Assembly: GCF_001483745.1 (NCBI RefSeq)
Contig: NZ_LQBL01000033.1
Location: 1 to 51,756 of the forward strand
Origin: Serinicoccus chungangensis
GTDB lineage: Bacteria; Actinomycetota; Actinomycetes; Actinomycetales; Dermatophilaceae
Length of the DNA stretch: 51,756 bases
Direction: 5' to 3'
Of the stretch, positions 1 through 51,756 are shown one piece after another. A model generated the notes under the pieces. That model had not been told where the DNA came from. It worked only from the letters and a program-made list of their open reading frames with translations, and did no database searches. Position numbers and translations under genes: made by a program. Position 1 is the stretch's first letter; each line of letters starts with the position of its first letter.

Positions 1-7
1 TCTCGGC

Positions 8-24
8 TGCAGAAGCGTGCACAG
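8..24. repeat. Solo copy of a 17-bp intergenic motif
   Basis: The 17-mer TGCAGAAGCGTGCACAG reappears as its exact reverse complement at 7531-7547. Both copies lie outside genes. The rest of 1-70, downstream of the NUDIX gene on the other strand, shows no gene or recognisable signal. Function unknown. Confidence 0.5.
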
Positions 25-70
25 CCGCCGCTGACGGCGAGCGGGGCCGCCCCGCCGGCCGTAGCCAGAC

Positions 71-583
71 CTACTGCGGCAGATCGAGCAGGCGGCCCGG
101 CCGGGCCGGCACACCCGCCCGGTCGAGGGCAGCCAGGATGCCGCGGGTGTCGCGGTCGGCCGCGCCCAGCTCGCCACGGCGGGTCCAGCGGGCCTTCCGG
201 GCCTCGGTCGCCAGGTCGAGGTCGGGACGCTCGTCGAGGAGGACCCGGAAGACGACGTCCACCCCCTGCTCCAGGGCGTCGACGCGCACGGTCACCGGGT
301 CGCCCGGGTCGATGTCGAGCCCGACCTCCTCGGCCACCTCACGCCGCACCGCGTCGGCAGGCTCTTCGCCCCGACCGAGCAGCCCACCGGGCAGGCTCCA
401 CCCCCGCCGGTGCGGCTGCCACAGGACCAGGATCTCGCCGTCGTGCTCGATGACGCATACCGCGCCGACGGTGTAGCTGGGCGCGACGGTGCGCACGACC
501 AGGCGCTTGAGCGGCCCGGGCGTGACGCGGAAGCCCACCAGCGCGGCCGTGCTCGCCTTCCGGCGCAGGGTCGAGAGGTCCAT
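71..583 (-). CDS. NUDIX hydrolase
   Basis: This is a NUDIX-fold hydrolase of about 170 residues; the family cleaves nucleoside diphosphates linked to another moiety with Mg2+ or Mn2+. The NUDIX box is complete and canonical in the middle of the protein: G-x5-E-x7-R-E-V-x-E-E-x-G-L, beginning at GLLGRGEE. The N-terminal stretch before the first strand (SYTVGAVCVIE) is a short basic helix seen in many actinobacterial members. Substrate cannot be read from sequence. I chose the ATG at 583 (MDLSTL); an in-frame GTG at 601 would add six residues and neither has a convincing ribosome site. It is transcribed alone, downstream of a repeat-rich gap. Family assignment is secure; physiological role is unknown. 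Confidence 0.85.
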   Translation of the reverse strand: MDLSTLRRKASTAALVGFRVTPGPLKRLVVRTVAPSYTVGAVCVIEHDGEILVLWQPHRRGWSLPGGLLGRGEEPADAVRREVAEEVGLDIDPGDPVTVRVDALEQGVDVVFRVLLDERPDLDLATEARKARWTRRGELGAADRDTRGILAALDRAGVPARPGRLLDLPQ

Positions 584-620
584 CCCGCCAGCCAACCACA
601 CCCGCCCCGACCCGCCGTTG

Positions 621-664
621 TGGACATAGCTTTCTGGGGAGGGGGTCCCAGAAACCTATGTCCA
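621..664. repeat. 44-bp near-palindromic dispersed repeat, copy 1
   Basis: Two 18-nt arms (TGGACATAGCTTTCTGGG at 621-638 and its near-complement at 647-664) flank an 8-nt loop. A single arm position is unpaired. A second copy in opposite orientation lies at 16691-16746; after flipping, the two 44-mers differ at only two loop bases and keep the same arm mismatch. There is no T-tract. It could be a REP/MITE-like element, a protein site or a structured RNA. Confidence 0.75.
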
Positions 665-676
665 GAACGGCTGTCG

Positions 677-808
677 GGTCAGCGGGGCAGCACCTCAGCG
701 AGCCAGCACGACAGCGGGGCAACACGTCGGCGGGCAGCACCTCAGCAGGGCAGCGCCTCAGCGATCCAGCACCTCAGCGATCCAGCACCTCAGCGATCCA
801 GCACGTCA
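677..808. repeat. 16-bp tandem repeat array at the 3' end of the flavoprotein gene
   Basis: Degenerate to near-perfect 16-bp units, core CCAGCACCTCAGCGAT on the plus strand, fill the space between the NUDIX and flavoprotein genes. The units nearest the flavoprotein gene (about 760-805) are the most regular and those further away have diverged. The flavoprotein stop codon (806-808) lies inside the last unit, so each unit on the minus strand resembles a copy of the stop-codon region (GCTGAGGTGCTGGATC). Confidence 0.8.
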
Positions 809-2524
809 GCGGGTCGCCTCGGCAGCCGCCCGCCCGGCGGCCCGGCCGGTGAACAGGCAGCCGCCGAGGAAGGTCCCCTCCAGCGACCGGTACCCGTGCA
901 CCCCACCGCCGCCGAACCCCGCGACCTCGCCCGCGGCATACAGCCCGGGGACCGGCGCCCCCTCGGCGTCCAGGGCCCGCGAGGCCAGGTCGGTCTGCAC
1001 CCCGCCGAGGGTCTTGCGGGTGAGGACGCGCAGCCGGACGGCGACGAGCGGGCCGTGCCGCGGGTCGAGGAAGCGGTGCGGCGGCGCGGTGCGGATGAGC
1101 CGGTCGCCCAGCGAGCGCCGCGCGGCGCGCACCAGCGCGGTCTGCACGTCCTTGCCGTAGCCGTTGGCCAGCTCCCGGTCCCGCGCCTCGACCAGCCGGC
1201 GCACCTGCGCGGCGTCCACCAGCTCGGCCCCGGTGAGCGCGTTCATCCTGACCACCAGCTCGTCCACGGTGCCCGCCTCCACGACGTCCGCGCCGTGGTC
1301 CACGAACGCCTGCACGGGCGCGGGCACGTCCTTCGTGACGCGCCCCAGCACCTGCCGCACGGACCGGCCGGTGAGGTCCGGGTTCTGCTCGGACCCGGAG
1401 AGGGCGTACTCCTTGCCGAGCACGGTCCGGCTCGCCACGAACCAGCTGTGGTCGTGCTCGGGCACGGTCCGCCGCAGGTGCGCCAGCGTGCCGAGGGTGT
1501 CGAACCCCGGGAGGTATGGCGCGGGGAGCCGCCGTCCGGTCGCGTCCAGCCAGAGGCTGCTGGGTCCGGGCAGGATGCGGATGCCGTGCCCCGGCCAGAC
1601 CGGTGAGTGGTTGACCAGACCCTCGACGTAGTGCCACATCCGGTCGCGGTTGACCAGCCTGGCCCCGGCCGACTCCAGCGGGTCCAGCATCGAGCCGTCG
1701 ACGTGGGCGGGCACCCCGGTGACGACCTCGCGCGGCGGCGGGCCGAGCCGCTCGGGCCAGAAGCGGCGGACCAGCTCGTGGTTGGCGCCGATCCCGCCGC
1801 TGGTGACGACGACCGCCCCCGCCTCGATCTCCACCTCGCCCACGACGGCGCGGGAGGACGACACACCCCGGTCCACGGGATCCTCGGCGAGCAGCTCGCA
1901 GCGCACCCCGGTCACCGCGCCACCGCCGGTCACGAGCCCGGTGACCCGGTGGCGGCCCCGCAGCTGCACGAGGCCGGCGGCCACCCCGTCGCGCACCGCT
2001 CGCTCGAACGGCTCGACCAGACCGGGCCCGGTGCCCCAGGTGAGGTGGAAGCGCGGCACCGAGTTGCCGTGGCCGTCGGCCGTGCCGTCGCCGCGCTCGG
2101 CCCACCCCACGACGGGGAAGAGGCGCACCCCGCGCTGGCGCAACCAGGCCCGTTTCTCCCCGGCCGCCCACTCGACGTAGGCCCGCGCCCACCGGCGGCC
2201 CCAGTCGTCCTCGCCGGGTGGGCGCCCGTCACCGGGCGCGGGCCCGTCGCCCGGACGGCCCCCGTCGCCGAGCCGGTCCCAGCCGGCGCTCCCGCACCAG
2301 TCCTGCCACGCCAGGTCGAGGGAGTCACGGATCCGCAGCCGCCGCTGCTCGGGGCTGTCGACGAGGAACAGACCCCCGAAGCTCCACCAGGCCTGACCGC
2401 CCAGGTGCTCGGTCGGCTCCTGGTCGACCAGGGCGACGCGCCGTCCGGCGGCCACCAGCTCGGCGGTCGCGACGAGACCGGCCAGGCCCGGACCCACGAC
2501 GACGACGTCCACGCGCTCGGTCAT
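806..2524 (-). CDS. FAD-binding dehydrogenase, KstD/fumarate-reductase flavoprotein family
   Basis: A 572-residue flavoprotein of the fumarate reductase/3-ketosteroid delta-1-dehydrogenase superfamily. The N-terminal Rossmann motif VVVVGPGLAGLVATAEL (about residues 7-23) and an acidic VDQEP binding the ADP-ribose are visible. GGQAWWSFGGLF near residue 42 is typical of the Rv0785-like 'FAD-binding dehydrogenase' subgroup. The C-terminal AAGEVAGFGGGGVHGYRS and GTFLGGCLFTGRAAG form the second FAD-binding region. The electron acceptor and substrate are not evident and no steroid catabolism genes are nearby, so KstD activity is not claimed. The start is an ATG only 56 bp from the divergent metallophosphoesterase. 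The stop codon is embedded in a tandem repeat array. Confidence 0.87.
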   Translation of the reverse strand: MTERVDVVVVGPGLAGLVATAELVAAGRRVALVDQEPTEHLGGQAWWSFGGLFLVDSPEQRRLRIRDSLDLAWQDWCGSAGWDRLGDGGRPGDGPAPGDGRPPGEDDWGRRWARAYVEWAAGEKRAWLRQRGVRLFPVVGWAERGDGTADGHGNSVPRFHLTWGTGPGLVEPFERAVRDGVAAGLVQLRGRHRVTGLVTGGGAVTGVRCELLAEDPVDRGVSSSRAVVGEVEIEAGAVVVTSGGIGANHELVRRFWPERLGPPPREVVTGVPAHVDGSMLDPLESAGARLVNRDRMWHYVEGLVNHSPVWPGHGIRILPGPSSLWLDATGRRLPAPYLPGFDTLGTLAHLRRTVPEHDHSWFVASRTVLGKEYALSGSEQNPDLTGRSVRQVLGRVTKDVPAPVQAFVDHGADVVEAGTVDELVVRMNALTGAELVDAAQVRRLVEARDRELANGYGKDVQTALVRAARRSLGDRLIRTAPPHRFLDPRHGPLVAVRLRVLTRKTLGGVQTDLASRALDAEGAPVPGLYAAGEVAGFGGGGVHGYRSLEGTFLGGCLFTGRAAGRAAAEATR

Positions 2525-2580
2525 GCCCGCCGACGTTACCCCTGGTGCCGCCCCGAGGGCCGGTCGCTAGGCTCGGGCCG

Positions 2581-4323
2581 GTGGGCATCCGTCAGCGCAC
2601 CGCCGCCGTGGTCCCGTGGCTGCGGCGCGTCGGCGTCGTGGCCCTGCTGCTCGTGGTCGCCTACACCGGTGGGGTCGCCGCCACCCAGCTGTGGCCGGTG
2701 CACACGCAGACCCGGTACTTCGCCGCGGACATCTCGATCGAGCCGGGGCTGAGCTCCACCGTCCTGCTCCCGACCGTCGTCGGCGACATGGAGGTGTCCT
2801 TCAACCGCCGGCTGCTGCCCGCGCCGGGCCTGGAGGGGCGCGTGCAGGTGCGCGAGGAGGTCACCGACCTGCTGCGCCGCGGGCAGCTGCGCACCGCCGA
2901 CCTGGAGCCGAGCCCGGAGGAGCTGCGGGCCGCCATCGACGACGGCGTCGCCGAGCTGGCGTGGAAGTTCGCCGCCGGCGCGCTGGTCACCACCGCCCTC
3001 ATCATGCTGGCGTATGCCGCCGCCCGACCCACCCACGTGGCCCGCGGCCTCGTCGCGTCAGCCGTGGCGACGGTGCTGGCGATGCTCGTGCCGGGCACGG
3101 CGGCATACCTGACCTATCGCACCGACCGGGTCGCCGAGTTCCGTACCACCAGCCTGCTGTCCCTCGTCGAGCAGAACACCGACATCCTCGCCGGGCTGGA
3201 CCGCAAGGCCGACCAGGGCGCGGTCTACGTCACCAACCTGCTGGCGCTGTCCTCGGCGATGCGCGAGGAGTTCAGCCCGGACGCGACGCAGACCCAGACC
3301 GCCGCGAGGTTCCTGCTGGTGAGCGACATCCACGGGATGAACCAGTACCCCCTCATGCGGGAGATCGTGCAGACCCAGGACATCGACGCCGTCATCGACG
3401 CGGGCGACCTGCTCAACTTCGGGCGCGAGGACGAGGGCGACCTGACCGGCATCTACGAGGGCATCGAGAGCCTGGGCGTGCCGTACATCTACGTGCGCGG
3501 CAACCACGACGGCGCCTTCGCCCGCGACGAGGGCGTCCTGGAGCGGATGGACCAGGTGCCGAACGTGCTCCTCGTGGAGCCGACCGAGGGGGAGCTGCAG
3601 CAGATCACCGTCAACGGCGTGACCGTGACCGGGTTCAACGACAGCCGGTACTTCAACCAGCGCAGCGACGACTACGGCGCCGACCAGGCCGCGCTCGCGC
3701 AGCGCTTCCGGGAGGCGACCGCCGGGCTGCCGCCGAGCGACATCGTGCTCACCCACCAGCCCTACGCCGCCGACCGGGTCACCGCGGGCGCCGTGACGAT
3801 CAACGGGCACATGCACGTCCCCGACCTCACCGGGCAGCACCTGCAGGTCGGGTCGTTCACCGGCGGCGGGCTGGTCAACCAGTTCCGGCTGCCGCCGCTC
3901 ACCGAGCAGGCGCAGGAGGCGGCGCAGGAGGACCCGGAGACCGCCGGCGAGCTCGAGGGCCACGCCTACAGCTTCGACATCCTCACCTTCGGGGAGGACT
4001 GCGCGATCAGCAGCCTCACCCGCTACAGCTACCGCAACCTCGTGTCCGGCCGTCCGCAGTTCGACGACGTCAGCCTCATCAACGGCCGGACCATCCAGCC
4101 GCAGGTGCCGCAGGACCGGTCGTGCTCGGCCGACCAGGGGGTCGAGGTGCAGGCGGTCGAGCAGCTCGTCGACGACGCCGAGGCCGACCCCACGCAGGTC
4201 GAGGTGACCCCGCCGGACGACGCCGTCGTCACCACGCTGCCGCCGCTGGAGCTGCCGGAGATCGATGACGAGACAGGCGCGGACGGCTCCTCCGACGCGG
4301 ACGGGACGACCGAGCAGCCCTGA
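2581..4323 (+). CDS. Membrane-anchored calcineurin-like metallophosphoesterase
   Basis: A 580-residue protein with one N-terminal transmembrane segment (VGVVALLLVVAYTGGVAA), a further hydrophobic pair around residues 135-180, and a metallophosphoesterase domain. Metal-binding motifs occur in family order: SDIHG (D249, H251), DAGDLLNFG, GNHD (G307-D310), THQPYA, and GHMH (G409-H412). These residues bind the dinuclear metal centre of calcineurin-like phosphatases and nucleases. The C-terminal tail is Asp/Glu/Thr-rich and probably disordered. The start is a GTG giving the hydrophobic leader directly; longer in-frame extensions overlap the divergent flavoprotein gene and are composition artefacts. 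The substrate is unknown; topology suggests the catalytic domain faces outside, which is inference. Confidence 0.88.
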   Translation: MGIRQRTAAVVPWLRRVGVVALLLVVAYTGGVAATQLWPVHTQTRYFAADISIEPGLSSTVLLPTVVGDMEVSFNRRLLPAPGLEGRVQVREEVTDLLRRGQLRTADLEPSPEELRAAIDDGVAELAWKFAAGALVTTALIMLAYAAARPTHVARGLVASAVATVLAMLVPGTAAYLTYRTDRVAEFRTTSLLSLVEQNTDILAGLDRKADQGAVYVTNLLALSSAMREEFSPDATQTQTAARFLLVSDIHGMNQYPLMREIVQTQDIDAVIDAGDLLNFGREDEGDLTGIYEGIESLGVPYIYVRGNHDGAFARDEGVLERMDQVPNVLLVEPTEGELQQITVNGVTVTGFNDSRYFNQRSDDYGADQAALAQRFREATAGLPPSDIVLTHQPYAADRVTAGAVTINGHMHVPDLTGQHLQVGSFTGGGLVNQFRLPPLTEQAQEAAQEDPETAGELEGHAYSFDILTFGEDCAISSLTRYSYRNLVSGRPQFDDVSLINGRTIQPQVPQDRSCSADQGVEVQAVEQLVDDAEADPTQVEVTPPDDAVVTTLPPLELPEIDDETGADGSSDADGTTEQP

Positions 4324-4419
4324 GGCCGGGCCGGCCGCAGGCCAGCGCATCTCGACGTGCCGGACCTCGCGTCACCCGCGTGCTCGCGCAGGCGCGGACC
4401 GGTGCATGGGCACGGGCGG

Positions 4420-4992
4420 TCAGACGAGGGACCATGTGTGGCGGACGGCATACCGGGGGGTGCCGCCGGGGCCCTGGCCGAGCTCGGAGCGCACGAGACA
4501 GACCTCGTCCGCCCGCCACGACGAGGTATGCAGCGTGTCCAGCGCCTGCACCAGGTGACCGGCGGGTCGCGGTCGGCCCGCGGAGCGGGCCAGGGTGACG
4601 TGGGCGCTGAACCGGGTGCCGTCGACCCGGACGCCGGACCGGCTGGCGAGCGAGCGGAGCGCCTGCGCCCAGGCGCCGAGCGATCCGGCGGACGGCTCCT
4701 CGACCCCCGCCCACAGGACCCGAGCGGCGCCGGGGTCGGGGAACGCGCCGGCCCCCCGCAGGGCGAGCCGCAACGGGTGGGTCCGTCCCGCCCAGGCTGC
4801 CCCCGCCTCGACCAGCTCCTCCTCGCGCCACTCCTCCAGCTCGGGCAGGAACGCCAGGGTCAGGTGCCGCTGCTCGCTGCGGGTCCAGCGCCAGTCCCCC
4901 CGGGGAGCCAGCGCGTCCTGCCGCGGCTCGAGGAAGCGGTCGAGCTCCTCGGTGACCGCGTCCGGCGGCAGCAGGGCGATGAAGGCGCGCAC
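4420..4992 (-). CDS. thpR: RNA 2',3'-cyclic phosphodiesterase (2'-5' RNA ligase family)
   Basis: A 190-residue protein of the 2H phosphoesterase superfamily. The two catalytic HxT motifs are present, HLTL at residues 43-46 and HVTL at 131-134, spaced as in bacterial ThpR/LigT. It starts MRAFIALLPP, the usual first strand. The family hydrolyses RNA 2',3'-cyclic phosphate ends and can join tRNA halves with a 2'-5' bond in vitro; the cellular role is unsettled. It is divergent from the DsbA-like gene with 47 bp between starts. Length and motif spacing match the family, so the call is firm while the biological substrate is not. Confidence 0.9.
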   Translation of the reverse strand: MRAFIALLPPDAVTEELDRFLEPRQDALAPRGDWRWTRSEQRHLTLAFLPELEEWREEELVEAGAAWAGRTHPLRLALRGAGAFPDPGAARVLWAGVEEPSAGSLGAWAQALRSLASRSGVRVDGTRFSAHVTLARSAGRPRPAGHLVQALDTLHTSSWRADEVCLVRSELGQGPGGTPRYAVRHTWSLV

Positions 4993-5039
4993 CGGACCAT
5001 CCTGGCAGCAGCGTCGGACCGGTGTGCGACGCTGGCCGG

Positions 5040-5957
5040 GTGAGCACGCCGACCTCGCCCCAGCCCCGCACCGACCGCACCGTCGTCGCGGTCGCCTGGG
5101 CCGTGGCCGCGGTGGTCGTCGCGCTGGCGACGGCCTTCATCGCCTGGCTGGCCCTGGGCGAGCGCGGTGCCGAGCAGGCGGCCACCCCGTCGCCGTCGGC
5201 CGGCGCGCAGTCCACGCCCGAGGAGGACGGCGCCGAGGGCGGCGCGGACGAGGGTGAGGGCGGCACCCAGGGCGGCGCCCAGGAGGACGGCGGGAGCGCG
5301 CCGGACGGGTCCACGCCGACCGACGAGGGGTCCGCGGCCGAGCCGCCGGCGGATCCGGGGGCCGCCGAGCAGACCCCTCCTCCGGAGGTCGCGCAGATGA
5401 TGCTGGACCTGCAGCGCCGTGACCCGCAGGACCCGATGGCCGTGGGCGAGGTGGACGCGCCGGTGGTCATGATCGAGTACGCCGACTACCGCTGCCCCTA
5501 CTGCGCGCAGTTCCACCTCGAGATCCGGCCCGAGCTGCTGCCGCTGGTGGACGACGGGACGTTGCGCATCGAGTTCCGCGACTTCGTCATCTTCGACGAG
5601 ACCTCCCAGCTCGCCGCCGTCGCCGGCCGTGCCGCGGCGGAGCAGGACCGGCTGGAGGAGTTCCAGAGCGCCGTGTTCGCGCTCTCGACGGACGGCCACG
5701 GGGAGTACGGCCGGGAGGACCTCGTCGACATCGCCGAGGAGGTCGGCGTCGCCGACCTGGAGCAGTTCGAGGCCGACCTCACCGACAGCGAGCTCACCGC
5801 CGCGGTCGAGGCGGACAGCGCCGAGGCCCGGGCCATCGGGGTCTCCTCGACACCGACCTTCCTCATCAACACCCAGGTGCTGCAGGGCGCCTACCCCGCG
5901 GACCGGATGCTGGAGATCATCGAGGAGCAGAGGCAGGACGCGACCGAGCAGTCGTAA
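5040..5957 (+). CDS. Membrane-anchored DsbA-like thioredoxin-fold oxidoreductase
   Basis: A 305-residue protein with a short cytoplasmic N-terminus, one transmembrane helix (about residues 14-38), a long Gly/Glu/Pro/Ala-rich linker (45-115), and a DsbA-family thioredoxin domain. The active site is CPYC (C152, C155) within YADYRCPYCAQFH, and the cis-proline loop is STPTF near residue 278. The fold and topology indicate an extracytoplasmic thiol oxidoreductase or isomerase. The start is GTG at 5040, giving the hydrophobic leader; an ATG six codons upstream is in frame but less likely. Its 3' end overlaps the convergent DedA-like gene by 41 bp within coding sequence. Confidence 0.87.
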   Translation: MSTPTSPQPRTDRTVVAVAWAVAAVVVALATAFIAWLALGERGAEQAATPSPSAGAQSTPEEDGAEGGADEGEGGTQGGAQEDGGSAPDGSTPTDEGSAAEPPADPGAAEQTPPPEVAQMMLDLQRRDPQDPMAVGEVDAPVVMIEYADYRCPYCAQFHLEIRPELLPLVDDGTLRIEFRDFVIFDETSQLAAVAGRAAAEQDRLEEFQSAVFALSTDGHGEYGREDLVDIAEEVGVADLEQFEADLTDSELTAAVEADSAEARAIGVSSTPTFLINTQVLQGAYPADRMLEIIEEQRQDATEQS

Positions 5958-6468
5958 CCCCGTCGGCGTCGCTCTCCCGGCGGCGGACGGCATACCACCG
6001 GTGCCCGAGCGCCACCACCACGGTGAGCGCGACCGCGAGCCCCGCGACCAGCCACGGGCCGCCCGCGAGCAGGGCCTCGAAGGCGAGCGCCCAGACGGCG
6101 AAACCGACGGTCGCGTAGATCGCGGCCCAGGCCAGGGCGCCCACCGACTGCGCGAGGGTGAAGCGCCACCACCGCATCCGCAGCACCCCGGCCGAGGCGA
6201 GCACCACCGTCTGCAGCCCGACCGTGAGGTAGCACAGCGGGACCGCGCCGATGCCGCACCGCTCCACCGCCCCGCGGCCGCGGTCGAGGGCGTCGCTGGC
6301 GAGCCAGCGGTGCACGGCGGCGCGCCAGCCCGACGTGGGACGGGTATGCCGCAACGTCTGCTCGGTGACGCTGCGCGCGATCCAGTAGGTCACCTGGCCG
6401 CGCAGCATGGCCACGCCCCACAGGAAGGCGAGGGCGAGGCCGAGCGGGAAGGACTGCCAGGCGTCCAC
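5917..6468 (-). CDS. DedA-like (VTT/SNARE-associated) membrane protein
   Basis: About 183 residues, mostly hydrophobic. Pattern features of the DedA/VTT family are visible: a polar membrane-associated stretch before an arginine-containing re-entrant region (GAVERCGIGAVPLCYLTVGL), then RMRWWRFTLAQSVGALAWA and a C-terminal transmembrane pair. DedA proteins act as putative lipid scramblases or proton-linked transporters, so lipid recycling is the family expectation only. The protein is shorter and more divergent than typical members (about 200-220 residues). I chose GTG at 6468 because it begins just before the first transmembrane helix; longer in-frame extensions run antisense into the carbamate kinase gene. 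The 3' end overlaps the DsbA-like gene. Confidence 0.68.
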   Translation of the reverse strand: MDAWQSFPLGLALAFLWGVAMLRGQVTYWIARSVTEQTLRHTRPTSGWRAAVHRWLASDALDRGRGAVERCGIGAVPLCYLTVGLQTVVLASAGVLRMRWWRFTLAQSVGALAWAAIYATVGFAVWALAFEALLAGGPWLVAGLAVALTVVVALGHRWYAVRRRESDADGVTTARSRPASAPR

Positions 6469-6546
6469 CCGCCCATCGTCCCACGCATCGGCCCGAGCCC
6501 GCGCGGCGCGGGCGGTCGCCGCCCGGGCGGCAGGCATACTCCGCCC

Positions 6547-7473
6547 ATGAGGATCGTCGTCGCCCTCGGGGGCAACGCGCTGCTGCAGCGTGGCCAGGTG
6601 CCCGACGCCGCGGCGCAGGTCGCCAACATCCGTCGCGCCATGCGCGCCCTGGCCCCGCTCACCGACGACCACCAGGTCGTCATCACGCACGGCAACGGGC
6701 CGCAGGTCGGGATCCTCGCGATGGAGAGCGCGGACGACGCCCGGCTGAGCCAGCCCTACCCGTTCGACGCGCTGGGGGCGATGACGCAGGGGCTGATCGG
6801 CTACTGGATCCTGCAGGCGATCGGCAACGAGCGGCCCTACCGGCAGTTCGCCGCGGTGCTCAACCAGACCCTCGTCGACGCCGACGACCCGGCCTTCGCG
6901 CGGCCCACGAAGTTCGTGGGCGAGGTCTACGACGAGGAGACCGCGCGCGAGCTCGCGGACCGGCACGGGTGGCAGGTCAGTGCCGACGGCGAGCACTGGC
7001 GCCGCGTCGTGCCCTCACCGCGCCCGCGGGAAATCATCGAGACCCGGCTCATCGGCCAGCTGCTCGACGAGTCCGTCATCGTCGTCTGCGCCGGCGGCGG
7101 CGGCGTGCCGGTCGTCCGCACCAGCAGCGGTGACCTGCAGGGGGTGGAGGCGGTCATCGACAAGGACCTGTCGGCGGCGCTGCTCGCGCACCGGCTCGGT
7201 GCCGACCGGCTGCTCGTGCTCACCGATGTGCCGGCGGTGCTGGAGAATTTCGGCACGGACCGGCAGCGCGAGATCCGCCGCACGACGCCGCAGGAGCTGC
7301 GGTCCCTGGACCTGCCGGCCGGGTCGATGGGGCCCAAGGTCGAGGCGGTATGCCGCTTCGTCGAGGTCGCGGGATCCGCGCGGCCGAGGGCGGCGGCCGC
7401 GATCGGGAGCCTGGACGAGGTCGCCGCGCTGGTGGACGGCTCGGCCGGGACCTTCGTGACCGCGGAGGGGTGA
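6547..7473 (+). CDS. arcC: Carbamate kinase
   Basis: A 308-residue amino-acid-kinase-fold enzyme. It opens with RIVVALGGNALL, the family nucleotide/carbamate loop, followed by THGNGPQVG, and later CAGGGGVPVV and DKDLSAALLA, all diagnostic of carbamate kinase. The reaction is ATP + carbamate = ADP + carbamoyl phosphate, normally run toward ATP in arginine deiminase or agmatine pathways. No arcA, arcB or agmatine genes are adjacent, so here it is an orphan copy. The ATG at 6547 is the natural start. Downstream is a short repeat-bearing convergent gap before the YCII gene. Assignment is secure; pathway context is unknown. Confidence 0.95.
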   Translation: MRIVVALGGNALLQRGQVPDAAAQVANIRRAMRALAPLTDDHQVVITHGNGPQVGILAMESADDARLSQPYPFDALGAMTQGLIGYWILQAIGNERPYRQFAAVLNQTLVDADDPAFARPTKFVGEVYDEETARELADRHGWQVSADGEHWRRVVPSPRPREIIETRLIGQLLDESVIVVCAGGGGVPVVRTSSGDLQGVEAVIDKDLSAALLAHRLGADRLLVLTDVPAVLENFGTDRQREIRRTTPQELRSLDLPAGSMGPKVEAVCRFVEVAGSARPRAAAAIGSLDEVAALVDGSAGTFVTAEG

Positions 7474-7530
7474 CGCGCCCGGCCGGCGGGCCGGTCGACC
7501 CGGTGCACGGATCTGCCACCCGGGCGCGAC

Positions 7531-7577
7531 CTGTGCACGCTTCTGCAGTCAGGACGTAGGGAAGACCACGTGCACAG
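7531..7577. terminator. Convergent-gap hairpin containing the 17-bp repeat
   Basis: CTGTGCACG at 7531-7539 pairs with CGTGCACAG at 7569-7577 across a 29-nt loop, between the convergent arcC and YCII genes. The left arm is part of the 17-mer found inverted at 8-24. A partial relative (GGTGCACGGATCTGCC) lies just upstream. No T-run follows, so a terminator role is inferred only from position. Confidence 0.4.
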
Positions 7578-7610
7578 GCTGCACCACCGTGCCCAGGTGC
7601 GACGGAGTGC

Positions 7611-7925
7611 TCAGAGCTGGTCCGCCAGGGCCCCGTCGAACCACGCGCCGAGCACCGGCGTCCACTCGCGGATGGCCACCTGCTCCACCAGACCCTGCTG
7701 CTGGAACGGGTCCTCCCGCAGCAGCTCGGCCAGGTCCGCAGCGCTCTCGCCGCGCAGGATGAGCATGGCGGCGTCCGGCGCCTCCTCCACCTCAGCGTAG
7801 GGCCCGGTCAGCAGCGCGGTGCCCTCCTGCCCCAGGCCGCCCAGGAACTCCCGGTGGGCGGGGCGGTGCTCGTCCCGGGCCGCGGTGTCGTCGGAGTAGG
7901 TGTAGTGCACCACGAAGAGGCTCAT
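7611..7925 (-). CDS. YCII-related domain protein
   Basis: A 104-residue YCII/dimeric alpha-beta barrel protein starting MSLFVVHYTYSD. The family signature is visible as R-x-x-H-REFLGGL (the conserved arginine/histidine region), a GTALLTGPYAE strand, and the terminal EIREW-like strand (VAIREWTPV). YCII proteins are small, often dimeric, and mostly uncharacterised; related folds catalyse dehalogenation or bind small hydrophobic ligands. The ATG at 7925 is preferred because the upstream in-frame extension has no family similarity. A TAGGAT element seven bases upstream of the ATG could be a -10 box of a leaderless promoter. Confidence 0.83.
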   Translation of the reverse strand: MSLFVVHYTYSDDTAARDEHRPAHREFLGGLGQEGTALLTGPYAEVEEAPDAAMLILRGESAADLAELLREDPFQQQGLVEQVAIREWTPVLGAWFDGALADQL

Positions 7926-8015
7926 GCCTCTCATCCTAGGGATGCGACCGTGCGGGCTGCCGCTCGTGGCGGCCCAGCCGGCCCGCACCACCCGCCAGCT
8001 CAGATCCGGACAACC

Positions 8016-8049
8016 TTGTCCCGGGGCGGCTAGATTGCTAGCATCCTAG
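8016..8049 (+). promoter_or_regulatory. Leaderless promoter with 8-bp-periodic CTAG operator for the RHH-VOC operon
   Basis: TTGTCC at 8016-8021 and TAGCAT at 8039-8044 are separated by 17 bp, placing the transcript start at about the ATG (8051). Overlapping the -10 are three CTAG tetramers at 8030, 8038 and 8046, exactly 8 bp apart. An 8-bp period is the spacing used by tandem ribbon-helix-helix dimers such as MetJ, and the first gene encodes such a protein. Autoregulation is inferred. Confidence 0.6.
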
Positions 8050-8050
8050 A

Positions 8051-8203
8051 ATGACCGACAAGGCGCAGTTCAACGTCTACCTGCCGCGGGACCTCATCAC
8101 GCAGGTCAAGCACCGGGGCATCGACGAAGCCATCAGCCTGTCCGCGCTGGTCGAGAAGGCGCTGCGGGCATACCTCACCTCGACGCAGGAGGACGACGCA
8201 TGA
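8051..8203 (+). CDS. Small ribbon-helix-helix (CopG/Arc-type) DNA-binding protein
   Basis: A 50-residue protein. The N-terminal strand QFNVYLP is followed by two helices ([11 protein letters not shown] and [14 protein letters not shown]), the exact length and pattern of a minimal ribbon-helix-helix fold. Such proteins dimerise, insert the paired strand into the major groove and usually repress their own operon. The stop codon overlaps the ATG of the VOC gene (ATGA), so the two are translationally coupled. The start coincides with the predicted transcription start. The arrangement resembles a toxin-antitoxin module in form, but the partner is a VOC-fold protein and not a recognised toxin. Confidence 0.8.
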
Positions 8204-8922
8204 TCACCGACCTGACCGCCCAGCCCATCCGCTTCACCGCCGACATCCCGGGGTGGCAGCGCCTCCTCGAGGCGGTGGGCGCGCGGCTCGTCCTGGAACG
8301 GCCCGGCTGGCTGGTGTATGCCGTGGGCTCGGGCCGGGTCGCCCTGCACCAGTCGAGCGACGCCCAACCGCCCGGGACGACGCTGGCCTTCTCGACGACC
8401 ACGCCGGTGCCCCGTGCGGTCGAGGCGGCAGCGGCGGCCGGCGTGCCCATCACCCTCGGCCGTCCCGACCACGGCGAGGCAGGCATGGTGTCGGCGCCCG
8501 ACGGCACGGCCTTCACCCTGGACTCACCGACCCCGGTCGAGCAGGACGGACCGCCCGCCGACGCACGTCTCCTCGTATTGCCGATCTGGTACGGGCCCGA
8601 CACCGGCATGATCCGCGGCGTCCTCGAGGGCCTGGGGGCGCGCCCCCGCCTGGTCGCCGACGACGGGACCTGGACCGACCTGACCTGCGAGGGCGGAGGG
8701 CTGGTGGCCGCGCACCGGGCGGACGACGCGGCGCTCGAGCTGGCTTTCGAGTGGGACGGGGACGTCGAGGAGGCCCTCGCCCTGCTCACGGAGGCGGGCA
8801 TCGAGGCCACCCTCATCGACGAGACCTACAGCCGGACCGTCCAGGTCGCCGACCCCGACGGCATCAAGGAGATCTGGGTCAACGAGCGGCAGACCGACCA
8901 CTACGGCTACAAGCGCCTCTGA
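8200..8922 (+). CDS. VOC (glyoxalase/bleomycin-resistance fold) protein
   Basis: A 240-residue two-domain protein of the vicinal oxygen chelate superfamily. Each half carries a beta-alpha-beta-beta-beta pattern: the first ends with [14 protein letters not shown] and the second with [16 protein letters not shown], both the typical 'DPDG' final strand carrying a candidate metal ligand (E in KEIWV). A histidine ligand is visible in VALHQSS. Members bind metal or simply sequester small molecules such as bleomycin, fosfomycin or mitomycin. The gene follows the ribbon-helix-helix gene with a 4-bp overlap, implying one operon. Substrate is unknown. The stop codon lies inside the first unit of a 22-bp repeat array. 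Confidence 0.84.
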
Positions 8923-8984
8923 GCACGAGTCCGGTGCGGGCTGAGCACGCGTCCGGTGCGGGCTGAGCACGCGTCCGGTGCGGG
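8919..8984. repeat. 22-bp tandem repeat array, three units
   Basis: Three units occupy 8919-8940, 8941-8962 and 8963-8984. The second and third are identical and the first differs at one base. Each contains GCGTCCGGTG (GAGTCCGGTG in the first), the complement of the family core. The VOC stop codon TGA (8920-8922) is part of unit 1 and is reproduced in units 2 and 3. The array sits between convergent genes. Confidence 0.9.
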
Positions 8985-9026
8985 ACTATGCCTGGGCCGA
9001 CGCCCGGTCGAGGGAGGGGAGGGGAG

Positions 9027-10112
9027 TCAGGCCGTGTCCAGCGCCGGGCGCAGGTCGGCCCACAGGTCCTCGACGTCCTCGACGCCGACCGAGAGGCGGA
9101 CGAGGTCCTCGGGGACGGTCGCGACCTCCAGCGGGTGGCGGCGACGACGCTCGATCTGGCTCTCCACCCCGCCCAGGCTCGTCGAGTGGGTCCACAGCCG
9201 GGTCGCGCCGCAGACGCGCTCGGCCCCCTCCGCCCTTCCCACGACCTCGACCGAGAGCATCCCGCCGAACCCCGGGTAGCGCACCCGCGTCACGGCCGGG
9301 TGCTCGGCCAGCCGCCCGGCCAGCACCTGAGCACTCGCCTGGGCCCGCTCCAACCGCAGGTGGAGCGTGCGGACGCCCCGCAGCACGAGCCACGCCTCCA
9401 TGGGTCCGGGGATCGCCCCGTGCAGCGACCGGTGGGTCCGCAGCCGCTCGCGCAGGTCCGCCCGGCCGTCGGCGACGACGGTCGCGCCGAGCAGCACGTC
9501 GGAGTGCCCGGCGAGGTACTTCGTCGCCGAGTGGATGACGACGTCCGCGCCCCAGGCCAGCGGCTGCTGCGCGAGCGGCGTCGCGAAGGTGTTGTCCACG
9601 GCGACGACGGGGCGCGCATCGGCATACCGCTCCCGCAGCCCGCGCACCACGGCCGGCACGTCGGTGAGCTCCATCATGGGGTTCGTCGGCGACTCCAGCA
9701 GGAGCAGGTCGGCGCCCGCGCACGCCTCGACGATCGCGTCGACGTCCTCGGCCTCGACCCGGCGGACGGTGAGCGCCCCCGCCGCCTCACGTTCGTCCAG
9801 CAGCCCGGTGGTCCCGTTGTAGACGTGCCGCGGCGCGACGACGACCCCGCCGACGGGCACCAGCGCCACCACGGCCGCCACGGCACCCATCCCGGAGGCG
9901 AAGGTCAGCGCCGAGCCCCCCTCGAGCGAGCCGAGCACCTCCTCCAGCGCCTCCCACGTGGGGTTGGAGGTGCGCGCGTAGGCGACCTCGCCGTCGGCGA
10001 CGTAGGTCGAGGTGAAGGTCACCGGGGTGCTGACCGGCGCGCCGGGCTCCCGGGCGGGCCGGCCCAGCGCCACGGCGCGGGTGGCGGGGGCGAGGTCGTC
10101 GTGGTGGGTCAT
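9027..10112 (-). CDS. Cystathionine gamma-synthase/lyase-type PLP enzyme
   Basis: A 361-residue fold-type I PLP enzyme of the Cys/Met metabolism family. The PLP-binding motif SATKYLAGHSD carries the Schiff-base lysine K198; the cofactor aspartate is in VAVDNTFATP (D173), and the phosphate loop is ASGMGAV. The family interconverts cystathionine, homocysteine, cysteine and O-acyl-homoserine; sequence alone does not separate synthase, gamma-lyase, beta-lyase or methionine gamma-lyase. It is slightly shorter than the usual 380-400 residues. The ATG at 10112 is preceded by GGAAGAGAG, a good ribosome site. It follows the CGNR regulator by 22 bp on the same strand, so probably one operon, with an exporter divergent from it. 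Confidence 0.86.
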   Translation of the reverse strand: MTHHDDLAPATRAVALGRPAREPGAPVSTPVTFTSTYVADGEVAYARTSNPTWEALEEVLGSLEGGSALTFASGMGAVAAVVALVPVGGVVVAPRHVYNGTTGLLDEREAAGALTVRRVEAEDVDAIVEACAGADLLLLESPTNPMMELTDVPAVVRGLRERYADARPVVAVDNTFATPLAQQPLAWGADVVIHSATKYLAGHSDVLLGATVVADGRADLRERLRTHRSLHGAIPGPMEAWLVLRGVRTLHLRLERAQASAQVLAGRLAEHPAVTRVRYPGFGGMLSVEVVGRAEGAERVCGATRLWTHSTSLGGVESQIERRRRHPLEVATVPEDLVRLSVGVEDVEDLWADLRPALDTA

Positions 10113-10134
10113 CGCTCTCTTCCGGTATGCCGTC

Positions 10135-10767
10135 TCATCCGTCCGCGGCGCCGCCGGCAGCTCCCGGGTCGCCCTTGTCGGACTGCCGCCCACGATAGGC
10201 CGCGGCGGCGACCCGGTTGCCGCAGGCAGTGCTGCAGAAGCGCTTGGACCGGTTGCGGGACAGGTCCACGAAGACCCCGTCGCACCCGTCGGCCTCGCAG
10301 CGCCGCAGTCGCTGCAGCTCGTCGGCGCGCACCACGTCGACCATCGCCATGGCCGCCTCGACCGCCATGCGGGTCGCGAACGGCGCGTCGTCCGGCACGG
10401 CGTGCAGGTGCCACCCCCAGCCGTCGTGGTCGACCAACCGGGGCACCGCCCGCTCCTCGGCGAGGAGCACGTTGACGAGGTCCACGACCTCCTCCTCCCC
10501 CAGCTCCCAGAACGTCGCGAGCCGGGGGCGGACGAGGCGCACCCGCTGCACCTCGGCGGACCGCCGCGGCGGCGTGCCCGACCACTGCCAGTGCCCCACG
10601 AAGGCCTCCAGGTCGGCCACGGTCGTCAGCGTGTCGACCCCCACGGCGCGCGCCTGGGCGGCGCGCTCGGACGGCAGGTGGTCGCTGCCGCTGCCGGCGC
10701 CCGTGCGGGTGTTGACCAGCGCCGCCGCCGAGCGAAGCGCCTCCACCGCGTCATGAGTGAAAGGCAA
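10135..10767 (-). CDS. CGNR zinc-finger (ABATE domain) transcriptional regulator
   Basis: A 210-residue regulator. The C-terminus has a treble-clef-like CGNR zinc finger with cysteines C157, C162, C178 and C182 ending in the diagnostic ACGNR, followed by a basic helix; the N-terminal 150 residues match the ABATE stress-induced domain layout, beginning with a VNTR-like segment. CGNR proteins are DNA-binding and usually control an adjacent transporter or catabolic gene. The start appears to be TTG at 10767 with GGAG five bases upstream; an internal GTG eight codons later is an alternative. It is divergent from the EamA exporter and upstream of the PLP enzyme, so it likely controls both. Confidence 0.87.
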   Translation of the reverse strand: MPFTHDAVEALRSAAALVNTRTGAGSGSDHLPSERAAQARAVGVDTLTTVADLEAFVGHWQWSGTPPRRSAEVQRVRLVRPRLATFWELGEEEVVDLVNVLLAEERAVPRLVDHDGWGWHLHAVPDDAPFATRMAVEAAMAMVDVVRADELQRLRRCEADGCDGVFVDLSRNRSKRFCSTACGNRVAAAAYRGRQSDKGDPGAAGGAADG

Positions 10768-10776
10768 GTTGACTCC

Positions 10777-10789
10777 TGACGTGAGGTCT
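10777..10789. promoter_or_regulatory. Candidate operator in the CGNR/EamA divergent gap
   Basis: TGACGTGAGGTCT matches 11 of 13 positions of the palindrome TGACGTSACGTCA found upstream of pfkA and ilvA. It lies 10 bp upstream of the CGNR start. Nearby CGTGA and TCACG (about 10780-10801) form an inverted pair. A weak call, recorded because the gap is short and regulatory. Confidence 0.3.
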
Positions 10790-10855
10790 GGATATCGTCA
10801 CGAGTGTCGTAGAAGAACGCTCCTGATGCCAACCGCGAGAGAGGGGGCCAGCCCC

Positions 10856-11890
10856 ATGACCACCCGGACCAGCCTCGACCACCCCACCACGACGACCCGC
10901 CGGGCGGGGGCGCGCACCCTCCTGCTGGGGCTGGCCGTCGCGCTGCTCTCCGCCTCGATGTTCGGCACCGCCGGCGCGGTCGGCAAGAGCCTGCTGCTCC
11001 AGGGCTGGACCCCGGGCGCGGCCGTGGCCGCCCGGGTCGCCCTGGGCGCCCTCGTGCTCGCCGCGCCCGCGGCCGTGGCGATGCGCGGGCGCTGGCACCT
11101 GCTCCGCCGCCCGATCACCTGGATCCACACCGGCCTCTTCGGCCTGGTGGCGGTGGCCGGGTGCCAGCTGTTCTACTTCCTCGCCGTCGAGCGGCTCTCG
11201 GTCGGCGTGGCCCTCATGCTGGAGTACCTCGGCCCCATCCTCGTCGTCGGCTGGCTCTGGGCCCGGCACGGCCAGCGCCCGCGCCCGCTGACGATCGGCG
11301 GCGTCGTGCTCGCGATCGCCGGCCTGCTCCTCGTGCTCGACGTGCTGGGCGACGTGCAGCTCAGCGCGGTCGGGGTCATGTGGGGCCTGCTCGCGGCGGT
11401 CGGGCTGGCGGTCTTCTTCGTCGTGGGCGCGGACGACGCCAGCGGCCTGCCCCCGACCGCGTTCGCCGCGATGGGCATGACGATCGGCGCCGTCGCGCTC
11501 GCCCTCGCCGGCGTCCTCGGCGTCGTGCCGATGGGGATCAGCACTCAGGACGTGCTCCTCGCCGGCCTCGACGCACCGTGGTGGGTACCGGTGCTGTGGC
11601 TCGGCCTGGTCGCGGCCGCCGGGGCATACCTCACCGGGATCGTCGCCGCCCGGATGCTCGGCGCCAAGGTGTCCTCGTTCGTCGGGCTGGCCGAGGTGAT
11701 GTTCGCCGTGCTCTTCGCCTGGCTGCTGCTGGCCGAGATGCCGGCACCGGTGCAGCTGGTCGGCGGCGTGCTCATCGTGGCCGGGGTCGCGGCGATCAAG
11801 GCCGACGAGCGGGAGAGCGGGCTCCCGGTCGGGACCTACGAGGTCGAGCCGCTCCCGGACGTCGCCGACGACACGACGCCGATCCGCTGA
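10856..11890 (+). CDS. EamA-family (DMT) transporter
   Basis: A 344-residue protein with ten hydrophobic helices in two EamA repeats (about residues 20-150 and 175-320), the drug/metabolite transporter architecture of RhaT/YdcZ/RhtA exporters. The internal duplication is clear from LEYLGPILVVGWLW in the first half and LAEVMFAVLFAWLLLAE in the second. Such proteins typically export amino acids or metabolites. Given the divergent cystathionine-type enzyme and regulator, export of a sulfur amino acid or a thiol product is a reasonable inference but unproven. The ATG at 10856 has GAGAGAGGGG eight bases upstream; another ATG at 10826 is in frame. Confidence 0.86.
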   Translation: MTTRTSLDHPTTTTRRAGARTLLLGLAVALLSASMFGTAGAVGKSLLLQGWTPGAAVAARVALGALVLAAPAAVAMRGRWHLLRRPITWIHTGLFGLVAVAGCQLFYFLAVERLSVGVALMLEYLGPILVVGWLWARHGQRPRPLTIGGVVLAIAGLLLVLDVLGDVQLSAVGVMWGLLAAVGLAVFFVVGADDASGLPPTAFAAMGMTIGAVALALAGVLGVVPMGISTQDVLLAGLDAPWWVPVLWLGLVAAAGAYLTGIVAARMLGAKVSSFVGLAEVMFAVLFAWLLLAEMPAPVQLVGGVLIVAGVAAIKADERESGLPVGTYEVEPLPDVADDTTPIR

Positions 11891-11908
11891 GCACGCGGCC
11901 ACGGCCGC

Positions 11909-12532
11909 TCAGCCCTCGAAGGTGACGGTGACGTCGCTGTGCCCCAGGGCGTCGAGCAGGCCCTCGAGCATGGCGACGGTGTTGCTCTCGGCCAGGTCGA
12001 CCAGCGGCCCACCCTCGGAGGCGGCACTGCTCATCTGGGCCACCGCGGTCCGCTGGGCCTCCTGCTCGAGGTCGGAGCCCCGGAAGCGGTTGGCGATGCC
12101 CCGGTCGACGCTGACGACGTAGCTCGCCTCGAGGTCCAGGGTCGGCTCGCCGACCGTGGGTGGGGGCAGCCGCACCGTCACCGCGCCGTCCTCCTCGGCC
12201 ACCTGCACCCGCCGGGAGTCCAGCTCGCTGAAGTCAACGATGGCGTCGACGTCGCCCTTGCCGACGTAGAGCACGCGCTCGCCGCTGATCCAGTCAGGCA
12301 CGAAGCGGGTGTCCCGCTCCAGGTCGACGACCGTCTCGTAGTAGGCGCTGGCGGCGTGGAACTCGCTGATCTCGGTGAGCGACTCCAGGACCGAGGGCCC
12401 GGTGCGGTCGACCTCCTCCTCGGCGAAGGGGTTGAGCGAGGGCCGCCAGTCGGTCAGCAGGCTGAACCCGCCCACGACGGCCAGCAGCACGACGGGGACC
12501 ATCAGCACGACCCCGACGACGCGACCCAGCAT
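11909..12532 (-). CDS. DUF4230 membrane-anchored protein
   Basis: A 207-residue protein with one N-terminal transmembrane helix (VVGVVLMVPVVLLAVVGGFSLL) and an extracytoplasmic DUF4230 domain. The family hallmark near the start of the domain, GPSVLESLTEISEFHAASAY, is present, followed by alternating beta strands ending in ASYVVSVDRG and an alpha-helical tail. Function is unknown; family members are found across Firmicutes and Actinobacteria and resemble prohibitin-like or lipid-associated folds only loosely. An in-frame GTG three codons upstream is an alternative start. It is convergent with the EamA gene (18-bp gap) and codirectional with the upstream peptidase, 61 bp away. Confidence 0.82.
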   Translation of the reverse strand: MLGRVVGVVLMVPVVLLAVVGGFSLLTDWRPSLNPFAEEEVDRTGPSVLESLTEISEFHAASAYYETVVDLERDTRFVPDWISGERVLYVGKGDVDAIVDFSELDSRRVQVAEEDGAVTVRLPPPTVGEPTLDLEASYVVSVDRGIANRFRGSDLEQEAQRTAVAQMSSAASEGGPLVDLAESNTVAMLEGLLDALGHSDVTVTFEG

Positions 12533-12593
12533 GCGGCACACCCTAGCGGCGGACGGGTCGGGCCTCCTGGTGGAGCAGGACGTGACGCCCGAC

Positions 12594-14108
12594 CTAGCGG
12601 CCGGCGGCCCGCCGCACGAAGTCGGTGATGCCCTCGGCCTCCTCGACGCGCGAGGTCTCGCCGACGTAGGGCATGTGGCCGGTCTCGAACCACGCGTGCT
12701 CGACCCGGTCCATCGCGGCGTCCGGCAGCCGCAGGTGCGCGACCGTGTCCTCGGCCGCCGAGTAGGGCGTGGCCAGGTCGTAGTAGCCGTACTCGAAGCG
12801 GACCCGCAGGTGCGGGTTGGCGCGCATGACCCGCTCGAGCTTGTCGGCGACGTTGATCGGCTTGCCCTCGAACTCCTTGTAGGACCAGTGCTCGATGGCG
12901 TCGGAGAAGACGGCGTAGGGCAGGTCCAGCTCGGAGCGCAGCTCGGCCCGCAGGTAGTGGTGGATGGCCGCGGCGTAGGGACCCATGATCGCGTCGATGC
13001 TGGGGTCGGCGTCCATGCCCTCGGCGATGCCGGAGTGCAGCACGCCGCGGATGCGCCCGTCGATCCGGCCCACCGTCTCGCCCCGGTCGCGCAGCAGCTC
13101 GGTGCAGAAGCGCCAGTGCTCGGGCCGCAAGTCGCACCGCTCCACGTAGTCGCGGGACAGCCCGGTCAGGGCCACCAGCCGCTCCACCACGTCGGCCCGC
13201 TCGTCCTCGATGAGCCGGTTGCCGCGGGCCAGCGCCCACCGGTAGGTCCCGGCGGCGAATTCCTCGGCCTCCTCGAGCACCTCCGAGAGGCTGCGTCCCT
13301 CGTGCTTGCCGTGGTAGTGCGCGATCGCGGCGTAGGTCGGCAGGTAGGACAGGCACGCCTCGTCGTGGCGCAGGAAGCGGAAGTCCTGGGTGCCGAAGTC
13401 CAGCACGCTGGAGATGAGGACCAGCCCGTTGAGCTGCATACCGAAGCCGGCGAAGAGGCGCTCGGCGACGGACACGGCCCGCGTGGTGCCGTAGGACTCG
13501 CCGGCGAGGAACTTCGGGCTCATCCACCGGTCCTCACGGGTGCACCAGAGCCGGATGAGCTCGGTGACCTGCTCGACGTCCTTCTTCCACCCGTGGTAGT
13601 CCTTGGCCTTGCCGCCCTCCACCGCACGCGACCAGCCGGTCGACATGGGGTCGATGAAGACCAGGTCGGAGGCGCGCAGCAGCGTCTGCGGGTTGTCGTG
13701 CAGGGCGTAGGGCGGCGCGGTCGGGTCGTTGGGCTCGCCCGCGTCGGCGATGCGCGGCCCGAGCACGCCGAGGTGCAGCCACACCGAGCTCGACCCGGGG
13801 CCGCCGTTGAAGACGAAGGTGATGGGGCGGCTCCGGTCGAGCTCACCCTCCCCGTCGACCAGGGTGTATGCCGTGACCGCCAGCTCCCCGCGCGGCGTCC
13901 AGCCCTGGAAGACGTCGTCCTTGACCTCCTCCTCGCGGATGACGATCCGCCCGGTCCGCGCCGTGTAGGTCAGCTCGCCCTCGGTGGTGCCGATGGTGTG
14001 GGTCGTCTCGACCAGCACGTCCCGGGGCTCGGGGCGGTCCTTGCCCCCCGGGGTCGCGGGGTCGGTCGCCGGGCTGTCACCCGTGGTCGTCGAGGCCTCG
14101 TCGCTCAT
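12594..14108 (-). CDS. S10 family serine carboxypeptidase
   Basis: A 504-residue alpha/beta-hydrolase of the carboxypeptidase Y family. The oxyanion-region motif FNGGPGSSS (about residue 105) and the nucleophile motif AGESYG are intact; the C-terminal catalytic histidine is likely in ETGHMPYV, with the aspartate in YYDLATPY. The family removes C-terminal residues at acidic pH. No signal peptide is seen, so it may be cytoplasmic, which is common for bacterial S10 homologues. ATG at 14108 is preferred over a GTG three codons upstream. The gene starts 44 bp downstream of the ribosomal L36 stop on the same strand. Confidence 0.88.
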   Translation of the reverse strand: MSDEASTTTGDSPATDPATPGGKDRPEPRDVLVETTHTIGTTEGELTYTARTGRIVIREEEVKDDVFQGWTPRGELAVTAYTLVDGEGELDRSRPITFVFNGGPGSSSVWLHLGVLGPRIADAGEPNDPTAPPYALHDNPQTLLRASDLVFIDPMSTGWSRAVEGGKAKDYHGWKKDVEQVTELIRLWCTREDRWMSPKFLAGESYGTTRAVSVAERLFAGFGMQLNGLVLISSVLDFGTQDFRFLRHDEACLSYLPTYAAIAHYHGKHEGRSLSEVLEEAEEFAAGTYRWALARGNRLIEDERADVVERLVALTGLSRDYVERCDLRPEHWRFCTELLRDRGETVGRIDGRIRGVLHSGIAEGMDADPSIDAIMGPYAAAIHHYLRAELRSELDLPYAVFSDAIEHWSYKEFEGKPINVADKLERVMRANPHLRVRFEYGYYDLATPYSAAEDTVAHLRLPDAAMDRVEHAWFETGHMPYVGETSRVEEAEGITDFVRRAAGR

Positions 14109-14151
14109 GGCCGCCACCCTATGCAGTCCTCGTCGCGGCCGGTGCGCCGCC

Positions 14152-14274
14152 TCATCCCTGACGGGCCTTGAACCGCGGGTTCTCCTTGTTGATGACGTAG
14201 ACCGTGCCGCGGCGGCGCACGACCTGGCTGCCGGGGGCCTTCGTGAGAGAGCGGAGGGACGTGCGGACCTTCAT
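14152..14274 (-). CDS. rpmJ: Ribosomal protein bL36, zinc-independent paralogue
   Basis: A 40-residue L36. It reads [15 protein letters not shown] and ends [10 protein letters not shown], the type-B form, with no cysteine: the CxxC zinc-ribbon residues of the housekeeping L36 are absent. Zinc-free paralogues replace zinc-binding ribosomal proteins during zinc starvation. The start overlaps the L32 stop (ATGA), so it is the last gene of a coupled cluster L31-MRF-L32-L36 running leftward from a shared Zur site. Confidence 0.93.
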
Positions 14275-14438
14275 CGCAGCACCGTCAGCCCTCGCTCGGC
14301 GGCCCGGGCGAGCCGGCGTGGCACCTGCACGGTTCGGCCGTCGACGGTGACGGGCACGAGGTCGACGGGGGTCGCCTTCCACTGCGAACGGCGGTGCCGG
14401 GTGTTGGAGCGCGAGAGCTTGCGCTTGGGGACGGCCAT
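14271..14438 (-). CDS. rpmF: Ribosomal protein bL32, zinc-independent paralogue
   Basis: A 55-residue L32 beginning [20 protein letters not shown], which matches the conserved N-terminus. The zinc-binding cysteine cluster of housekeeping bacterial L32 is missing; there is no cysteine at all. A GGAGGAGAAT ribosome site precedes the ATG. It overlaps the L36 start by four bases and lies 101 bp downstream of the MRF gene, from which it is separated by a G-rich repetitive stretch. Confidence 0.93.
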
Positions 14439-14477
14439 GGGATTCTCCTCCGGGTATGCCGGGCGCGGGCTGCGGCC

Positions 14478-14538
14478 GGACGGTCAGGTCGGGTCGGGGT
14501 CAGGTCGGTCAGGGTCGGGTCGGGCCGGCGAGGGTGGG
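14478..14538. repeat. G-rich GGTCGGGTC repeat with G-quadruplex potential
   Basis: Degenerate repeats of GGTCGGGTC/GGTCAGGTC fill the gap between the MRF and L32 genes. On the plus strand the run GGGTCGGGTCGGGCCGG, followed by GAGGG and GGGG, satisfies the G3-loop(1-7) pattern for a four-tract quadruplex. The plus strand is the template for the leftward operon, so any effect would be on transcription and not mRNA structure. Confidence 0.5.
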
Positions 14539-14539
14539 G

Positions 14540-15637
14540 TCAGGCGACGCGCCGGATCGGGCCGAGCCACGGCTCGAGCCCGTCCTGGTGCTGCTCCCAC
14601 CGCGGGCCCAGGCGGGCGAGCTCGGCGTCGGTGAGCAGGCAGTCGCCGAAGGCGCCGCGGATGGCGGACCTGCGGTCGTCGTCGCGTCGTCCGGTGACGA
14701 CCACGCGGGTCAGCGGGCCGCCGAGGGCACTCCAGGTCGCGACGGGCCCCAGCCGGTGCTGGCCGCCGGCCCCGTCCCAGCCGATGACGTCCCCCGGCCG
14801 GGTGGCCACCCACAGGCAGCCGCGGGCCCGGTGCGAGCCGACGCCCAGGTCCTCGAAGCGCTGCTCCAGCCGGCGCGGGTGGACGGGCCGGTCGGCGGAC
14901 AGGTCCATGGTCCAGACCTGGTCGGTCTGCGGCGTGGGCACCGGCCCGCGGCGCACGTCACTCACCCAGTCCTCGGTCGTGGCGTGGTGGTGCACCCCCT
15001 GCTGCAGGATGCGGGCGTCGATCTCGCCGCTGTCGCGCAGCACGAGGGCGCCCGGGCGGGCCAGGGCCCGGACGGCGTCGTGGCCGACGGGGTCACGGCG
15101 GCCCGGGACGACGACGAGGTCGGCGTACTCCAGGATCGGCACCGCCACCTCCGCCAGCCCACGGTCCTCCTCGGGCAGCGTGGGCACCTGGGTGTCGGCG
15201 AGCAGCTCGTCGCCCAGCAGCGTGTCCCCGAGCCCCACCCCGTCGAAGCTGGCGATGACCGAGGCGACGTGGAAGGACAGGCGGTGCTCGGCATACCCCG
15301 CCACCCGGCACACCTGCGACGCCTCGGCCCCGGCGGCGAGGTGGGCCACGATGGAGGACCACCGCCCGATCTCCCCCAGCCGGTCCAGCGTGGTCACCAT
15401 GTCCTCGCGGATGGCGCAGCTGACGCAGGCGTGCTCGAGGTCGACGACCTCCTCCTCCAGCTTGCCGGTGAGGTCGCTCACGACCCGGACGAGCCGCTGG
15501 TGCTCCGGGTCGATGCGGTGCTCGACGACGACCGCCCCGGGCAGGTCGAACTGCAGGCCGATGGTCGTGGCCGCCATGGCTCCGGGGTGCACGCCGGTGA
15601 CCAGGTGCACCGGCACCGAACCGGGGGCGAGGCTCAC
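14540..15637 (-). CDS. mrf: MRF: COG0523/CobW-like ribosome hibernation factor recruitment protein
   Basis: A 365-residue CobW/COG0523 relative. The family CxxC region is [13 protein letters not shown] (C71, C74). The canonical P-loop GxxGxGKT is not recognisable; the equivalent stretch reads [13 protein letters not shown] without the lysine. This degenerate P-loop plus the CVSC motif and location in a zinc-free ribosomal protein operon match the mycobacterial MPY recruitment factor (Rv0106 type), which recruits a hibernation factor to zinc-free ribosomes under zinc starvation. Databases call it a GTPase, but nucleotide binding looks doubtful here. The GTG start overlaps the L31 stop (GTGA), indicating coupling. 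Function in this organism is inferred by homology and context. Confidence 0.82.
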
Positions 15638-15900
15638 CGCGCACCTCCCTGCGCTCCGGAGGCGGCGGCATACCGCCGGCGGAACCGCTCGACGCGACCC
15701 TCGGTGTCCAGGGTGCGCGCCGTGCCGGTCCAGAAGGGGTGGCTGTCGCTGGAGATCTCCACGTCGACGACGGGGTAGGTCGTGCCCTCGAACTGCACGG
15801 TCGCCTCCGGGATCCGGGTGGAGCGCGACAGGAACATGTGCCCGGTCGAGGTGTCCCGGAACACGACCGGCTCGTAGCGCGGGTGGATGCCGTTCTGCAT
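15634..15900 (-). CDS. rpmE2: Ribosomal protein bL31 type B
   Basis: An 88-residue type-B L31. It opens [16 protein letters not shown] and contains [10 protein letters not shown], both diagnostic; the CxxC pair of the zinc-binding type A is absent. Type-B L31 substitutes when zinc is scarce. It is the first gene of the leftward arm and its start is 21 bp from the Zur box. Confidence 0.95.
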
Positions 15901-15921
15901 GGTGCCCTCTCTGGGTTATAT

Positions 15922-15936
15922 TGGGAATCGTTCTCA
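15922..15936. promoter_or_regulatory. Zur box between the divergent zinc-free ribosomal protein operons
   Basis: TGGGAATCGTTCTCA is an imperfect palindrome resembling the actinobacterial Zur consensus (roughly TGAAAATCGTTTTCA). AT-rich flanks (TTATAT on one side, CATCTTACAC on the other) in otherwise GC-rich DNA look like -10 elements facing both ways. One site could repress both operons when zinc is plentiful. Confidence 0.8.
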
Positions 15937-15960
15937 TCTTACACACGAACAGGAGCCCCC

Positions 15961-16197
15961 GTGTCCCGCGTCTGCCAGGTGACCGGCGCCAGCCCCGGCT
16001 TCGGCCACGCCATCTCCCACTCCCACCGGCGGACCAAGCGCCGCCTCGACGTCAACATCCAGCGCAAGCGCTACTGGGTGCCCTCGCTGGGGCGTCACGT
16101 CACGCTCACGCTCAGCGCCAAGGGCATCAAGACCATCGACCGGGACGGCATCGACGCCGTCGTCGCCCAGATGCTCGCCCGGGGGGAGAAGGTCTGA
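15961..16197 (+). CDS. rpmB2: Ribosomal protein bL28, zinc-independent paralogue
   Basis: A 78-residue L28, the usual length. It starts [18 protein letters not shown] and includes [14 protein letters not shown], diagnostic of L28. Only one cysteine remains in place of the four-cysteine zinc ribbon. The start is GTG with AGGAG nine bases upstream. It is the first gene of the rightward arm, and its stop overlaps the L33 start. Confidence 0.94.
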
Positions 16198-16367
16198 TGG
16201 CCGGCAGGAGCAAGGACGTCCGGCCCAAGGTGACCCTGCGCTCGACCGCGGGGACGGGCACGACCTACGTCACGGAGAAGAACCGCCGGAACAGCCCGGA
16301 CCGACTGGTCCTGCTGAAGTACGACAAGGCGGTCCGGCGCCACGTCGAGTTCAAGGAGTCGCGCTGA
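16197..16367 (+). CDS. rpmG: Ribosomal protein bL33, zinc-independent paralogue
   Basis: A 56-residue L33. The family pattern [20 protein letters not shown] and a C-terminal [13 protein letters not shown] are present, with no cysteine, so it is the zinc-free form. It overlaps the L28 stop by one base (TGATG) and is followed one base later by the S14 gene; translation is evidently coupled. Confidence 0.94.
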
Positions 16368-16368
16368 C

Positions 16369-16668
16369 ATGGCCAAGCAGAGCAAGATCGCGGCGCAGCG
16401 GCGCCGGGAGCAGGTCGTCGCGCGGTATGCCGAGCGCCGGGCCGAGCTGAAGGAGACCGTCCGCACCGGGTCACCGGCGCAGCGCGAGGCCGCCCAGCGC
16501 GAGCTGCAGCGCCAGCCCCGGGACGCGAGCCCGACGCGGCTGCGCAACCGCGACGCCGTCGACGGCCGCCCCCGCGGCTACGTCGGCAAGGTCGGCCTGT
16601 CGCGGGTCCGCTTCCGCGCCCTGGCCCACCGCGGCGAGCTGCCGGGCATCACGAAGTCCAGCTGGTAG
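16369..16668 (+). CDS. rpsN2: Ribosomal protein uS14, long zinc-independent form
   Basis: A 99-residue S14 of the long form, with no zinc-binding CxxC. The C-terminal [20 protein letters not shown] and GITKSSW are characteristic. It is the last member of the rightward operon. The set present here is L28, L33 and S14, with no S18 paralogue, which some actinobacteria add at this position. It is followed by the second copy of the 44-bp palindrome. Confidence 0.95.
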
Positions 16669-16690
16669 GCCGCGCACCCCTCCTGGCCCC

Positions 16691-16746
16691 CACTTCTGGA
16701 CATAGGTTTCTGGGACCCGTTCCCCAGAAAGCTATGTCCAGAAGTG
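16691..16746. repeat. 44-bp near-palindromic dispersed repeat, copy 2 (inverted, extended arms)
   Basis: Arms of 24 nt at 16691-16714 and 16723-16746 contain the same 44-bp core as 621-664 in opposite orientation, extended by CACTTC/GAAGTG. The single mismatched arm position is the same as in copy 1. It lies between the S14 stop and the M3 peptidase start, where it could separate the transcripts. Confidence 0.8.
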
Positions 16747-16777
16747 TGCGTGGGTGGCCTGTGATCTGATGAGAGGT

Positions 16778-18847
16778 ATGACCAACCCCCTCCTCTCCCC
16801 GTCCACGCTGCCCTTCTCCCTCCCCGACTACGCGAACCTCACCGACGCCCACGTCCGGGAGGCGGTCGAGGTGGGGATGGCCGAGCAGCTCGAGGCGCTG
16901 CGGGCCCTGGCCGAGGACCCGGAGCCGGCGACGGTGGAGAACGTCCTGCACGCCTGGGAGACCTCCGGGGCGACGCTGGACCGCACGCTGTCGGCGTTCT
17001 GGGTCGCCAAGTCCGCGGACACCAACGACGAGCGGGACGCCATCATGGCTGAGTTCGCGCCGCGGCTGGCCGCGCACACCGACACGATCATGCTCGACGA
17101 GAGCCTCTACGCCCGCCTCACCCAGCTGGGCGACCGGGCCGACGCCGGCGAGGTCGACCTCGACGAGCAGGACGCCTTCGTGCTCACCGAGCGGCTGCGC
17201 GCCTACGAGCGCGGCGGGATCACCCTCGACGCGCCCGGCCAGGCCCGGTTGCGCGAGCTCAACGGGGAGCTGGCGACGCTGTCGACGGAGTTCGACCGGC
17301 TGCTGGTGACCGGGCGGGCGGCGGCCGCGGTGCACGTCACCGACGAGGCCGAGCTGGCCGGGCTGAGCCAGGACGCCCGGACCGGGCTGCGGGAGGCCGC
17401 CGAGGCCAAGGGGCTCGACGGGTGGCTCATCACCCTCACCAACACCACCGGGCAGCCCGTCCTCGACAGCCTGGAGCACCGCGGCCTGCGCGAGCGGGTC
17501 TTCCGCGCCTCGGTCGAGCGGGGGTTGGGCCGGGAGGGTCACGAGGCGCACGACACCCGCGACATCCTGGTCCGGATCGCCCGGCTGCGCGCCGAGCGCG
17601 CCACGCTGCTGGGCTACGAGCACCACGCGTCCTACGTGCACCAGGTCGGCTGCGCCCAGACCACCGACGCGGTCAACGACCTGCTGGGCCGGCTCGCCCC
17701 GGGAGCGGTGCAGATCGCCCAGCGGGAGGCCGACGCCCTGGCCGAGCAGCTGCATACCCTCGAGCCGGAGGCGACGCTCGAGGGCTGGGACTGGCAGTTC
17801 CTCGCCGCCCGCAGCGCCGGGGAGGGCTTCGACACCGGGCAGCTCACGCCCTACCTCGAGTTCGAGCGGGTGCTCACCGACGGCGTCTTCGCCGCGGCCA
17901 CGGCGCTCTACGGCATCACCTTCCACGAGCGGGAGGACCTCGTCGGCTACACCGAGGCCGCCCGGGTCTTCGAGGTGCGCGAGGCCGACGGCCGCCAGCT
18001 GGGCGCCGTCGCCATCGACCCCTACACCCGGCCGACCAAGAAGGGCGGGGCCTGGATGACGAGCATCGTCGACCAGTCGCACCTGCTCGGCGACCTGCCC
18101 GTGGTGACCAACACGTGCAACGTGCCGCCGCCCTCGGCCGGACAGCCCAGCCTCATGACCTGGACCAACGTGATCACGCTCTTCCACGAGTTCGGGCACG
18201 ACCTGCACGGGCTGCTCTCGGACGTGCGCTACCCCTCGCGCTCGGGCACGTCCGTGCCGCGCGACTTCGTCGAGTTCCCCAGCCAGGTCAACGAGATCTG
18301 GGCCTGGGAGCCGGCCCTCCTGCAGCGCTACGCCCGTCACCACGAGACCGGCGAGCCGATCCCGCAGGAGTGGGTCGACCAGCTCGTCGACAGCCGCACC
18401 GAGACCGGCTACCACACCATCGAGCTGCTCAAGGCGATGATCCTGGACCAGGCCTGGCACCAGACGCCGCTGACGCAGCTGCCCGAGGACGGCTCCGGTG
18501 TGGAGGCCTTCGAGCAGGCGGCCCTCGAGCGGGCCGGGGTCGCCTTCCCCCTCGTGCCGCCGCGCTACCGCAGCGCCTACTTCCACCACATCTTCGGCGG
18601 TGGGTACGCCGCCGGCTACTACTCCTACCTGTGGTCGGAGGTCATGGACGCCGACACCGTCCAGTGGTTCCGCGAGCAGGGCGACAGCGACCACCCCGGG
18701 GGTATGACGCGCGCCGCCGGTGACGTCTTCCGCCGGGAGCTGCTGGGCCGGGGAGGGTCCATCGAGGCGCTGGAGACCTACCGGCGCTTCCGCGGTCGCG
18801 ACCCCGAGGTGGGCCCGCTGCTGGAGCGGCTCGGGCTGACCGGCTGA
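16778..18847 (+). CDS. M3 family metallopeptidase (peptidyl-dipeptidase Dcp/oligopeptidase A type)
   Basis: A 689-residue thimet-oligopeptidase-family zinc peptidase. The zinc motif LFHEFGHDLHG (HEFGH at about residues 470-474) and the third-ligand region VEFPSQVNEIW are intact, followed by YRSAYFHHIFGGGYAAGYYSYLW, the substrate-closing tyrosine-rich loop of M3A enzymes. It degrades oligopeptides in the cytoplasm; no signal peptide is seen. The size fits Dcp or OpdA. The ATG at 16778 has GAGAGG upstream; a longer form would begin inside the 44-bp repeat and is unlikely. Confidence 0.93.
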   Translation: MTNPLLSPSTLPFSLPDYANLTDAHVREAVEVGMAEQLEALRALAEDPEPATVENVLHAWETSGATLDRTLSAFWVAKSADTNDERDAIMAEFAPRLAAHTDTIMLDESLYARLTQLGDRADAGEVDLDEQDAFVLTERLRAYERGGITLDAPGQARLRELNGELATLSTEFDRLLVTGRAAAAVHVTDEAELAGLSQDARTGLREAAEAKGLDGWLITLTNTTGQPVLDSLEHRGLRERVFRASVERGLGREGHEAHDTRDILVRIARLRAERATLLGYEHHASYVHQVGCAQTTDAVNDLLGRLAPGAVQIAQREADALAEQLHTLEPEATLEGWDWQFLAARSAGEGFDTGQLTPYLEFERVLTDGVFAAATALYGITFHEREDLVGYTEAARVFEVREADGRQLGAVAIDPYTRPTKKGGAWMTSIVDQSHLLGDLPVVTNTCNVPPPSAGQPSLMTWTNVITLFHEFGHDLHGLLSDVRYPSRSGTSVPRDFVEFPSQVNEIWAWEPALLQRYARHHETGEPIPQEWVDQLVDSRTETGYHTIELLKAMILDQAWHQTPLTQLPEDGSGVEAFEQAALERAGVAFPLVPPRYRSAYFHHIFGGGYAAGYYSYLWSEVMDADTVQWFREQGDSDHPGGMTRAAGDVFRRELLGRGGSIEALETYRRFRGRDPEVGPLLERLGLTG

Positions 18848-18863
18848 GCCACTCCCCGCCCCC

Positions 18864-18875
18864 CGTCCGGTGCGG
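18864..18875. repeat. Solo copy of the 22-bp repeat core
   Basis: CGTCCGGTGCGG sits 17 bp after the M3 peptidase stop and matches the core of the 22-bp arrays at 8919, 42294, 47301 and 47979. It is a single unit with no tandem copy. Chance is possible for 12 bases at this G+C, so confidence is limited. Confidence 0.4.
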
Positions 18876-18965
18876 CCGGCGGCACGCGGCGCCGGCGGGT
18901 CCCGTCGTCGACCGGCAGCGGGAGCCGGACCTTGCTACGGTGGTGGGCCACTCAGGAGGTGGCCG

Positions 18966-19202
18966 ATGAAGTCCTTCCCCCTCATTCCCTACGCCCTCGT
19001 GGGCCTCGTGGTGCTCGGCTGGTGGGTGGTGACCCAGTCGTGGGTGGCCCTCGGGGTCATGGTCGTGCTCCTCGCGGTCGCGTCCCTGCACGTCATCAAG
19101 GCCACGAGCGGACCCGGCTCCCTCGGCAGCGGCCAGGACGAGGCGGAGTCGCGCGCCCGGGCCACCTTCCCCACACCGCCGGAGCGCCCGCACGGCATCT
19201 GA
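18966..19202 (+). CDS. Small two-helix membrane protein, unknown function
   Basis: A 78-residue protein. Residues 5-45 form two hydrophobic segments (YALVGLVVLGWWVV and VALGVMVVLLAVASL) and the C-terminal 30 residues are hydrophilic. No family is recognised. The start is well supported by CAGGAGGTGG directly upstream of the ATG. It converges on the MarR gene with a three-base gap, so it is probably not part of the efflux unit. The 118-bp gap before it holds a solo 22-bp-family core and otherwise GC-rich sequence. Confidence 0.7.
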   Translation: MKSFPLIPYALVGLVVLGWWVVTQSWVALGVMVVLLAVASLHVIKATSGPGSLGSGQDEAESRARATFPTPPERPHGI

Positions 19203-19205
19203 GGC

Positions 19206-19673
19206 TCAGCCGCGCTCGGCGTCGATCTGCTCGGCGACGTTCTGCATGCGTTCGGTGAGCCGCGCCAGGTCCGCGAGCTCGGCGTCGCTGAGCCGGTCGA
19301 GGACCTGGGCCTTGGCCTGCAGGACCGGACCCTCCAGCGAGGCGAGGACCTCCTCGCCCTCCGGGGTGATCCGCAGCAGCAGCCGCCGCCGGTCGGCCGG
19401 GTCGTGCTCGCGCCGCAGCCACCCGCGCGCGACGATGCGCTCGAGGATCCCGCTCGTCGTCGGGGTGGAGACGCCCAGGTGCTCGGCCAGGGACTGACCG
19501 CTGAGATCCGGGTTGGCGCGGACCAGGACGAGCACCTGCACCTGGCGGAGGGTCAGCTCGGCGGGGACGGGCTGCGGGTCCAGCCACCGCATGGCGACGG
19601 CGTGCAGCCCGGCCTCGCTGGCGCTGATGCGACCCAGGAGCGCCGCGCGTCCCTGCTGGTCGGCCTGGTCCAT
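19206..19673 (-). CDS. MarR-family transcriptional regulator
   Basis: A 155-residue winged-helix regulator. The recognition helix region LGVSTPTTSGILERIVARGWLRRE and the wing HDPADRRRLLLRITPEG match MarR proteins, which repress efflux genes and release DNA on binding phenolic or antibiotic ligands. It is divergent from the RND transporter at 19734 with 60 bp between starts, so it most likely controls that gene and itself. The ATG at 19673 gives the standard length. Confidence 0.88.
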   Translation of the reverse strand: MDQADQQGRAALLGRISASEAGLHAVAMRWLDPQPVPAELTLRQVQVLVLVRANPDLSGQSLAEHLGVSTPTTSGILERIVARGWLRREHDPADRRRLLLRITPEGEEVLASLEGPVLQAKAQVLDRLSDAELADLARLTERMQNVAEQIDAERG

Positions 19674-19715
19674 GCGCTGCGCTCCTTCGTCGATTCGGTC
19701 GAGGGTAATGGTTCG

Positions 19716-19734
19716 CCTTAGGCTAGGCATCCTA
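19716..19734. promoter_or_regulatory. Candidate MarR operator/promoter for the RND efflux gene
   Basis: Two overlapping palindromes lie against the RND start codon: CCTTAGG at 19716-19722 and TAGGCATCCTA at 19724-19734. TAGGCT (19719-19724) may be the -10 of a near-leaderless transcript. Location between a divergent MarR/efflux pair supports an operator. Binding is inferred. Confidence 0.45.
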
Positions 19735-22700
19735 TGGCACGTCTCACCCTGTTCAGCGTCCGCAACCGGGCGCTCGTGGCGCTCGCCACCGTCTTCGGCA
19801 TCCTGGCCGGCCTCTGGTCGGCCAGCAGCCTGCCGCGGGAGCTCTTCCCCTCGCTGCAGTTCCCCGTGCTGGTCGTCGCCACCAGCACGCCCGGGTCCAG
19901 CACCTCGGTCGTCGAGGAGCAGGTCACCGAACCGGTCGAGGTCGCCGCGCAGGGGCTGAACAACGTCGTCGAGGTGTCCTCCACCAGCACCGACGGCTTC
20001 TCCTCGGTCGTCGTCGAGCTGGACTACGGCACCGACACCGGCGCCGCCCAGACCGACCTGCAGCGGGCCGTGCTGTCGCTGCCCGGCCTGCCGGACTCGG
20101 CCTCCCCGCAGATCTTCGCCGGGAACCTGGACGACTTCCCCATCATCCAGCTCGCCGCCAGCGGCGGGGAGGACGCCCGCGACCTCGTCGACCGGCTCGA
20201 GCGGGTGGTCATCCCCGACATCGAGGACATCGACGGCGTGCGCTCGGTCACCCTCTCCGGCGTGGCCGACCGCGTGGTCACCGTCGACCTCGACGAGGAG
20301 GAGGCCGCCGCGGCCGGGGTGACGCTGCAGACCGTCAGCCAGGTGCTGCAGGCCAACGGTGTCGTCCTGCCCGGCGGGTCGGTGCTCGACGGCGACACCG
20401 AGCTCCCCGTGCAGGTCGGCTCCCGGCTCACCTCCGCCGAGCAGATCGGCGCGCTGCCCATGCTCGGGCAGCAGGCGATCGCCGCCCAGCAGGCCGCGGC
20501 GCAGACCCAGGGACAGGCGCAGGAGGCGCAGGCCGCCGCCGACGAGGCGGCGCAGGCCGCCCAGGCCGCACCCGAGGACCCCGAGCTGGCCGCGGCCGCG
20601 GCGGCTGCCGCCGGCGCCGCGGAGCAGGCCACCGCCGCCGCCGAGCAGGCCGGCGACGTCGAGATCCCCCTCCTGCGCGACGTCGCGACGGTGACGCTCG
20701 AGGAGCAGGAGGCGACGGCCTACACCCGGACCAACGGGGAGCCCAGCGTCGGCCTCGCCATCACCAAGACCCCGGACGGCAACGCGGTGGAGATCTCCAG
20801 CGAGCTGGCGGCGCTGCAGGACCAGATCACCACCGACCTCGACGGCGGCGAGCTGGTGACCATCTTCGACGGCGCGCCCTTCATCGAGAAGTCCATCGAG
20901 GACCTGGCCACCGAGGGTCTCCTCGGGCTCGGCTTCGCCATCCTCGTGGTGCTGCTCTTCCTCCTCTCCGTGCGCCTGACGCTGGTCACCGCGGTGTCGA
21001 TCCCGCTGTCCCTGCTCATCGCGCTGCTGGGGCTGCAGGTGGCGGACTACAGCCTCAACATCCTCACGCTCGGGGCCCTGACCATCTCGGTCGGCCGCGT
21101 CGTCGACGACTCGATCGTCGTCATCGAGAACATCAAGCGCCACGTCGCGCGCGGCGAGGACCGGCGCACCGCCGTGGTCGAGGCGACCCGGGAGGTGGCG
21201 GGTGCCATCACCTCGGCGACCGTCGCGACGGTCGCGGTCTTCCTGCCGCTGGGCTTCGTCGGCGGCCAGGTGGGCGAGCTGTTCCGGCCCTTCGCCGTCA
21301 CCGTGACCCTGGCGATGCTGGCCTCGCTGCTCGTGGCGCTGACCATCATCCCGGTGCTCGGCTTCTGGTTCCTGGGCCGGCGCTCCGGCGCGGGCAAGCA
21401 CGAGCCGGAGTCGGCGCTCACCGAGCAGACCGGGCAGACCGACGAGCCGGACCGGATGCAGCGGGCCTACCTCCCGGTGCTGCGCAGCGCCCTCGACCGG
21501 CCATGGCTCACCGTGGGCCTCGCGGTGCTCCTGCTGGGCGGCACCGGGTATGCCGCGACCCTGCTCAAGACCGACTTCATCGGCGGCACCGGCGAGAACA
21601 CCCTGCAGGGCACCCTCACTATGCCGACCGGCACCACGCTCGACGACACCGACGCCCAGGCGGCCGAGGTGGAGGCGTGGCTCGCCGACCAGGACGAGGT
21701 CGCGACCTACCAGGTGACCGCCGGCAGCCCGGGTGGGATCGAGGCGGTCTTCCTCGGCAGCAGGGCCAACTCCGCGACCTTCGCGGTGACCCTGGACGAC
21801 GGCGTGGACGGCGAGGCCTTCGGCGAGGAGCTGACCACCTCCGTCGACCTGCCCGAGGGCGCCACCTTCACCGCGCAGGCCGGCCAGCAGGGCGGGCCCA
21901 CGACGGCCGGGCTGGAGGTGCAGGTGCAGGGCCAGGACCTCGACCAGCTCGACGCCGCGGCCCAGGACGTCGTCTCGCTCATGGAGGAGGCCGGCGCGCT
22001 GGACGTCACCAACAACCTCACCGACACCGTGCCGGCGCTGCAGGTCGAGGTGGACCGCGAGGCCGCCGCCGCGGCCGGGCTGGCCGAGGCCCAGCTGGGC
22101 CAGACGATCCAGGCCGCCACGGACGGCGCGGTCGTCGGGCAGGTGGAGATCGACGCCACCCAGGTGGACGTCGTCGTGAGCGAGGGCTCGGCCGAGGACG
22201 TGGCCGCCCTGCGCGACCTCGAGGTGGGCTCCGACCCCGACGGCGACCCGGTCGCCCTCGGCGAGGTGGCCGAGCTGCGCACGGTCGACGAGGCGGTCAG
22301 CATCACCCGGGTCGACGGGCTGCGCGCCGCCACGGTCAGCGGGCGCTCGGCGACCGACGACCTCGGCGCGCTCACCGCCGACCTGCAGCAGCGTCTCGAC
22401 GACCTGGAGACCCCGGAGGGCGTCGACGTGACGCTGGGCGGGGTGAGCTCGGACCAGCAGGACGCCTTCGCGGCCCTCGGACTGGCCCTGCTGGCGGCCA
22501 TCGCCATCGTCTACCTCGTCATGGTCGCGACCTTCAACTCACTGGTCCAGCCGCTCATCCTGCTGGTGTCGGTGCCCTTCGCGGCGACCGGCTCGATCGC
22601 GCTGCTGCTGCTCACCGACACCGCGCTGGACGTCGCCTCGATGGTGGGCCTGCTCATGCTCATCGGGATCGTCGTCACCAACGCGATCGTCCTCATCGAC

Positions 22701-23009
22701 CTGGTGAACCAGTACCGCGCCCGCGGCCTGGGCCGCACCGAGGCCGTGCTCGAGGGGGCGCGGCACCGGTTCCGGCCCATCGTCATGACCGCGCTGGCGA
22801 CCATCCTGGCGCTCACCCCGATGGCCTTCGCCGTGACCGGAGGCGGGGCGTTCATCTCCCAGCCGCTGGCCATCGTCGTCATCGGCGGCCTCATCAGCTC
22901 GACCGCGCTCACGCTGATCCTCGTGCCGGTGCTCTACGAGCTCGTCGGCCGGGGAGCGACCTGGGCGGGCGGCCTGCGGTCGCGTCGCGAGGAGCGCCGG
23001 GCCGGCTGA
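19734..23009 (+). CDS. RND-superfamily efflux permease (HAE1/AcrB-like)
   Basis: A 1091-residue 12-helix transporter with two porter loops. Family landmarks include RNRALVALATVFGILAGLWSA in helix 1, ELFPSLQFPVL, the helix 4 proton-relay region LGALTISVGRVVDDSIVVIEN with paired Asp, and a matching second half (VGLLMLIGIVVTNAIVLID). RND pumps of this type export drugs, lipids or dyes using the proton motive force. No periplasmic adaptor or outer-membrane partner is nearby, as expected for a monoderm. An Ala/Gln-rich insert of about 60 residues (about 245-305) interrupts the first porter domain and may form a coiled coil. It is divergent from a MarR regulator. Confidence 0.9.
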   Translation: MARLTLFSVRNRALVALATVFGILAGLWSASSLPRELFPSLQFPVLVVATSTPGSSTSVVEEQVTEPVEVAAQGLNNVVEVSSTSTDGFSSVVVELDYGTDTGAAQTDLQRAVLSLPGLPDSASPQIFAGNLDDFPIIQLAASGGEDARDLVDRLERVVIPDIEDIDGVRSVTLSGVADRVVTVDLDEEEAAAAGVTLQTVSQVLQANGVVLPGGSVLDGDTELPVQVGSRLTSAEQIGALPMLGQQAIAAQQAAAQTQGQAQEAQAAADEAAQAAQAAPEDPELAAAAAAAAGAAEQATAAAEQAGDVEIPLLRDVATVTLEEQEATAYTRTNGEPSVGLAITKTPDGNAVEISSELAALQDQITTDLDGGELVTIFDGAPFIEKSIEDLATEGLLGLGFAILVVLLFLLSVRLTLVTAVSIPLSLLIALLGLQVADYSLNILTLGALTISVGRVVDDSIVVIENIKRHVARGEDRRTAVVEATREVAGAITSATVATVAVFLPLGFVGGQVGELFRPFAVTVTLAMLASLLVALTIIPVLGFWFLGRRSGAGKHEPESALTEQTGQTDEPDRMQRAYLPVLRSALDRPWLTVGLAVLLLGGTGYAATLLKTDFIGGTGENTLQGTLTMPTGTTLDDTDAQAAEVEAWLADQDEVATYQVTAGSPGGIEAVFLGSRANSATFAVTLDDGVDGEAFGEELTTSVDLPEGATFTAQAGQQGGPTTAGLEVQVQGQDLDQLDAAAQDVVSLMEEAGALDVTNNLTDTVPALQVEVDREAAAAAGLAEAQLGQTIQAATDGAVVGQVEIDATQVDVVVSEGSAEDVAALRDLEVGSDPDGDPVALGEVAELRTVDEAVSITRVDGLRAATVSGRSATDDLGALTADLQQRLDDLETPEGVDVTLGGVSSDQQDAFAALGLALLAAIAIVYLVMVATFNSLVQPLILLVSVPFAATGSIALLLLTDTALDVASMVGLLMLIGIVVTNAIVLIDLVNQYRARGLGRTEAVLEGARHRFRPIVMTALATILALTPMAFAVTGGGAFISQPLAIVVIGGLISSTALTLILVPVLYELVGRGATWAGGLRSRREERRAG

Positions 23010-23045
23010 GCGACGCGACGCCGCGCCCACGACGGCGCCGTCGGC

Positions 23046-25655
23046 TCAGTCGGTGAGGCGGGGGCTGCGGTAGGGCAGGGCGTCGGGGCGGCCGCAGCGC
23101 CACACGGCATACACCTGGGCGGGGTGCCCGAGCTCGGCCTCGACGTGGGCGGCGATAGCGGCCGCCGCCCGGGGCTCGTCCAGCAGCTCGCTGAGCGGGT
23201 GGGCGGACCAGCCGCCGCGCTCGCCGGCCAGCCAGCACGCCAGGAGCGACCCGCCGAGGGGGCCGAGCTCCTCCGGCGGGAGCCCCGGCGCGCTCCACAG
23301 GGCGAGCACCGCGCCGCGCGGTCGCAGCTCGCCGGCCCGCGCCACCCACCGGTCGAGCCGGCTGGTCTCCAGCGCCCGACGCAGGGGCCCGGCCGAGGTG
23401 AGCAGCGCCAGGCCGCGGGCCTCCGTCGGGGACAGCCCGAGCGCCGTCGCGCTCAGACCGTCCAGGTCGCGACGCGGGTGACGCGGCGAGAGCCGCAACC
23501 ACTGCGCCAGCTCGGACGCCGCGGGCCCGGTGAGGGTGTGCGCGGTCGCGCGCGGGAGCAGCTCGTCGACGAGGTCGTCCGGCAGCTCCAGCAGCCCGGT
23601 GCCCTCCCCGAGCCCGGCCGTGCGGGCGATCTCGGCGACCTGGCACGGGTTGGGCCGCTGCGGGTATGCCGTGCGGACCGTCGCGCGCGCGTGCAGCTCC
23701 GCGACCGACCAGGGCGGCGGCGCGGGCCGGGCGCCCGCGGACGGCTGCGGGTGCTGCGGGTGCCGCGACCCCGCGCCGGGGCCGGGGTGGGCGCGGAGCC
23801 TGACCACCGCGGCCCGGCGGGCGTCGACGTCCACCCCCCAGGTGACCTCCGCCTCCAGCCCGAGGTCGGCGGCCACCACCTGGAGGCTGAGGGCCAGGGC
23901 CCCGAGCGAGAGCAGGAGGTCGCGCCGGCCCGCGTCGGCGACGGGCAGCTCCCGCTCGGCGTGCCACCCGAGCAGCAGGGTGTCCTCGTCCAGCACCCGC
24001 ACGTCCCACGGCTGGGTGTTGTGCGCGCTGGGGGCGCGGCCCCAGTCGTGGGCGCGGGCGAGCAACCGCACCGCCGGGCCGCCCGCCCGGGTGGTCGACG
24101 ACGGGGTCTCGGTGGTGCCCCGGTCCCCACCCGGACCCGCGCCGACGTGCACCGCGCGGGTGTAGAAGCACGTGCCGTGCAGCGGGCGCCCGCCCATGGT
24201 GACGAACTGCGCCTGCGACCCCGCGTTGCCGTCCTCGACGAAGGTGACCCGGAGCGCGGCATACCCTCCGGCCTGCAGACCCCGCAGCAGCTCGCGGGAC
24301 AGGTGGCGCATGAGCCCCTGGCCGCGCGCACCGGGCACGGTGCCCTTGATGACGAGCACGGCGTCGCGGCGGTGGCGCCGCCGGGTCGCCAGCAGCCGCA
24401 CGGCGTCGACCGGCCCGAGCCGCCCCCCGGTGGAGCGGACGAAGCCGGTGAGGTCGGGCACCACCAGCACGAAGGCCACCGGCTCCCCGCCGCGCTCCAG
24501 CCAGAGCAGCAGGCGCTCGTCGAGCAGGTGCCCGAGGCCGTCGGTCGCGGCGGCCAGCTCGTCGGCCTCGATGCGGGTGTAGTAGCCGAGCTCGGCGAAG
24601 GAGGCGTTGAGCATCTGCCGCAGCACCGGCAGCTGCTCCTCCAGCCGGCGCCGGTCGGCGTGCCGCAGCACGACCCCGTCCGGCAGCGGGTCGTCGCCGA
24701 AGAGCGCCGTGGGGTCCAGCCGGGCCAGGTCGGGGCAGATCCACGTCGACCCCGTCCAGATCCGCTCGAAGCCGAGCGCCTCCCAGTCCCGGGGGTAGTG
24801 CGGCGGGCTCCACGGCCCGTCCAGGAAGCCCGGCTCGTCCCACCCCGAGGTCACCACGCCACCGACCTGGTTCGGCAGCAGGGACACCGGGCCGAGGAGG
24901 CGGGTCCGACCCCGTTGCCGGGCGAGCGCCTCGGCGTGCTCGACCATCACCGCGAGCGCCGCCTCCCCGGCGAACTCGGTGGCCCCCAGGAGCAGGGTGC
25001 GCTCGCCGAGCTTGTGGTCCATCCGGTCGTCGGTATGCAGTGTCGTGCGCCCGTGGACCACGCCCCCGGCGTCGCGCACGACGTAGAGCTCGACCGCCCC
25101 GTGCGCGTGGTGCGGCCCCTCCCCGGTCCACCAGGAGCGGACCGTGCTGTGCCACAACGGCACCCCGTGGGTCTCACGCCGGGTCCCCCACGGCGGCACC
25201 CGCAGGAAGTCGCGCAGGTCGGCCCGGGTCAGGACCGGCTCGACCCGCAGGCCCGCGCCCCCACCGGGTCGCCGGCGGGCCACCGGGGGACCGACCTCCT
25301 CGCGGCCCACCGGCGTGAAGCGCTCGACGTGCGCCATCCGCCCGTCCTCGGCCCGCCACACCCCGTTGCTGTAGCCGTCCGGGTTCGCCTCGTGCACCTG
25401 GACCACGGCCCCTCCTGCCTCCTGCACCCGGCGGTGCGCGTCCGCGCCGGAGGCGGTGTCGGCATACCAGGCGATGACGCCGGTGCGCCGCACCCCGGCG
25501 CGCAGCCACTCGCGCCGCACCGGGCCGGCCGCCTCCAGCGCGCGGGCGACCGAGCGCAACCACCCGCCCGAGGCGCGCCCCCGCGCCGGCTGGACGGTGA
25601 GCATCACCGCGGCCCGGGCCAGCGGGGGCGCCGCCGAGAAGTCACGCGTGCGCAC
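23046..25655 (-). CDS. GNAT-like (YghO-type) and Acg-family nitroreductase fusion protein
   Basis: An 869-residue multidomain protein. Residues 1-140 are an unassigned N-terminal region. About 140-520 resembles a YghO-like GNAT fold: the family-like LLGPVSLLPNQVGGVV, PPHYPRDWEALGFERI and GYYTRIEADELAAATDGL segments are visible. About 535-869 is an Acg/Rv2032-type FMN oxidoreductase with APSAHNTQPWDV, DAGRRDLLLSLGALALSLQV and a C-terminal GGWSAHPLSELLD. Pro/Gly/Ser-rich linkers separate the parts. I chose GTG at 25655, with AAGGAGG six bases upstream, overlapping the preceding gene by 14 bp; an ATG at 25604 is an alternative. Coupling to the small barrel protein and the PaaK-like ligase suggests a pathway, possibly acyl transfer plus flavin-dependent reduction. 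The product is unknown. Confidence 0.7.
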   Translation of the reverse strand: MRTRDFSAAPPLARAAVMLTVQPARGRASGGWLRSVARALEAAGPVRREWLRAGVRRTGVIAWYADTASGADAHRRVQEAGGAVVQVHEANPDGYSNGVWRAEDGRMAHVERFTPVGREEVGPPVARRRPGGGAGLRVEPVLTRADLRDFLRVPPWGTRRETHGVPLWHSTVRSWWTGEGPHHAHGAVELYVVRDAGGVVHGRTTLHTDDRMDHKLGERTLLLGATEFAGEAALAVMVEHAEALARQRGRTRLLGPVSLLPNQVGGVVTSGWDEPGFLDGPWSPPHYPRDWEALGFERIWTGSTWICPDLARLDPTALFGDDPLPDGVVLRHADRRRLEEQLPVLRQMLNASFAELGYYTRIEADELAAATDGLGHLLDERLLLWLERGGEPVAFVLVVPDLTGFVRSTGGRLGPVDAVRLLATRRRHRRDAVLVIKGTVPGARGQGLMRHLSRELLRGLQAGGYAALRVTFVEDGNAGSQAQFVTMGGRPLHGTCFYTRAVHVGAGPGGDRGTTETPSSTTRAGGPAVRLLARAHDWGRAPSAHNTQPWDVRVLDEDTLLLGWHAERELPVADAGRRDLLLSLGALALSLQVVAADLGLEAEVTWGVDVDARRAAVVRLRAHPGPGAGSRHPQHPQPSAGARPAPPPWSVAELHARATVRTAYPQRPNPCQVAEIARTAGLGEGTGLLELPDDLVDELLPRATAHTLTGPAASELAQWLRLSPRHPRRDLDGLSATALGLSPTEARGLALLTSAGPLRRALETSRLDRWVARAGELRPRGAVLALWSAPGLPPEELGPLGGSLLACWLAGERGGWSAHPLSELLDEPRAAAAIAAHVEAELGHPAQVYAVWRCGRPDALPYRSPRLTD

Positions 25656-25977
25656 GACCGGCCTCCTTCGCGCCCGCGACGGGCCGCTCGTAGACCCGGA
25701 TGTAGCCGCCGGTCGCGTGCTGGGTGCCATCGGTGACCCACTGCATGAGCTCGCGGTGCACCCCGCTGCGGGCGAAGCGCAGGAGGTCCTCGCGGGTCGC
25801 GAAGTAGCCGACGGTCCCGAGCGTGAACGGCGGGTCGAGGTAGACCTGGTGGTGCACGTAGCCCGGCATCCGGCGCATCTGGTCGACCATCGCCCGCCAG
25901 CGCGGCGCCAGGCGCACCCAGGCCAGCGGGGACGTGTAGCGCGTCGCGCCGACGAAGACCGCCGTTGCGCCCTCCAT
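25642..25977 (-). CDS. Small dimeric alpha-beta barrel (monooxygenase-like) protein
   Basis: A 111-residue protein with the strand/helix pattern of antibiotic-biosynthesis-monooxygenase or DUF4188/DUF3291-like folds: ATAVFVGATRYTSP, then MRRMPGYVHHQVYLDPPFTLGTVGYFATREDLLRFAR, ending YIRVYERPV. These ferredoxin-like barrels bind heme, quinones or aromatic substrates, or act as stress proteins. It sits between the PaaK-like ligase (1-bp overlap) and the fusion protein (14-bp overlap), so the three are almost certainly one operon. Specific function is not inferred. Confidence 0.65.
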   Translation of the reverse strand: MEGATAVFVGATRYTSPLAWVRLAPRWRAMVDQMRRMPGYVHHQVYLDPPFTLGTVGYFATREDLLRFARSGVHRELMQWVTDGTQHATGGYIRVYERPVAGAKEAGRAHA

Positions 25978-27572
25978 CAGCCCTCGGCGCCCGGGCGGAG
26001 GTAGACGCGCTTGAGCTTCGTGGGCATCGCGGCGAACGGTCCGGTGCCGGCGTCGTGCACCCGGACCTCGATGTCGTCGCTGCGCTCGCTCTCCTCCAGC
26101 GACTGCGCGAAGTCGCGGCTGGTCCGGACAAGGTAGTCGACGACGCCCGCACGCACGCCGTCGGCGAGCGCGGTCCGCTCGGCCGGCTCGAGCCGCACGT
26201 CCTCGCGCAGCTCGAGGTGGATCGTCGGCTGCTGACGGGTCGCGTCCTGCTCGACGTCCTCGAGGGTCAGGGTGAACGAGCCGATCTGGGCGGCCCGCCG
26301 CGGGTCGGTGTAGAGACCGTTCTCCACGTCCTGGGGGTAGATGTTGGCGCCCATGAAGGAGATCGTGGCGTCCGCCCGGCCGAAGAGCAGCAGGAGCGGC
26401 AGCTTCATCCCCTGCTTGGCGAACGCCTCCCGGGCCGGCGCCTGCCACTCCGGCTGGCTGCGCAGGACCGCCGCGAGGTCGTGCCAGTCCATGAGCCGGG
26501 CCTCGTCGCCGATGTTGTAGCGCAGCTTGGGCGAGAGCACCGCGGTCGAGGTCAGCGTGCACAGCAGCTCGCCCTCGGGGGTCGTCTCGAGGTAGGTCTC
26601 GAGCGGGTTGTACTGGAAGATCATCGGGGTCCGGGTCTCCCCCGGCCCGAGCACCGCCTCGCGCAGGTCGTGGTCCTCCAGCAGCGCCCGGCGCAGCCAC
26701 ACCGTGAGGTCGGTCTCGCCGCCGATCCCGATGGTGAGGTCGGACGCGCCGTAGCCGGAGCGGACGGTGAGGAAGCGCTCCTCGCAGTAGTCGCGCAGCG
26801 CCTCGGTCATCCCCTCCCCGCCGACCAGGCCGTGCATCCGCCAGGCCGGCCAGTCCCAGCCCTCGGCGTCCAGCCGGTCGCGCAGGTCCTTGAGGAAGGG
26901 CGGGTAGGCCGAGACCAGGTAGGTGAAGGACGGCCCGAAGTGGCGCATCGTGTCGACGATCTTGTCCAGGTCGGGGCCGGTGTTCTTGACCATGGCGATC
27001 TTGGCCATGGCGATCCCGGTGTTGGTGCCGGTGGCCCACGCGCCCATCGAGTAGGCGTTGATGACGAAGAGCCGCTCCTCGTCGCGCATCATCAGGGCGG
27101 TGAACCCGGCGACGTTGCGGTGGATGTCGGCGAGCTCGTCGCGCCCGCGCACCCAGTTGAAGGGGGTGCCGGAGCTGCCCGAGCTCTCGTCCACGAGCGT
27201 CCCGCGCAGCTCGAGGCGACCGGAGCGCGTGCGGGAGGTCTCGTCATACCGCTGGACGTAGCTCTTCTTGTCGGTGGGCGGGTAGTTCTCCAGGTCCCAC
27301 CAGCGGAAGCGCCAGTCGTGCTCGGCGAGGTGCTGACGGTAGGCCGGCACGTGCAGCGACCCGAGCTGGCAGGTCATCCAGGCGTGGAGGCGGGCGAAGT
27401 CGCCCATCCACGGCTGGTAGTGCGTCGCGGTGAGCCGCCAGGTCGCCGGGTGGACCTTGTAGAGGCTGTACGTCGTGCTCAGGGCCCGGGTCCCCGCCCT
27501 GAGCGCTCCGCGGCGCGCCACCGTCAGCGGCGTGCTCGTCCAGACCGACTCCCCCAGGTCTCTCCATCCCAT
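25977..27572 (-). CDS. PaaK-like adenylate-forming ligase
   Basis: A 531-residue protein related to phenylacetate-CoA ligases and other ANL enzymes. The phosphate loop ESSGSSGTPF (residues 129-138) matches the P-loop (usually SSGTTG), followed by SAYPPFLKDL, VGGEGMTEALRDYCEE, SGYGASDL (aromatic pocket/adenine region) and NIGDEARLMDW with the ribose-binding aspartate. The C-terminal region with PTKLKRVYLRPG resembles the mobile domain with its lysine. Reaction type is ATP-dependent activation of a carboxylate; the acceptor could be CoA or a partner protein. The substrate is unknown. It starts the three-gene operon at ATG 27572. Confidence 0.78.
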   Translation of the reverse strand: MGWRDLGESVWTSTPLTVARRGALRAGTRALSTTYSLYKVHPATWRLTATHYQPWMGDFARLHAWMTCQLGSLHVPAYRQHLAEHDWRFRWWDLENYPPTDKKSYVQRYDETSRTRSGRLELRGTLVDESSGSSGTPFNWVRGRDELADIHRNVAGFTALMMRDEERLFVINAYSMGAWATGTNTGIAMAKIAMVKNTGPDLDKIVDTMRHFGPSFTYLVSAYPPFLKDLRDRLDAEGWDWPAWRMHGLVGGEGMTEALRDYCEERFLTVRSGYGASDLTIGIGGETDLTVWLRRALLEDHDLREAVLGPGETRTPMIFQYNPLETYLETTPEGELLCTLTSTAVLSPKLRYNIGDEARLMDWHDLAAVLRSQPEWQAPAREAFAKQGMKLPLLLLFGRADATISFMGANIYPQDVENGLYTDPRRAAQIGSFTLTLEDVEQDATRQQPTIHLELREDVRLEPAERTALADGVRAGVVDYLVRTSRDFAQSLEESERSDDIEVRVHDAGTGPFAAMPTKLKRVYLRPGAEG

Positions 27573-27628
27573 GGCCGGGACTCTAGCGCCTGAGTGGACG
27601 GGGGCGCCGGAGCTCGCCACCCCGGAGG

Positions 27629-28996
27629 CTAGACCCAGCCGTCCGGCCCGGCCGAGCCGGCGGCGTACTCCTCCAGCGGCACCTCGTCCGCCTGCCAGGC
27701 GTCGAGGACCGGCTCGACGATCCGCCACAGCTCCTCGGCCTCGTCGCCGCGGATGGTCAGCAGCGGGTTGCCGTCGAGGATGGCGCCGAGGATCTCGCCG
27801 TAGGGCAGCATCCGGGCCTTGCCGAGCTCGGCGGTGAGCTCCTTCTGCTCCAGCTCGAAGGGGTCGCCCTCGGCGTTCATCGACAGGTCCAGCGAGACGC
27901 TGCCCGGCTTGAGCTCGAGGACGAGACGGTCCGGGTCCGGGGTGTCGGTGAGCCCGTGGGGTACGTGCGACGGCGCCCGGAAGGTCACGACCACCTGCTT
28001 GGTCGCCGTGCCCAGCGCCTTGCCCGACCGCAGCCGGAACGGCACGCCGGCCCAGCGGGCGTTGTCCAGCTGCACGGTCAGCTGGGCGAGCGTCTCGGTC
28101 TGGCGGGAGGGGTCGACGCCCTCCTCGGCCGCGTAGTCCGGGACCGTGCGGTCGCCGAGCTCGCCCGCGACGTACCTCGCCCGCCGGGACGCGGCGGCCG
28201 GGTCGTGACCCCACGGCTGGGTCGCCCGCAGCGCCTGCGCCTTGAGCCCGCGGATCTCCTCGGCGTGCATGGTCGCGGGGGCCTCCATGGCGAAGAAGGC
28301 GAGCACCTCCAGCAGGTGGCTCTGGATCATGTCCATGAGCGCGCCGGCGTGGTCGTAGTAGCCGGCCCGCCCCTCCAGCGCCAGCGTCTCGTCGTAGCAG
28401 ATGTCGACCTTCTCGATGTGCTCGGCCGACCAGATCGGCTGCAGCAGCCGGTTGGCGAAGCGGATGCCGATGAGGTTGAGGATGGTGTTGACGCCGAGGA
28501 AGTGGTCGATCCGGAAGATGTCACCCTCGGGCACGACCCGCAGCAGCTGGCGGTTGAGCTCGCGCGCCGTCTCCAGGCTGTCGCCGAAGGGCTTCTCCAG
28601 GGCCAGCCGGGTGCCCTCGGGCACCGTCAGCTCCTCCAGCAGCGCGCACACCTTGATGGTGACCGCCGGGGGCAGCGCGAAGTAGAGCACGACCGGCTCG
28701 TCGACGGCGTCGAGTAGGGCCTGCAGCTGGTCGCGCTCCAGGAGGTCCGTCCGCAGGTAGGTCGCCGCGCGCACCACCGGCTCGGCGACCTCCTCGGGCA
28801 CCTCGGCCTCGGCGAGGCTGTCGCGGACCCTGCCCTGCCAGTCCTCCTCGCTGAGCTCGAGCCGGTCCGCGCCCAGGACCCGCACCCTCCGGTCGGTCTC
28901 CTCGCGCAGCAGCGTCCCCAGCCCGGGCAGCAGCAGCCGCCGGGTCAGGTCCCCGGAGGCTCCCAGGATGAGCAGGGTGGTGGTCTGGTCGGCCAT
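27629..28996 (-). CDS. zwf: Glucose-6-phosphate dehydrogenase
   Basis: A 455-residue G6PDH. The NADP-binding ILGASGDLTRRLLLPGL (residues 10-26), EKPFGDSL, and substrate site RIDHFLGVNT (about 164-173) are intact. It oxidises glucose 6-phosphate to 6-phosphogluconolactone, entering the oxidative pentose phosphate pathway or F420-independent NADPH supply. At 455 residues it is somewhat shorter than the 480-515 of the tkt-tal operon copy in most actinobacteria, and no tal, opcA or pgl is adjacent, so it may be a stand-alone paralogue. Codons and composition match the neighbours. It lies 56 bp upstream of the PaaK-like gene on the same strand. Confidence 0.93.
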   Translation of the reverse strand: MADQTTTLLILGASGDLTRRLLLPGLGTLLREETDRRVRVLGADRLELSEEDWQGRVRDSLAEAEVPEEVAEPVVRAATYLRTDLLERDQLQALLDAVDEPVVLYFALPPAVTIKVCALLEELTVPEGTRLALEKPFGDSLETARELNRQLLRVVPEGDIFRIDHFLGVNTILNLIGIRFANRLLQPIWSAEHIEKVDICYDETLALEGRAGYYDHAGALMDMIQSHLLEVLAFFAMEAPATMHAEEIRGLKAQALRATQPWGHDPAAASRRARYVAGELGDRTVPDYAAEEGVDPSRQTETLAQLTVQLDNARWAGVPFRLRSGKALGTATKQVVVTFRAPSHVPHGLTDTPDPDRLVLELKPGSVSLDLSMNAEGDPFELEQKELTAELGKARMLPYGEILGAILDGNPLLTIRGDEAEELWRIVEPVLDAWQADEVPLEEYAAGSAGPDGWV

Positions 28997-29053
28997 GCGG
29001 ACGTCCTTCTTCCCTCGGGTATGACGCGTCCGCGCCAGTGTGGCACCTCGGGG

Positions 29054-29764
29054 TCAGAGCTGCGTACCGACCAGGGCACCGATGGCATAGGTCACGGCCA
29101 TGGCCGTGAAGCCGCCCAGCACGTTGCGGGCGACGGCACGCGGCCGCGGCGAGCGGCCCAGGGTGGCGCTCACCCAGCCGGTGAGCACCAGGGCGAGCAG
29201 CACGGAGCACACCGTGACCGGCACCCGCCAGGCCGTCGGCGGGGAGATGATGGCGAGCAGCGGCAGCAGGGCACCCAGGGTGAAGGCGACGAGCGAGGCC
29301 CAGGCCGCGTGCCAGGGGTTGGTGAGCTCGTCGGGGTCGATGTGCAGCTCGGCCTCCGCGTGCGCCGCGAGCGCGTCCCGCTCGGTCAGCTCGACGGCCA
29401 CCTGCTGCGCGAGCCCGGGGGACAGGCCCTTGGCGCGGTAGATCTCGGCGAGCTCGGCCAGCTCTTCTTCGGGCATCTCCGCCAGCTCGCGCCGTTCGAG
29501 GTCGAGCAGGGCGCGCTCGCTGTCGCGCTGGGTGCTGACCGAGACGTACTCCCCCACCGCCATCGACATGGCCCCCGCCGCGAGCCCGGCGAGCCCGGCG
29601 GTGAGGATGGCCGTGCGGTCGCTCGTCGCCGCGGCGACACCGATGACCAGACCGGCGGTGGAGATGATGCCGTCGTTGGCGCCGAGGACCCCGGCGCGCA
29701 GCCAGTTGAGCGTGCTCGCGGTGGTGCGCGGCTCGGCGTGCTGCTGGACGGGTGGTGCGGCCAT
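29054..29764 (-). CDS. VIT1/CCC1-family iron/manganese transporter
   Basis: A 236-residue membrane protein of the VIT family. RAGVLGANDGIISTAGLVIGVAAA and AAGAMSMAVGEYVSVSTQRDSE are the two diagnostic segments, carrying the methionine and glutamate residues of the metal pore; the acidic cytoplasmic loop (EMPEEELAELAEIYRAKG) binds metal in plant VIT1. It probably exports or detoxifies Fe2+ or Mn2+. There is no visible iron box upstream. It lies between zwf and the MFS gene, all leftward, with 57-83 bp gaps and no obvious functional link. Confidence 0.92.
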   Translation of the reverse strand: MAAPPVQQHAEPRTTASTLNWLRAGVLGANDGIISTAGLVIGVAAATSDRTAILTAGLAGLAAGAMSMAVGEYVSVSTQRDSERALLDLERRELAEMPEEELAELAEIYRAKGLSPGLAQQVAVELTERDALAAHAEAELHIDPDELTNPWHAAWASLVAFTLGALLPLLAIISPPTAWRVPVTVCSVLLALVLTGWVSATLGRSPRPRAVARNVLGGFTAMAVTYAIGALVGTQL

Positions 29765-29847
29765 GCCTCCAGCGTCCTCCGTCCCGGCGGGGCCCGCCAG
29801 GACGGTGAGGCTTCGCTACCCCGGTGGGCGGTAGGAGGGTGTGGCGT

Positions 29848-31113
29848 TCACCGGGTCAGGTCGGCCTCGCGGACGGTCCGGTCGGCGCGCGCCGCGCGCG
29901 CCTCGACGTGGCGCCGGTGCACGAGCAGCGAGACGCCGAGGACGACGAGGCCGGCCACGGAGAGCGCGGCGCCGACGAGGGCGGGCGCACGGTAGCCGTA
30001 GCCGGCGGCGATGACCAGGCCGCCGACCCAGGCGCCGAGCGCGTTGGCCACGTTGAGGGAGGCGTGGTTCATGGCCGCGCCCAGGGTCCTGGCCGGGCCG
30101 GCGACCTGCATGAGCCGCAGCTGCAGCCCGATCACCCAGGCCGAGCTGAAGAGGCCGATCGCGGCGACGGTGAGCAGGGCCGGGACGAGCGCGCCGGAGC
30201 TCCAGAAGAAGGTGAGCAGCGCCGCCGCCGAACCGACGCCGGTGAGGACCAGGGTGCGCAGCACCGACCAGTCCCCCAGCCGACCGCCGAGCCACGTCCC
30301 CACGACCGACACCACGCCGTACACGAGCAGGAAGACGGGCACCCAGCTCTCGGCGAGACCGGTGACGTCGGTGAGCGTGGGGGCGATGTAGGAGTAGGTG
30401 GCGAACATGCCGCCGAAGCCGATGGCCCCGATCGCGAGAGTGAGCCAGAACTGGGTGCTGGTGAAGGCGCGCAGCTCGGCCTTGCGCGAGCGGGTCCGGT
30501 CGCTCGGCGTGCGCGGCACCCACAGGTGCACGAGCACCGCCGCGAGCAGCCCGATGACGGCCACCGCCCAGAAGCTCACCCGCCAGCCGAAGACCTGGCC
30601 GGCCCAGGTGCCCAGCGGCACCCCCACGAGCAGGGCGATGGGGATGCCCAGCATGACGGTGCCGACCGCGCGGCCGCCGCGCCCGGGAGGTGCGAGGGAG
30701 ATGGCGACGAGCGAGGCCAGGCCGAAGAAGCCGGCGTGCGGCAGCCCGGCGACGAAGCGGGCGGCCACGAGCGTCCCCAGCGTTGGCGCGAGCGCCGCGG
30801 CCGCGTTGGCCAGCGCGAAGAGCAGCATGAGCCCGACGAGCACGGCGCGCCGCGGCAGCCGGGCGGCCCCCACCGCGGCGACCGGGGCGCCCACGACGAC
30901 ACCGAGCGCGTAGGCGGAGATGGCATACCCGGCGGTCGGGATGGAGACGTCGAGCCCGGTCGCGATCTGCGGCAGCACCCCCATGGTGACGAACTCGGCG
31001 ACCCCGATGCCGACGCCGCCCAGGATGAGCGCCGCGAGGGCGAGGGTGGGCCCCTGCCCGCCCGCGGGGGGACGCTCGGTGACGGGCTGGGCGGTGGCGG
31101 ACAGGGTCGACAA
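29848..31113 (-). CDS. MFS transporter (AraJ/DHA1-type exporter)
   Basis: A 421-residue protein with twelve hydrophobic helices. It matches the AraJ/YdhP DHA1 group: GVGIGVAEFVTMGVLPQIA at helix 1, the antiporter-like RLPRRAVLVGLMLLFALANAAAALAP loop, GLPHAGFFGLASLVA, and GWRVSFWAVAVIGLLAA. Such proteins export arabinose-like sugars or chloramphenicol-class drugs. The start is uncertain: TTG at 31113 (LSTLSATAQ) gives a good length but lacks a clear ribosome site; GTG codons further upstream add a Pro-rich stretch. Confidence 0.85.
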   Translation of the reverse strand: MSTLSATAQPVTERPPAGGQGPTLALAALILGGVGIGVAEFVTMGVLPQIATGLDVSIPTAGYAISAYALGVVVGAPVAAVGAARLPRRAVLVGLMLLFALANAAAALAPTLGTLVAARFVAGLPHAGFFGLASLVAISLAPPGRGGRAVGTVMLGIPIALLVGVPLGTWAGQVFGWRVSFWAVAVIGLLAAVLVHLWVPRTPSDRTRSRKAELRAFTSTQFWLTLAIGAIGFGGMFATYSYIAPTLTDVTGLAESWVPVFLLVYGVVSVVGTWLGGRLGDWSVLRTLVLTGVGSAAALLTFFWSSGALVPALLTVAAIGLFSSAWVIGLQLRLMQVAGPARTLGAAMNHASLNVANALGAWVGGLVIAAGYGYRAPALVGAALSVAGLVVLGVSLLVHRRHVEARAARADRTVREADLTR

Positions 31114-31257
31114 AGAAGGCCTCGGGTCAGAGGGGCACGACGGTGGGGGAGCCCGCACGCGCAGCGCAGGCCCCACCAGCCTAACCCTGGCGCCCCCCGC
31201 ACCCATTCCCTCCGCCGGGCACCGGCGGGCGGGTGCGGACCGGCGGCGACGCGCGGG

Positions 31258-31839
31258 TCAGCCGTCGACGGCCTCGGCGATCGCGACGAAGTTGGCCTTC
31301 TGCCCACCGTCGCTGCGGGCGCCCAGCGAGGGGTCGCAGGTGATGAGCGCGATCCGCGCGACCTCGTCCTGGTCGCCCCAGACCGCGTCGCTGCGCTGCA
31401 GGCCCTCCTTGGAGATCTGCTGGGTCGAGGTGACCACGAAGTCGCGGGTCCCGCCGTGCCCGTACCCGACCGTGACGACGTCGCCGTCGCTCACCTCGGC
31501 CAGGTCGTAGAAGACGTCCGGCTCGTCGTAGTAGGTGACGTGCGCGGCGACGACCGCGGTCCCGACCTGGCCGGGGACGACGCGTCCGGACCCGGCGTAC
31601 CAGATCGCCTCGCCCTGGTCGGGGTTGATCGTCCCCTGCGGCGTCAGCCCCTCGGGCGCGATCGGCTCCTCCTCCAGCCCCGCCGCCGGCACCGTGACCC
31701 AGGCCGGCGCGGCGTCGCCCTCGGCGTGGACGGGCCGCCCGTCGGTGCCCTGGATCGCCCCCACCGCCTGGACGGCGAGCGCGCTGACGCCGAGGGCGCC
31801 CACCAGCAGCCCGGTGGGCAGCAGCAGGCGGGCGTTCAC
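31258..31839 (-). CDS. Class F sortase
   Basis: A 193-residue sortase with an N-terminal transmembrane anchor (LLLPTGLLVGALGVSALAVQ). Catalytic residues are in order: H100 in VVAAHVTYY, C168 in ITCDPS and R175 in LGARSDGG. The compact domain and TCD motif fit class F enzymes of actinobacteria. Sortases cleave a C-terminal sorting signal and attach the protein to cell wall or another nucleophile. The GTG start is 19 bp after the stop of an upstream gene whose product carries a sortase-like tail (LRETG plus helix plus basic residues), so this is probably a dedicated enzyme-substrate pair. Confidence 0.87.
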   Translation of the reverse strand: MNARLLLPTGLLVGALGVSALAVQAVGAIQGTDGRPVHAEGDAAPAWVTVPAAGLEEEPIAPEGLTPQGTINPDQGEAIWYAGSGRVVPGQVGTAVVAAHVTYYDEPDVFYDLAEVSDGDVVTVGYGHGGTRDFVVTSTQQISKEGLQRSDAVWGDQDEVARIALITCDPSLGARSDGGQKANFVAIAEAVDG

Positions 31840-31858
31840 GCTGGGGCTCCGGCGGGGC

Positions 31859-32506
31859 TCAGCCCTGGTCGCCCCGCGGCTGGCGACGCAGACCCACGGC
31901 GGCCGCGCCGGCACCGGCGACCGCCAGGACGGCACCACCGACGAGCAGCGGCGACAGCCCGGTCTCACGCAGCGGCCCGTCGGTCTCGACCGCGGGTCCC
32001 GCGGCCTGCACGTCCTCCTCGGCCGGGTCGTCGCCCGCGGCCGCGTCGTCGCTGCCGGCGGTCGCCTCGTCGTCCCCGGCTGCGGTCTCGTCCTCGGCCG
32101 CCTGGTCCTCGGCGGCCGCACCGCCGTCGGACTCCTCCTCGGGCGCCGGTGCCTCCTCCTCGGCGGCCGCAGTGCCCTGGCACAAGGTGATCTCGCGGAT
32201 GACCGCCCCGCCCTCGCTGCTGTAGGTCTCCCCGTAGCCGGGGTTCGCGACCTCGACGGTGCTGTCGTCCGAGGTGAGGGTCAGGGCGACCCACTCGTTG
32301 CCCCCCTCGAGGTAGGGCCCGTGGGTCGCCTCGTCGAGGTACGTCGCCGTCGCCGTGCCGGGCATGGCCATGACGTCGCACCGCACGTTGTCGTAGGTGT
32401 CGGCCAGCTGGTCCTCGTCGACCGCCAGGGCGGGGCCGGCGGCCAGCGCCGTGAGCGCGGCCGCTCCGGCCGCGACGGTCAGGGTCCGCAGGGTCGTCGT
32501 CCTCAT
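31859..32506 (-). CDS. Secreted protein with LRETG sorting-like tail, probable sortase substrate
   Basis: A 215-residue protein. It has a signal peptide (residues 1 to about 28, ending GPALA), a mature beta-rich domain with two cysteines (NVRCDV and TLCQG) that could form a disulfide, a long Glu/Asp/Ala/Gly-rich stalk, then LRETG at residues 179-183, a hydrophobic helix and a terminal RRQPRGDQG. This is the layout of a cell-wall sorting signal with arginine in place of the proline of LPXTG. It precedes the class F sortase gene by 19 bp. The mature domain is not recognised. The ATG is preceded by GGAGAGGACC. Confidence 0.78.
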   Translation of the reverse strand: MRTTTLRTLTVAAGAAALTALAAGPALAVDEDQLADTYDNVRCDVMAMPGTATATYLDEATHGPYLEGGNEWVALTLTSDDSTVEVANPGYGETYSSEGGAVIREITLCQGTAAAEEEAPAPEEESDGGAAAEDQAAEDETAAGDDEATAGSDDAAAGDDPAEEDVQAAGPAVETDGPLRETGLSPLLVGGAVLAVAGAGAAAVGLRRQPRGDQG

Positions 32507-32682
32507 GAGGGTCCTCTCCGCAGGCACGCGGTTGGTCGCGGTGCCGGGTCGTCCCGCGCACGGACCCACCCGGTCACACACATCACATCTGCCACATCTG
32601 ACGCTTCCGCACCCTAGCGAGGGCGGGCCCGCACCCCGACCCACCTGCCCGGCGTGTCGCCGAACCGCGGACGCCGCGTCGG

Positions 32683-34602
32683 TCAGCGCGCGTGCACGAG
32701 GGCCACGAGGGTGGCGCCCTCCTGCGGCAGGTTGCTGCGCGGGGTGACGACCGTCGCCACCCCGTCCTGCACGACGAACATGAGGACCGCCTCCGGCTCC
32801 CGCTCCCGGAAGTCGTCGAGCGTGTGCTGGGAGGTCAGCCGGGTCTTGCGTACCTGCATCCCCTCCCGGGTCGCGGTGTCCAGCTCGGGCGCCGACATCG
32901 GCGGGGAGAAGGCGACCTGCGCGGTGAGCTTGCTGGCGGTCTGCTGCTTGGCCTTGGCCTCCGACAGCGTGCCGCCGCTGCCCCCGCTCGTCCGGTCCCG
33001 GGGTCGCGAGCGCCGCGGAAGGGACTCGCCCTGGCGCCGCAGCTGGTAGGTGTTGGACTGGCCGAGGGCGTGCCCGAACTCGCGCGCCGCCGTCGAGTTG
33101 GTGTCGTCGTCGTGCGTGGCCGCGACGAGGGAGCCGAGACCGGCCAGTTCCATGTCCTCCACGGCATACTCCGACAGGATGTGCGTGCGCTCCACCCGCA
33201 GCCCCGCCATCCGCGCCTGGGCGACCTCGGCCGGCGCCAGCGAGACGAGCAGCGTCGGCACCTTGAGCTCGGTGAGCACCCCTGCGGCCTGGCGGGCCCA
33301 CAGCGGCGCCCCGGCGAAGAGGACGCCGTTCGGCGTCGTCGTCGCCAGCCCCAGCCGCTCGGCCAGGCGCCCCACCCCCAGCCCGTAGACCGCGACCGTC
33401 ACGACGATCGTCACGAAGACCAGGGGCACCAGGTCGGCCGAGGCGACCACGAGCTGCTCCAGCCGCTCCGCCGTGGCCTCGAGCGCCAGGCTCTCCTGGG
33501 CGTCCTCGCCGCCGAGCGCGGCCAGCGAGCGCGCCTCGTCGGCCGCGTGCTCGATCTCCAGCGCGAAGATGCTCGTCACCGCGGCGGCCACGATGCCCCG
33601 CGGCGCCATGAAGGCGAGCAGGGTGCGTTCCTGCCGGGTCGCCTGGGTGCCGAGCAGGCCCAGCGCCACGGACGCCGGGCGCACCACCAGGATCAGGAGC
33701 AGGACGAAGACCGCCGCGGTCGGCGCGATGGCCACCACCTCGGCAGGGCTGACCCGCCCGGCCAGCAGCACGAAGAGCGCGCCCACGATGAGCACCTGCA
33801 GGTGCTCCTTGAACTCCCGCACGTGCTCCAGCCGCAGCCCCGGCCGGTTGGCGAGGTAGATCCCCAGCATCGTCACGGTCAGCAGGCCGCTCTCGGACTG
33901 CAGCTCGTTGGAGAGCACCAGGGACCCGACCGCGGCCGCGAGGAAGGTCACGCCCTCGAGGAAGTCCGGGATGAGGTGGCGCCGCATGGCCACCTCGAGC
34001 AGGACGCCGAAGAGCAGCGCGAGCACGGTGGAGATGACGACCGTCCGGCCCAGCGTGAGGGCGGCCGTGGCGAGCGCCCCGTCGGGGCCGCCGACGATGA
34101 TGGCCTGGAAGACGAGCACGGCCAGGATCGCGCCGATGGGGTCGACGACGATGCCCTCCCACCGCAGCATGGAGGACACCCGTCGGGTGGGGCGCAGCTG
34201 GCGGATGATGGGGGCGATGACGGTGGGGCCGGTCACGACGAGCAGCGCCCCGATGAGCAGCGCGAGCTGCCACTCGACCCCGGCGACGATGGCGGCCACG
34301 GTGGTCAGCGCCCAGGCCAGCAGCACGGTGACGGAGCAGAGCCGGAGGACGGCCGTGCTCAGACCCCGCAGGTCGCGGAAGCGCAGCGACAGCGACCCCT
34401 CGAAGAGGATGACGCCGACCGCCAGGTTGACGCCCGCGAAGAGCAGGTCCCGGCCGAGCACCGTCTCAGGGCTGACGAACTGCCCCAGCCCGAACCCGAC
34501 GACGAGCAGCAGCAGGATCGAGGGCACCCGCAGCCGGTATGCCGTGAGCTGGCACACGATGGCGACCCCGAGCACGAGGGCGAGGTAGGGGGCGGGCGAC
34601 AC
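32683..34602 (-). CDS. Na+/H+ antiporter (CPA1, NhaP/YjcE-like) with cytoplasmic domain
   Basis: A 639-residue protein. The N-terminal 400 residues are a cation:proton antiporter with ten or more helices; VNLAVGVILFEGSLSLRF, TGPTVIAPII and EGIVVDPIGAILAVLVF match CPA1 helices carrying the ion-binding Asp residues, and MAPRGIVAAAV is the family MAPRG signature. The C-terminal 200 residues are cytoplasmic: a degenerate TrkA-N/RCK-like segment (AGVLTELKVPTLLVSLAP) and a further beta-rich domain with a Ser/Arg/Gly-rich linker. It exchanges Na+ or K+ for H+. GTG at 34602 gives a start right at helix 1. It is divergent from the coiled-coil gene. Confidence 0.88.
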   Translation of the reverse strand: MSPAPYLALVLGVAIVCQLTAYRLRVPSILLLLVVGFGLGQFVSPETVLGRDLLFAGVNLAVGVILFEGSLSLRFRDLRGLSTAVLRLCSVTVLLAWALTTVAAIVAGVEWQLALLIGALLVVTGPTVIAPIIRQLRPTRRVSSMLRWEGIVVDPIGAILAVLVFQAIIVGGPDGALATAALTLGRTVVISTVLALLFGVLLEVAMRRHLIPDFLEGVTFLAAAVGSLVLSNELQSESGLLTVTMLGIYLANRPGLRLEHVREFKEHLQVLIVGALFVLLAGRVSPAEVVAIAPTAAVFVLLLILVVRPASVALGLLGTQATRQERTLLAFMAPRGIVAAAVTSIFALEIEHAADEARSLAALGGEDAQESLALEATAERLEQLVVASADLVPLVFVTIVVTVAVYGLGVGRLAERLGLATTTPNGVLFAGAPLWARQAAGVLTELKVPTLLVSLAPAEVAQARMAGLRVERTHILSEYAVEDMELAGLGSLVAATHDDDTNSTAAREFGHALGQSNTYQLRRQGESLPRRSRPRDRTSGGSGGTLSEAKAKQQTASKLTAQVAFSPPMSAPELDTATREGMQVRKTRLTSQHTLDDFREREPEAVLMFVVQDGVATVVTPRSNLPQEGATLVALVHAR

Positions 34603-34783
34603 GCTCGCAGTCTGCCAGCACCGCGCGTCCCGGCCCGGTCCACCGGCGCGTCGGGGTCCTCGGCGCCCGCCGGCCCGGTGAGGAGGCACGGCGTCGGGAC
34701 TGGCCCCGGCGCTCGGTTTGTGGTCGACGGCGGCGACCCGCTGCGCGAGGTGGACCTGGGCGGCGCTGGCTAGCCTGGGCCGG

Positions 34784-35767
34784 GTGGACGAGCAGGTGGA
34801 CGAGCAGGCGGAGGAGTCCGGCGAGGAGGCGCTGCGCGCGGCGGTCTCCGCGGTGTATGCCGCCGCGCCCGCCGACTTCGTCGCGACCCGCAAGGAGTGG
34901 GTCGGCCGGCTGCGCTCGCAGGGGCGGAAGGACCTGGCGAAGGAGGTCGGCGCGCTGCGCAAGCCCAGCGTGTCGGCGGCGGCGGTCAACGCCCTGGTGC
35001 GGGCCGGGGACCCGGCCGCCGAGAGGTTGAAGGAGGTCGGGGCCCGGCTGCGGCACGCCCAGTCGGCGATGGACGTGACCGGGCTGCAGGAGCTGCGCGC
35101 CGAGCGCGACGCCGTGCTGGCCGCGTGGGTCGCGGCCGCCCGCCGGCACGCGCCCGTGCCGCTCACGGCAGGAGGGGAGAGCGAGGTCCGCGACACGGGG
35201 GTCGCCGCCCTGGCCGGCGCGGACGCGACCGAGGTGGTGCTCGGTGGGACGCTGACCCGGGCGCTCGCCTACAGCGGGTTCGGCGAGGTCGACGTGGCCG
35301 ACGCCGTGGCGCGCACGAGCACCGGGGTGGTGCTCACCCGGATCGAGGGTGGCGGCGCCGAGGACGAGCCGGCACCCGCCGTGGCCGGGGACCCGTCCCG
35401 CGACGACGACGGGGCGACGCCGGCGGGACCCGACGGGGCGGCTGAGGAGCCCGACGACAGCGACGCACTGCAGCGGCTGCAGGACGAGCTGGAGGCGGCC
35501 GAGGCGGAGGTCGGCCGGGCGCGAGAGACCCGCAAGGAGGCCGCGGCGACGGCAGCCCGGCGACGGGACGAGCTCGGGGTCGCCCGGTCCGGGGTGGAGC
35601 AGGCCCGCCGGCTGCTGGCCCAGGCCGAGCAGCACGCCACCACGGCGCAGGAGCGTGCCGACCGTGCCCAGGGGGAGGAGGATGCCGCGGACGAGGGCCT
35701 GGCGGCGGCCCGCGCCGCCCGGGACGAGGCGCGACGCCGGCTCGAGGAGGCGCAGGACGCCGGCTGA
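34784..35767 (+). CDS. Coiled-coil protein of an uncharacterised actinobacterial family
   Basis: A 327-residue cytoplasmic protein. The N-terminal half is helical (EEALRAAVSAVYAAAPADFVATRKEWVGRLRSQ... KPSVSAAAVNALVRAG), a pattern I recognise as a conserved hypothetical family of actinobacteria. A Gly/Asp/Pro-rich linker (about residues 195-230) leads to a C-terminal heptad-rich Ala/Arg/Glu coiled coil of about 100 residues. No catalytic motif is visible. The start is GTG at 34784; -10-like TAGCCT precedes it by about 10 bp. It ends before a strong convergent hairpin. Confidence 0.65.
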   Translation: MDEQVDEQAEESGEEALRAAVSAVYAAAPADFVATRKEWVGRLRSQGRKDLAKEVGALRKPSVSAAAVNALVRAGDPAAERLKEVGARLRHAQSAMDVTGLQELRAERDAVLAAWVAAARRHAPVPLTAGGESEVRDTGVAALAGADATEVVLGGTLTRALAYSGFGEVDVADAVARTSTGVVLTRIEGGGAEDEPAPAVAGDPSRDDDGATPAGPDGAAEEPDDSDALQRLQDELEAAEAEVGRARETRKEAAATAARRRDELGVARSGVEQARRLLAQAEQHATTAQERADRAQGEEDAADEGLAAARAARDEARRRLEEAQDAG

Positions 35768-35830
35768 GCAGGCCGGTTCGCGTCCCCCGCCGGGGAGGGG
35801 CGCCCCGTCACGTCACGAGCCTGCCGACCC

Positions 35831-35900
35831 CACTCATACGCAGAAGGTGTTCCTCTGCGGGAATGCATCCCGGCGGAGGAACACCTTCTGCGTGGGAGTG
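35831..35900. terminator. Long bidirectional hairpin between convergent genes
   Basis: Arms of about 32 nt flank a five-base loop (ATGCA). The central part of each arm, ACGCAGAAGGTGTTCCTC, is perfectly complementary to its partner; there are a few mismatches near both ends. It lies between the coiled-coil gene and bioY, which converge, so a bidirectional terminator is likely despite the absence of T-runs. The stem is longer than a usual terminator. Confidence 0.65.
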
Positions 35901-35908
35901 TGGTGCGC

Positions 35909-36520
35909 TCAGTCGCGCCCGGAGTCGAGCCGACGCACGATCGCCCACACGGCGGGGAAGATCGCGGCGGCGATGCCGGCCTTGACGATGCCGGGCACGA
36001 TGAAGGGCGTGATGCCCGCGGCGGCGATGGCCGCCGGGTCGGTCATGCCGAGGATGCCGGCCATGTAGGGCACGCCCACGAGGAAGGGGGCGGCCGTGGC
36101 GAGCAGGAAGCCGACCATGGCCAGCCCGACGTGCCGGTCCCAGGCCCGCTCGGCGGCCCACCCGGCGATGGCGGCGGCGGCGACGAAGCCGATGATGAAC
36201 CCGAAGGACGGGGCCAGGAGGTAGGCCGGGCCGCCCGCGCCGCCGGCGAAGATCGGCGCCCCGGCCAGGCCGGCGACCATGTAGGTCGTCAGGGCCGCGG
36301 CACCCCGGCGCATCCCCAGCGCCGACCCGACGAGCATGACGCCCAGGGTCTGCCCGGTGATGGGGACCGGGCCGATACGGAACTCGACGAGGGCCAGCAA
36401 CGAGACCACGACCACACCGCCGGCGACGAGGCCGATGTCGGTGAGGACCCCCCGCCGCGGCAGGAGCCGGTCGGCGAGGACGAGCGACGGTGCGGGGGAC
36501 GAGGCGGAGGCGGTCGACAT
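35909..36520 (-). CDS. bioY: Biotin transporter BioY
   Basis: A 203-residue S-component with six hydrophobic helices. The family signatures GPVPITGQTLGVMLVGSALGMRRG and GGPAYLLAPSFGFIIGF are intact, as is the C-terminal LPFxVGD-like region (FIVPGIVKAGIAAAIFPAVW). BioY captures biotin, either alone or with an energy-coupling factor. No bioM or bioN is adjacent, so it may share an ECF module encoded elsewhere or work alone. ATG start; divergent from pfkA across a 188-bp gap. I see no recognisable BioQ operator in that gap. Confidence 0.93.
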   Translation of the reverse strand: MSTASASSPAPSLVLADRLLPRRGVLTDIGLVAGGVVVVSLLALVEFRIGPVPITGQTLGVMLVGSALGMRRGAAALTTYMVAGLAGAPIFAGGAGGPAYLLAPSFGFIIGFVAAAAIAGWAAERAWDRHVGLAMVGFLLATAAPFLVGVPYMAGILGMTDPAAIAAAGITPFIVPGIVKAGIAAAIFPAVWAIVRRLDSGRD

Positions 36521-36602
36521 GGGCCACAGGATGCCACAGCCCCACCCACGCGACGGGCCGCCACGACCGGCCCCGCAGACCCCGGGGCGACTGGCACCCG
36601 GG

Positions 36603-36615
36603 TGACGTCACGTCA
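36603..36615. promoter_or_regulatory. 13-bp palindrome upstream of pfkA, shared with ilvA
   Basis: TGACGTCACGTCA is a perfect inverted repeat (TGACG/CGTCA around TCA). The ilvA promoter carries TGACGTGACGTCA, identical but for the central base. CATACC directly follows and may be a -10 element for pfkA. A regulator is inferred; its identity is not recognised. The rest of 36521-36708 shows nothing else. Confidence 0.5.
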
Positions 36616-36708
36616 TACCCTGGGACCGCACTGGCGCCGGTCACTGCCCCCTGGGGTGGCCGGCGCGACGTCGTTGCCGCCCTGTGAGACCCCGACGAAG
36701 GACACTGC

Positions 36709-37728
36709 ATGAAGATCGGCCTGCTGACCTCCGGCGGTGACTGCCCCGGCCTCAACGCCGTCATCCGCGGGGTGGTCCTCAAGGGGGACCGGATCTACGA
36801 GCACGAGTTCGTCGGCATCAAGGACGGCTTCCGCGGACTGGTCGAGGACGACATCGTCCCGCTGCCGCGCAAGCGGGTGCGCGGACTGTCCAAGGTCGGC
36901 GGCACCATCCTCGGCACCTCCCGGATCAGCCCGATCCGCACCGGCGGCATCGACCGGGTCAAGGAGGTCATGGACAAGCACGAGATCGACGCGCTCGTGG
37001 CGATCGGCGGCGAGGGGACGCTGACCGTGGCCCGCATGTTCCACGACGAGGGCATCAACGTCGTCGGCGTGCCCAAGACGATCGACAACGACCTCTCCGC
37101 CACCGACCGGACCTTCGGCTTCGACACCGCGGTCTCCATCGCGACCGAGTCCATCGACCGGCTGCGCACCACCGGCGAGGCCCACTCGCGGTGCATGGTC
37201 GTCGAGGTCATGGGCCGCCACGTCGGCTGGATCGCCCTGCACGCCGGAATCGCCAGCGGGGCGCACGCCATCCTCATCCCCGAGGTGCCGGTGAGCTCCG
37301 ACCAGTTGTGCCAGTGGGTGCAGAACGCCATGGACCGCGGCCGCGCGCCCACCATCGTGGTGGCCGAGGGCTTCACCTTCGCGGGGGCCGAGCAGGTCGC
37401 CAGCGACCGGGTCGACGGCTTCGGCCGCCCGCTGCTCGGGGGCATCGGCGAGGCGGTGACCCGCGCCATCGAGGAGCACACGGGGATCGAGACCCGCAAC
37501 ACCACCCTGGGACACCTGCAGCGCGGGGGCGTCCCCAGCTCCTACGACCGGGTGCTGGCCACCCGTTTCGGCACCGCCGCGATCGACTCGGTCAGCGCCA
37601 AGAAGTGGGGCACGATGGTCGCGCTCTCCGGCATGGACATCGTCAACGTCAACCTGCGCGACGCGACCAGCGAGCTCAAGCTCGTCCCCCGCGACCAGTG
37701 GGACGAGGCCGCGATCATGTTCGGCTGA
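36709..37728 (+). CDS. pfkA: 6-phosphofructokinase
   Basis: A 339-residue PFK of the actinobacterial group III. LLTSGGDCPGLNAVIRG, IGGEGTLTVA (100-109), PKTIDND (122-128) and GRHVGWIALHAGIA are intact. It phosphorylates fructose 6-phosphate. At the two positions that distinguish phosphoryl donors in E. coli PFK, this protein has Gly (in GGEGT) and Lys (PKTIDND); the Lys is a hallmark of PPi enzymes, yet Streptomyces ATP-PFKs share the Gly-Lys combination, so ATP is the likelier donor. Start ATG with GAAGGA nine bases upstream. It probably forms its own transcript, convergent with the sugar ABC operon. Confidence 0.94.
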   Translation: MKIGLLTSGGDCPGLNAVIRGVVLKGDRIYEHEFVGIKDGFRGLVEDDIVPLPRKRVRGLSKVGGTILGTSRISPIRTGGIDRVKEVMDKHEIDALVAIGGEGTLTVARMFHDEGINVVGVPKTIDNDLSATDRTFGFDTAVSIATESIDRLRTTGEAHSRCMVVEVMGRHVGWIALHAGIASGAHAILIPEVPVSSDQLCQWVQNAMDRGRAPTIVVAEGFTFAGAEQVASDRVDGFGRPLLGGIGEAVTRAIEEHTGIETRNTTLGHLQRGGVPSSYDRVLATRFGTAAIDSVSAKKWGTMVALSGMDIVNVNLRDATSELKLVPRDQWDEAAIMFG

Positions 37729-37752
37729 GGCCGCTGCGCCCTCCGGTATGCC

Positions 37753-38601
37753 TCACTTGAGCCCGCTGCGGGCGAGGCCGGCGACGAAGAACCGCTGCGC
37801 CACGACGAAGAGCAGCAGGATCGGCAGCATCGACAGCAGCGCCCCGGCCATGAGCGTCGGGTAGTCGGTGGCGTACTGCCCCTGCAGGAAGGCCAACCCC
37901 ACCGGCAGGGTGTAGAGGTCCGGGTCGCGCAGTGCCACCAGCGGCCAGGCGAACTCGTTCCAGCGGTACATGAACGTCATGACGACGAGGACCGCGACCA
38001 GGGGCCGGGCCAGCGGAAGGATCACCCGGGTGAAGACCTGCCACTGGTTGGCGCCGTCCAGCCGGGCCGCCTCGAGCAACTCGTCCGGGATGGACATGAG
38101 GTACTGCCGGGCCAGGAAGATGCCGAAGGCCTCCGCCGACCGGGGCACGATGACCGCCCAGTACGAGTTGACCCACCCGAGCTGCGCGACCAGCTCGAAC
38201 TGCGGGATGAGCAGCACCTGCACCGGGATCATCAGGGTCGCGACGATCGCCATGAGCACGACGGCCCGTCCGGGGAAGCGTCGTTTGGCCAGCACGTAGC
38301 CGGCCAGCAGGTCCACCACGACCGTGAGCACCACGGCGACGACCGCGATGGCCAGCGAGTTCACCGCCCACGTGGTCACCGGGTAGGTCGCGAGCGCCTC
38401 GCGCACCGTGGTCAGGCCCAGCTCGCCGAGCCGGGGCAGGCCGCCACCGACGAGGCTCCCCGGCGGCGAGAGCGCGGTCAGGGTCATCCACACCAGCGGG
38501 AAGAGCCAGACCAGGGAGATGAGCAGCAGCGCGACGAAGCGCCAGCGGCGTCCCGCGCGCTCCCGGCGCCGGGTCGGGGTGGTGGCGGTCGTGGCGCTCA
38601 C
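37753..38601 (-). CDS. Sugar ABC transporter permease, MalG type
   Basis: A 282-residue permease with six helices. The EAA loop EAARLDGANQWQVFTRVILPLARP that contacts the ATPase is intact, and the C-terminal FVAGLARSGLK is the standard MalG-type ending. It is the last gene of a leftward operon binding protein-MalF-MalG and overlaps the MalF stop by four bases (GTGA). No ATPase gene is in the operon, as is usual for actinobacterial CUT1 systems that share MsiK. Its frame is intact, unlike its two upstream partners. The sugar transported is unknown. Confidence 0.9.
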   Translation of the reverse strand: MSATTATTPTRRRERAGRRWRFVALLLISLVWLFPLVWMTLTALSPPGSLVGGGLPRLGELGLTTVREALATYPVTTWAVNSLAIAVVAVVLTVVVDLLAGYVLAKRRFPGRAVVLMAIVATLMIPVQVLLIPQFELVAQLGWVNSYWAVIVPRSAEAFGIFLARQYLMSIPDELLEAARLDGANQWQVFTRVILPLARPLVAVLVVMTFMYRWNEFAWPLVALRDPDLYTLPVGLAFLQGQYATDYPTLMAGALLSMLPILLLFVVAQRFFVAGLARSGLK

Positions 38602-39472
38602 AGCGACTCCTCCGCGTCGCGCTGGGCCCGCCACCACAGGACCGTGGCGGCGAGGATGACGACGAAGACGACCACACCCAGGGCCGTCCCGTAGCCGAGC
38701 TGGCGGGCCTCGAAACCCTCGGCGTAGGCATACGTCACGAGCAGCTCGGTCGCCCGCCCCGGGCCGCCGCCGGTCATCACCCACACCAGGTCGAAGACCT
38801 GGAAGGTCTCGATGACGAGGATGACCGTGAGGAAGAAGGTGGTCGGCTGGATCTGCGGGACGGTCACGTGCCGCAGCCGCTGCCACCAGCCGGCGCCGTC
38901 GAGGGCGGCCGCCTCGTGCAGGTGGTCGTCGACGTTCTGCAGCGCCCCGAGGTAGATGATCGCGGCCAGGCCCACCCGGGACCAGGTGAGCATGAGCAGG
39001 ACGACGAGCATGGCGGGGCCGCCGCCGGACTGCCAGGAGACCGGCCCCAGGCCGACCCAGCCGAGGGCGGTGTTCACGACGCCGACGTTCTCGTCGAAGA
39101 TGAACCGCCCGGCCATGGCCACGACGACGCCCGAGATGACGACCGGCGCGAGGACGATGGTGCGGAACAGCGCGCGCCCACGGACCTCCCCTGCAGCAGC
39201 ATGGCGATGCCGAGCCCGAGCCCGAGCGCCAGCGGTACCGAGACCACCGCCAGCAGGACGGTGTTGAAGGACGCCCGCCAGAAGGCGTCGTCGTCGAGCA
39301 TCCGGCGGTAGTTGCCCAGGCCGACCCACTCCGCCGCACCGACACCGCTGTCGGAGGGGAAGGAGGTGACGACCGCGCTGACCAGGGGCGCGAAGAGGAA
39401 GACCCCGAAGAGCACGAGCGCCGGGAGCAGCATGGCGTAGGAGGTGAGGTGCTCCCGGGCGCGCGCGGTCAC
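38598..39472 (-). pseudogene. Sugar ABC transporter permease, MalF type, frameshifted
   Basis: The N-terminal part (MTARAREHLTSYAMLLPALVL to AMLLQG) reads in one frame from GTG 39472 and the remainder (RALFRTIVLAPVVISGVVV to the stop at 38598) in another. The break is near 39188-39191, in a run of four C on the plus strand; one extra G on the coding strand restores a continuous 291-residue permease with an intact EAA loop (HEAAALDGAGWWQRLRHVTV). The gene length is one short of a multiple of three. Codon usage stays normal on both sides, so this is either a very recent mutation or a homopolymer sequencing error. If real, the protein is truncated after about 95 residues. Confidence 0.85.
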
Positions 39473-40783
39473 CGGGCCACCTCCGCGGCCACGGCCCGCA
39501 GCAGGTCGTCGGCGACCTGCTGCTCGGGACGCTCCCCCGCCAGGAACGCCAGCTCCAGCTGGTCGACGAGGGTGCTGTTGACCGCGTTGAACTGCGGCAC
39601 CGTCACCTGCCGCACGAGGTCCGGCCGGACGACCGTGACCTGCTCGACGTACTGCTGCATCACCTCCGGGTAGGCGGGGAAGTCCAGCGCGGAGGCGTCC
39701 ACGTCGGTGCGGGTCGGCAGGACCCCGGTGGCGGCGCAGAAGTCCGCCTGCTGCTGGGCGCCGACGCAGTATGCCGCGAACGCGGCGGCGGCCTCGGCGC
39801 GCGGCCCGTCGACGACGGCCAGGGCGTTGCCGCCCAGGTCGGCACTGGCCCGTCGCTGCCGGGGCAGCGGTGTCGCGACCCAGTCGAAGGGCACCTCGAG
39901 GCCGGGCAGCGTGAAGCTCCCCACGAAGGCCATCGCGACGGTCTGGGCGCCGAAGAGCTGGTCGGTGTACTGGCTGCTCTTGGGCAGCGCCGAGCTCGGG
40001 GTCAGCCCCTCACGGAAGAAGGTCCGGGTCATCCCCAGGGCGGCGACGACGGCGAACGGGTCGGGCGCGGCGTCGTCCAGCCCTCGGAGAGCAGGCGGCC
40101 GTCGGCCTGGTCCACCCAGTTGAGCCACCGGTAGGCGCCGGCCTGCTGCCAGTTGACGGCGAGCGCGGTCCGCCCCGGGCCGGCGCCGTCGGCCACCCGG
40201 CGGGACACCTCGAGGAACTCCTCCCAGGTCCAGGCGTCGTCCAGCGACCCGGGCAGCCGGGTGACGCCGGCCGCCTCGACCGCGGCGGTGTTGACGAGCA
40301 CCATGGGGTGTCGGTGTGGTGCGGCACCCCGAAGGTGCCGTCCTCGTCGCTCACCGCCGCCCAGAACTGCTCGGCGACCACCGGCTCCAGCTCGGCCACC
40401 GCGGAGGCGGCGAGCGGGCTGAGGACGCCCTGGCTGCGGTAGAGACCGATGTCGTTGTAGGTGACCCGGAACAGGTCCGGCGGGGCACCGGTGCGCAGCC
40501 CGGTGTCGACGGTGGTGAGGGTCTGGGAGAAGGGCACGATCTGGAGGCGTACCTCGACCCCGGTCTCCTGGCGGAACGCCTCGGCCAGGGCGCGGAACGC
40601 CGCCTCCTCCTCGGGCCCGGCCCAGAGGGTCAGCTGCAGCACGTCGTCGGGCCGGTCGGCGCCGGAGTCCTGCAGGCGGAAGCCGGTGCAGCCCGACAGG
40701 CATGCCGTGGCGGCGCCCAGCAGAGCGGCCCTGCGTGTCACTCGCAGCGGTCGTCCAGCCGGCGCCGTGGTGCCGTCCCCCAC
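39469..40783 (-). pseudogene. Sugar ABC transporter substrate-binding lipoprotein, two frameshifts
   Basis: Three consecutive frames together encode one CUT1 binding protein of about 438 residues. The first (GTG 40783 to about 40305) has a twin-arginine-like VTRRAALLG leader with lipobox LSGC (C32) and the binding domain to FGVPHHTDT. The second (about 40305 to 40081) continues MVLVNTAAVEAAGVTRLP to LLSEG. The third (to 39469) continues LDDAAPDPFAVVAALG to the end. Each break needs one extra base, at the GGGG at 40305-40308 and the CCC at 40081-40083. The ends are coupled normally to the MalF gene (4-bp overlap). Decay or homopolymer error, as for MalF. Confidence 0.85.
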
Positions 40784-40939
40784 CTCGCCATGGGAGTCGC
40801 GAGGAGTCGGACGGTGTCGTGTCGTGTCATGTGCGCTCCAGGGGTCGGTCCGGAGCGGGGCACGGTCACGCTATGCGAGCCCAGGTCCGGGAGCGACTCC
40901 AAGCGGCCAGCCCCGACGGCGGGGCGGCGCCGGGCTCGC

Positions 40940-40967
40940 CTGACGTGACGTCAGCCGGGCTTAGGAT
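40940..40967 (+). promoter_or_regulatory. ilvA leaderless promoter with 15-bp palindrome
   Basis: CTGACGTGACGTCAG (40940-40954) is a perfect palindrome about one central G. TAGGAT at 40962-40967 is a good -10 whose expected start point is the ilvA ATG at 40974. The palindrome covers the -35 position, so it is placed for regulation. Its 13-bp core is shared with the pfkA upstream region at 36603. The rest of 40784-40973 contains three GTGTC-type repeats (about 40812-40830) and no gene. Confidence 0.55.
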
Positions 40968-40973
40968 CGAGGT

Positions 40974-42293
40974 ATGCCCGCAGCCCCCACCCCCTCCAGC
41001 CCGCCCGGTGCGTCGGCGGGAGGCACGACATACCCCTCCGCGACCCTCGCAGCGCTGCCGACGGCGGCCGACATCGAGCAGGCGGCGGGGCGGATCGCGG
41101 GCCGGGTCGCGCGCACCCCCCTGGAGCGCAGCGTTCGGCTCTCGGAGCAGACCGGCGCCTCGGTGTGGCTCAAGCGGGAGGACCAGCAGCCGGTGCGGTC
41201 CTACAAGGGGCGCGGCGCCGCCAACCTCATCGCCCAGCTCGACAGCGAGCAGATCTGGGCCGGGGTCGTCTGCGCCAGCGCCGGCAACCACGCGCAGGGC
41301 GTGGCGCACGCCTGCGCCACCCTGGGTGTCAACGCCCGCATCTACCTGCCCGCCACCACCCCCCGGCAGAAGCGCGACCGGGTCGCCGACATCGGGGGCG
41401 ACTGGGTCGAGGTCGTCGTCGGCGGCCGGACCTACGACGAGGCCGCGGCGGCGGCGCTGGCCGACGCGGAGCGCACCGGCGCGACCCTCGTGCCGGCCTT
41501 CGACCACCCGCACACCATCGCCGGGCAGGGGACCATCGCCCGGGAGATCAGCGAGGACCTGCCCGGCCCGCCGGACCTCGTGGTCGTCCCGTGCGGGGGC
41601 GGCGGGCTGCTCGCGGGGTGCCTCACGTGGTTCGGCGAGCACGCGCCCGGGGTGCGGGTCGTCGCCGCGGAGCCGGCCGGCGCCGCCAGCATGATGGCCG
41701 CCACCCGCGCCGGCGAGCCGGTCGCGCTGGAGGAGATCGACCGTTTCGTCGACGGCGCCGCGGTGCAGAAGGTCGGGACGCACACCTTCGAGGTGGTGCG
41801 ACGGCACACCCCCGAGCTCGTCGCCGTGCCCGAGGGCCGCATCTGCACCGAGATGATCCGGCTCTACCAGAGCGAGGGCATCATCGCCGAGCCCGCCGGG
41901 GCGCTCGCACCGGCGGCGCTGGAGGGCCTGGGCGACCTGCGCGGCCTCACGGTCGTCGTGGTGGTGTCCGGCGGCAACAACGACCTGCTGCGCTACCCCG
42001 AGGTGATGGAGCGCTCGCTCATCCACGAGGGCCTCAAGCACTACTTCCTCGTGGACTTCCCGCAGGAGCCGGGCATGCTGCGGCAGTTCCTCGACGAGGT
42101 GCTCGGCCCGGACGACGACATCGCGCTCTTCGAGTACGTCAAGCGCAACAACCGCGAGACCGGCCCGGCCCTGGTCGGCATCGAGCTCGGGGCACGCGAG
42201 GACCTCGCGCCGCTCCTGGAACGGCTGGACGCCAGCTCGATGGAGGTCGAGCCCATCCAGCCCGACAGCCCGCTCTTCCGCTTCATCCTCTGA
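40974..42293 (+). CDS. ilvA: Threonine ammonia-lyase (biosynthetic)
   Basis: A 439-residue fold-type II PLP enzyme. The Schiff-base lysine is K78 in VRSYKGRGA; the phosphate-binding CGGGGLLAG and SAGNHAQG loops are intact. The C-terminal 90 residues hold an ACT-like regulatory domain (HYFLVDFPQEPGMLRQFLDEVLG), a single copy, as in the shorter corynebacterial enzyme. It converts threonine to 2-oxobutanoate, the first step of isoleucine synthesis. The start is an ATG at the predicted transcription start, so no ribosome site is present. The gene stop is immediately followed by a 22-bp repeat array. Confidence 0.94.
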   Translation: MPAAPTPSSPPGASAGGTTYPSATLAALPTAADIEQAAGRIAGRVARTPLERSVRLSEQTGASVWLKREDQQPVRSYKGRGAANLIAQLDSEQIWAGVVCASAGNHAQGVAHACATLGVNARIYLPATTPRQKRDRVADIGGDWVEVVVGGRTYDEAAAAALADAERTGATLVPAFDHPHTIAGQGTIAREISEDLPGPPDLVVVPCGGGGLLAGCLTWFGEHAPGVRVVAAEPAGAASMMAATRAGEPVALEEIDRFVDGAAVQKVGTHTFEVVRRHTPELVAVPEGRICTEMIRLYQSEGIIAEPAGALAPAALEGLGDLRGLTVVVVVSGGNNDLLRYPEVMERSLIHEGLKHYFLVDFPQEPGMLRQFLDEVLGPDDDIALFEYVKRNNRETGPALVGIELGAREDLAPLLERLDASSMEVEPIQPDSPLFRFIL

Positions 42294-42381
42294 GCACCGG
42301 ACGCGTGGCCGGGCCGCACCGGACGCGTGGCCGGGCCGCACCGGACGCGTGGCCGGGCCGCACCGGACGCGTGGCCGGGCG
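42294..42381. repeat. 22-bp tandem repeat array, exactly four units between two stop codons
   Basis: Units at 42294-42315, 42316-42337, 42338-42359 and 42360-42381 are identical except for the last base. Each begins GCACCGGACGCGTGG. The array fills precisely the 88 bp between the ilvA stop (42291-42293) and the stop of the convergent siderophore-interacting gene (42382-42384). The near-identity of units suggests recent expansion. Confidence 0.92.
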
Positions 42382-43212
42382 TCAGTGGCTGGTGCCGGCC
42401 TTCCAGTAGCCGCAGAAGCTGATCTGCTTCTTCGGTATGCCGTGGCGCACCCAGTGGCGGCGCGCGGCGGTGGCGAGGTCGGACTCGCCCGCGACCCAGG
42501 CATACACCGGGCCCTCGGGCACCGGCACCTCCTGCAGGGCCGCGAGGACGGACGCCCCGGGGGTCGCCCCCGCCGGACGCACCACCCAGCGGACCTCGAT
42601 GCCCTCCGGCGCCGGGAGCGCCTGCCGGTCGTCGGGGTGCGGCACCTCGACGACCGCCGTGCCGCGGGCCTGGCTCGGGGCGTGCCGCAGGATGCCGGCG
42701 AGCGCCGGCAGCGCCGACTCGTCGGCGGCCAGCAGCAGGGGCGCCTCCTCGAGCGGGTGGTAGATCGCCCCCTCGTCGATGATGGCCACCTCGTCCCCCA
42801 CCTCGCAGCGCTGCGCCCAGAGTGAGGCGGGGCCGGCGTCACCGTGCTCCTCGCTGCCGTGGACGACGAAGTCGACGTCGAGCTCGGGCCCGTCCACCCC
42901 GTGCTCGCGGTAGGCGCGGACCGTGTAGTTCCGGATGACCGGACGCTGGGCGGCCGGGACGAGCATGAACTTCGCGTAGGCCGCCGTGGTCAGCTGGTCC
43001 GGGACGTGCCGCAGCGAGTCCGCGCCGCCGGTGGGCAGGAAGAGCCGGAACCACTGGTCGTCACCGATGACCTCGAAGTCGGTCAGGTCGGCGCCCCCGA
43101 GGGTGGTCCGGGCGAAGGTGGGGGTGGGGCGGTGGGCGCCGCGCACCCGGAGGCGCAGGGCGCGCGCGACCCGGGGCTTGCGCCGGGTGGCCTGCAGGTT
43201 GCTCTTGGCCAT
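42382..43212 (-). CDS. Siderophore-interacting protein (ferric-siderophore reductase)
   Basis: A 276-residue FAD-dependent reductase of the SIP/ViuB family. The flavin motif RNYTVR (94-99) and the preceding FARTTLGGADLTDFEVIGDDQWFRLFLP barrel strand are typical; the NAD(P)H domain includes LLLAADESALPALAGIL, and the C-terminus ends GYWKAG as expected. It releases iron by reducing ferric siderophores in the cytoplasm. It is divergent from the siderophore binding protein and shares with it a DtxR/IdeR box. ATG at 43212, with GGAGAC upstream. Confidence 0.92.
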   Translation of the reverse strand: MAKSNLQATRRKPRVARALRLRVRGAHRPTPTFARTTLGGADLTDFEVIGDDQWFRLFLPTGGADSLRHVPDQLTTAAYAKFMLVPAAQRPVIRNYTVRAYREHGVDGPELDVDFVVHGSEEHGDAGPASLWAQRCEVGDEVAIIDEGAIYHPLEEAPLLLAADESALPALAGILRHAPSQARGTAVVEVPHPDDRQALPAPEGIEVRWVVRPAGATPGASVLAALQEVPVPEGPVYAWVAGESDLATAARRHWVRHGIPKKQISFCGYWKAGTSH

Positions 43213-43281
43213 GGTGATCGGTCTCCTGCGGTGGGGGCGACGGGGCGGGGTGGTTCCGACCACCCAGGGCCAGCATATACA

Positions 43282-43300
43282 TTAGGTTCGCCTTGCCTAA
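43282..43300. promoter_or_regulatory. DtxR/IdeR iron box in the siderophore divergent promoter
   Basis: TTAGGTTCGCCTTGCCTAA matches about 15 of 19 positions of the consensus TTAGGTTAGGCTAACCTAA. It lies between the divergent siderophore-interacting and binding-protein genes. A TATATGCT -10-like element faces the left gene. Iron-dependent repression of both operons is a strong inference. Confidence 0.85.
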
Positions 43301-43317
43301 CTCGACTAAGGAGAACC

Positions 43318-44382
43318 ATGCGATCCTCTCGCGGCCGCGTCCTCGGCGCCGCCTCCGCGCTCACCCTCGCCCTGGCGCTGACCGCCTGCGGTGAGTCCTC
43401 CGGCTCCTCCGAGGAGGCCGACGCCGAGGCGGGCGCCACCGAGGGCTCCTCCGACGGCGCGGCCGAGGGCGCCTTCCCCGTGACCGTCCAGCACGCCTTC
43501 GGCGAGACCACCATCGAGGAGCAGCCCGAGCGGGTCGCCTCGGTCGCCTGGGCCAACCACGAGGTGCCGCTGGCCCTCGGCATCGTGCCGGTCGGCATGA
43601 GCGAGGCGACCTGGGGCGACGACGACGACAACGGCGTGCTGCCGTGGGTCGAGGACGCGCTCGCCGAGATGGACGCCGAGACCCCGGTCCTCTTCGACGA
43701 GACCGACGGCATCGACTTCGAGGCCGTCGCCGACACCGAGCCGGACGTCATCCTCGCCGCCTACTCCGGCCTCACCCAGGAGGAGTACGACACGCTCAGC
43801 CAGATCGCTCCGGTCGTGGCCTACCCCGAGCTGGCCTGGGGCACCACGTGGCAGCAGATGGTCGAGCTCAACAGCCAGGCCCTGGGCCTGGCCGAGGAGG
43901 GCGACGCCCTGGTCGAGGAGCTGGAGGGCTATGTCTCCGACACCGTGGCCGACTACCCCGAGCTCGAGGGCATGAGCGCGATGTTCAGCTCGCACAGCAC
44001 CGACGACCTGAGCCAGGTGGGCTTCTACACGACCAACGACCCGCGCGCGCTCTTCCTCGAGGAGCTCGGGATGACCACGCCCGAGCTGGTCGCCGAGCGG
44101 TCCGCGGAGAGCGACACCTTCTACGAGACGGTGAGCGCGGAGAACGCCGACCTGCTCGAGGACGTCGACCTGCTGGTGACCTACGGCGACGACGCCCTGC
44201 TCACCCAGCTGCAGGACGACGCCCTCGTCTCGGAGATCCCGGCCGTGGAGGACGGCGCCGTCGTCATGCTGGAGAACGACACCCCGCTCGCCGCCGCTGC
44301 CAACCCCTCGCCGCTCGCTCTCGAGTGGGGCCTGACCGACTTCCTCGACCTGGTCTCCGCCGCCGCAGAGAAGAGCCGGTGA
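43318..44382 (+). CDS. Iron-siderophore ABC transporter substrate-binding lipoprotein
   Basis: A 354-residue FecB/FhuD-like binding protein. The signal peptide ends in a lipobox, LTAC with C24 the lipidated residue, followed by a Ser/Glu/Gly-rich linker. The domain shows the class III binding protein pattern: ERVASVAWANHEVPLALGI, DTEPDVILAAYSGLTQEEYDTLSQIAPVV and a long connecting helix. It captures a ferric siderophore at the cell surface. ATG at 43318 follows AAGGAG. The stop overlaps the next permease start by four bases, so binding protein, permeases and ATPase form one operon under the iron box. Confidence 0.92.
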   Translation: MRSSRGRVLGAASALTLALALTACGESSGSSEEADAEAGATEGSSDGAAEGAFPVTVQHAFGETTIEEQPERVASVAWANHEVPLALGIVPVGMSEATWGDDDDNGVLPWVEDALAEMDAETPVLFDETDGIDFEAVADTEPDVILAAYSGLTQEEYDTLSQIAPVVAYPELAWGTTWQQMVELNSQALGLAEEGDALVEELEGYVSDTVADYPELEGMSAMFSSHSTDDLSQVGFYTTNDPRALFLEELGMTTPELVAERSAESDTFYETVSAENADLLEDVDLLVTYGDDALLTQLQDDALVSEIPAVEDGAVVMLENDTPLAAAANPSPLALEWGLTDFLDLVSAAAEKSR

Positions 44383-45437
44383 CCGACACCCTCACCGCCG
44401 CCCCGCCGGACGCCGCGACCCCCGCGGCGCGCCGGCGGGTCGGCACGCGGGCATACCGCCTCACCACCCTCGTCGCGGCGCTCGGCGCGCTGGTGCTCGC
44501 CGGCGTCCTGTCCGTCACCTTCGGCGCCCGCGAGATCGCGTATGCCGACCTCGTCGCCGCGCTCGGTGGCGCGCAGGACAACATCTCGCAGGCCGCCGTG
44601 GCGCAGCGGGTCCCTCGCACCTTCCTGGCCATGCTCGTGGGCGCCGCCCTCGGGCTGGCCGGCGCCGTCATGCAGGGCGTCACCCGCAACCCTCTCGCCG
44701 ACCCCGGCATCCTCGGGGTCACCTCGGGCGCCTCGCTGGCGGTGGTGGTCGGCATCGCCTTCTTCGGGCTGTCGACCTCCGGCGGCTACATCTGGGTGGC
44801 GATCCTCGGCGCCGCGGTCGCGGCCGCCGTCGTCTACGCCATCGGCTCGATGGGGCGCGGTGGCGCCACCCCGCTCAAGCTGGCCCTGGCCGGGGCCGCG
44901 ATGTCGGCGGCCTTCTCCTCCCTCGTCAGCGCCATCCTGCTGCCGCGGATCCAGGTCATGGACTCCTTCCGGTTCTGGCAGATCGGCGGTGTCGGCGGGG
45001 CGACGCCGGAGAAGATCACCGTGGCCCTCCCCTTCCTGCTCGTCGGCACGCTGCTGTCCTTCCTCGTCGCCCGGGGTCTGAACTCGCTGGCGCTCGGCGA
45101 CGACCTGGCCGCCGGGCTGGGCGAGCGGGTGGCGCTGACCCGTGCCCTCGCCGCGGTCGGGGCGGTGACGCTGTGCGGCGCGGCGACCGCGGTGGCCGGA
45201 CCGATCGGCTTCGTCGGCCTGGTCGTCCCGCACGCCTGCCGGCTCGTGGTCGGCACCGACCACCGGTGGCTGCTCCCGCTGTCCATGCTCGTGGGGGCGG
45301 TCCTGCTCACCCTCGCCGACGTCGTGGGGCGGGTCGTGGCGCGGCCGGCGGAGGTCGACGTGGGCATCATCACCGCGCTCATCGGCGCGCCGGTCTTCAT
45401 CATCATCGTGCGTCGCATGCGGGCGAGGGCGCTGTGA
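44379..45437 (+). CDS. Iron-siderophore ABC transporter permease 1 (FecCD family)
   Basis: A 352-residue BtuC/FecCD permease with about ten helices. RVPRTFLAMLVGAALGLAGAVMQGVTRNPLADPGILGVTSGAS is the conserved cytoplasmic loop and its partner LGERVALTRALAAVGAVTLCGAATAVAGPIGFVGLVVPHACR includes the coupling region. It pairs with permease 2 as a heterodimer. The GTG start overlaps the binding-protein stop; the stop overlaps the permease 2 start. Position 2 of four in the iron-regulated operon. Confidence 0.93.
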   Translation: MTDTLTAAPPDAATPAARRRVGTRAYRLTTLVAALGALVLAGVLSVTFGAREIAYADLVAALGGAQDNISQAAVAQRVPRTFLAMLVGAALGLAGAVMQGVTRNPLADPGILGVTSGASLAVVVGIAFFGLSTSGGYIWVAILGAAVAAAVVYAIGSMGRGGATPLKLALAGAAMSAAFSSLVSAILLPRIQVMDSFRFWQIGGVGGATPEKITVALPFLLVGTLLSFLVARGLNSLALGDDLAAGLGERVALTRALAAVGAVTLCGAATAVAGPIGFVGLVVPHACRLVVGTDHRWLLPLSMLVGAVLLTLADVVGRVVARPAEVDVGIITALIGAPVFIIIVRRMRARAL

Positions 45438-46483
45438 GCACGACCTCCACGGCCCCTCCCGCTCTCTCCCCGCTGCGTGCCGGGCGTCGGCGCCGTGCCG
45501 CGAGCCGTCGACGCGCCGCCGCCCTCCTCGGGGTGCTGGTGCTCGCGCTCTTCGCGCTGAGCCTCATGGTGGGCCAGACGTTCTACGGCCCCGGCGAGGT
45601 GTGGCGGGTCGTCCTCGGGCAGGACGTGCCCGGCGCCTCCTTCACCGTCGGGACGCTCCGGCTGCCGCGCGCCGTCCTCGGGCTGGTCGCCGGCGCCGCC
45701 CTCGGGATCGCGGGCGTGACCTTCCAGACCATGCTGCGCAACCCCCTCGCCTCCCCCGACATCATCGGCATCAGCGCCGGGGCCAGCGCCGCCGCCGTGG
45801 TCGGCATCGTGGTGCTGCGGGTGGACGAGGCGCTGGTGTCCGGGATGGCGATCGTGGCAGCGCTGGTGACGGCGCTGGTCATCTACCTGCTCGCCTACCG
45901 CGACGGCGTCCTCGGCACACGGCTCATCCTCATCGGCATCGGCATCGCGGCGATGCTGGACTCCGTCGTGGCCTACGTCATCGTGCGCGCCGCCGCGTGG
46001 GACCTGCAGGTGGCCATGCGCTGGCTGACCGGGAGCCTCAACGGCGCCACGTGGGGCATCGTGCTGCCGCTCGTCGTGGCGGCGGCGGTGCTCATGCCGG
46101 CGCTGCTCGCCCAGTCCCGGCAGCTGGAGCTCCTCCAGCACGGGGACGACACCGCCAGCGCCCTCGGCGTGCGGGTGGAGCGCACCCGGCTGACCGTCAT
46201 CGTGGCCGCGGTGGCGCTCATCGCCTTCGCGACCGCCGCGGCGGGCCCCATCGCCTTCGTCGCCTTCCTCGCCGGGCCGATCGCGGCTCGCGTCGTCGGA
46301 CCGGGGGGCTCGCTCATGATCCCCGCGGCGCTCACCGGCGCCCTGCTCGTGCTGGCGGCCGACCTCGCCGGGCAGCACCTCTTCGGCACCCGCTACCCGG
46401 TGGGCGTCATCACCGGGGTCCTCGGGGCGCCCTACCTCGTCTACCTGCTCATCCGCACCAACCGCGCCGGAGGCTCGTTGTGA
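45434..46483 (+). CDS. Iron-siderophore ABC transporter permease 2 (FecCD family)
   Basis: A 349-residue FecCD permease. It shows the same landmarks as permease 1: LRLPRAVLGLVAGAALGIAGVTFQTMLRNPLASPDIIGISAGAS and AVALIAFATAAAGPIAFVAFLAGPIAARVVG. A strongly basic N-terminus (RAGRRRRAASRRRAAALLG) precedes helix 1. GTG start overlapping permease 1 and stop overlapping the ATPase start, both by four bases. The pair probably forms the membrane channel. Confidence 0.93.
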   Translation: MSTTSTAPPALSPLRAGRRRRAASRRRAAALLGVLVLALFALSLMVGQTFYGPGEVWRVVLGQDVPGASFTVGTLRLPRAVLGLVAGAALGIAGVTFQTMLRNPLASPDIIGISAGASAAAVVGIVVLRVDEALVSGMAIVAALVTALVIYLLAYRDGVLGTRLILIGIGIAAMLDSVVAYVIVRAAAWDLQVAMRWLTGSLNGATWGIVLPLVVAAAVLMPALLAQSRQLELLQHGDDTASALGVRVERTRLTVIVAAVALIAFATAAAGPIAFVAFLAGPIAARVVGPGGSLMIPAALTGALLVLAADLAGQHLFGTRYPVGVITGVLGAPYLVYLLIRTNRAGGSL

Positions 46484-47298
46484 CCGACTCGCACACCCTC
46501 GTCGCCGAGCGCGTCAGCCTCGGCTACGGCGACCGCACCGTCGTCGACGGTCTCGACCTCACGGTGCCCCCGGGCCGCATCACGGCCGTCGTCGGCGCCA
46601 ACGCCTGCGGCAAGTCCACGCTGCTGCGCGCGCTCTCCCGGCTGCTGGCGCCCTCGCAGGGCCAGGTGGTCCTCGACGGCAAGGCCGTGCACACCCAGCC
46701 CACCAAGGCCGTGGCGCGCACCATGGGTCTGCTGCCGCAGAGCCCCCTCGCCCCGGAGGGGATCGCCGTGGCCGACCTGGTGGCCCGTGGACGCAGCCCG
46801 CACCAGCGGATGCTGTCCCGGTGGGCCGTCGCCGACGAGCAGGCGGTCCAGGAGGCGCTGGAGCTGACCGGGACGAGCGACCTGGTGGACCGGGCGGTCG
46901 ACGAGCTCTCCGGCGGTCAGCGCCAGCGCGTGTGGATCGCCATGGCCCTCGCGCAGCAGACCGACATCCTCCTGCTGGACGAGCCCACGACCTACCTCGA
47001 CATCTGTCACCAGATCGAGGTGCTCGACCTGCTCACCGACCTCAACCGCACCCGCGGCACGACCATCGTCATGGTGCTGCACGACCTCAACCTCGCCGCG
47101 CGCTACGCCGACCACCTCGTCGCGATGTGCGGAGGCCGGCTGCTGGCCGGAGGGCGGCCCGAGGACGTGCTCACCGCCGCGACCGTCGAGAAGGTCTTCG
47201 GGCTGCGCAGCCAGGTCGTGGCCGACCCCGTCTCCGGCAAGCCGATGGTCCTGCCCATCGGCCGTCACCACGCCCTCCAGCCCGTCACGCACGCCTGA
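46480..47298 (+). CDS. Iron-siderophore ABC transporter ATP-binding protein (FepC type)
   Basis: A 272-residue ATPase. Walker A GANACGKST (39-47), signature LSGGQRQR (143-150), Walker B ILLLDEPT (163-170) and H-loop VLHDLN are all intact. It powers import by the upstream permeases. GTG start overlapping permease 2. The stop codon is followed within two bases by a 22-bp tandem repeat array, which marks the end of the iron operon and may terminate it. Confidence 0.94.
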   Translation: MTDSHTLVAERVSLGYGDRTVVDGLDLTVPPGRITAVVGANACGKSTLLRALSRLLAPSQGQVVLDGKAVHTQPTKAVARTMGLLPQSPLAPEGIAVADLVARGRSPHQRMLSRWAVADEQAVQEALELTGTSDLVDRAVDELSGGQRQRVWIAMALAQQTDILLLDEPTTYLDICHQIEVLDLLTDLNRTRGTTIVMVLHDLNLAARYADHLVAMCGGRLLAGGRPEDVLTAATVEKVFGLRSQVVADPVSGKPMVLPIGRHHALQPVTHA

Positions 47299-47300
47299 GC

Positions 47301-47500
47301 CGCACCGGACGCGCGGTCAGGACGCACCGGACGTGTGGTCGGGACACACCAGACGTGTGGTCGGGACACACCAGACGTGTGGACGGGACACACCGGACGC
47401 GCGGTCAGGACGCACCGGACGCGCGTTCAGGACACACCAGACGTGTGGTCGGGACACACCAGACGTGTGGTCGGGACACACCGGACGCGCGTCCGGTGCG
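47301..47500. repeat. 22-bp tandem repeat array, nine units, two subtypes with covarying stem
   Basis: Eight 22-bp units plus a ninth (47477-47500). Two subtypes alternate: one with GCGCGGTCAGGACGC and one with GTGTGGTCGGGACAC. The change of C to T in the left arm is matched by G to A in the right, preserving a small stem in seven of eight junctions. The last unit contains a perfect 20-bp palindrome, CACCGGACGCGCGTCCGGTG (47479-47498). The remainder of the gap, to 47554, is unremarkable. Confidence 0.9.
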
Positions 47501-47554
47501 GCGCGGACGAGGTGACGGCAGGAGCAGCGGCGTCGTGACTGCCACGATGGGGGT

Positions 47555-47968
47555 ATGCCGCGCGTCCAGATCCCTCCGACCCGGACCCGGTACTGGCTCA
47601 TGGTCGGCCTGTGGTCCCTGATGCTCGCGACTACTGCTCTCCGCCTGGTCGACGGAGTCCGGGACGGTGCTGCCTGGTTGGTCGTCGACCTCGTGCTCTC
47701 CCTGGGCACGGCCGCGCTGCTCGTCCTGACCCTGACCGGCGCCCTGACTGTCACCGCCGACGCAGACGGGCTGCACGGCCACTGGTTCTACGGCCGTCGC
47801 CTGGTCCCGTGGGGCGAGGTCACCGAGATCCGGCCGGCTCCCAGCTACCCGGAGCGCCTGGTCATCCGCGGCGAGACCCGCAGGACCCTGGTCGAGGGGA
47901 TGAAGCCGGCCGATGACGAGGTGGCCCTGCTGCATACCTGGCACGAGAGGGCGATCAGTGGCCCCTGA
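47555..47968 (+). CDS. Small membrane protein with PH-like domain
   Basis: A 137-residue protein. Two hydrophobic helices (YWLMVGLWSLMLATTAL and WLVVDLVLSLGTAALLVLTL) precede a bacterial PH-like (bPH_6) module: GALTVTADADGLHGHWFYGRRLVPWGEVTEIR and PERLVIRGE. The layout is common in actinobacteria; function is unknown. ATG at 47555 follows GGGGGT, an unremarkable site. The gene is bracketed by two 22-bp arrays, one before its start and one after its stop, an odd arrangement for a short codirectional gene. Confidence 0.74.
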   Translation: MPRVQIPPTRTRYWLMVGLWSLMLATTALRLVDGVRDGAAWLVVDLVLSLGTAALLVLTLTGALTVTADADGLHGHWFYGRRLVPWGEVTEIRPAPSYPERLVIRGETRRTLVEGMKPADDEVALLHTWHERAISGP

Positions 47969-47978
47969 CCGTCCTCAG

Positions 47979-48105
47979 CGCGCGTCCGGTGCGTCCTGAC
48001 CGCGCGTCCGGTGCGGCCTGACCGCGCGTCCGGTGTGTCCTAACCGCGCGTCCGGTGCGTCCTGACCGCGCGTCCGGTGCGGGCTCACCGCGCGTCCGGT
48101 GCGCC
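47979..48105. repeat. 22-bp tandem repeat array extending into the MMPL coding end
   Basis: Five full units (47979-48088) and a partial sixth (48089-48105), each with CGCGCGTCCGGTGCG, the complement of the family core. Unit 5 contains the stop codon of the leftward MMPL gene (48085-48087); unit 6 is coding and supplies its last residues GAPDAR. The array runs through a convergent 3' junction with the PH-like gene. Confidence 0.92.
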
Positions 48106-50385
48106 GGCGGGGGCCAGCTCGGCCCCGCCCGCATCCCCGGCCGCCGGGTCGTCCTCCACCTCGTCGGGGCGGTGGCGGCCGGCGTGGTCCACCCGTCGCG
48201 GCCACCAGAAGCGCTCGCCGAGCACCCGGACGATCGCCGGGACGAGCACCGTCCGCACCAGCAGGGTGTCGAGCAGCACACCGATGCAGATCACCACACC
48301 GATCTGGGCCAGCACCACCAGCGGCAGCACGCCGAGGACCGCGAACACCGCCGCCAGCAGGATGCCGGCCGAGGTGATGACGCCACCGGTGGCGCTCAGC
48401 GCCCGCAGCACGCCGTCGCGCGTCCCGTGCACGCCGGCCTCCTCCAGCGTCCGGGTGATGAGGAAGATGTTGTAGTCGACCCCCAGCGCGACGAGGAAGA
48501 GGAAGGCCAGCAGCGGCATGCTGGCGTCGATCGCCCCGAAGCCGAAGACGCCGGTGAACAGCCACCACGAGACCCCAATCGCCGCGCAGAAGGTCGCGAC
48601 CACGGAGGCCACGAGGATGACCGGGGCCAGGACCGAGCGCAGCAGACCCATGAGCGCCAGCAGCACCAGCGCGAGGATGAGCGGCATGACGACGAAGCGG
48701 TCGCGCACGTTGCCGTCGGACTCGTCCAGCGCCGAGGCGTCGCCCCCCGTGACGTGGGTGTCGGCATAGCCGTCCACGGCGGCACGCACCTCCCCGACGG
48801 CCTCCTGGGCGGCCTCGCTCCCGGGCTCCGCCTCCAGCACGACCTGCACCTGACCGATGCCGTCGACCGGCTCGACCGGCGTCACCTGGGTGACCCCGTC
48901 GACGTCCTCCACCGCGGCCGCGAGCTCCTCCACCTGCGCCTCGTCGCCGCGGGTGACCACCACCAGCGGGTCGGAGGTCCCGGCCGGGAAGGACTCGCCC
49001 AGCCGCTCGGCCGCGGTGATCGCCTCGGGCGTCTCGAGGAACTGGTCCTCCGGGGCCAGCCCGCTGCTGATCTGGGTGATGCCGAACGCCAGGGCTGCGA
49101 GCAGGGTGAGGGTCCCGGCGATGTAGGCCGCGGGGGCCTTCGCCACGGCGTCACCGATGCGGCGCCACAGCGAGCGCGACTCCGCGAGCACGGCCTGCCC
49201 CTCGCGCGGCACCTGGGGCCAGAAGACCCAGCGCCCGAAGACGACGAGCGCACCCGGGAGGACGAGCAGCACGAAGGCCATCGCCACCAGGACGCCGACC
49301 GCGCAGGCCAGCCCCAGACCGCGGGTCGAGGGGAAGACCGACAGCAGCAGGCACAGCACGCCGACGACGACCGTGCTGGCGCTCGCGATGATCGCCTCGG
49401 CCGCGCGGCGCAGCGCCAGCGCCATGGCCTCGTGCCGGGAGGAGTGGGTGCGCAGCTCGTCGCGGTAGCGGCTGATGAGCAGCAGCGCGTAGTTGGTGCC
49501 GGCACCGAAGACCAGGACCGACAGGATGCCGATGGTCGACTCGTCCCAGGGGATGCCGAAGAGCTTGAGCACGTGCGTCGCCGCGCTGGCGGCGGTCTGG
49601 TCCGCAACGCCGACGACGAGCAGCGGGATGACCCACAGGATCGGGCTGCGGTAGGTCACGATGAGCAGGAGCGCCACGACGGCAGCGGTGGTCCCGAGCA
49701 GCGTGATGTTGGCGCCGTCGAAGACGGAGGCCAGGTCGGCCTCGATCGCGGCCGGGCCGGTGACCTGCGCCGTCACACCGTCGGGTATGCCGTCGGCCAG
49801 GTCGGTGCGCAGCTGCGTCACCACCTGCTGGGTGTCGGTCGCGGTCGGCGCGTCCAGGTCGATGACGCTGATCGCCGCCGTGCCGTCCTCGGCGGGGATG
49901 ACCGGGTAGTCACCGCTCAGCCCTGGCGGGGGTCCACCACCCTCCTGGCCGGCCCCCTCGGGAGCACCCGCCCCCTCGCGAGCGCCACCCCCCTCGGCCC
50001 CCTCGGGAGTACCGGACCCCTCGGGAGCGCCACCCCCCTCGGCCCCCTCGGGAGCACCGGCCCCCTCACCCGACCCCTGGGTGGCCGGCGGCTCGGCGCC
50101 CTCGGGGGCGACGTCCTCCATGAGCTGGGCGAGCTGGGGCAGCGACGCCTCGATGTCGGAGTCGGCGGTGAAGAGCACGATCGCCGTCTTGCTGCCCTCG
50201 TCGGGCAGCTCGTCCAGCAGCGCCTGACCCTGGGTGCTGTCGAAGCCGGCCGGCAGGGTGTCCAGGGCGGACGCGCTGCGCTCGGCCTGGCCGACCCCGG
50301 CGATGAGGCCGACGCCGAGCAGCAGCCCGACCAGCGCGATGATCCAGGACCGAGGTGCGGTGAGCGTGGTCACGAGGCGAGACAT
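48085..50385 (-). CDS. MMPL-family (RND) transporter
   Basis: A 766-residue MMPL transporter with two sets of six helices. Landmarks: APRSWIIALVGLLLGVGLIAG in helix 1, SPILWVIPLLVVG, the proton-relay FGAGTNYALLLISRYRDEL with Asp/Tyr, and the second-half MPLLAFLFLVALGVDYNIFLITR with GVDYN. MMPL proteins export lipids, glycolipids or drugs. Within the first extracytoplasmic loop (about residues 105-155) is an in-frame Gly/Ala/Pro/Glu repeat. ATG at 50385 with GGAGGA upstream. The 3' end encodes GAPDAR from a 22-bp repeat unit. Divergent from a MarR gene. Confidence 0.92.
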   Translation of the reverse strand: MSRLVTTLTAPRSWIIALVGLLLGVGLIAGVGQAERSASALDTLPAGFDSTQGQALLDELPDEGSKTAIVLFTADSDIEASLPQLAQLMEDVAPEGAEPPATQGSGEGAGAPEGAEGGGAPEGSGTPEGAEGGGAREGAGAPEGAGQEGGGPPPGLSGDYPVIPAEDGTAAISVIDLDAPTATDTQQVVTQLRTDLADGIPDGVTAQVTGPAAIEADLASVFDGANITLLGTTAAVVALLLIVTYRSPILWVIPLLVVGVADQTAASAATHVLKLFGIPWDESTIGILSVLVFGAGTNYALLLISRYRDELRTHSSRHEAMALALRRAAEAIIASASTVVVGVLCLLLSVFPSTRGLGLACAVGVLVAMAFVLLVLPGALVVFGRWVFWPQVPREGQAVLAESRSLWRRIGDAVAKAPAAYIAGTLTLLAALAFGITQISSGLAPEDQFLETPEAITAAERLGESFPAGTSDPLVVVTRGDEAQVEELAAAVEDVDGVTQVTPVEPVDGIGQVQVVLEAEPGSEAAQEAVGEVRAAVDGYADTHVTGGDASALDESDGNVRDRFVVMPLILALVLLALMGLLRSVLAPVILVASVVATFCAAIGVSWWLFTGVFGFGAIDASMPLLAFLFLVALGVDYNIFLITRTLEEAGVHGTRDGVLRALSATGGVITSAGILLAAVFAVLGVLPLVVLAQIGVVICIGVLLDTLLVRTVLVPAIVRVLGERFWWPRRVDHAGRHRPDEVEDDPAAGDAGGAELAPAGAPDAR
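49921..50085 (-). repeat. In-frame minisatellite in the MMPL extracytoplasmic loop
   Basis: Imperfect 30-36 nt units encode repeats of the type GAPEGAEGG / GTPEGAEGG. The DNA shows CCCTCGGGAGCACC and CCCCCTCGG repeatedly. The array is in frame and lies in the loop between the first transmembrane helix and the porter domain. Length variation between strains would be expected. Confidence 0.8.
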
Positions 50386-50439
50386 CTGGGGTCCTCCGGC
50401 GTAGGCTGAGACGGAATCGTCAGGCAAGTACCTAACCAA
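50386..50439. promoter_or_regulatory. Divergent MMPL/MarR regulatory gap
   Basis: A 54-bp gap, AT-richer than its surroundings, with CAAGTACCTAACCAAGTGAG near the MarR start. CAAGT occurs twice as a direct repeat 7 bp apart, and CCTAAC could be part of a -10. The position between a divergent MarR and efflux gene suggests an operator. Exact site not resolved. Confidence 0.35.
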
Positions 50440-50991
50440 GTGAGCAATCTAGTGACCGAAAGTAGCACAGGACAGCCCCCGGTGACGAGCCAGGAGGCGG
50501 CGTCGCCCCCGGCGGGGCAGGACCCGGTGCGCCCCGAGGTGGGGCCGCAGACCCGGTGGGTCGACGCGTGGCAGCCCGGCCCGGTGCTGGACACCCTGCG
50601 CCGGCTCCTCGACAGCGGTCGCCGCGCCACCCCGGCACTCGCGCGCCGGGCCGGGCTCACGCATACCGAGCTGGCCGTGCTCGAGCACCTCATGGAGGAC
50701 CCGGCAGGGCCCAGCGAGCTCGCCCAGCGTCTCGGCGTGACGACGGCCGCCGCCAGCGGGATCGTCGACCGGCTCGTCTCCCGCGGGCACGCGCAGCGCC
50801 AGCCGCACCCCACCGACCGCCGCCGCACCGCGGTGGTCGCCACCCCCAGCGGGCGCGAGGAGCTCATGGGGCACCTCATGCCGATGTTCGCCGAGCTGGC
50901 GCAGGTGGAGGCCTCGCTCACGGACGCCGAACGCGAGGTCGTGCTGCGCTTCCTCACCGACGCGGACCGGGCCGTCGGGCGCCTGCTGTGA
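50440..50991 (+). CDS. MarR-family transcriptional regulator
   Basis: A 183-residue regulator. After a low-complexity N-terminus, DTLRRLLDSGRRATPALARRAGLTHTELAVLEHLMEDPAGPSELAQRLGVTTAAASGIVDRLVSRGHAQRQPHPTDRRR-type winged-helix sequence is clear, with the wing TDRRRTAVVATPSG. It is divergent from the MMPL gene and probably represses it, releasing on ligand. GTG at 50440 gives the full length; a GTG at 50452 would shorten it by four. It forms a second MarR/efflux pair, like that at 19.2-23 kb. Confidence 0.88.
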   Translation: MSNLVTESSTGQPPVTSQEAASPPAGQDPVRPEVGPQTRWVDAWQPGPVLDTLRRLLDSGRRATPALARRAGLTHTELAVLEHLMEDPAGPSELAQRLGVTTAAASGIVDRLVSRGHAQRQPHPTDRRRTAVVATPSGREELMGHLMPMFAELAQVEASLTDAEREVVLRFLTDADRAVGRLL

Positions 50992-51011
50992 GCCGCACCT
51001 AGACTGACGTG

Positions 51012-51560
51012 ATGAGCCAGCAGGCTGGCGAGCACACGCAGGAGACGACGCCCGGGCGCACGGGAGCCGTGGCGATCACCATCTCCGACCGCAGCTCCGA
51101 CGGACGCCGCGAGGACGAGAGCGGGCGACTCCTGGTCGCCGCGCTCCGCGACCTCGGGTATGCCGTCCCCCCCTCGATCGTCGTCCCGGACGGTGTCGAG
51201 TCGGTCGCCGACGCGCTGCGGGCGGCCGTCGCCGACGGCGCCCGCCTCGTCGTCACGACCGGCGGCACCGGCATGGGTCCTCGCGACCTCACGCCCGAGG
51301 GGACCCGGCAGGTCATCACCCGGGAGAACCCCGGCATGGCCGAGCTCATGCGCCGGGAGGGATCCCGCCAGACCCCCTACGCCGCGGTGTCGCGCGGGGT
51401 GGTCGGGGTCGTCGACTGGCCGGCCGAGCGCGGCGTCGGCGGCACCCTCGTCATCAACCTGCCCGGCCGCCCGGCCGCCGTCACCGAGGGCATGGACATC
51501 ATCGGGTCGTTGCTGCGGCACGTGCTCTCGCAGGTCAGCGGGGGTGACCACACGTGGTGA
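51012..51560 (+). CDS. mogA: Molybdenum cofactor biosynthesis protein MogA/MoaB
   Basis: A 182-residue molybdopterin adenylyltransferase-like protein. AITISDRSSDGRREDESG at the N-terminus and the molybdopterin-binding loop VVTTGGTGMGPRDLTPEGT are diagnostic; ENPGMAELMRREG and INLPGRPAAVTEGMD complete the family pattern. It adenylylates molybdopterin during cofactor maturation. I chose ATG 51012; a GTG immediately before it is also in frame. The stop overlaps the moaA start by four bases, indicating a molybdenum cofactor operon that continues past the window. Confidence 0.93.
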   Translation: MSQQAGEHTQETTPGRTGAVAITISDRSSDGRREDESGRLLVAALRDLGYAVPPSIVVPDGVESVADALRAAVADGARLVVTTGGTGMGPRDLTPEGTRQVITRENPGMAELMRREGSRQTPYAAVSRGVVGVVDWPAERGVGGTLVINLPGRPAAVTEGMDIIGSLLRHVLSQVSGGDHTW

Positions 51561-51756
51561 CCCGGGACCCGCTCATCGACACCTACGGCCGCGTCCACCG
51601 CGACCTGCGCATCTCGGTGACCGACCGCTGCTCGCTGCGCTGCACCTACTGCATGCCCGAGGACGGCGTGCCCTGGCTGCCCCGGGCCACGATGCTCACC
51701 ACCGAGGAGGTCGTGCGTCTCGCCGACGTGGCGGTGTCCATGGGCATCGACGAGAT
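51557..51756 (+). CDS. moaA: GTP 3',8-cyclase MoaA, truncated by the window edge
   Basis: Only the first 66 codons are in the window. The radical SAM motif CSLRCTYC (C25, C29, C32) within SVTDRCSLRCTYCMPEDG is that of MoaA, which binds the N-terminal [4Fe-4S] cluster. MoaA converts GTP to 3',8-cyclo-7,8-dihydro-GTP, the first step to molybdopterin. GTG at 51557 overlaps the mogA stop (GTGA). The remainder of the gene lies outside. Confidence 0.93.
   Translation, partial: MTRDPLIDTYGRVHRDLRISVTDRCSLRCTYCMPEDGVPWLPRATMLTTEEVVRLADVAVSMGIDE

Follow-up and report, generated by a model that had tools for sequence, protein, structure and literature searches.

Among the short repeats dispersed over bacterial gene ends, the best known are palindromic elements of the REP type, which have a dedicated transposase. 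In one study, REP sequences are reported to be extragenic and to lie mainly between convergent and co-directional genes (PMC3733652). Another reports some REP elements within 15 nt of stop codons, and an effect on translation of E. coli REP elements 1-20 nt past the stop (PMC12306157). Hairpin-cluster terminators are reported as elements grouped closely behind stop codons (PMC8355165). The TAACTGA direct repeats of the Beggiatoaceae have a 7-bp unit and are reported as lineage-restricted, intergenic and present in many copies (PMC4679880). Titles and abstracts of the open-licence literature on repeats in Serinicoccus, Ornithinimicrobium or Actinobacteria, or at stop codons, contain no description of the 22-bp family reported here; for open-licence papers only, this is weak evidence of its absence from the literature.

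The 22-bp arrays are a dispersed family of direct repeats which turns over fast, clusters at gene 3' ends and keeps a nearly fixed pitch. The window (the whole stretch of DNA analysed, 51,756 nt of a Serinicoccus chungangensis contig) contains four arrays of 22-bp units, with 9, 6, 4 and 3 units. The arrays, a lone core and the neighbouring genes are as follows:

47303-47500, plus strand: nine head-to-tail 22-bp units, about CACCGGACGYGYGGTCRGGACR; the first unit starts 4 nt past the stop of the ABC ATPase gene
47479-47498: 20-bp palindrome CACCGGACGCGCGTCCGGTG, inside the ninth unit of the array at 47303-47500
47970-48101, minus strand: six-unit array facing the one at 47303-47500; the TGA stop (48085-48087) of a minus-strand gene is within its first unit
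42295-42382, plus strand: four near-identical units, occupying the gap that separates two convergent stop codons
8915-8980, minus strand: three-unit array between convergent genes; its far end is overlapped by the TGA (8920-8922) of the plus-strand gene
18862-18872, minus strand: lone core-like match with one mismatch, antisense, beyond the stop codon at 18847
46480-47298, plus strand: ABC transporter ATPase gene (Pfam ABC_tran), upstream of the nine-unit array
47555-47968, plus strand: short gene between the two facing arrays
48085-50385, minus strand: large gene; the first unit of the array at 47970-48101 codes for its C-terminal tail, APDAR
40974-42293, plus strand: threonine-dehydratase-like gene (PALP, Thr_dehydrat_C), upstream of the array at 42295-42382

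The nine head-to-tail units and the palindrome in the ninth had been predicted from the sequence, and both are located; related arrays expected near 8919, 42294 and 47979 are also present. A solo core had been placed near 18864. A match exists there, but with one mismatch and in minus-strand orientation, which is antisense to the gene ending at 18847; genome G167 has a similar sequence at the equivalent site. With up to one mismatch allowed, the window has 25 core matches; 100 shuffles average 9.55, and none of them reaches 25. The short gene between the facing arrays has no Pfam match. The product of the large minus-strand gene presumably resembles an MMPL-type membrane protein.

Other repeats are also present in the window. 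A 45-bp tandem repeat with sub-periods of 18 and 27 bp is found at 49950-50067, inside the called gene 48085-50385. A 16/32-bp tandem repeat, TCAGCGGGCCAGCACC, lies between two minus-strand genes at 679-813; there is a related repeat at the G167 junction and little in G168. The convergent gap at 7474-7610 has ACCTGTGCACGG-type motifs, with 30-bp repeat expansions in G167 and G168 which are absent from G150. Large dispersed gene-end hairpins (TTCTGGACATAGG... and ACGCAGAAGGTGTTCCTCTGC...) are found at 584-805, 16669-16777 and 35768-35908, with likenesses in G167, G168 or G119; these may be terminators of the more ordinary sort. Near gene ends at other loci there are hairpin-bearing arrays of 52 and 65 bp and a 32-bp tandem family, GACGCCCGGT...CAACCAT (L170, L167, L163, L150, L172 and L166). 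Gene ends in the Serinicoccus clade are rich in many repeat families, and this holds for several members of the genus.

The 22-bp family is abundant in the window's genome (G000; 33 contigs, 3.56 Mb in all). The exact CACCGGACGCG core is found there 88 + 124 = 212 times, which is more than 100 copies per genome; the reversed pattern is found 8 + 9 = 17 times. Neighbouring units at the 22-bp pitch (ACMGGACRYG twice) number 150, and the reversed control gives 0. Amongst named genomes, two exact cores 22 bp apart occur in 59 stretches. Serinicoccus accounts for 55 of these, in S. sediminis GP-T3-3 and a pair of uncultured isolates; the remaining four are single matches in Bifidobacterium, Streptomyces, Yinghuangia and Kitasatospora. 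These four are excluded from the array counts, which use the 55 named loci and the window; the array sets below (n = 70, 73 and 42) overlap, as they have orthologous loci in common. A complete relative, G150 (3.46 Mb), has at least 42 arrays, so few of its gene ends are occupied. A family-wide origin was considered and rejected: in genus g11 (G059) the extra CACCGGACGCG copies are inside called genes in all 30 places opened, of 82, and the core surplus of G133 is not in 22-bp arrays (0 pitch-22 matches). The rejection covers these two surpluses; further genera, such as G028, also have one.

The repeat unit differs between lineages of the genus. From their sequences there appear to be at least four versions, or dialects, in this one genus, and more may exist; the search patterns were written from units already seen. 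The ACMGGACRYG pattern at pitch 22 is found in nine of 31 genus genomes (G000 150, G080 143, G150 105, G168 81, G154 46, G169 36, G161 10, G167 5 and G158 1 matches) and the ACCGRCCGCRCGGTYTG pattern in three (G047 68, G127 51 and G158 3). Only G158 has both (1 and 3 matches), 20 of the 31 have neither, and the reversed controls are all 0. The 22-bp units of G127 and G047 (CCGACCGGCCGCACGGTTTGCG and a near relative) align in register, by eye, with CACCGGACGCGCGGTCAGGACG at about two thirds of positions. G161 and G169 have the unit GACAGGACACG and a second type, ACCGGCGACACGGTTTG, at 22-23 bp; ten stretches of G154 have GACCGGACGCGAGTTCCTGACG or a near variant as their unit. At the ATPase junction (46480-47298 and its array), there are same-dialect arrays in G150, G168 and G080 and other-dialect arrays in G127 and G047. 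Stop-adjacent genes were compared between G150 (54, among the matches listed), G127 (34) and G169 (29). Array-bearing ends in common number four for G150 and G127, three (in one neighbourhood) for G150 and G169, and none for G127 and G169; four common ends between 54 and 34 are at most mildly above chance (P 0.003-0.11, depending on the assumed total). As few array-bearing ends are common to dialects, the dialects look more like separate expansions than like in-place conversion.

Arrays are gained, lost and copied. At the 42294 junction there are four units in G000, three in G168, about two degenerate units in G167, and none in G150 and G080, where the two stops are 34 bp and 24 bp apart respectively. 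The ATPase junction has 4-9 units in G000, G150, G168 and G080. Copy number thus varies at fixed intergenic sites, from 0 to 4 in one case and from 4 to 9 in the other; since orthologous junctions can lose their arrays entirely, single arrays are dispensable. At the 8923 junction, 22-bp arrays are found in G000, G150 and G168, and a 32-bp repeat in G167. One copying event is resolved: in a divergent gap of G150, a two-unit array agrees with a five-unit array at a distance of 1 kb. The agreement, with one mismatch, runs on for 24 bp past the array, and these 24 bp reach the stop codon and last codons of the neighbouring gene. G000, G167 and G168 have no array at the copy site; G167 has GACGCG at its left edge.

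For the mapping to stop codons, genes were called with a simple codon-score finder written for the analysis, not taken from annotation. There are 70 de-duplicated arrays (the window and the 55 named loci). Of these, 54 begin between -17 and +51 nt from a same-strand stop: 36 start 1-51 nt past the stop, and 18 start exactly 17 nt before the stop's end. Nine of the other 16 are farther from a sense stop; for seven the stretch contains none. In 18 of the 70 arrays the first unit includes the stop codon (16 TAG and 2 TGA, at unit positions 15-17); in one example, CACCGGACGCGCGGTAGG reads (G)CA CCG GAC GCG CGG TAG. A stop at -17 is found in 10 of the 42 G150 arrays among the matches listed. These 42 arrays include 22 in convergent gaps, 17 in co-directional gaps (10 sense, 7 antisense), three in divergent gaps and none inside a called gene; by the same gene calls, 39 of them are in a gap bounded by at least one gene 3' end. 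The reference intergenic space, from the window, 60 kb each of G167, G150 and G168 and 40 kb of G080, has 4707 bp convergent, 8467 bp co-directional and 7332 bp divergent. Against this reference, convergent gaps are enriched and divergent gaps depleted amongst the G150 matches listed (chi-square P 3e-6 by base pairs; 1e-4 by junction counts). The preference is weaker in G127 (34 arrays: 9 convergent, 17 co-directional, 7 divergent, 1 inside a called gene) and in G169 (28 arrays: 10, 13, 2 and 3 respectively). The gene to the left of the array is sense to it in 32 of the 42 G150 arrays (matches listed), and in 56 versus 13 cases in the window and named loci.

The original prediction was of a genome-dispersed family concentrated at gene 3' ends. 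The genome and its relatives were searched with the 22-bp period and the arrays mapped to stops, and the prediction holds; placement relative to genes is non-random, both by the 54 of 70 arrays near sense stops and by G150 gap type (P 3e-6). That arrays lie always just after stop codons is nearly true of the window, but the array at 47970-48101 holds the stop inside its first unit, and some arrays of relatives are in divergent gaps. Along the chromosome, 25 of 34 loci in G150, 15 of 25 in G127 and 13 of 19 in G169 are in the origin-proximal (dnaA-proximal) half; the pooled count is 53 versus 25 (P 0.002, gene density uncontrolled). The bias is clear in G150 and unclear in both G127 (KS P 0.68) and G169 (KS P 0.16). 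The G150 loci in this comparison come from the first 100 of 105 places, and those of G127 and G169 from one dialect pattern each.

Genes flanking divergent arrays were read by eye at seven loci as candidates for a trans-acting factor; they look ordinary, many of them like housekeeping genes, and the candidates were rejected. One of the three divergent G150 arrays (L211, ~2969-3060) is upstream of a DUF3263 gene. No second locus with a DUF3263 gene and an array is found among the loci examined.

Where the stop codon is within the first unit, the gene ends with an array-coded tail. Tails were compared across species for one protein, the product of 48085-50385: it ends ...APDAR in G000, G150, G168 and G080 and ...TPDAR in G167, and orthologues in G127, G158, G119, G047, G169 and G161 are without an APDAR-type tail. 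At the ATPase junction, the genes of G000, G150, G168 and G080 stop ahead of the array; in G167 the frame continues into a unit, where a TAA stop occupies the equivalent place. Units of two other dialects start with GA, and a preceding T completes the stop codon. The stop distance is -2 in 5 of 19 G127 arrays and 6 of 19 G169 arrays that have a sense gene on the left. The arrays show how proteins can receive C-terminal residues, and their genes stop codons, from noncoding repeats.

The pitch is nearly rigid. In 73 arrays, with steps of 21 and 23 allowed, 253 of 254 unit steps are exactly 22 bp and one is 44; the spacing is constant and close to an integral number of turns of the helix. All 148 steps in the G150 arrays among the matches listed are 22 bp, and neighbouring units in these same arrays differ by 525 substitutions, 91 in the core and 434 in the spacer. 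In G127, 2 of 99 steps are 21 or 23 bp; so are 4 of 89 steps in G169, which also carries 23-bp arrays. Array-free intergenic alignments of G000 with four relatives have 484 substitutions and 106 indels (alignments below 60% identity dropped). Off-period steps are found in 2 of 304 for period-22 arrays and 5 of 68 for other tandem arrays (P 0.003); this control leaves out steps below 65% identity and places 23-bp arrays from the same superfamily among the others. With lenient tandem-finder settings, period-22 arrays have an indel-to-mismatch ratio of 0.31 and the others one of 0.53, both judged to be inflated by compensating gap pairs. Tandem arrays generally hold register, and the 22-bp family holds it better. 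As other tandem arrays are also fairly well in register, part of the rigidity may stem from the way tandem arrays evolve. Conservation differs between the halves of the unit. In 14 arrays from tandem-finder output on the window and syntenic stretches (extents set by hand), differences per site between units are 0.052 at positions 1-11 and 0.159 at positions 12-22, a contrast that is partly biased because most arrays were retrieved through the core.

The arrays were predicted to have a conserved secondary structure with a covarying stem. In the window array, the 10-22 pair (T10-A22 or C10-G22) is indeed kept, by eye, at seven of eight junctions; the exception is unit 6, which has C10 with A22. 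This covariation is confined to the two inherited block types of the window array, and it vanishes over 73 arrays. When one neighbouring unit pair is drawn per array, positions 10 and 22 pair at a frequency of 0.66 observed and 0.65 expected, so that the stem pairs as often as base composition dictates, and no stem stands out among the 73 arrays (largest pairing excess 0.055). The strongest mutual information in this set is at lag 22, between the same position in successive units, which indicates block inheritance; the caveat that inheritance of whole units could produce the covariation matches these data. On average, folding energies are close to those of column-permuted arrays. Against permutation of the 22 columns (n = 63), the mean z is 0.02 sense and 0.29 antisense; by genome, the sense and antisense values are 0.12 and 0.23 in G150 (n = 39, matches listed), 0.03 and 0.04 in G169 (n = 28), and -0.38 and -1.11 in G127 (n = 29). 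The window array has a z of -4.35 versus dinucleotide shuffles, with a predicted fold that pairs the palindromic last unit with the first; versus permuted arrays z is -1.59, and 13 of 200 permutations are at least as low. An inverted core up to 100 nt beyond the array is found for 11 of the 42 G150 arrays among the matches listed, six of which are three facing pairs. There are no U-tract terminators or terminator-like sites at 46800-48400, and no Rfam families in the window. No conserved RNA structure is detected in the arrays.

Four explanations of the arrays can be weighed. The first proposal for this DNA was a non-U-tract terminator made of covarying RNA hairpins. The location behind stops, the enrichment in convergent gaps, the dinucleotide-shuffle score of the window array (-4.35) and the dialect of G127 (dialect II), which folds slightly better than permuted arrays, mainly in antisense (-0.38 sense, -1.11 antisense, n = 29), are all consistent with this. 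However, controls that keep the periodicity reduce the window score to -1.59 (13/200) and give a mean of 0.02 for 63 arrays, covariation is absent, an inverted core is near just 11 of 42 G150 arrays (matches listed), and the window has neither a terminator-like site (46800-48400) nor an Rfam match; a hairpin terminator is very improbable. The different repeat versions in related species suggest a fast-changing DNA signal or spreading DNA, not RNA hairpins. An RNA signal could also act unfolded: repeated in the 3' UTR, the core might be recognised by a termination factor or an RNA-binding protein, or might influence ribosomes that finish at the stop. The left gene is sense to most arrays (32 of 42 among the G150 matches listed; 56 versus 13), and many arrays start 1-20 nt past the stop, the range for which the REP study reports translation effects (PMC12306157). 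It is not obvious, though, why RNA would call for a nearly rigid step of 22 bp, and seven of the 17 co-directional G150 arrays (matches listed) are antisense. An unfolded RNA signal is unlikely.

Two readings at the DNA level are more likely. The one we tentatively prefer, judging from sequence, is that the arrays act as a helically phased protein-binding array at transcription-unit ends. A phased role is proposed because the 22-bp step rarely slips: there would be one 11-bp core every two helical turns, presented on a single face of the DNA to a putative sequence-specific DNA-binding protein, which would affect transcription at unit ends through a roadblock, topological or nucleoid role. The arrays may be described as a '3'-junction satellite', a dispersed tandem element of transcription-unit ends with ~2-11 direct units in the genus that includes Serinicoccus. 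New arrays would come from copying over short distances, through template switching at small homologies, and would then expand in tandem; they would persist at gene ends as a phased row of putative binding sites; dialects would mirror changed specificity of the putative protein. It is doubtful, though conceivable, that the repeat and such a protein co-evolve into lineage dialects while arrays spread between gene ends by template switching and add stops and short tails to unrelated proteins. Two options of the original prediction bear on the phased-binding reading: the near-rigid pitch and the better conserved 11-bp half-unit give some support to a binding array for a protein, and a putative insulator for convergent genes would fit the 22 of 42 G150 arrays (matches listed) in convergent gaps. 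Several observations weigh against phased binding: arrays are at few gene ends, orthologous junctions can be without them, some steps and arrays depart from 22 bp, some arrays are divergent or antisense, and dialects have few junctions in common. Nearly as likely as phased binding is a neutral or selfish junction satellite, which would arise anywhere by slippage and template switching and survive mainly at 3' ends, insertions at other places being harmful. Stop fusion would then be copying that starts at a stop codon, and dialects would be lineage-specific bursts. Presence/absence and copy-number turnover at orthologous junctions agree with neutrality, as do the G150 two-unit copy of a five-unit array 1 kb off at a site that is array-free in G000, G167 and G168, the junction with differing families (22-bp in G000, G150 and G168; 32-bp in G167), the many other tandem families at gene ends, the few junctions shared by dialects and the arrays outside 3' gaps. 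Neutrality does not readily account for a pitch held better than in ordinary intergenic DNA and other tandem arrays, or for one half-unit that varies three times less within arrays. The ATPase junction retains one dialect in four species and any dialect in six, and array starts cluster by stops more sharply than tolerance alone predicts. The 22-bp family is a natural test of functional gene-end signals versus tolerated satellites.

REP/BIME elements are the nearest known kind. Like the 22-bp arrays, they are reported to be short, extragenic and high-copy, to lie mainly in convergent and co-directional gaps, and to have some copies near stops (PMC3733652, PMC12306157). Species-specific variants are another common feature. 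Array units, unlike REP/BIME, are non-palindromic, head-to-tail and at a nearly fixed 22-bp pitch. The RAYT transposase (Y1, PF01797) has 0 matches in G000, using a search that was positive in 5 of 14 known genomes as a control. REP/BIME-RAYT membership is rejected because the units are not palindromic (mean fold z 0.02, n = 63; the window array has a palindrome only in its ninth unit) and no RAYT is found in the window's genome. MIRU/VNTR loci of mycobacteria are likewise intergenic and tandem, with variable copy number, in an actinobacterium; by description, the arrays differ in that their units are 22 bp, one family covers dozens of junctions per genome, and stops lie in first units. Iteron and operator arrays, too, consist of direct repeats that span some two turns of the helix, one half of the unit being better conserved and the other freer to vary. 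The 22-bp arrays, unlike these, are at gene ends and not at origins or promoters, occur in dozens of copies, and would have a putative binding protein. Hairpin-cluster terminators (PMC8355165) are like the arrays in location, but the arrays are without excess folding or covariation. The Beggiatoaceae TAACTGA repeats are reported to be lineage-restricted and multi-copy like the arrays (PMC4679880); unit length, sequence and taxon differ. With no REP-type transposase in the window's genome, the arrays are a non-palindromic gene-end family with a nearly fixed 22-bp step, which differs between lineages and is fused to stop codons.
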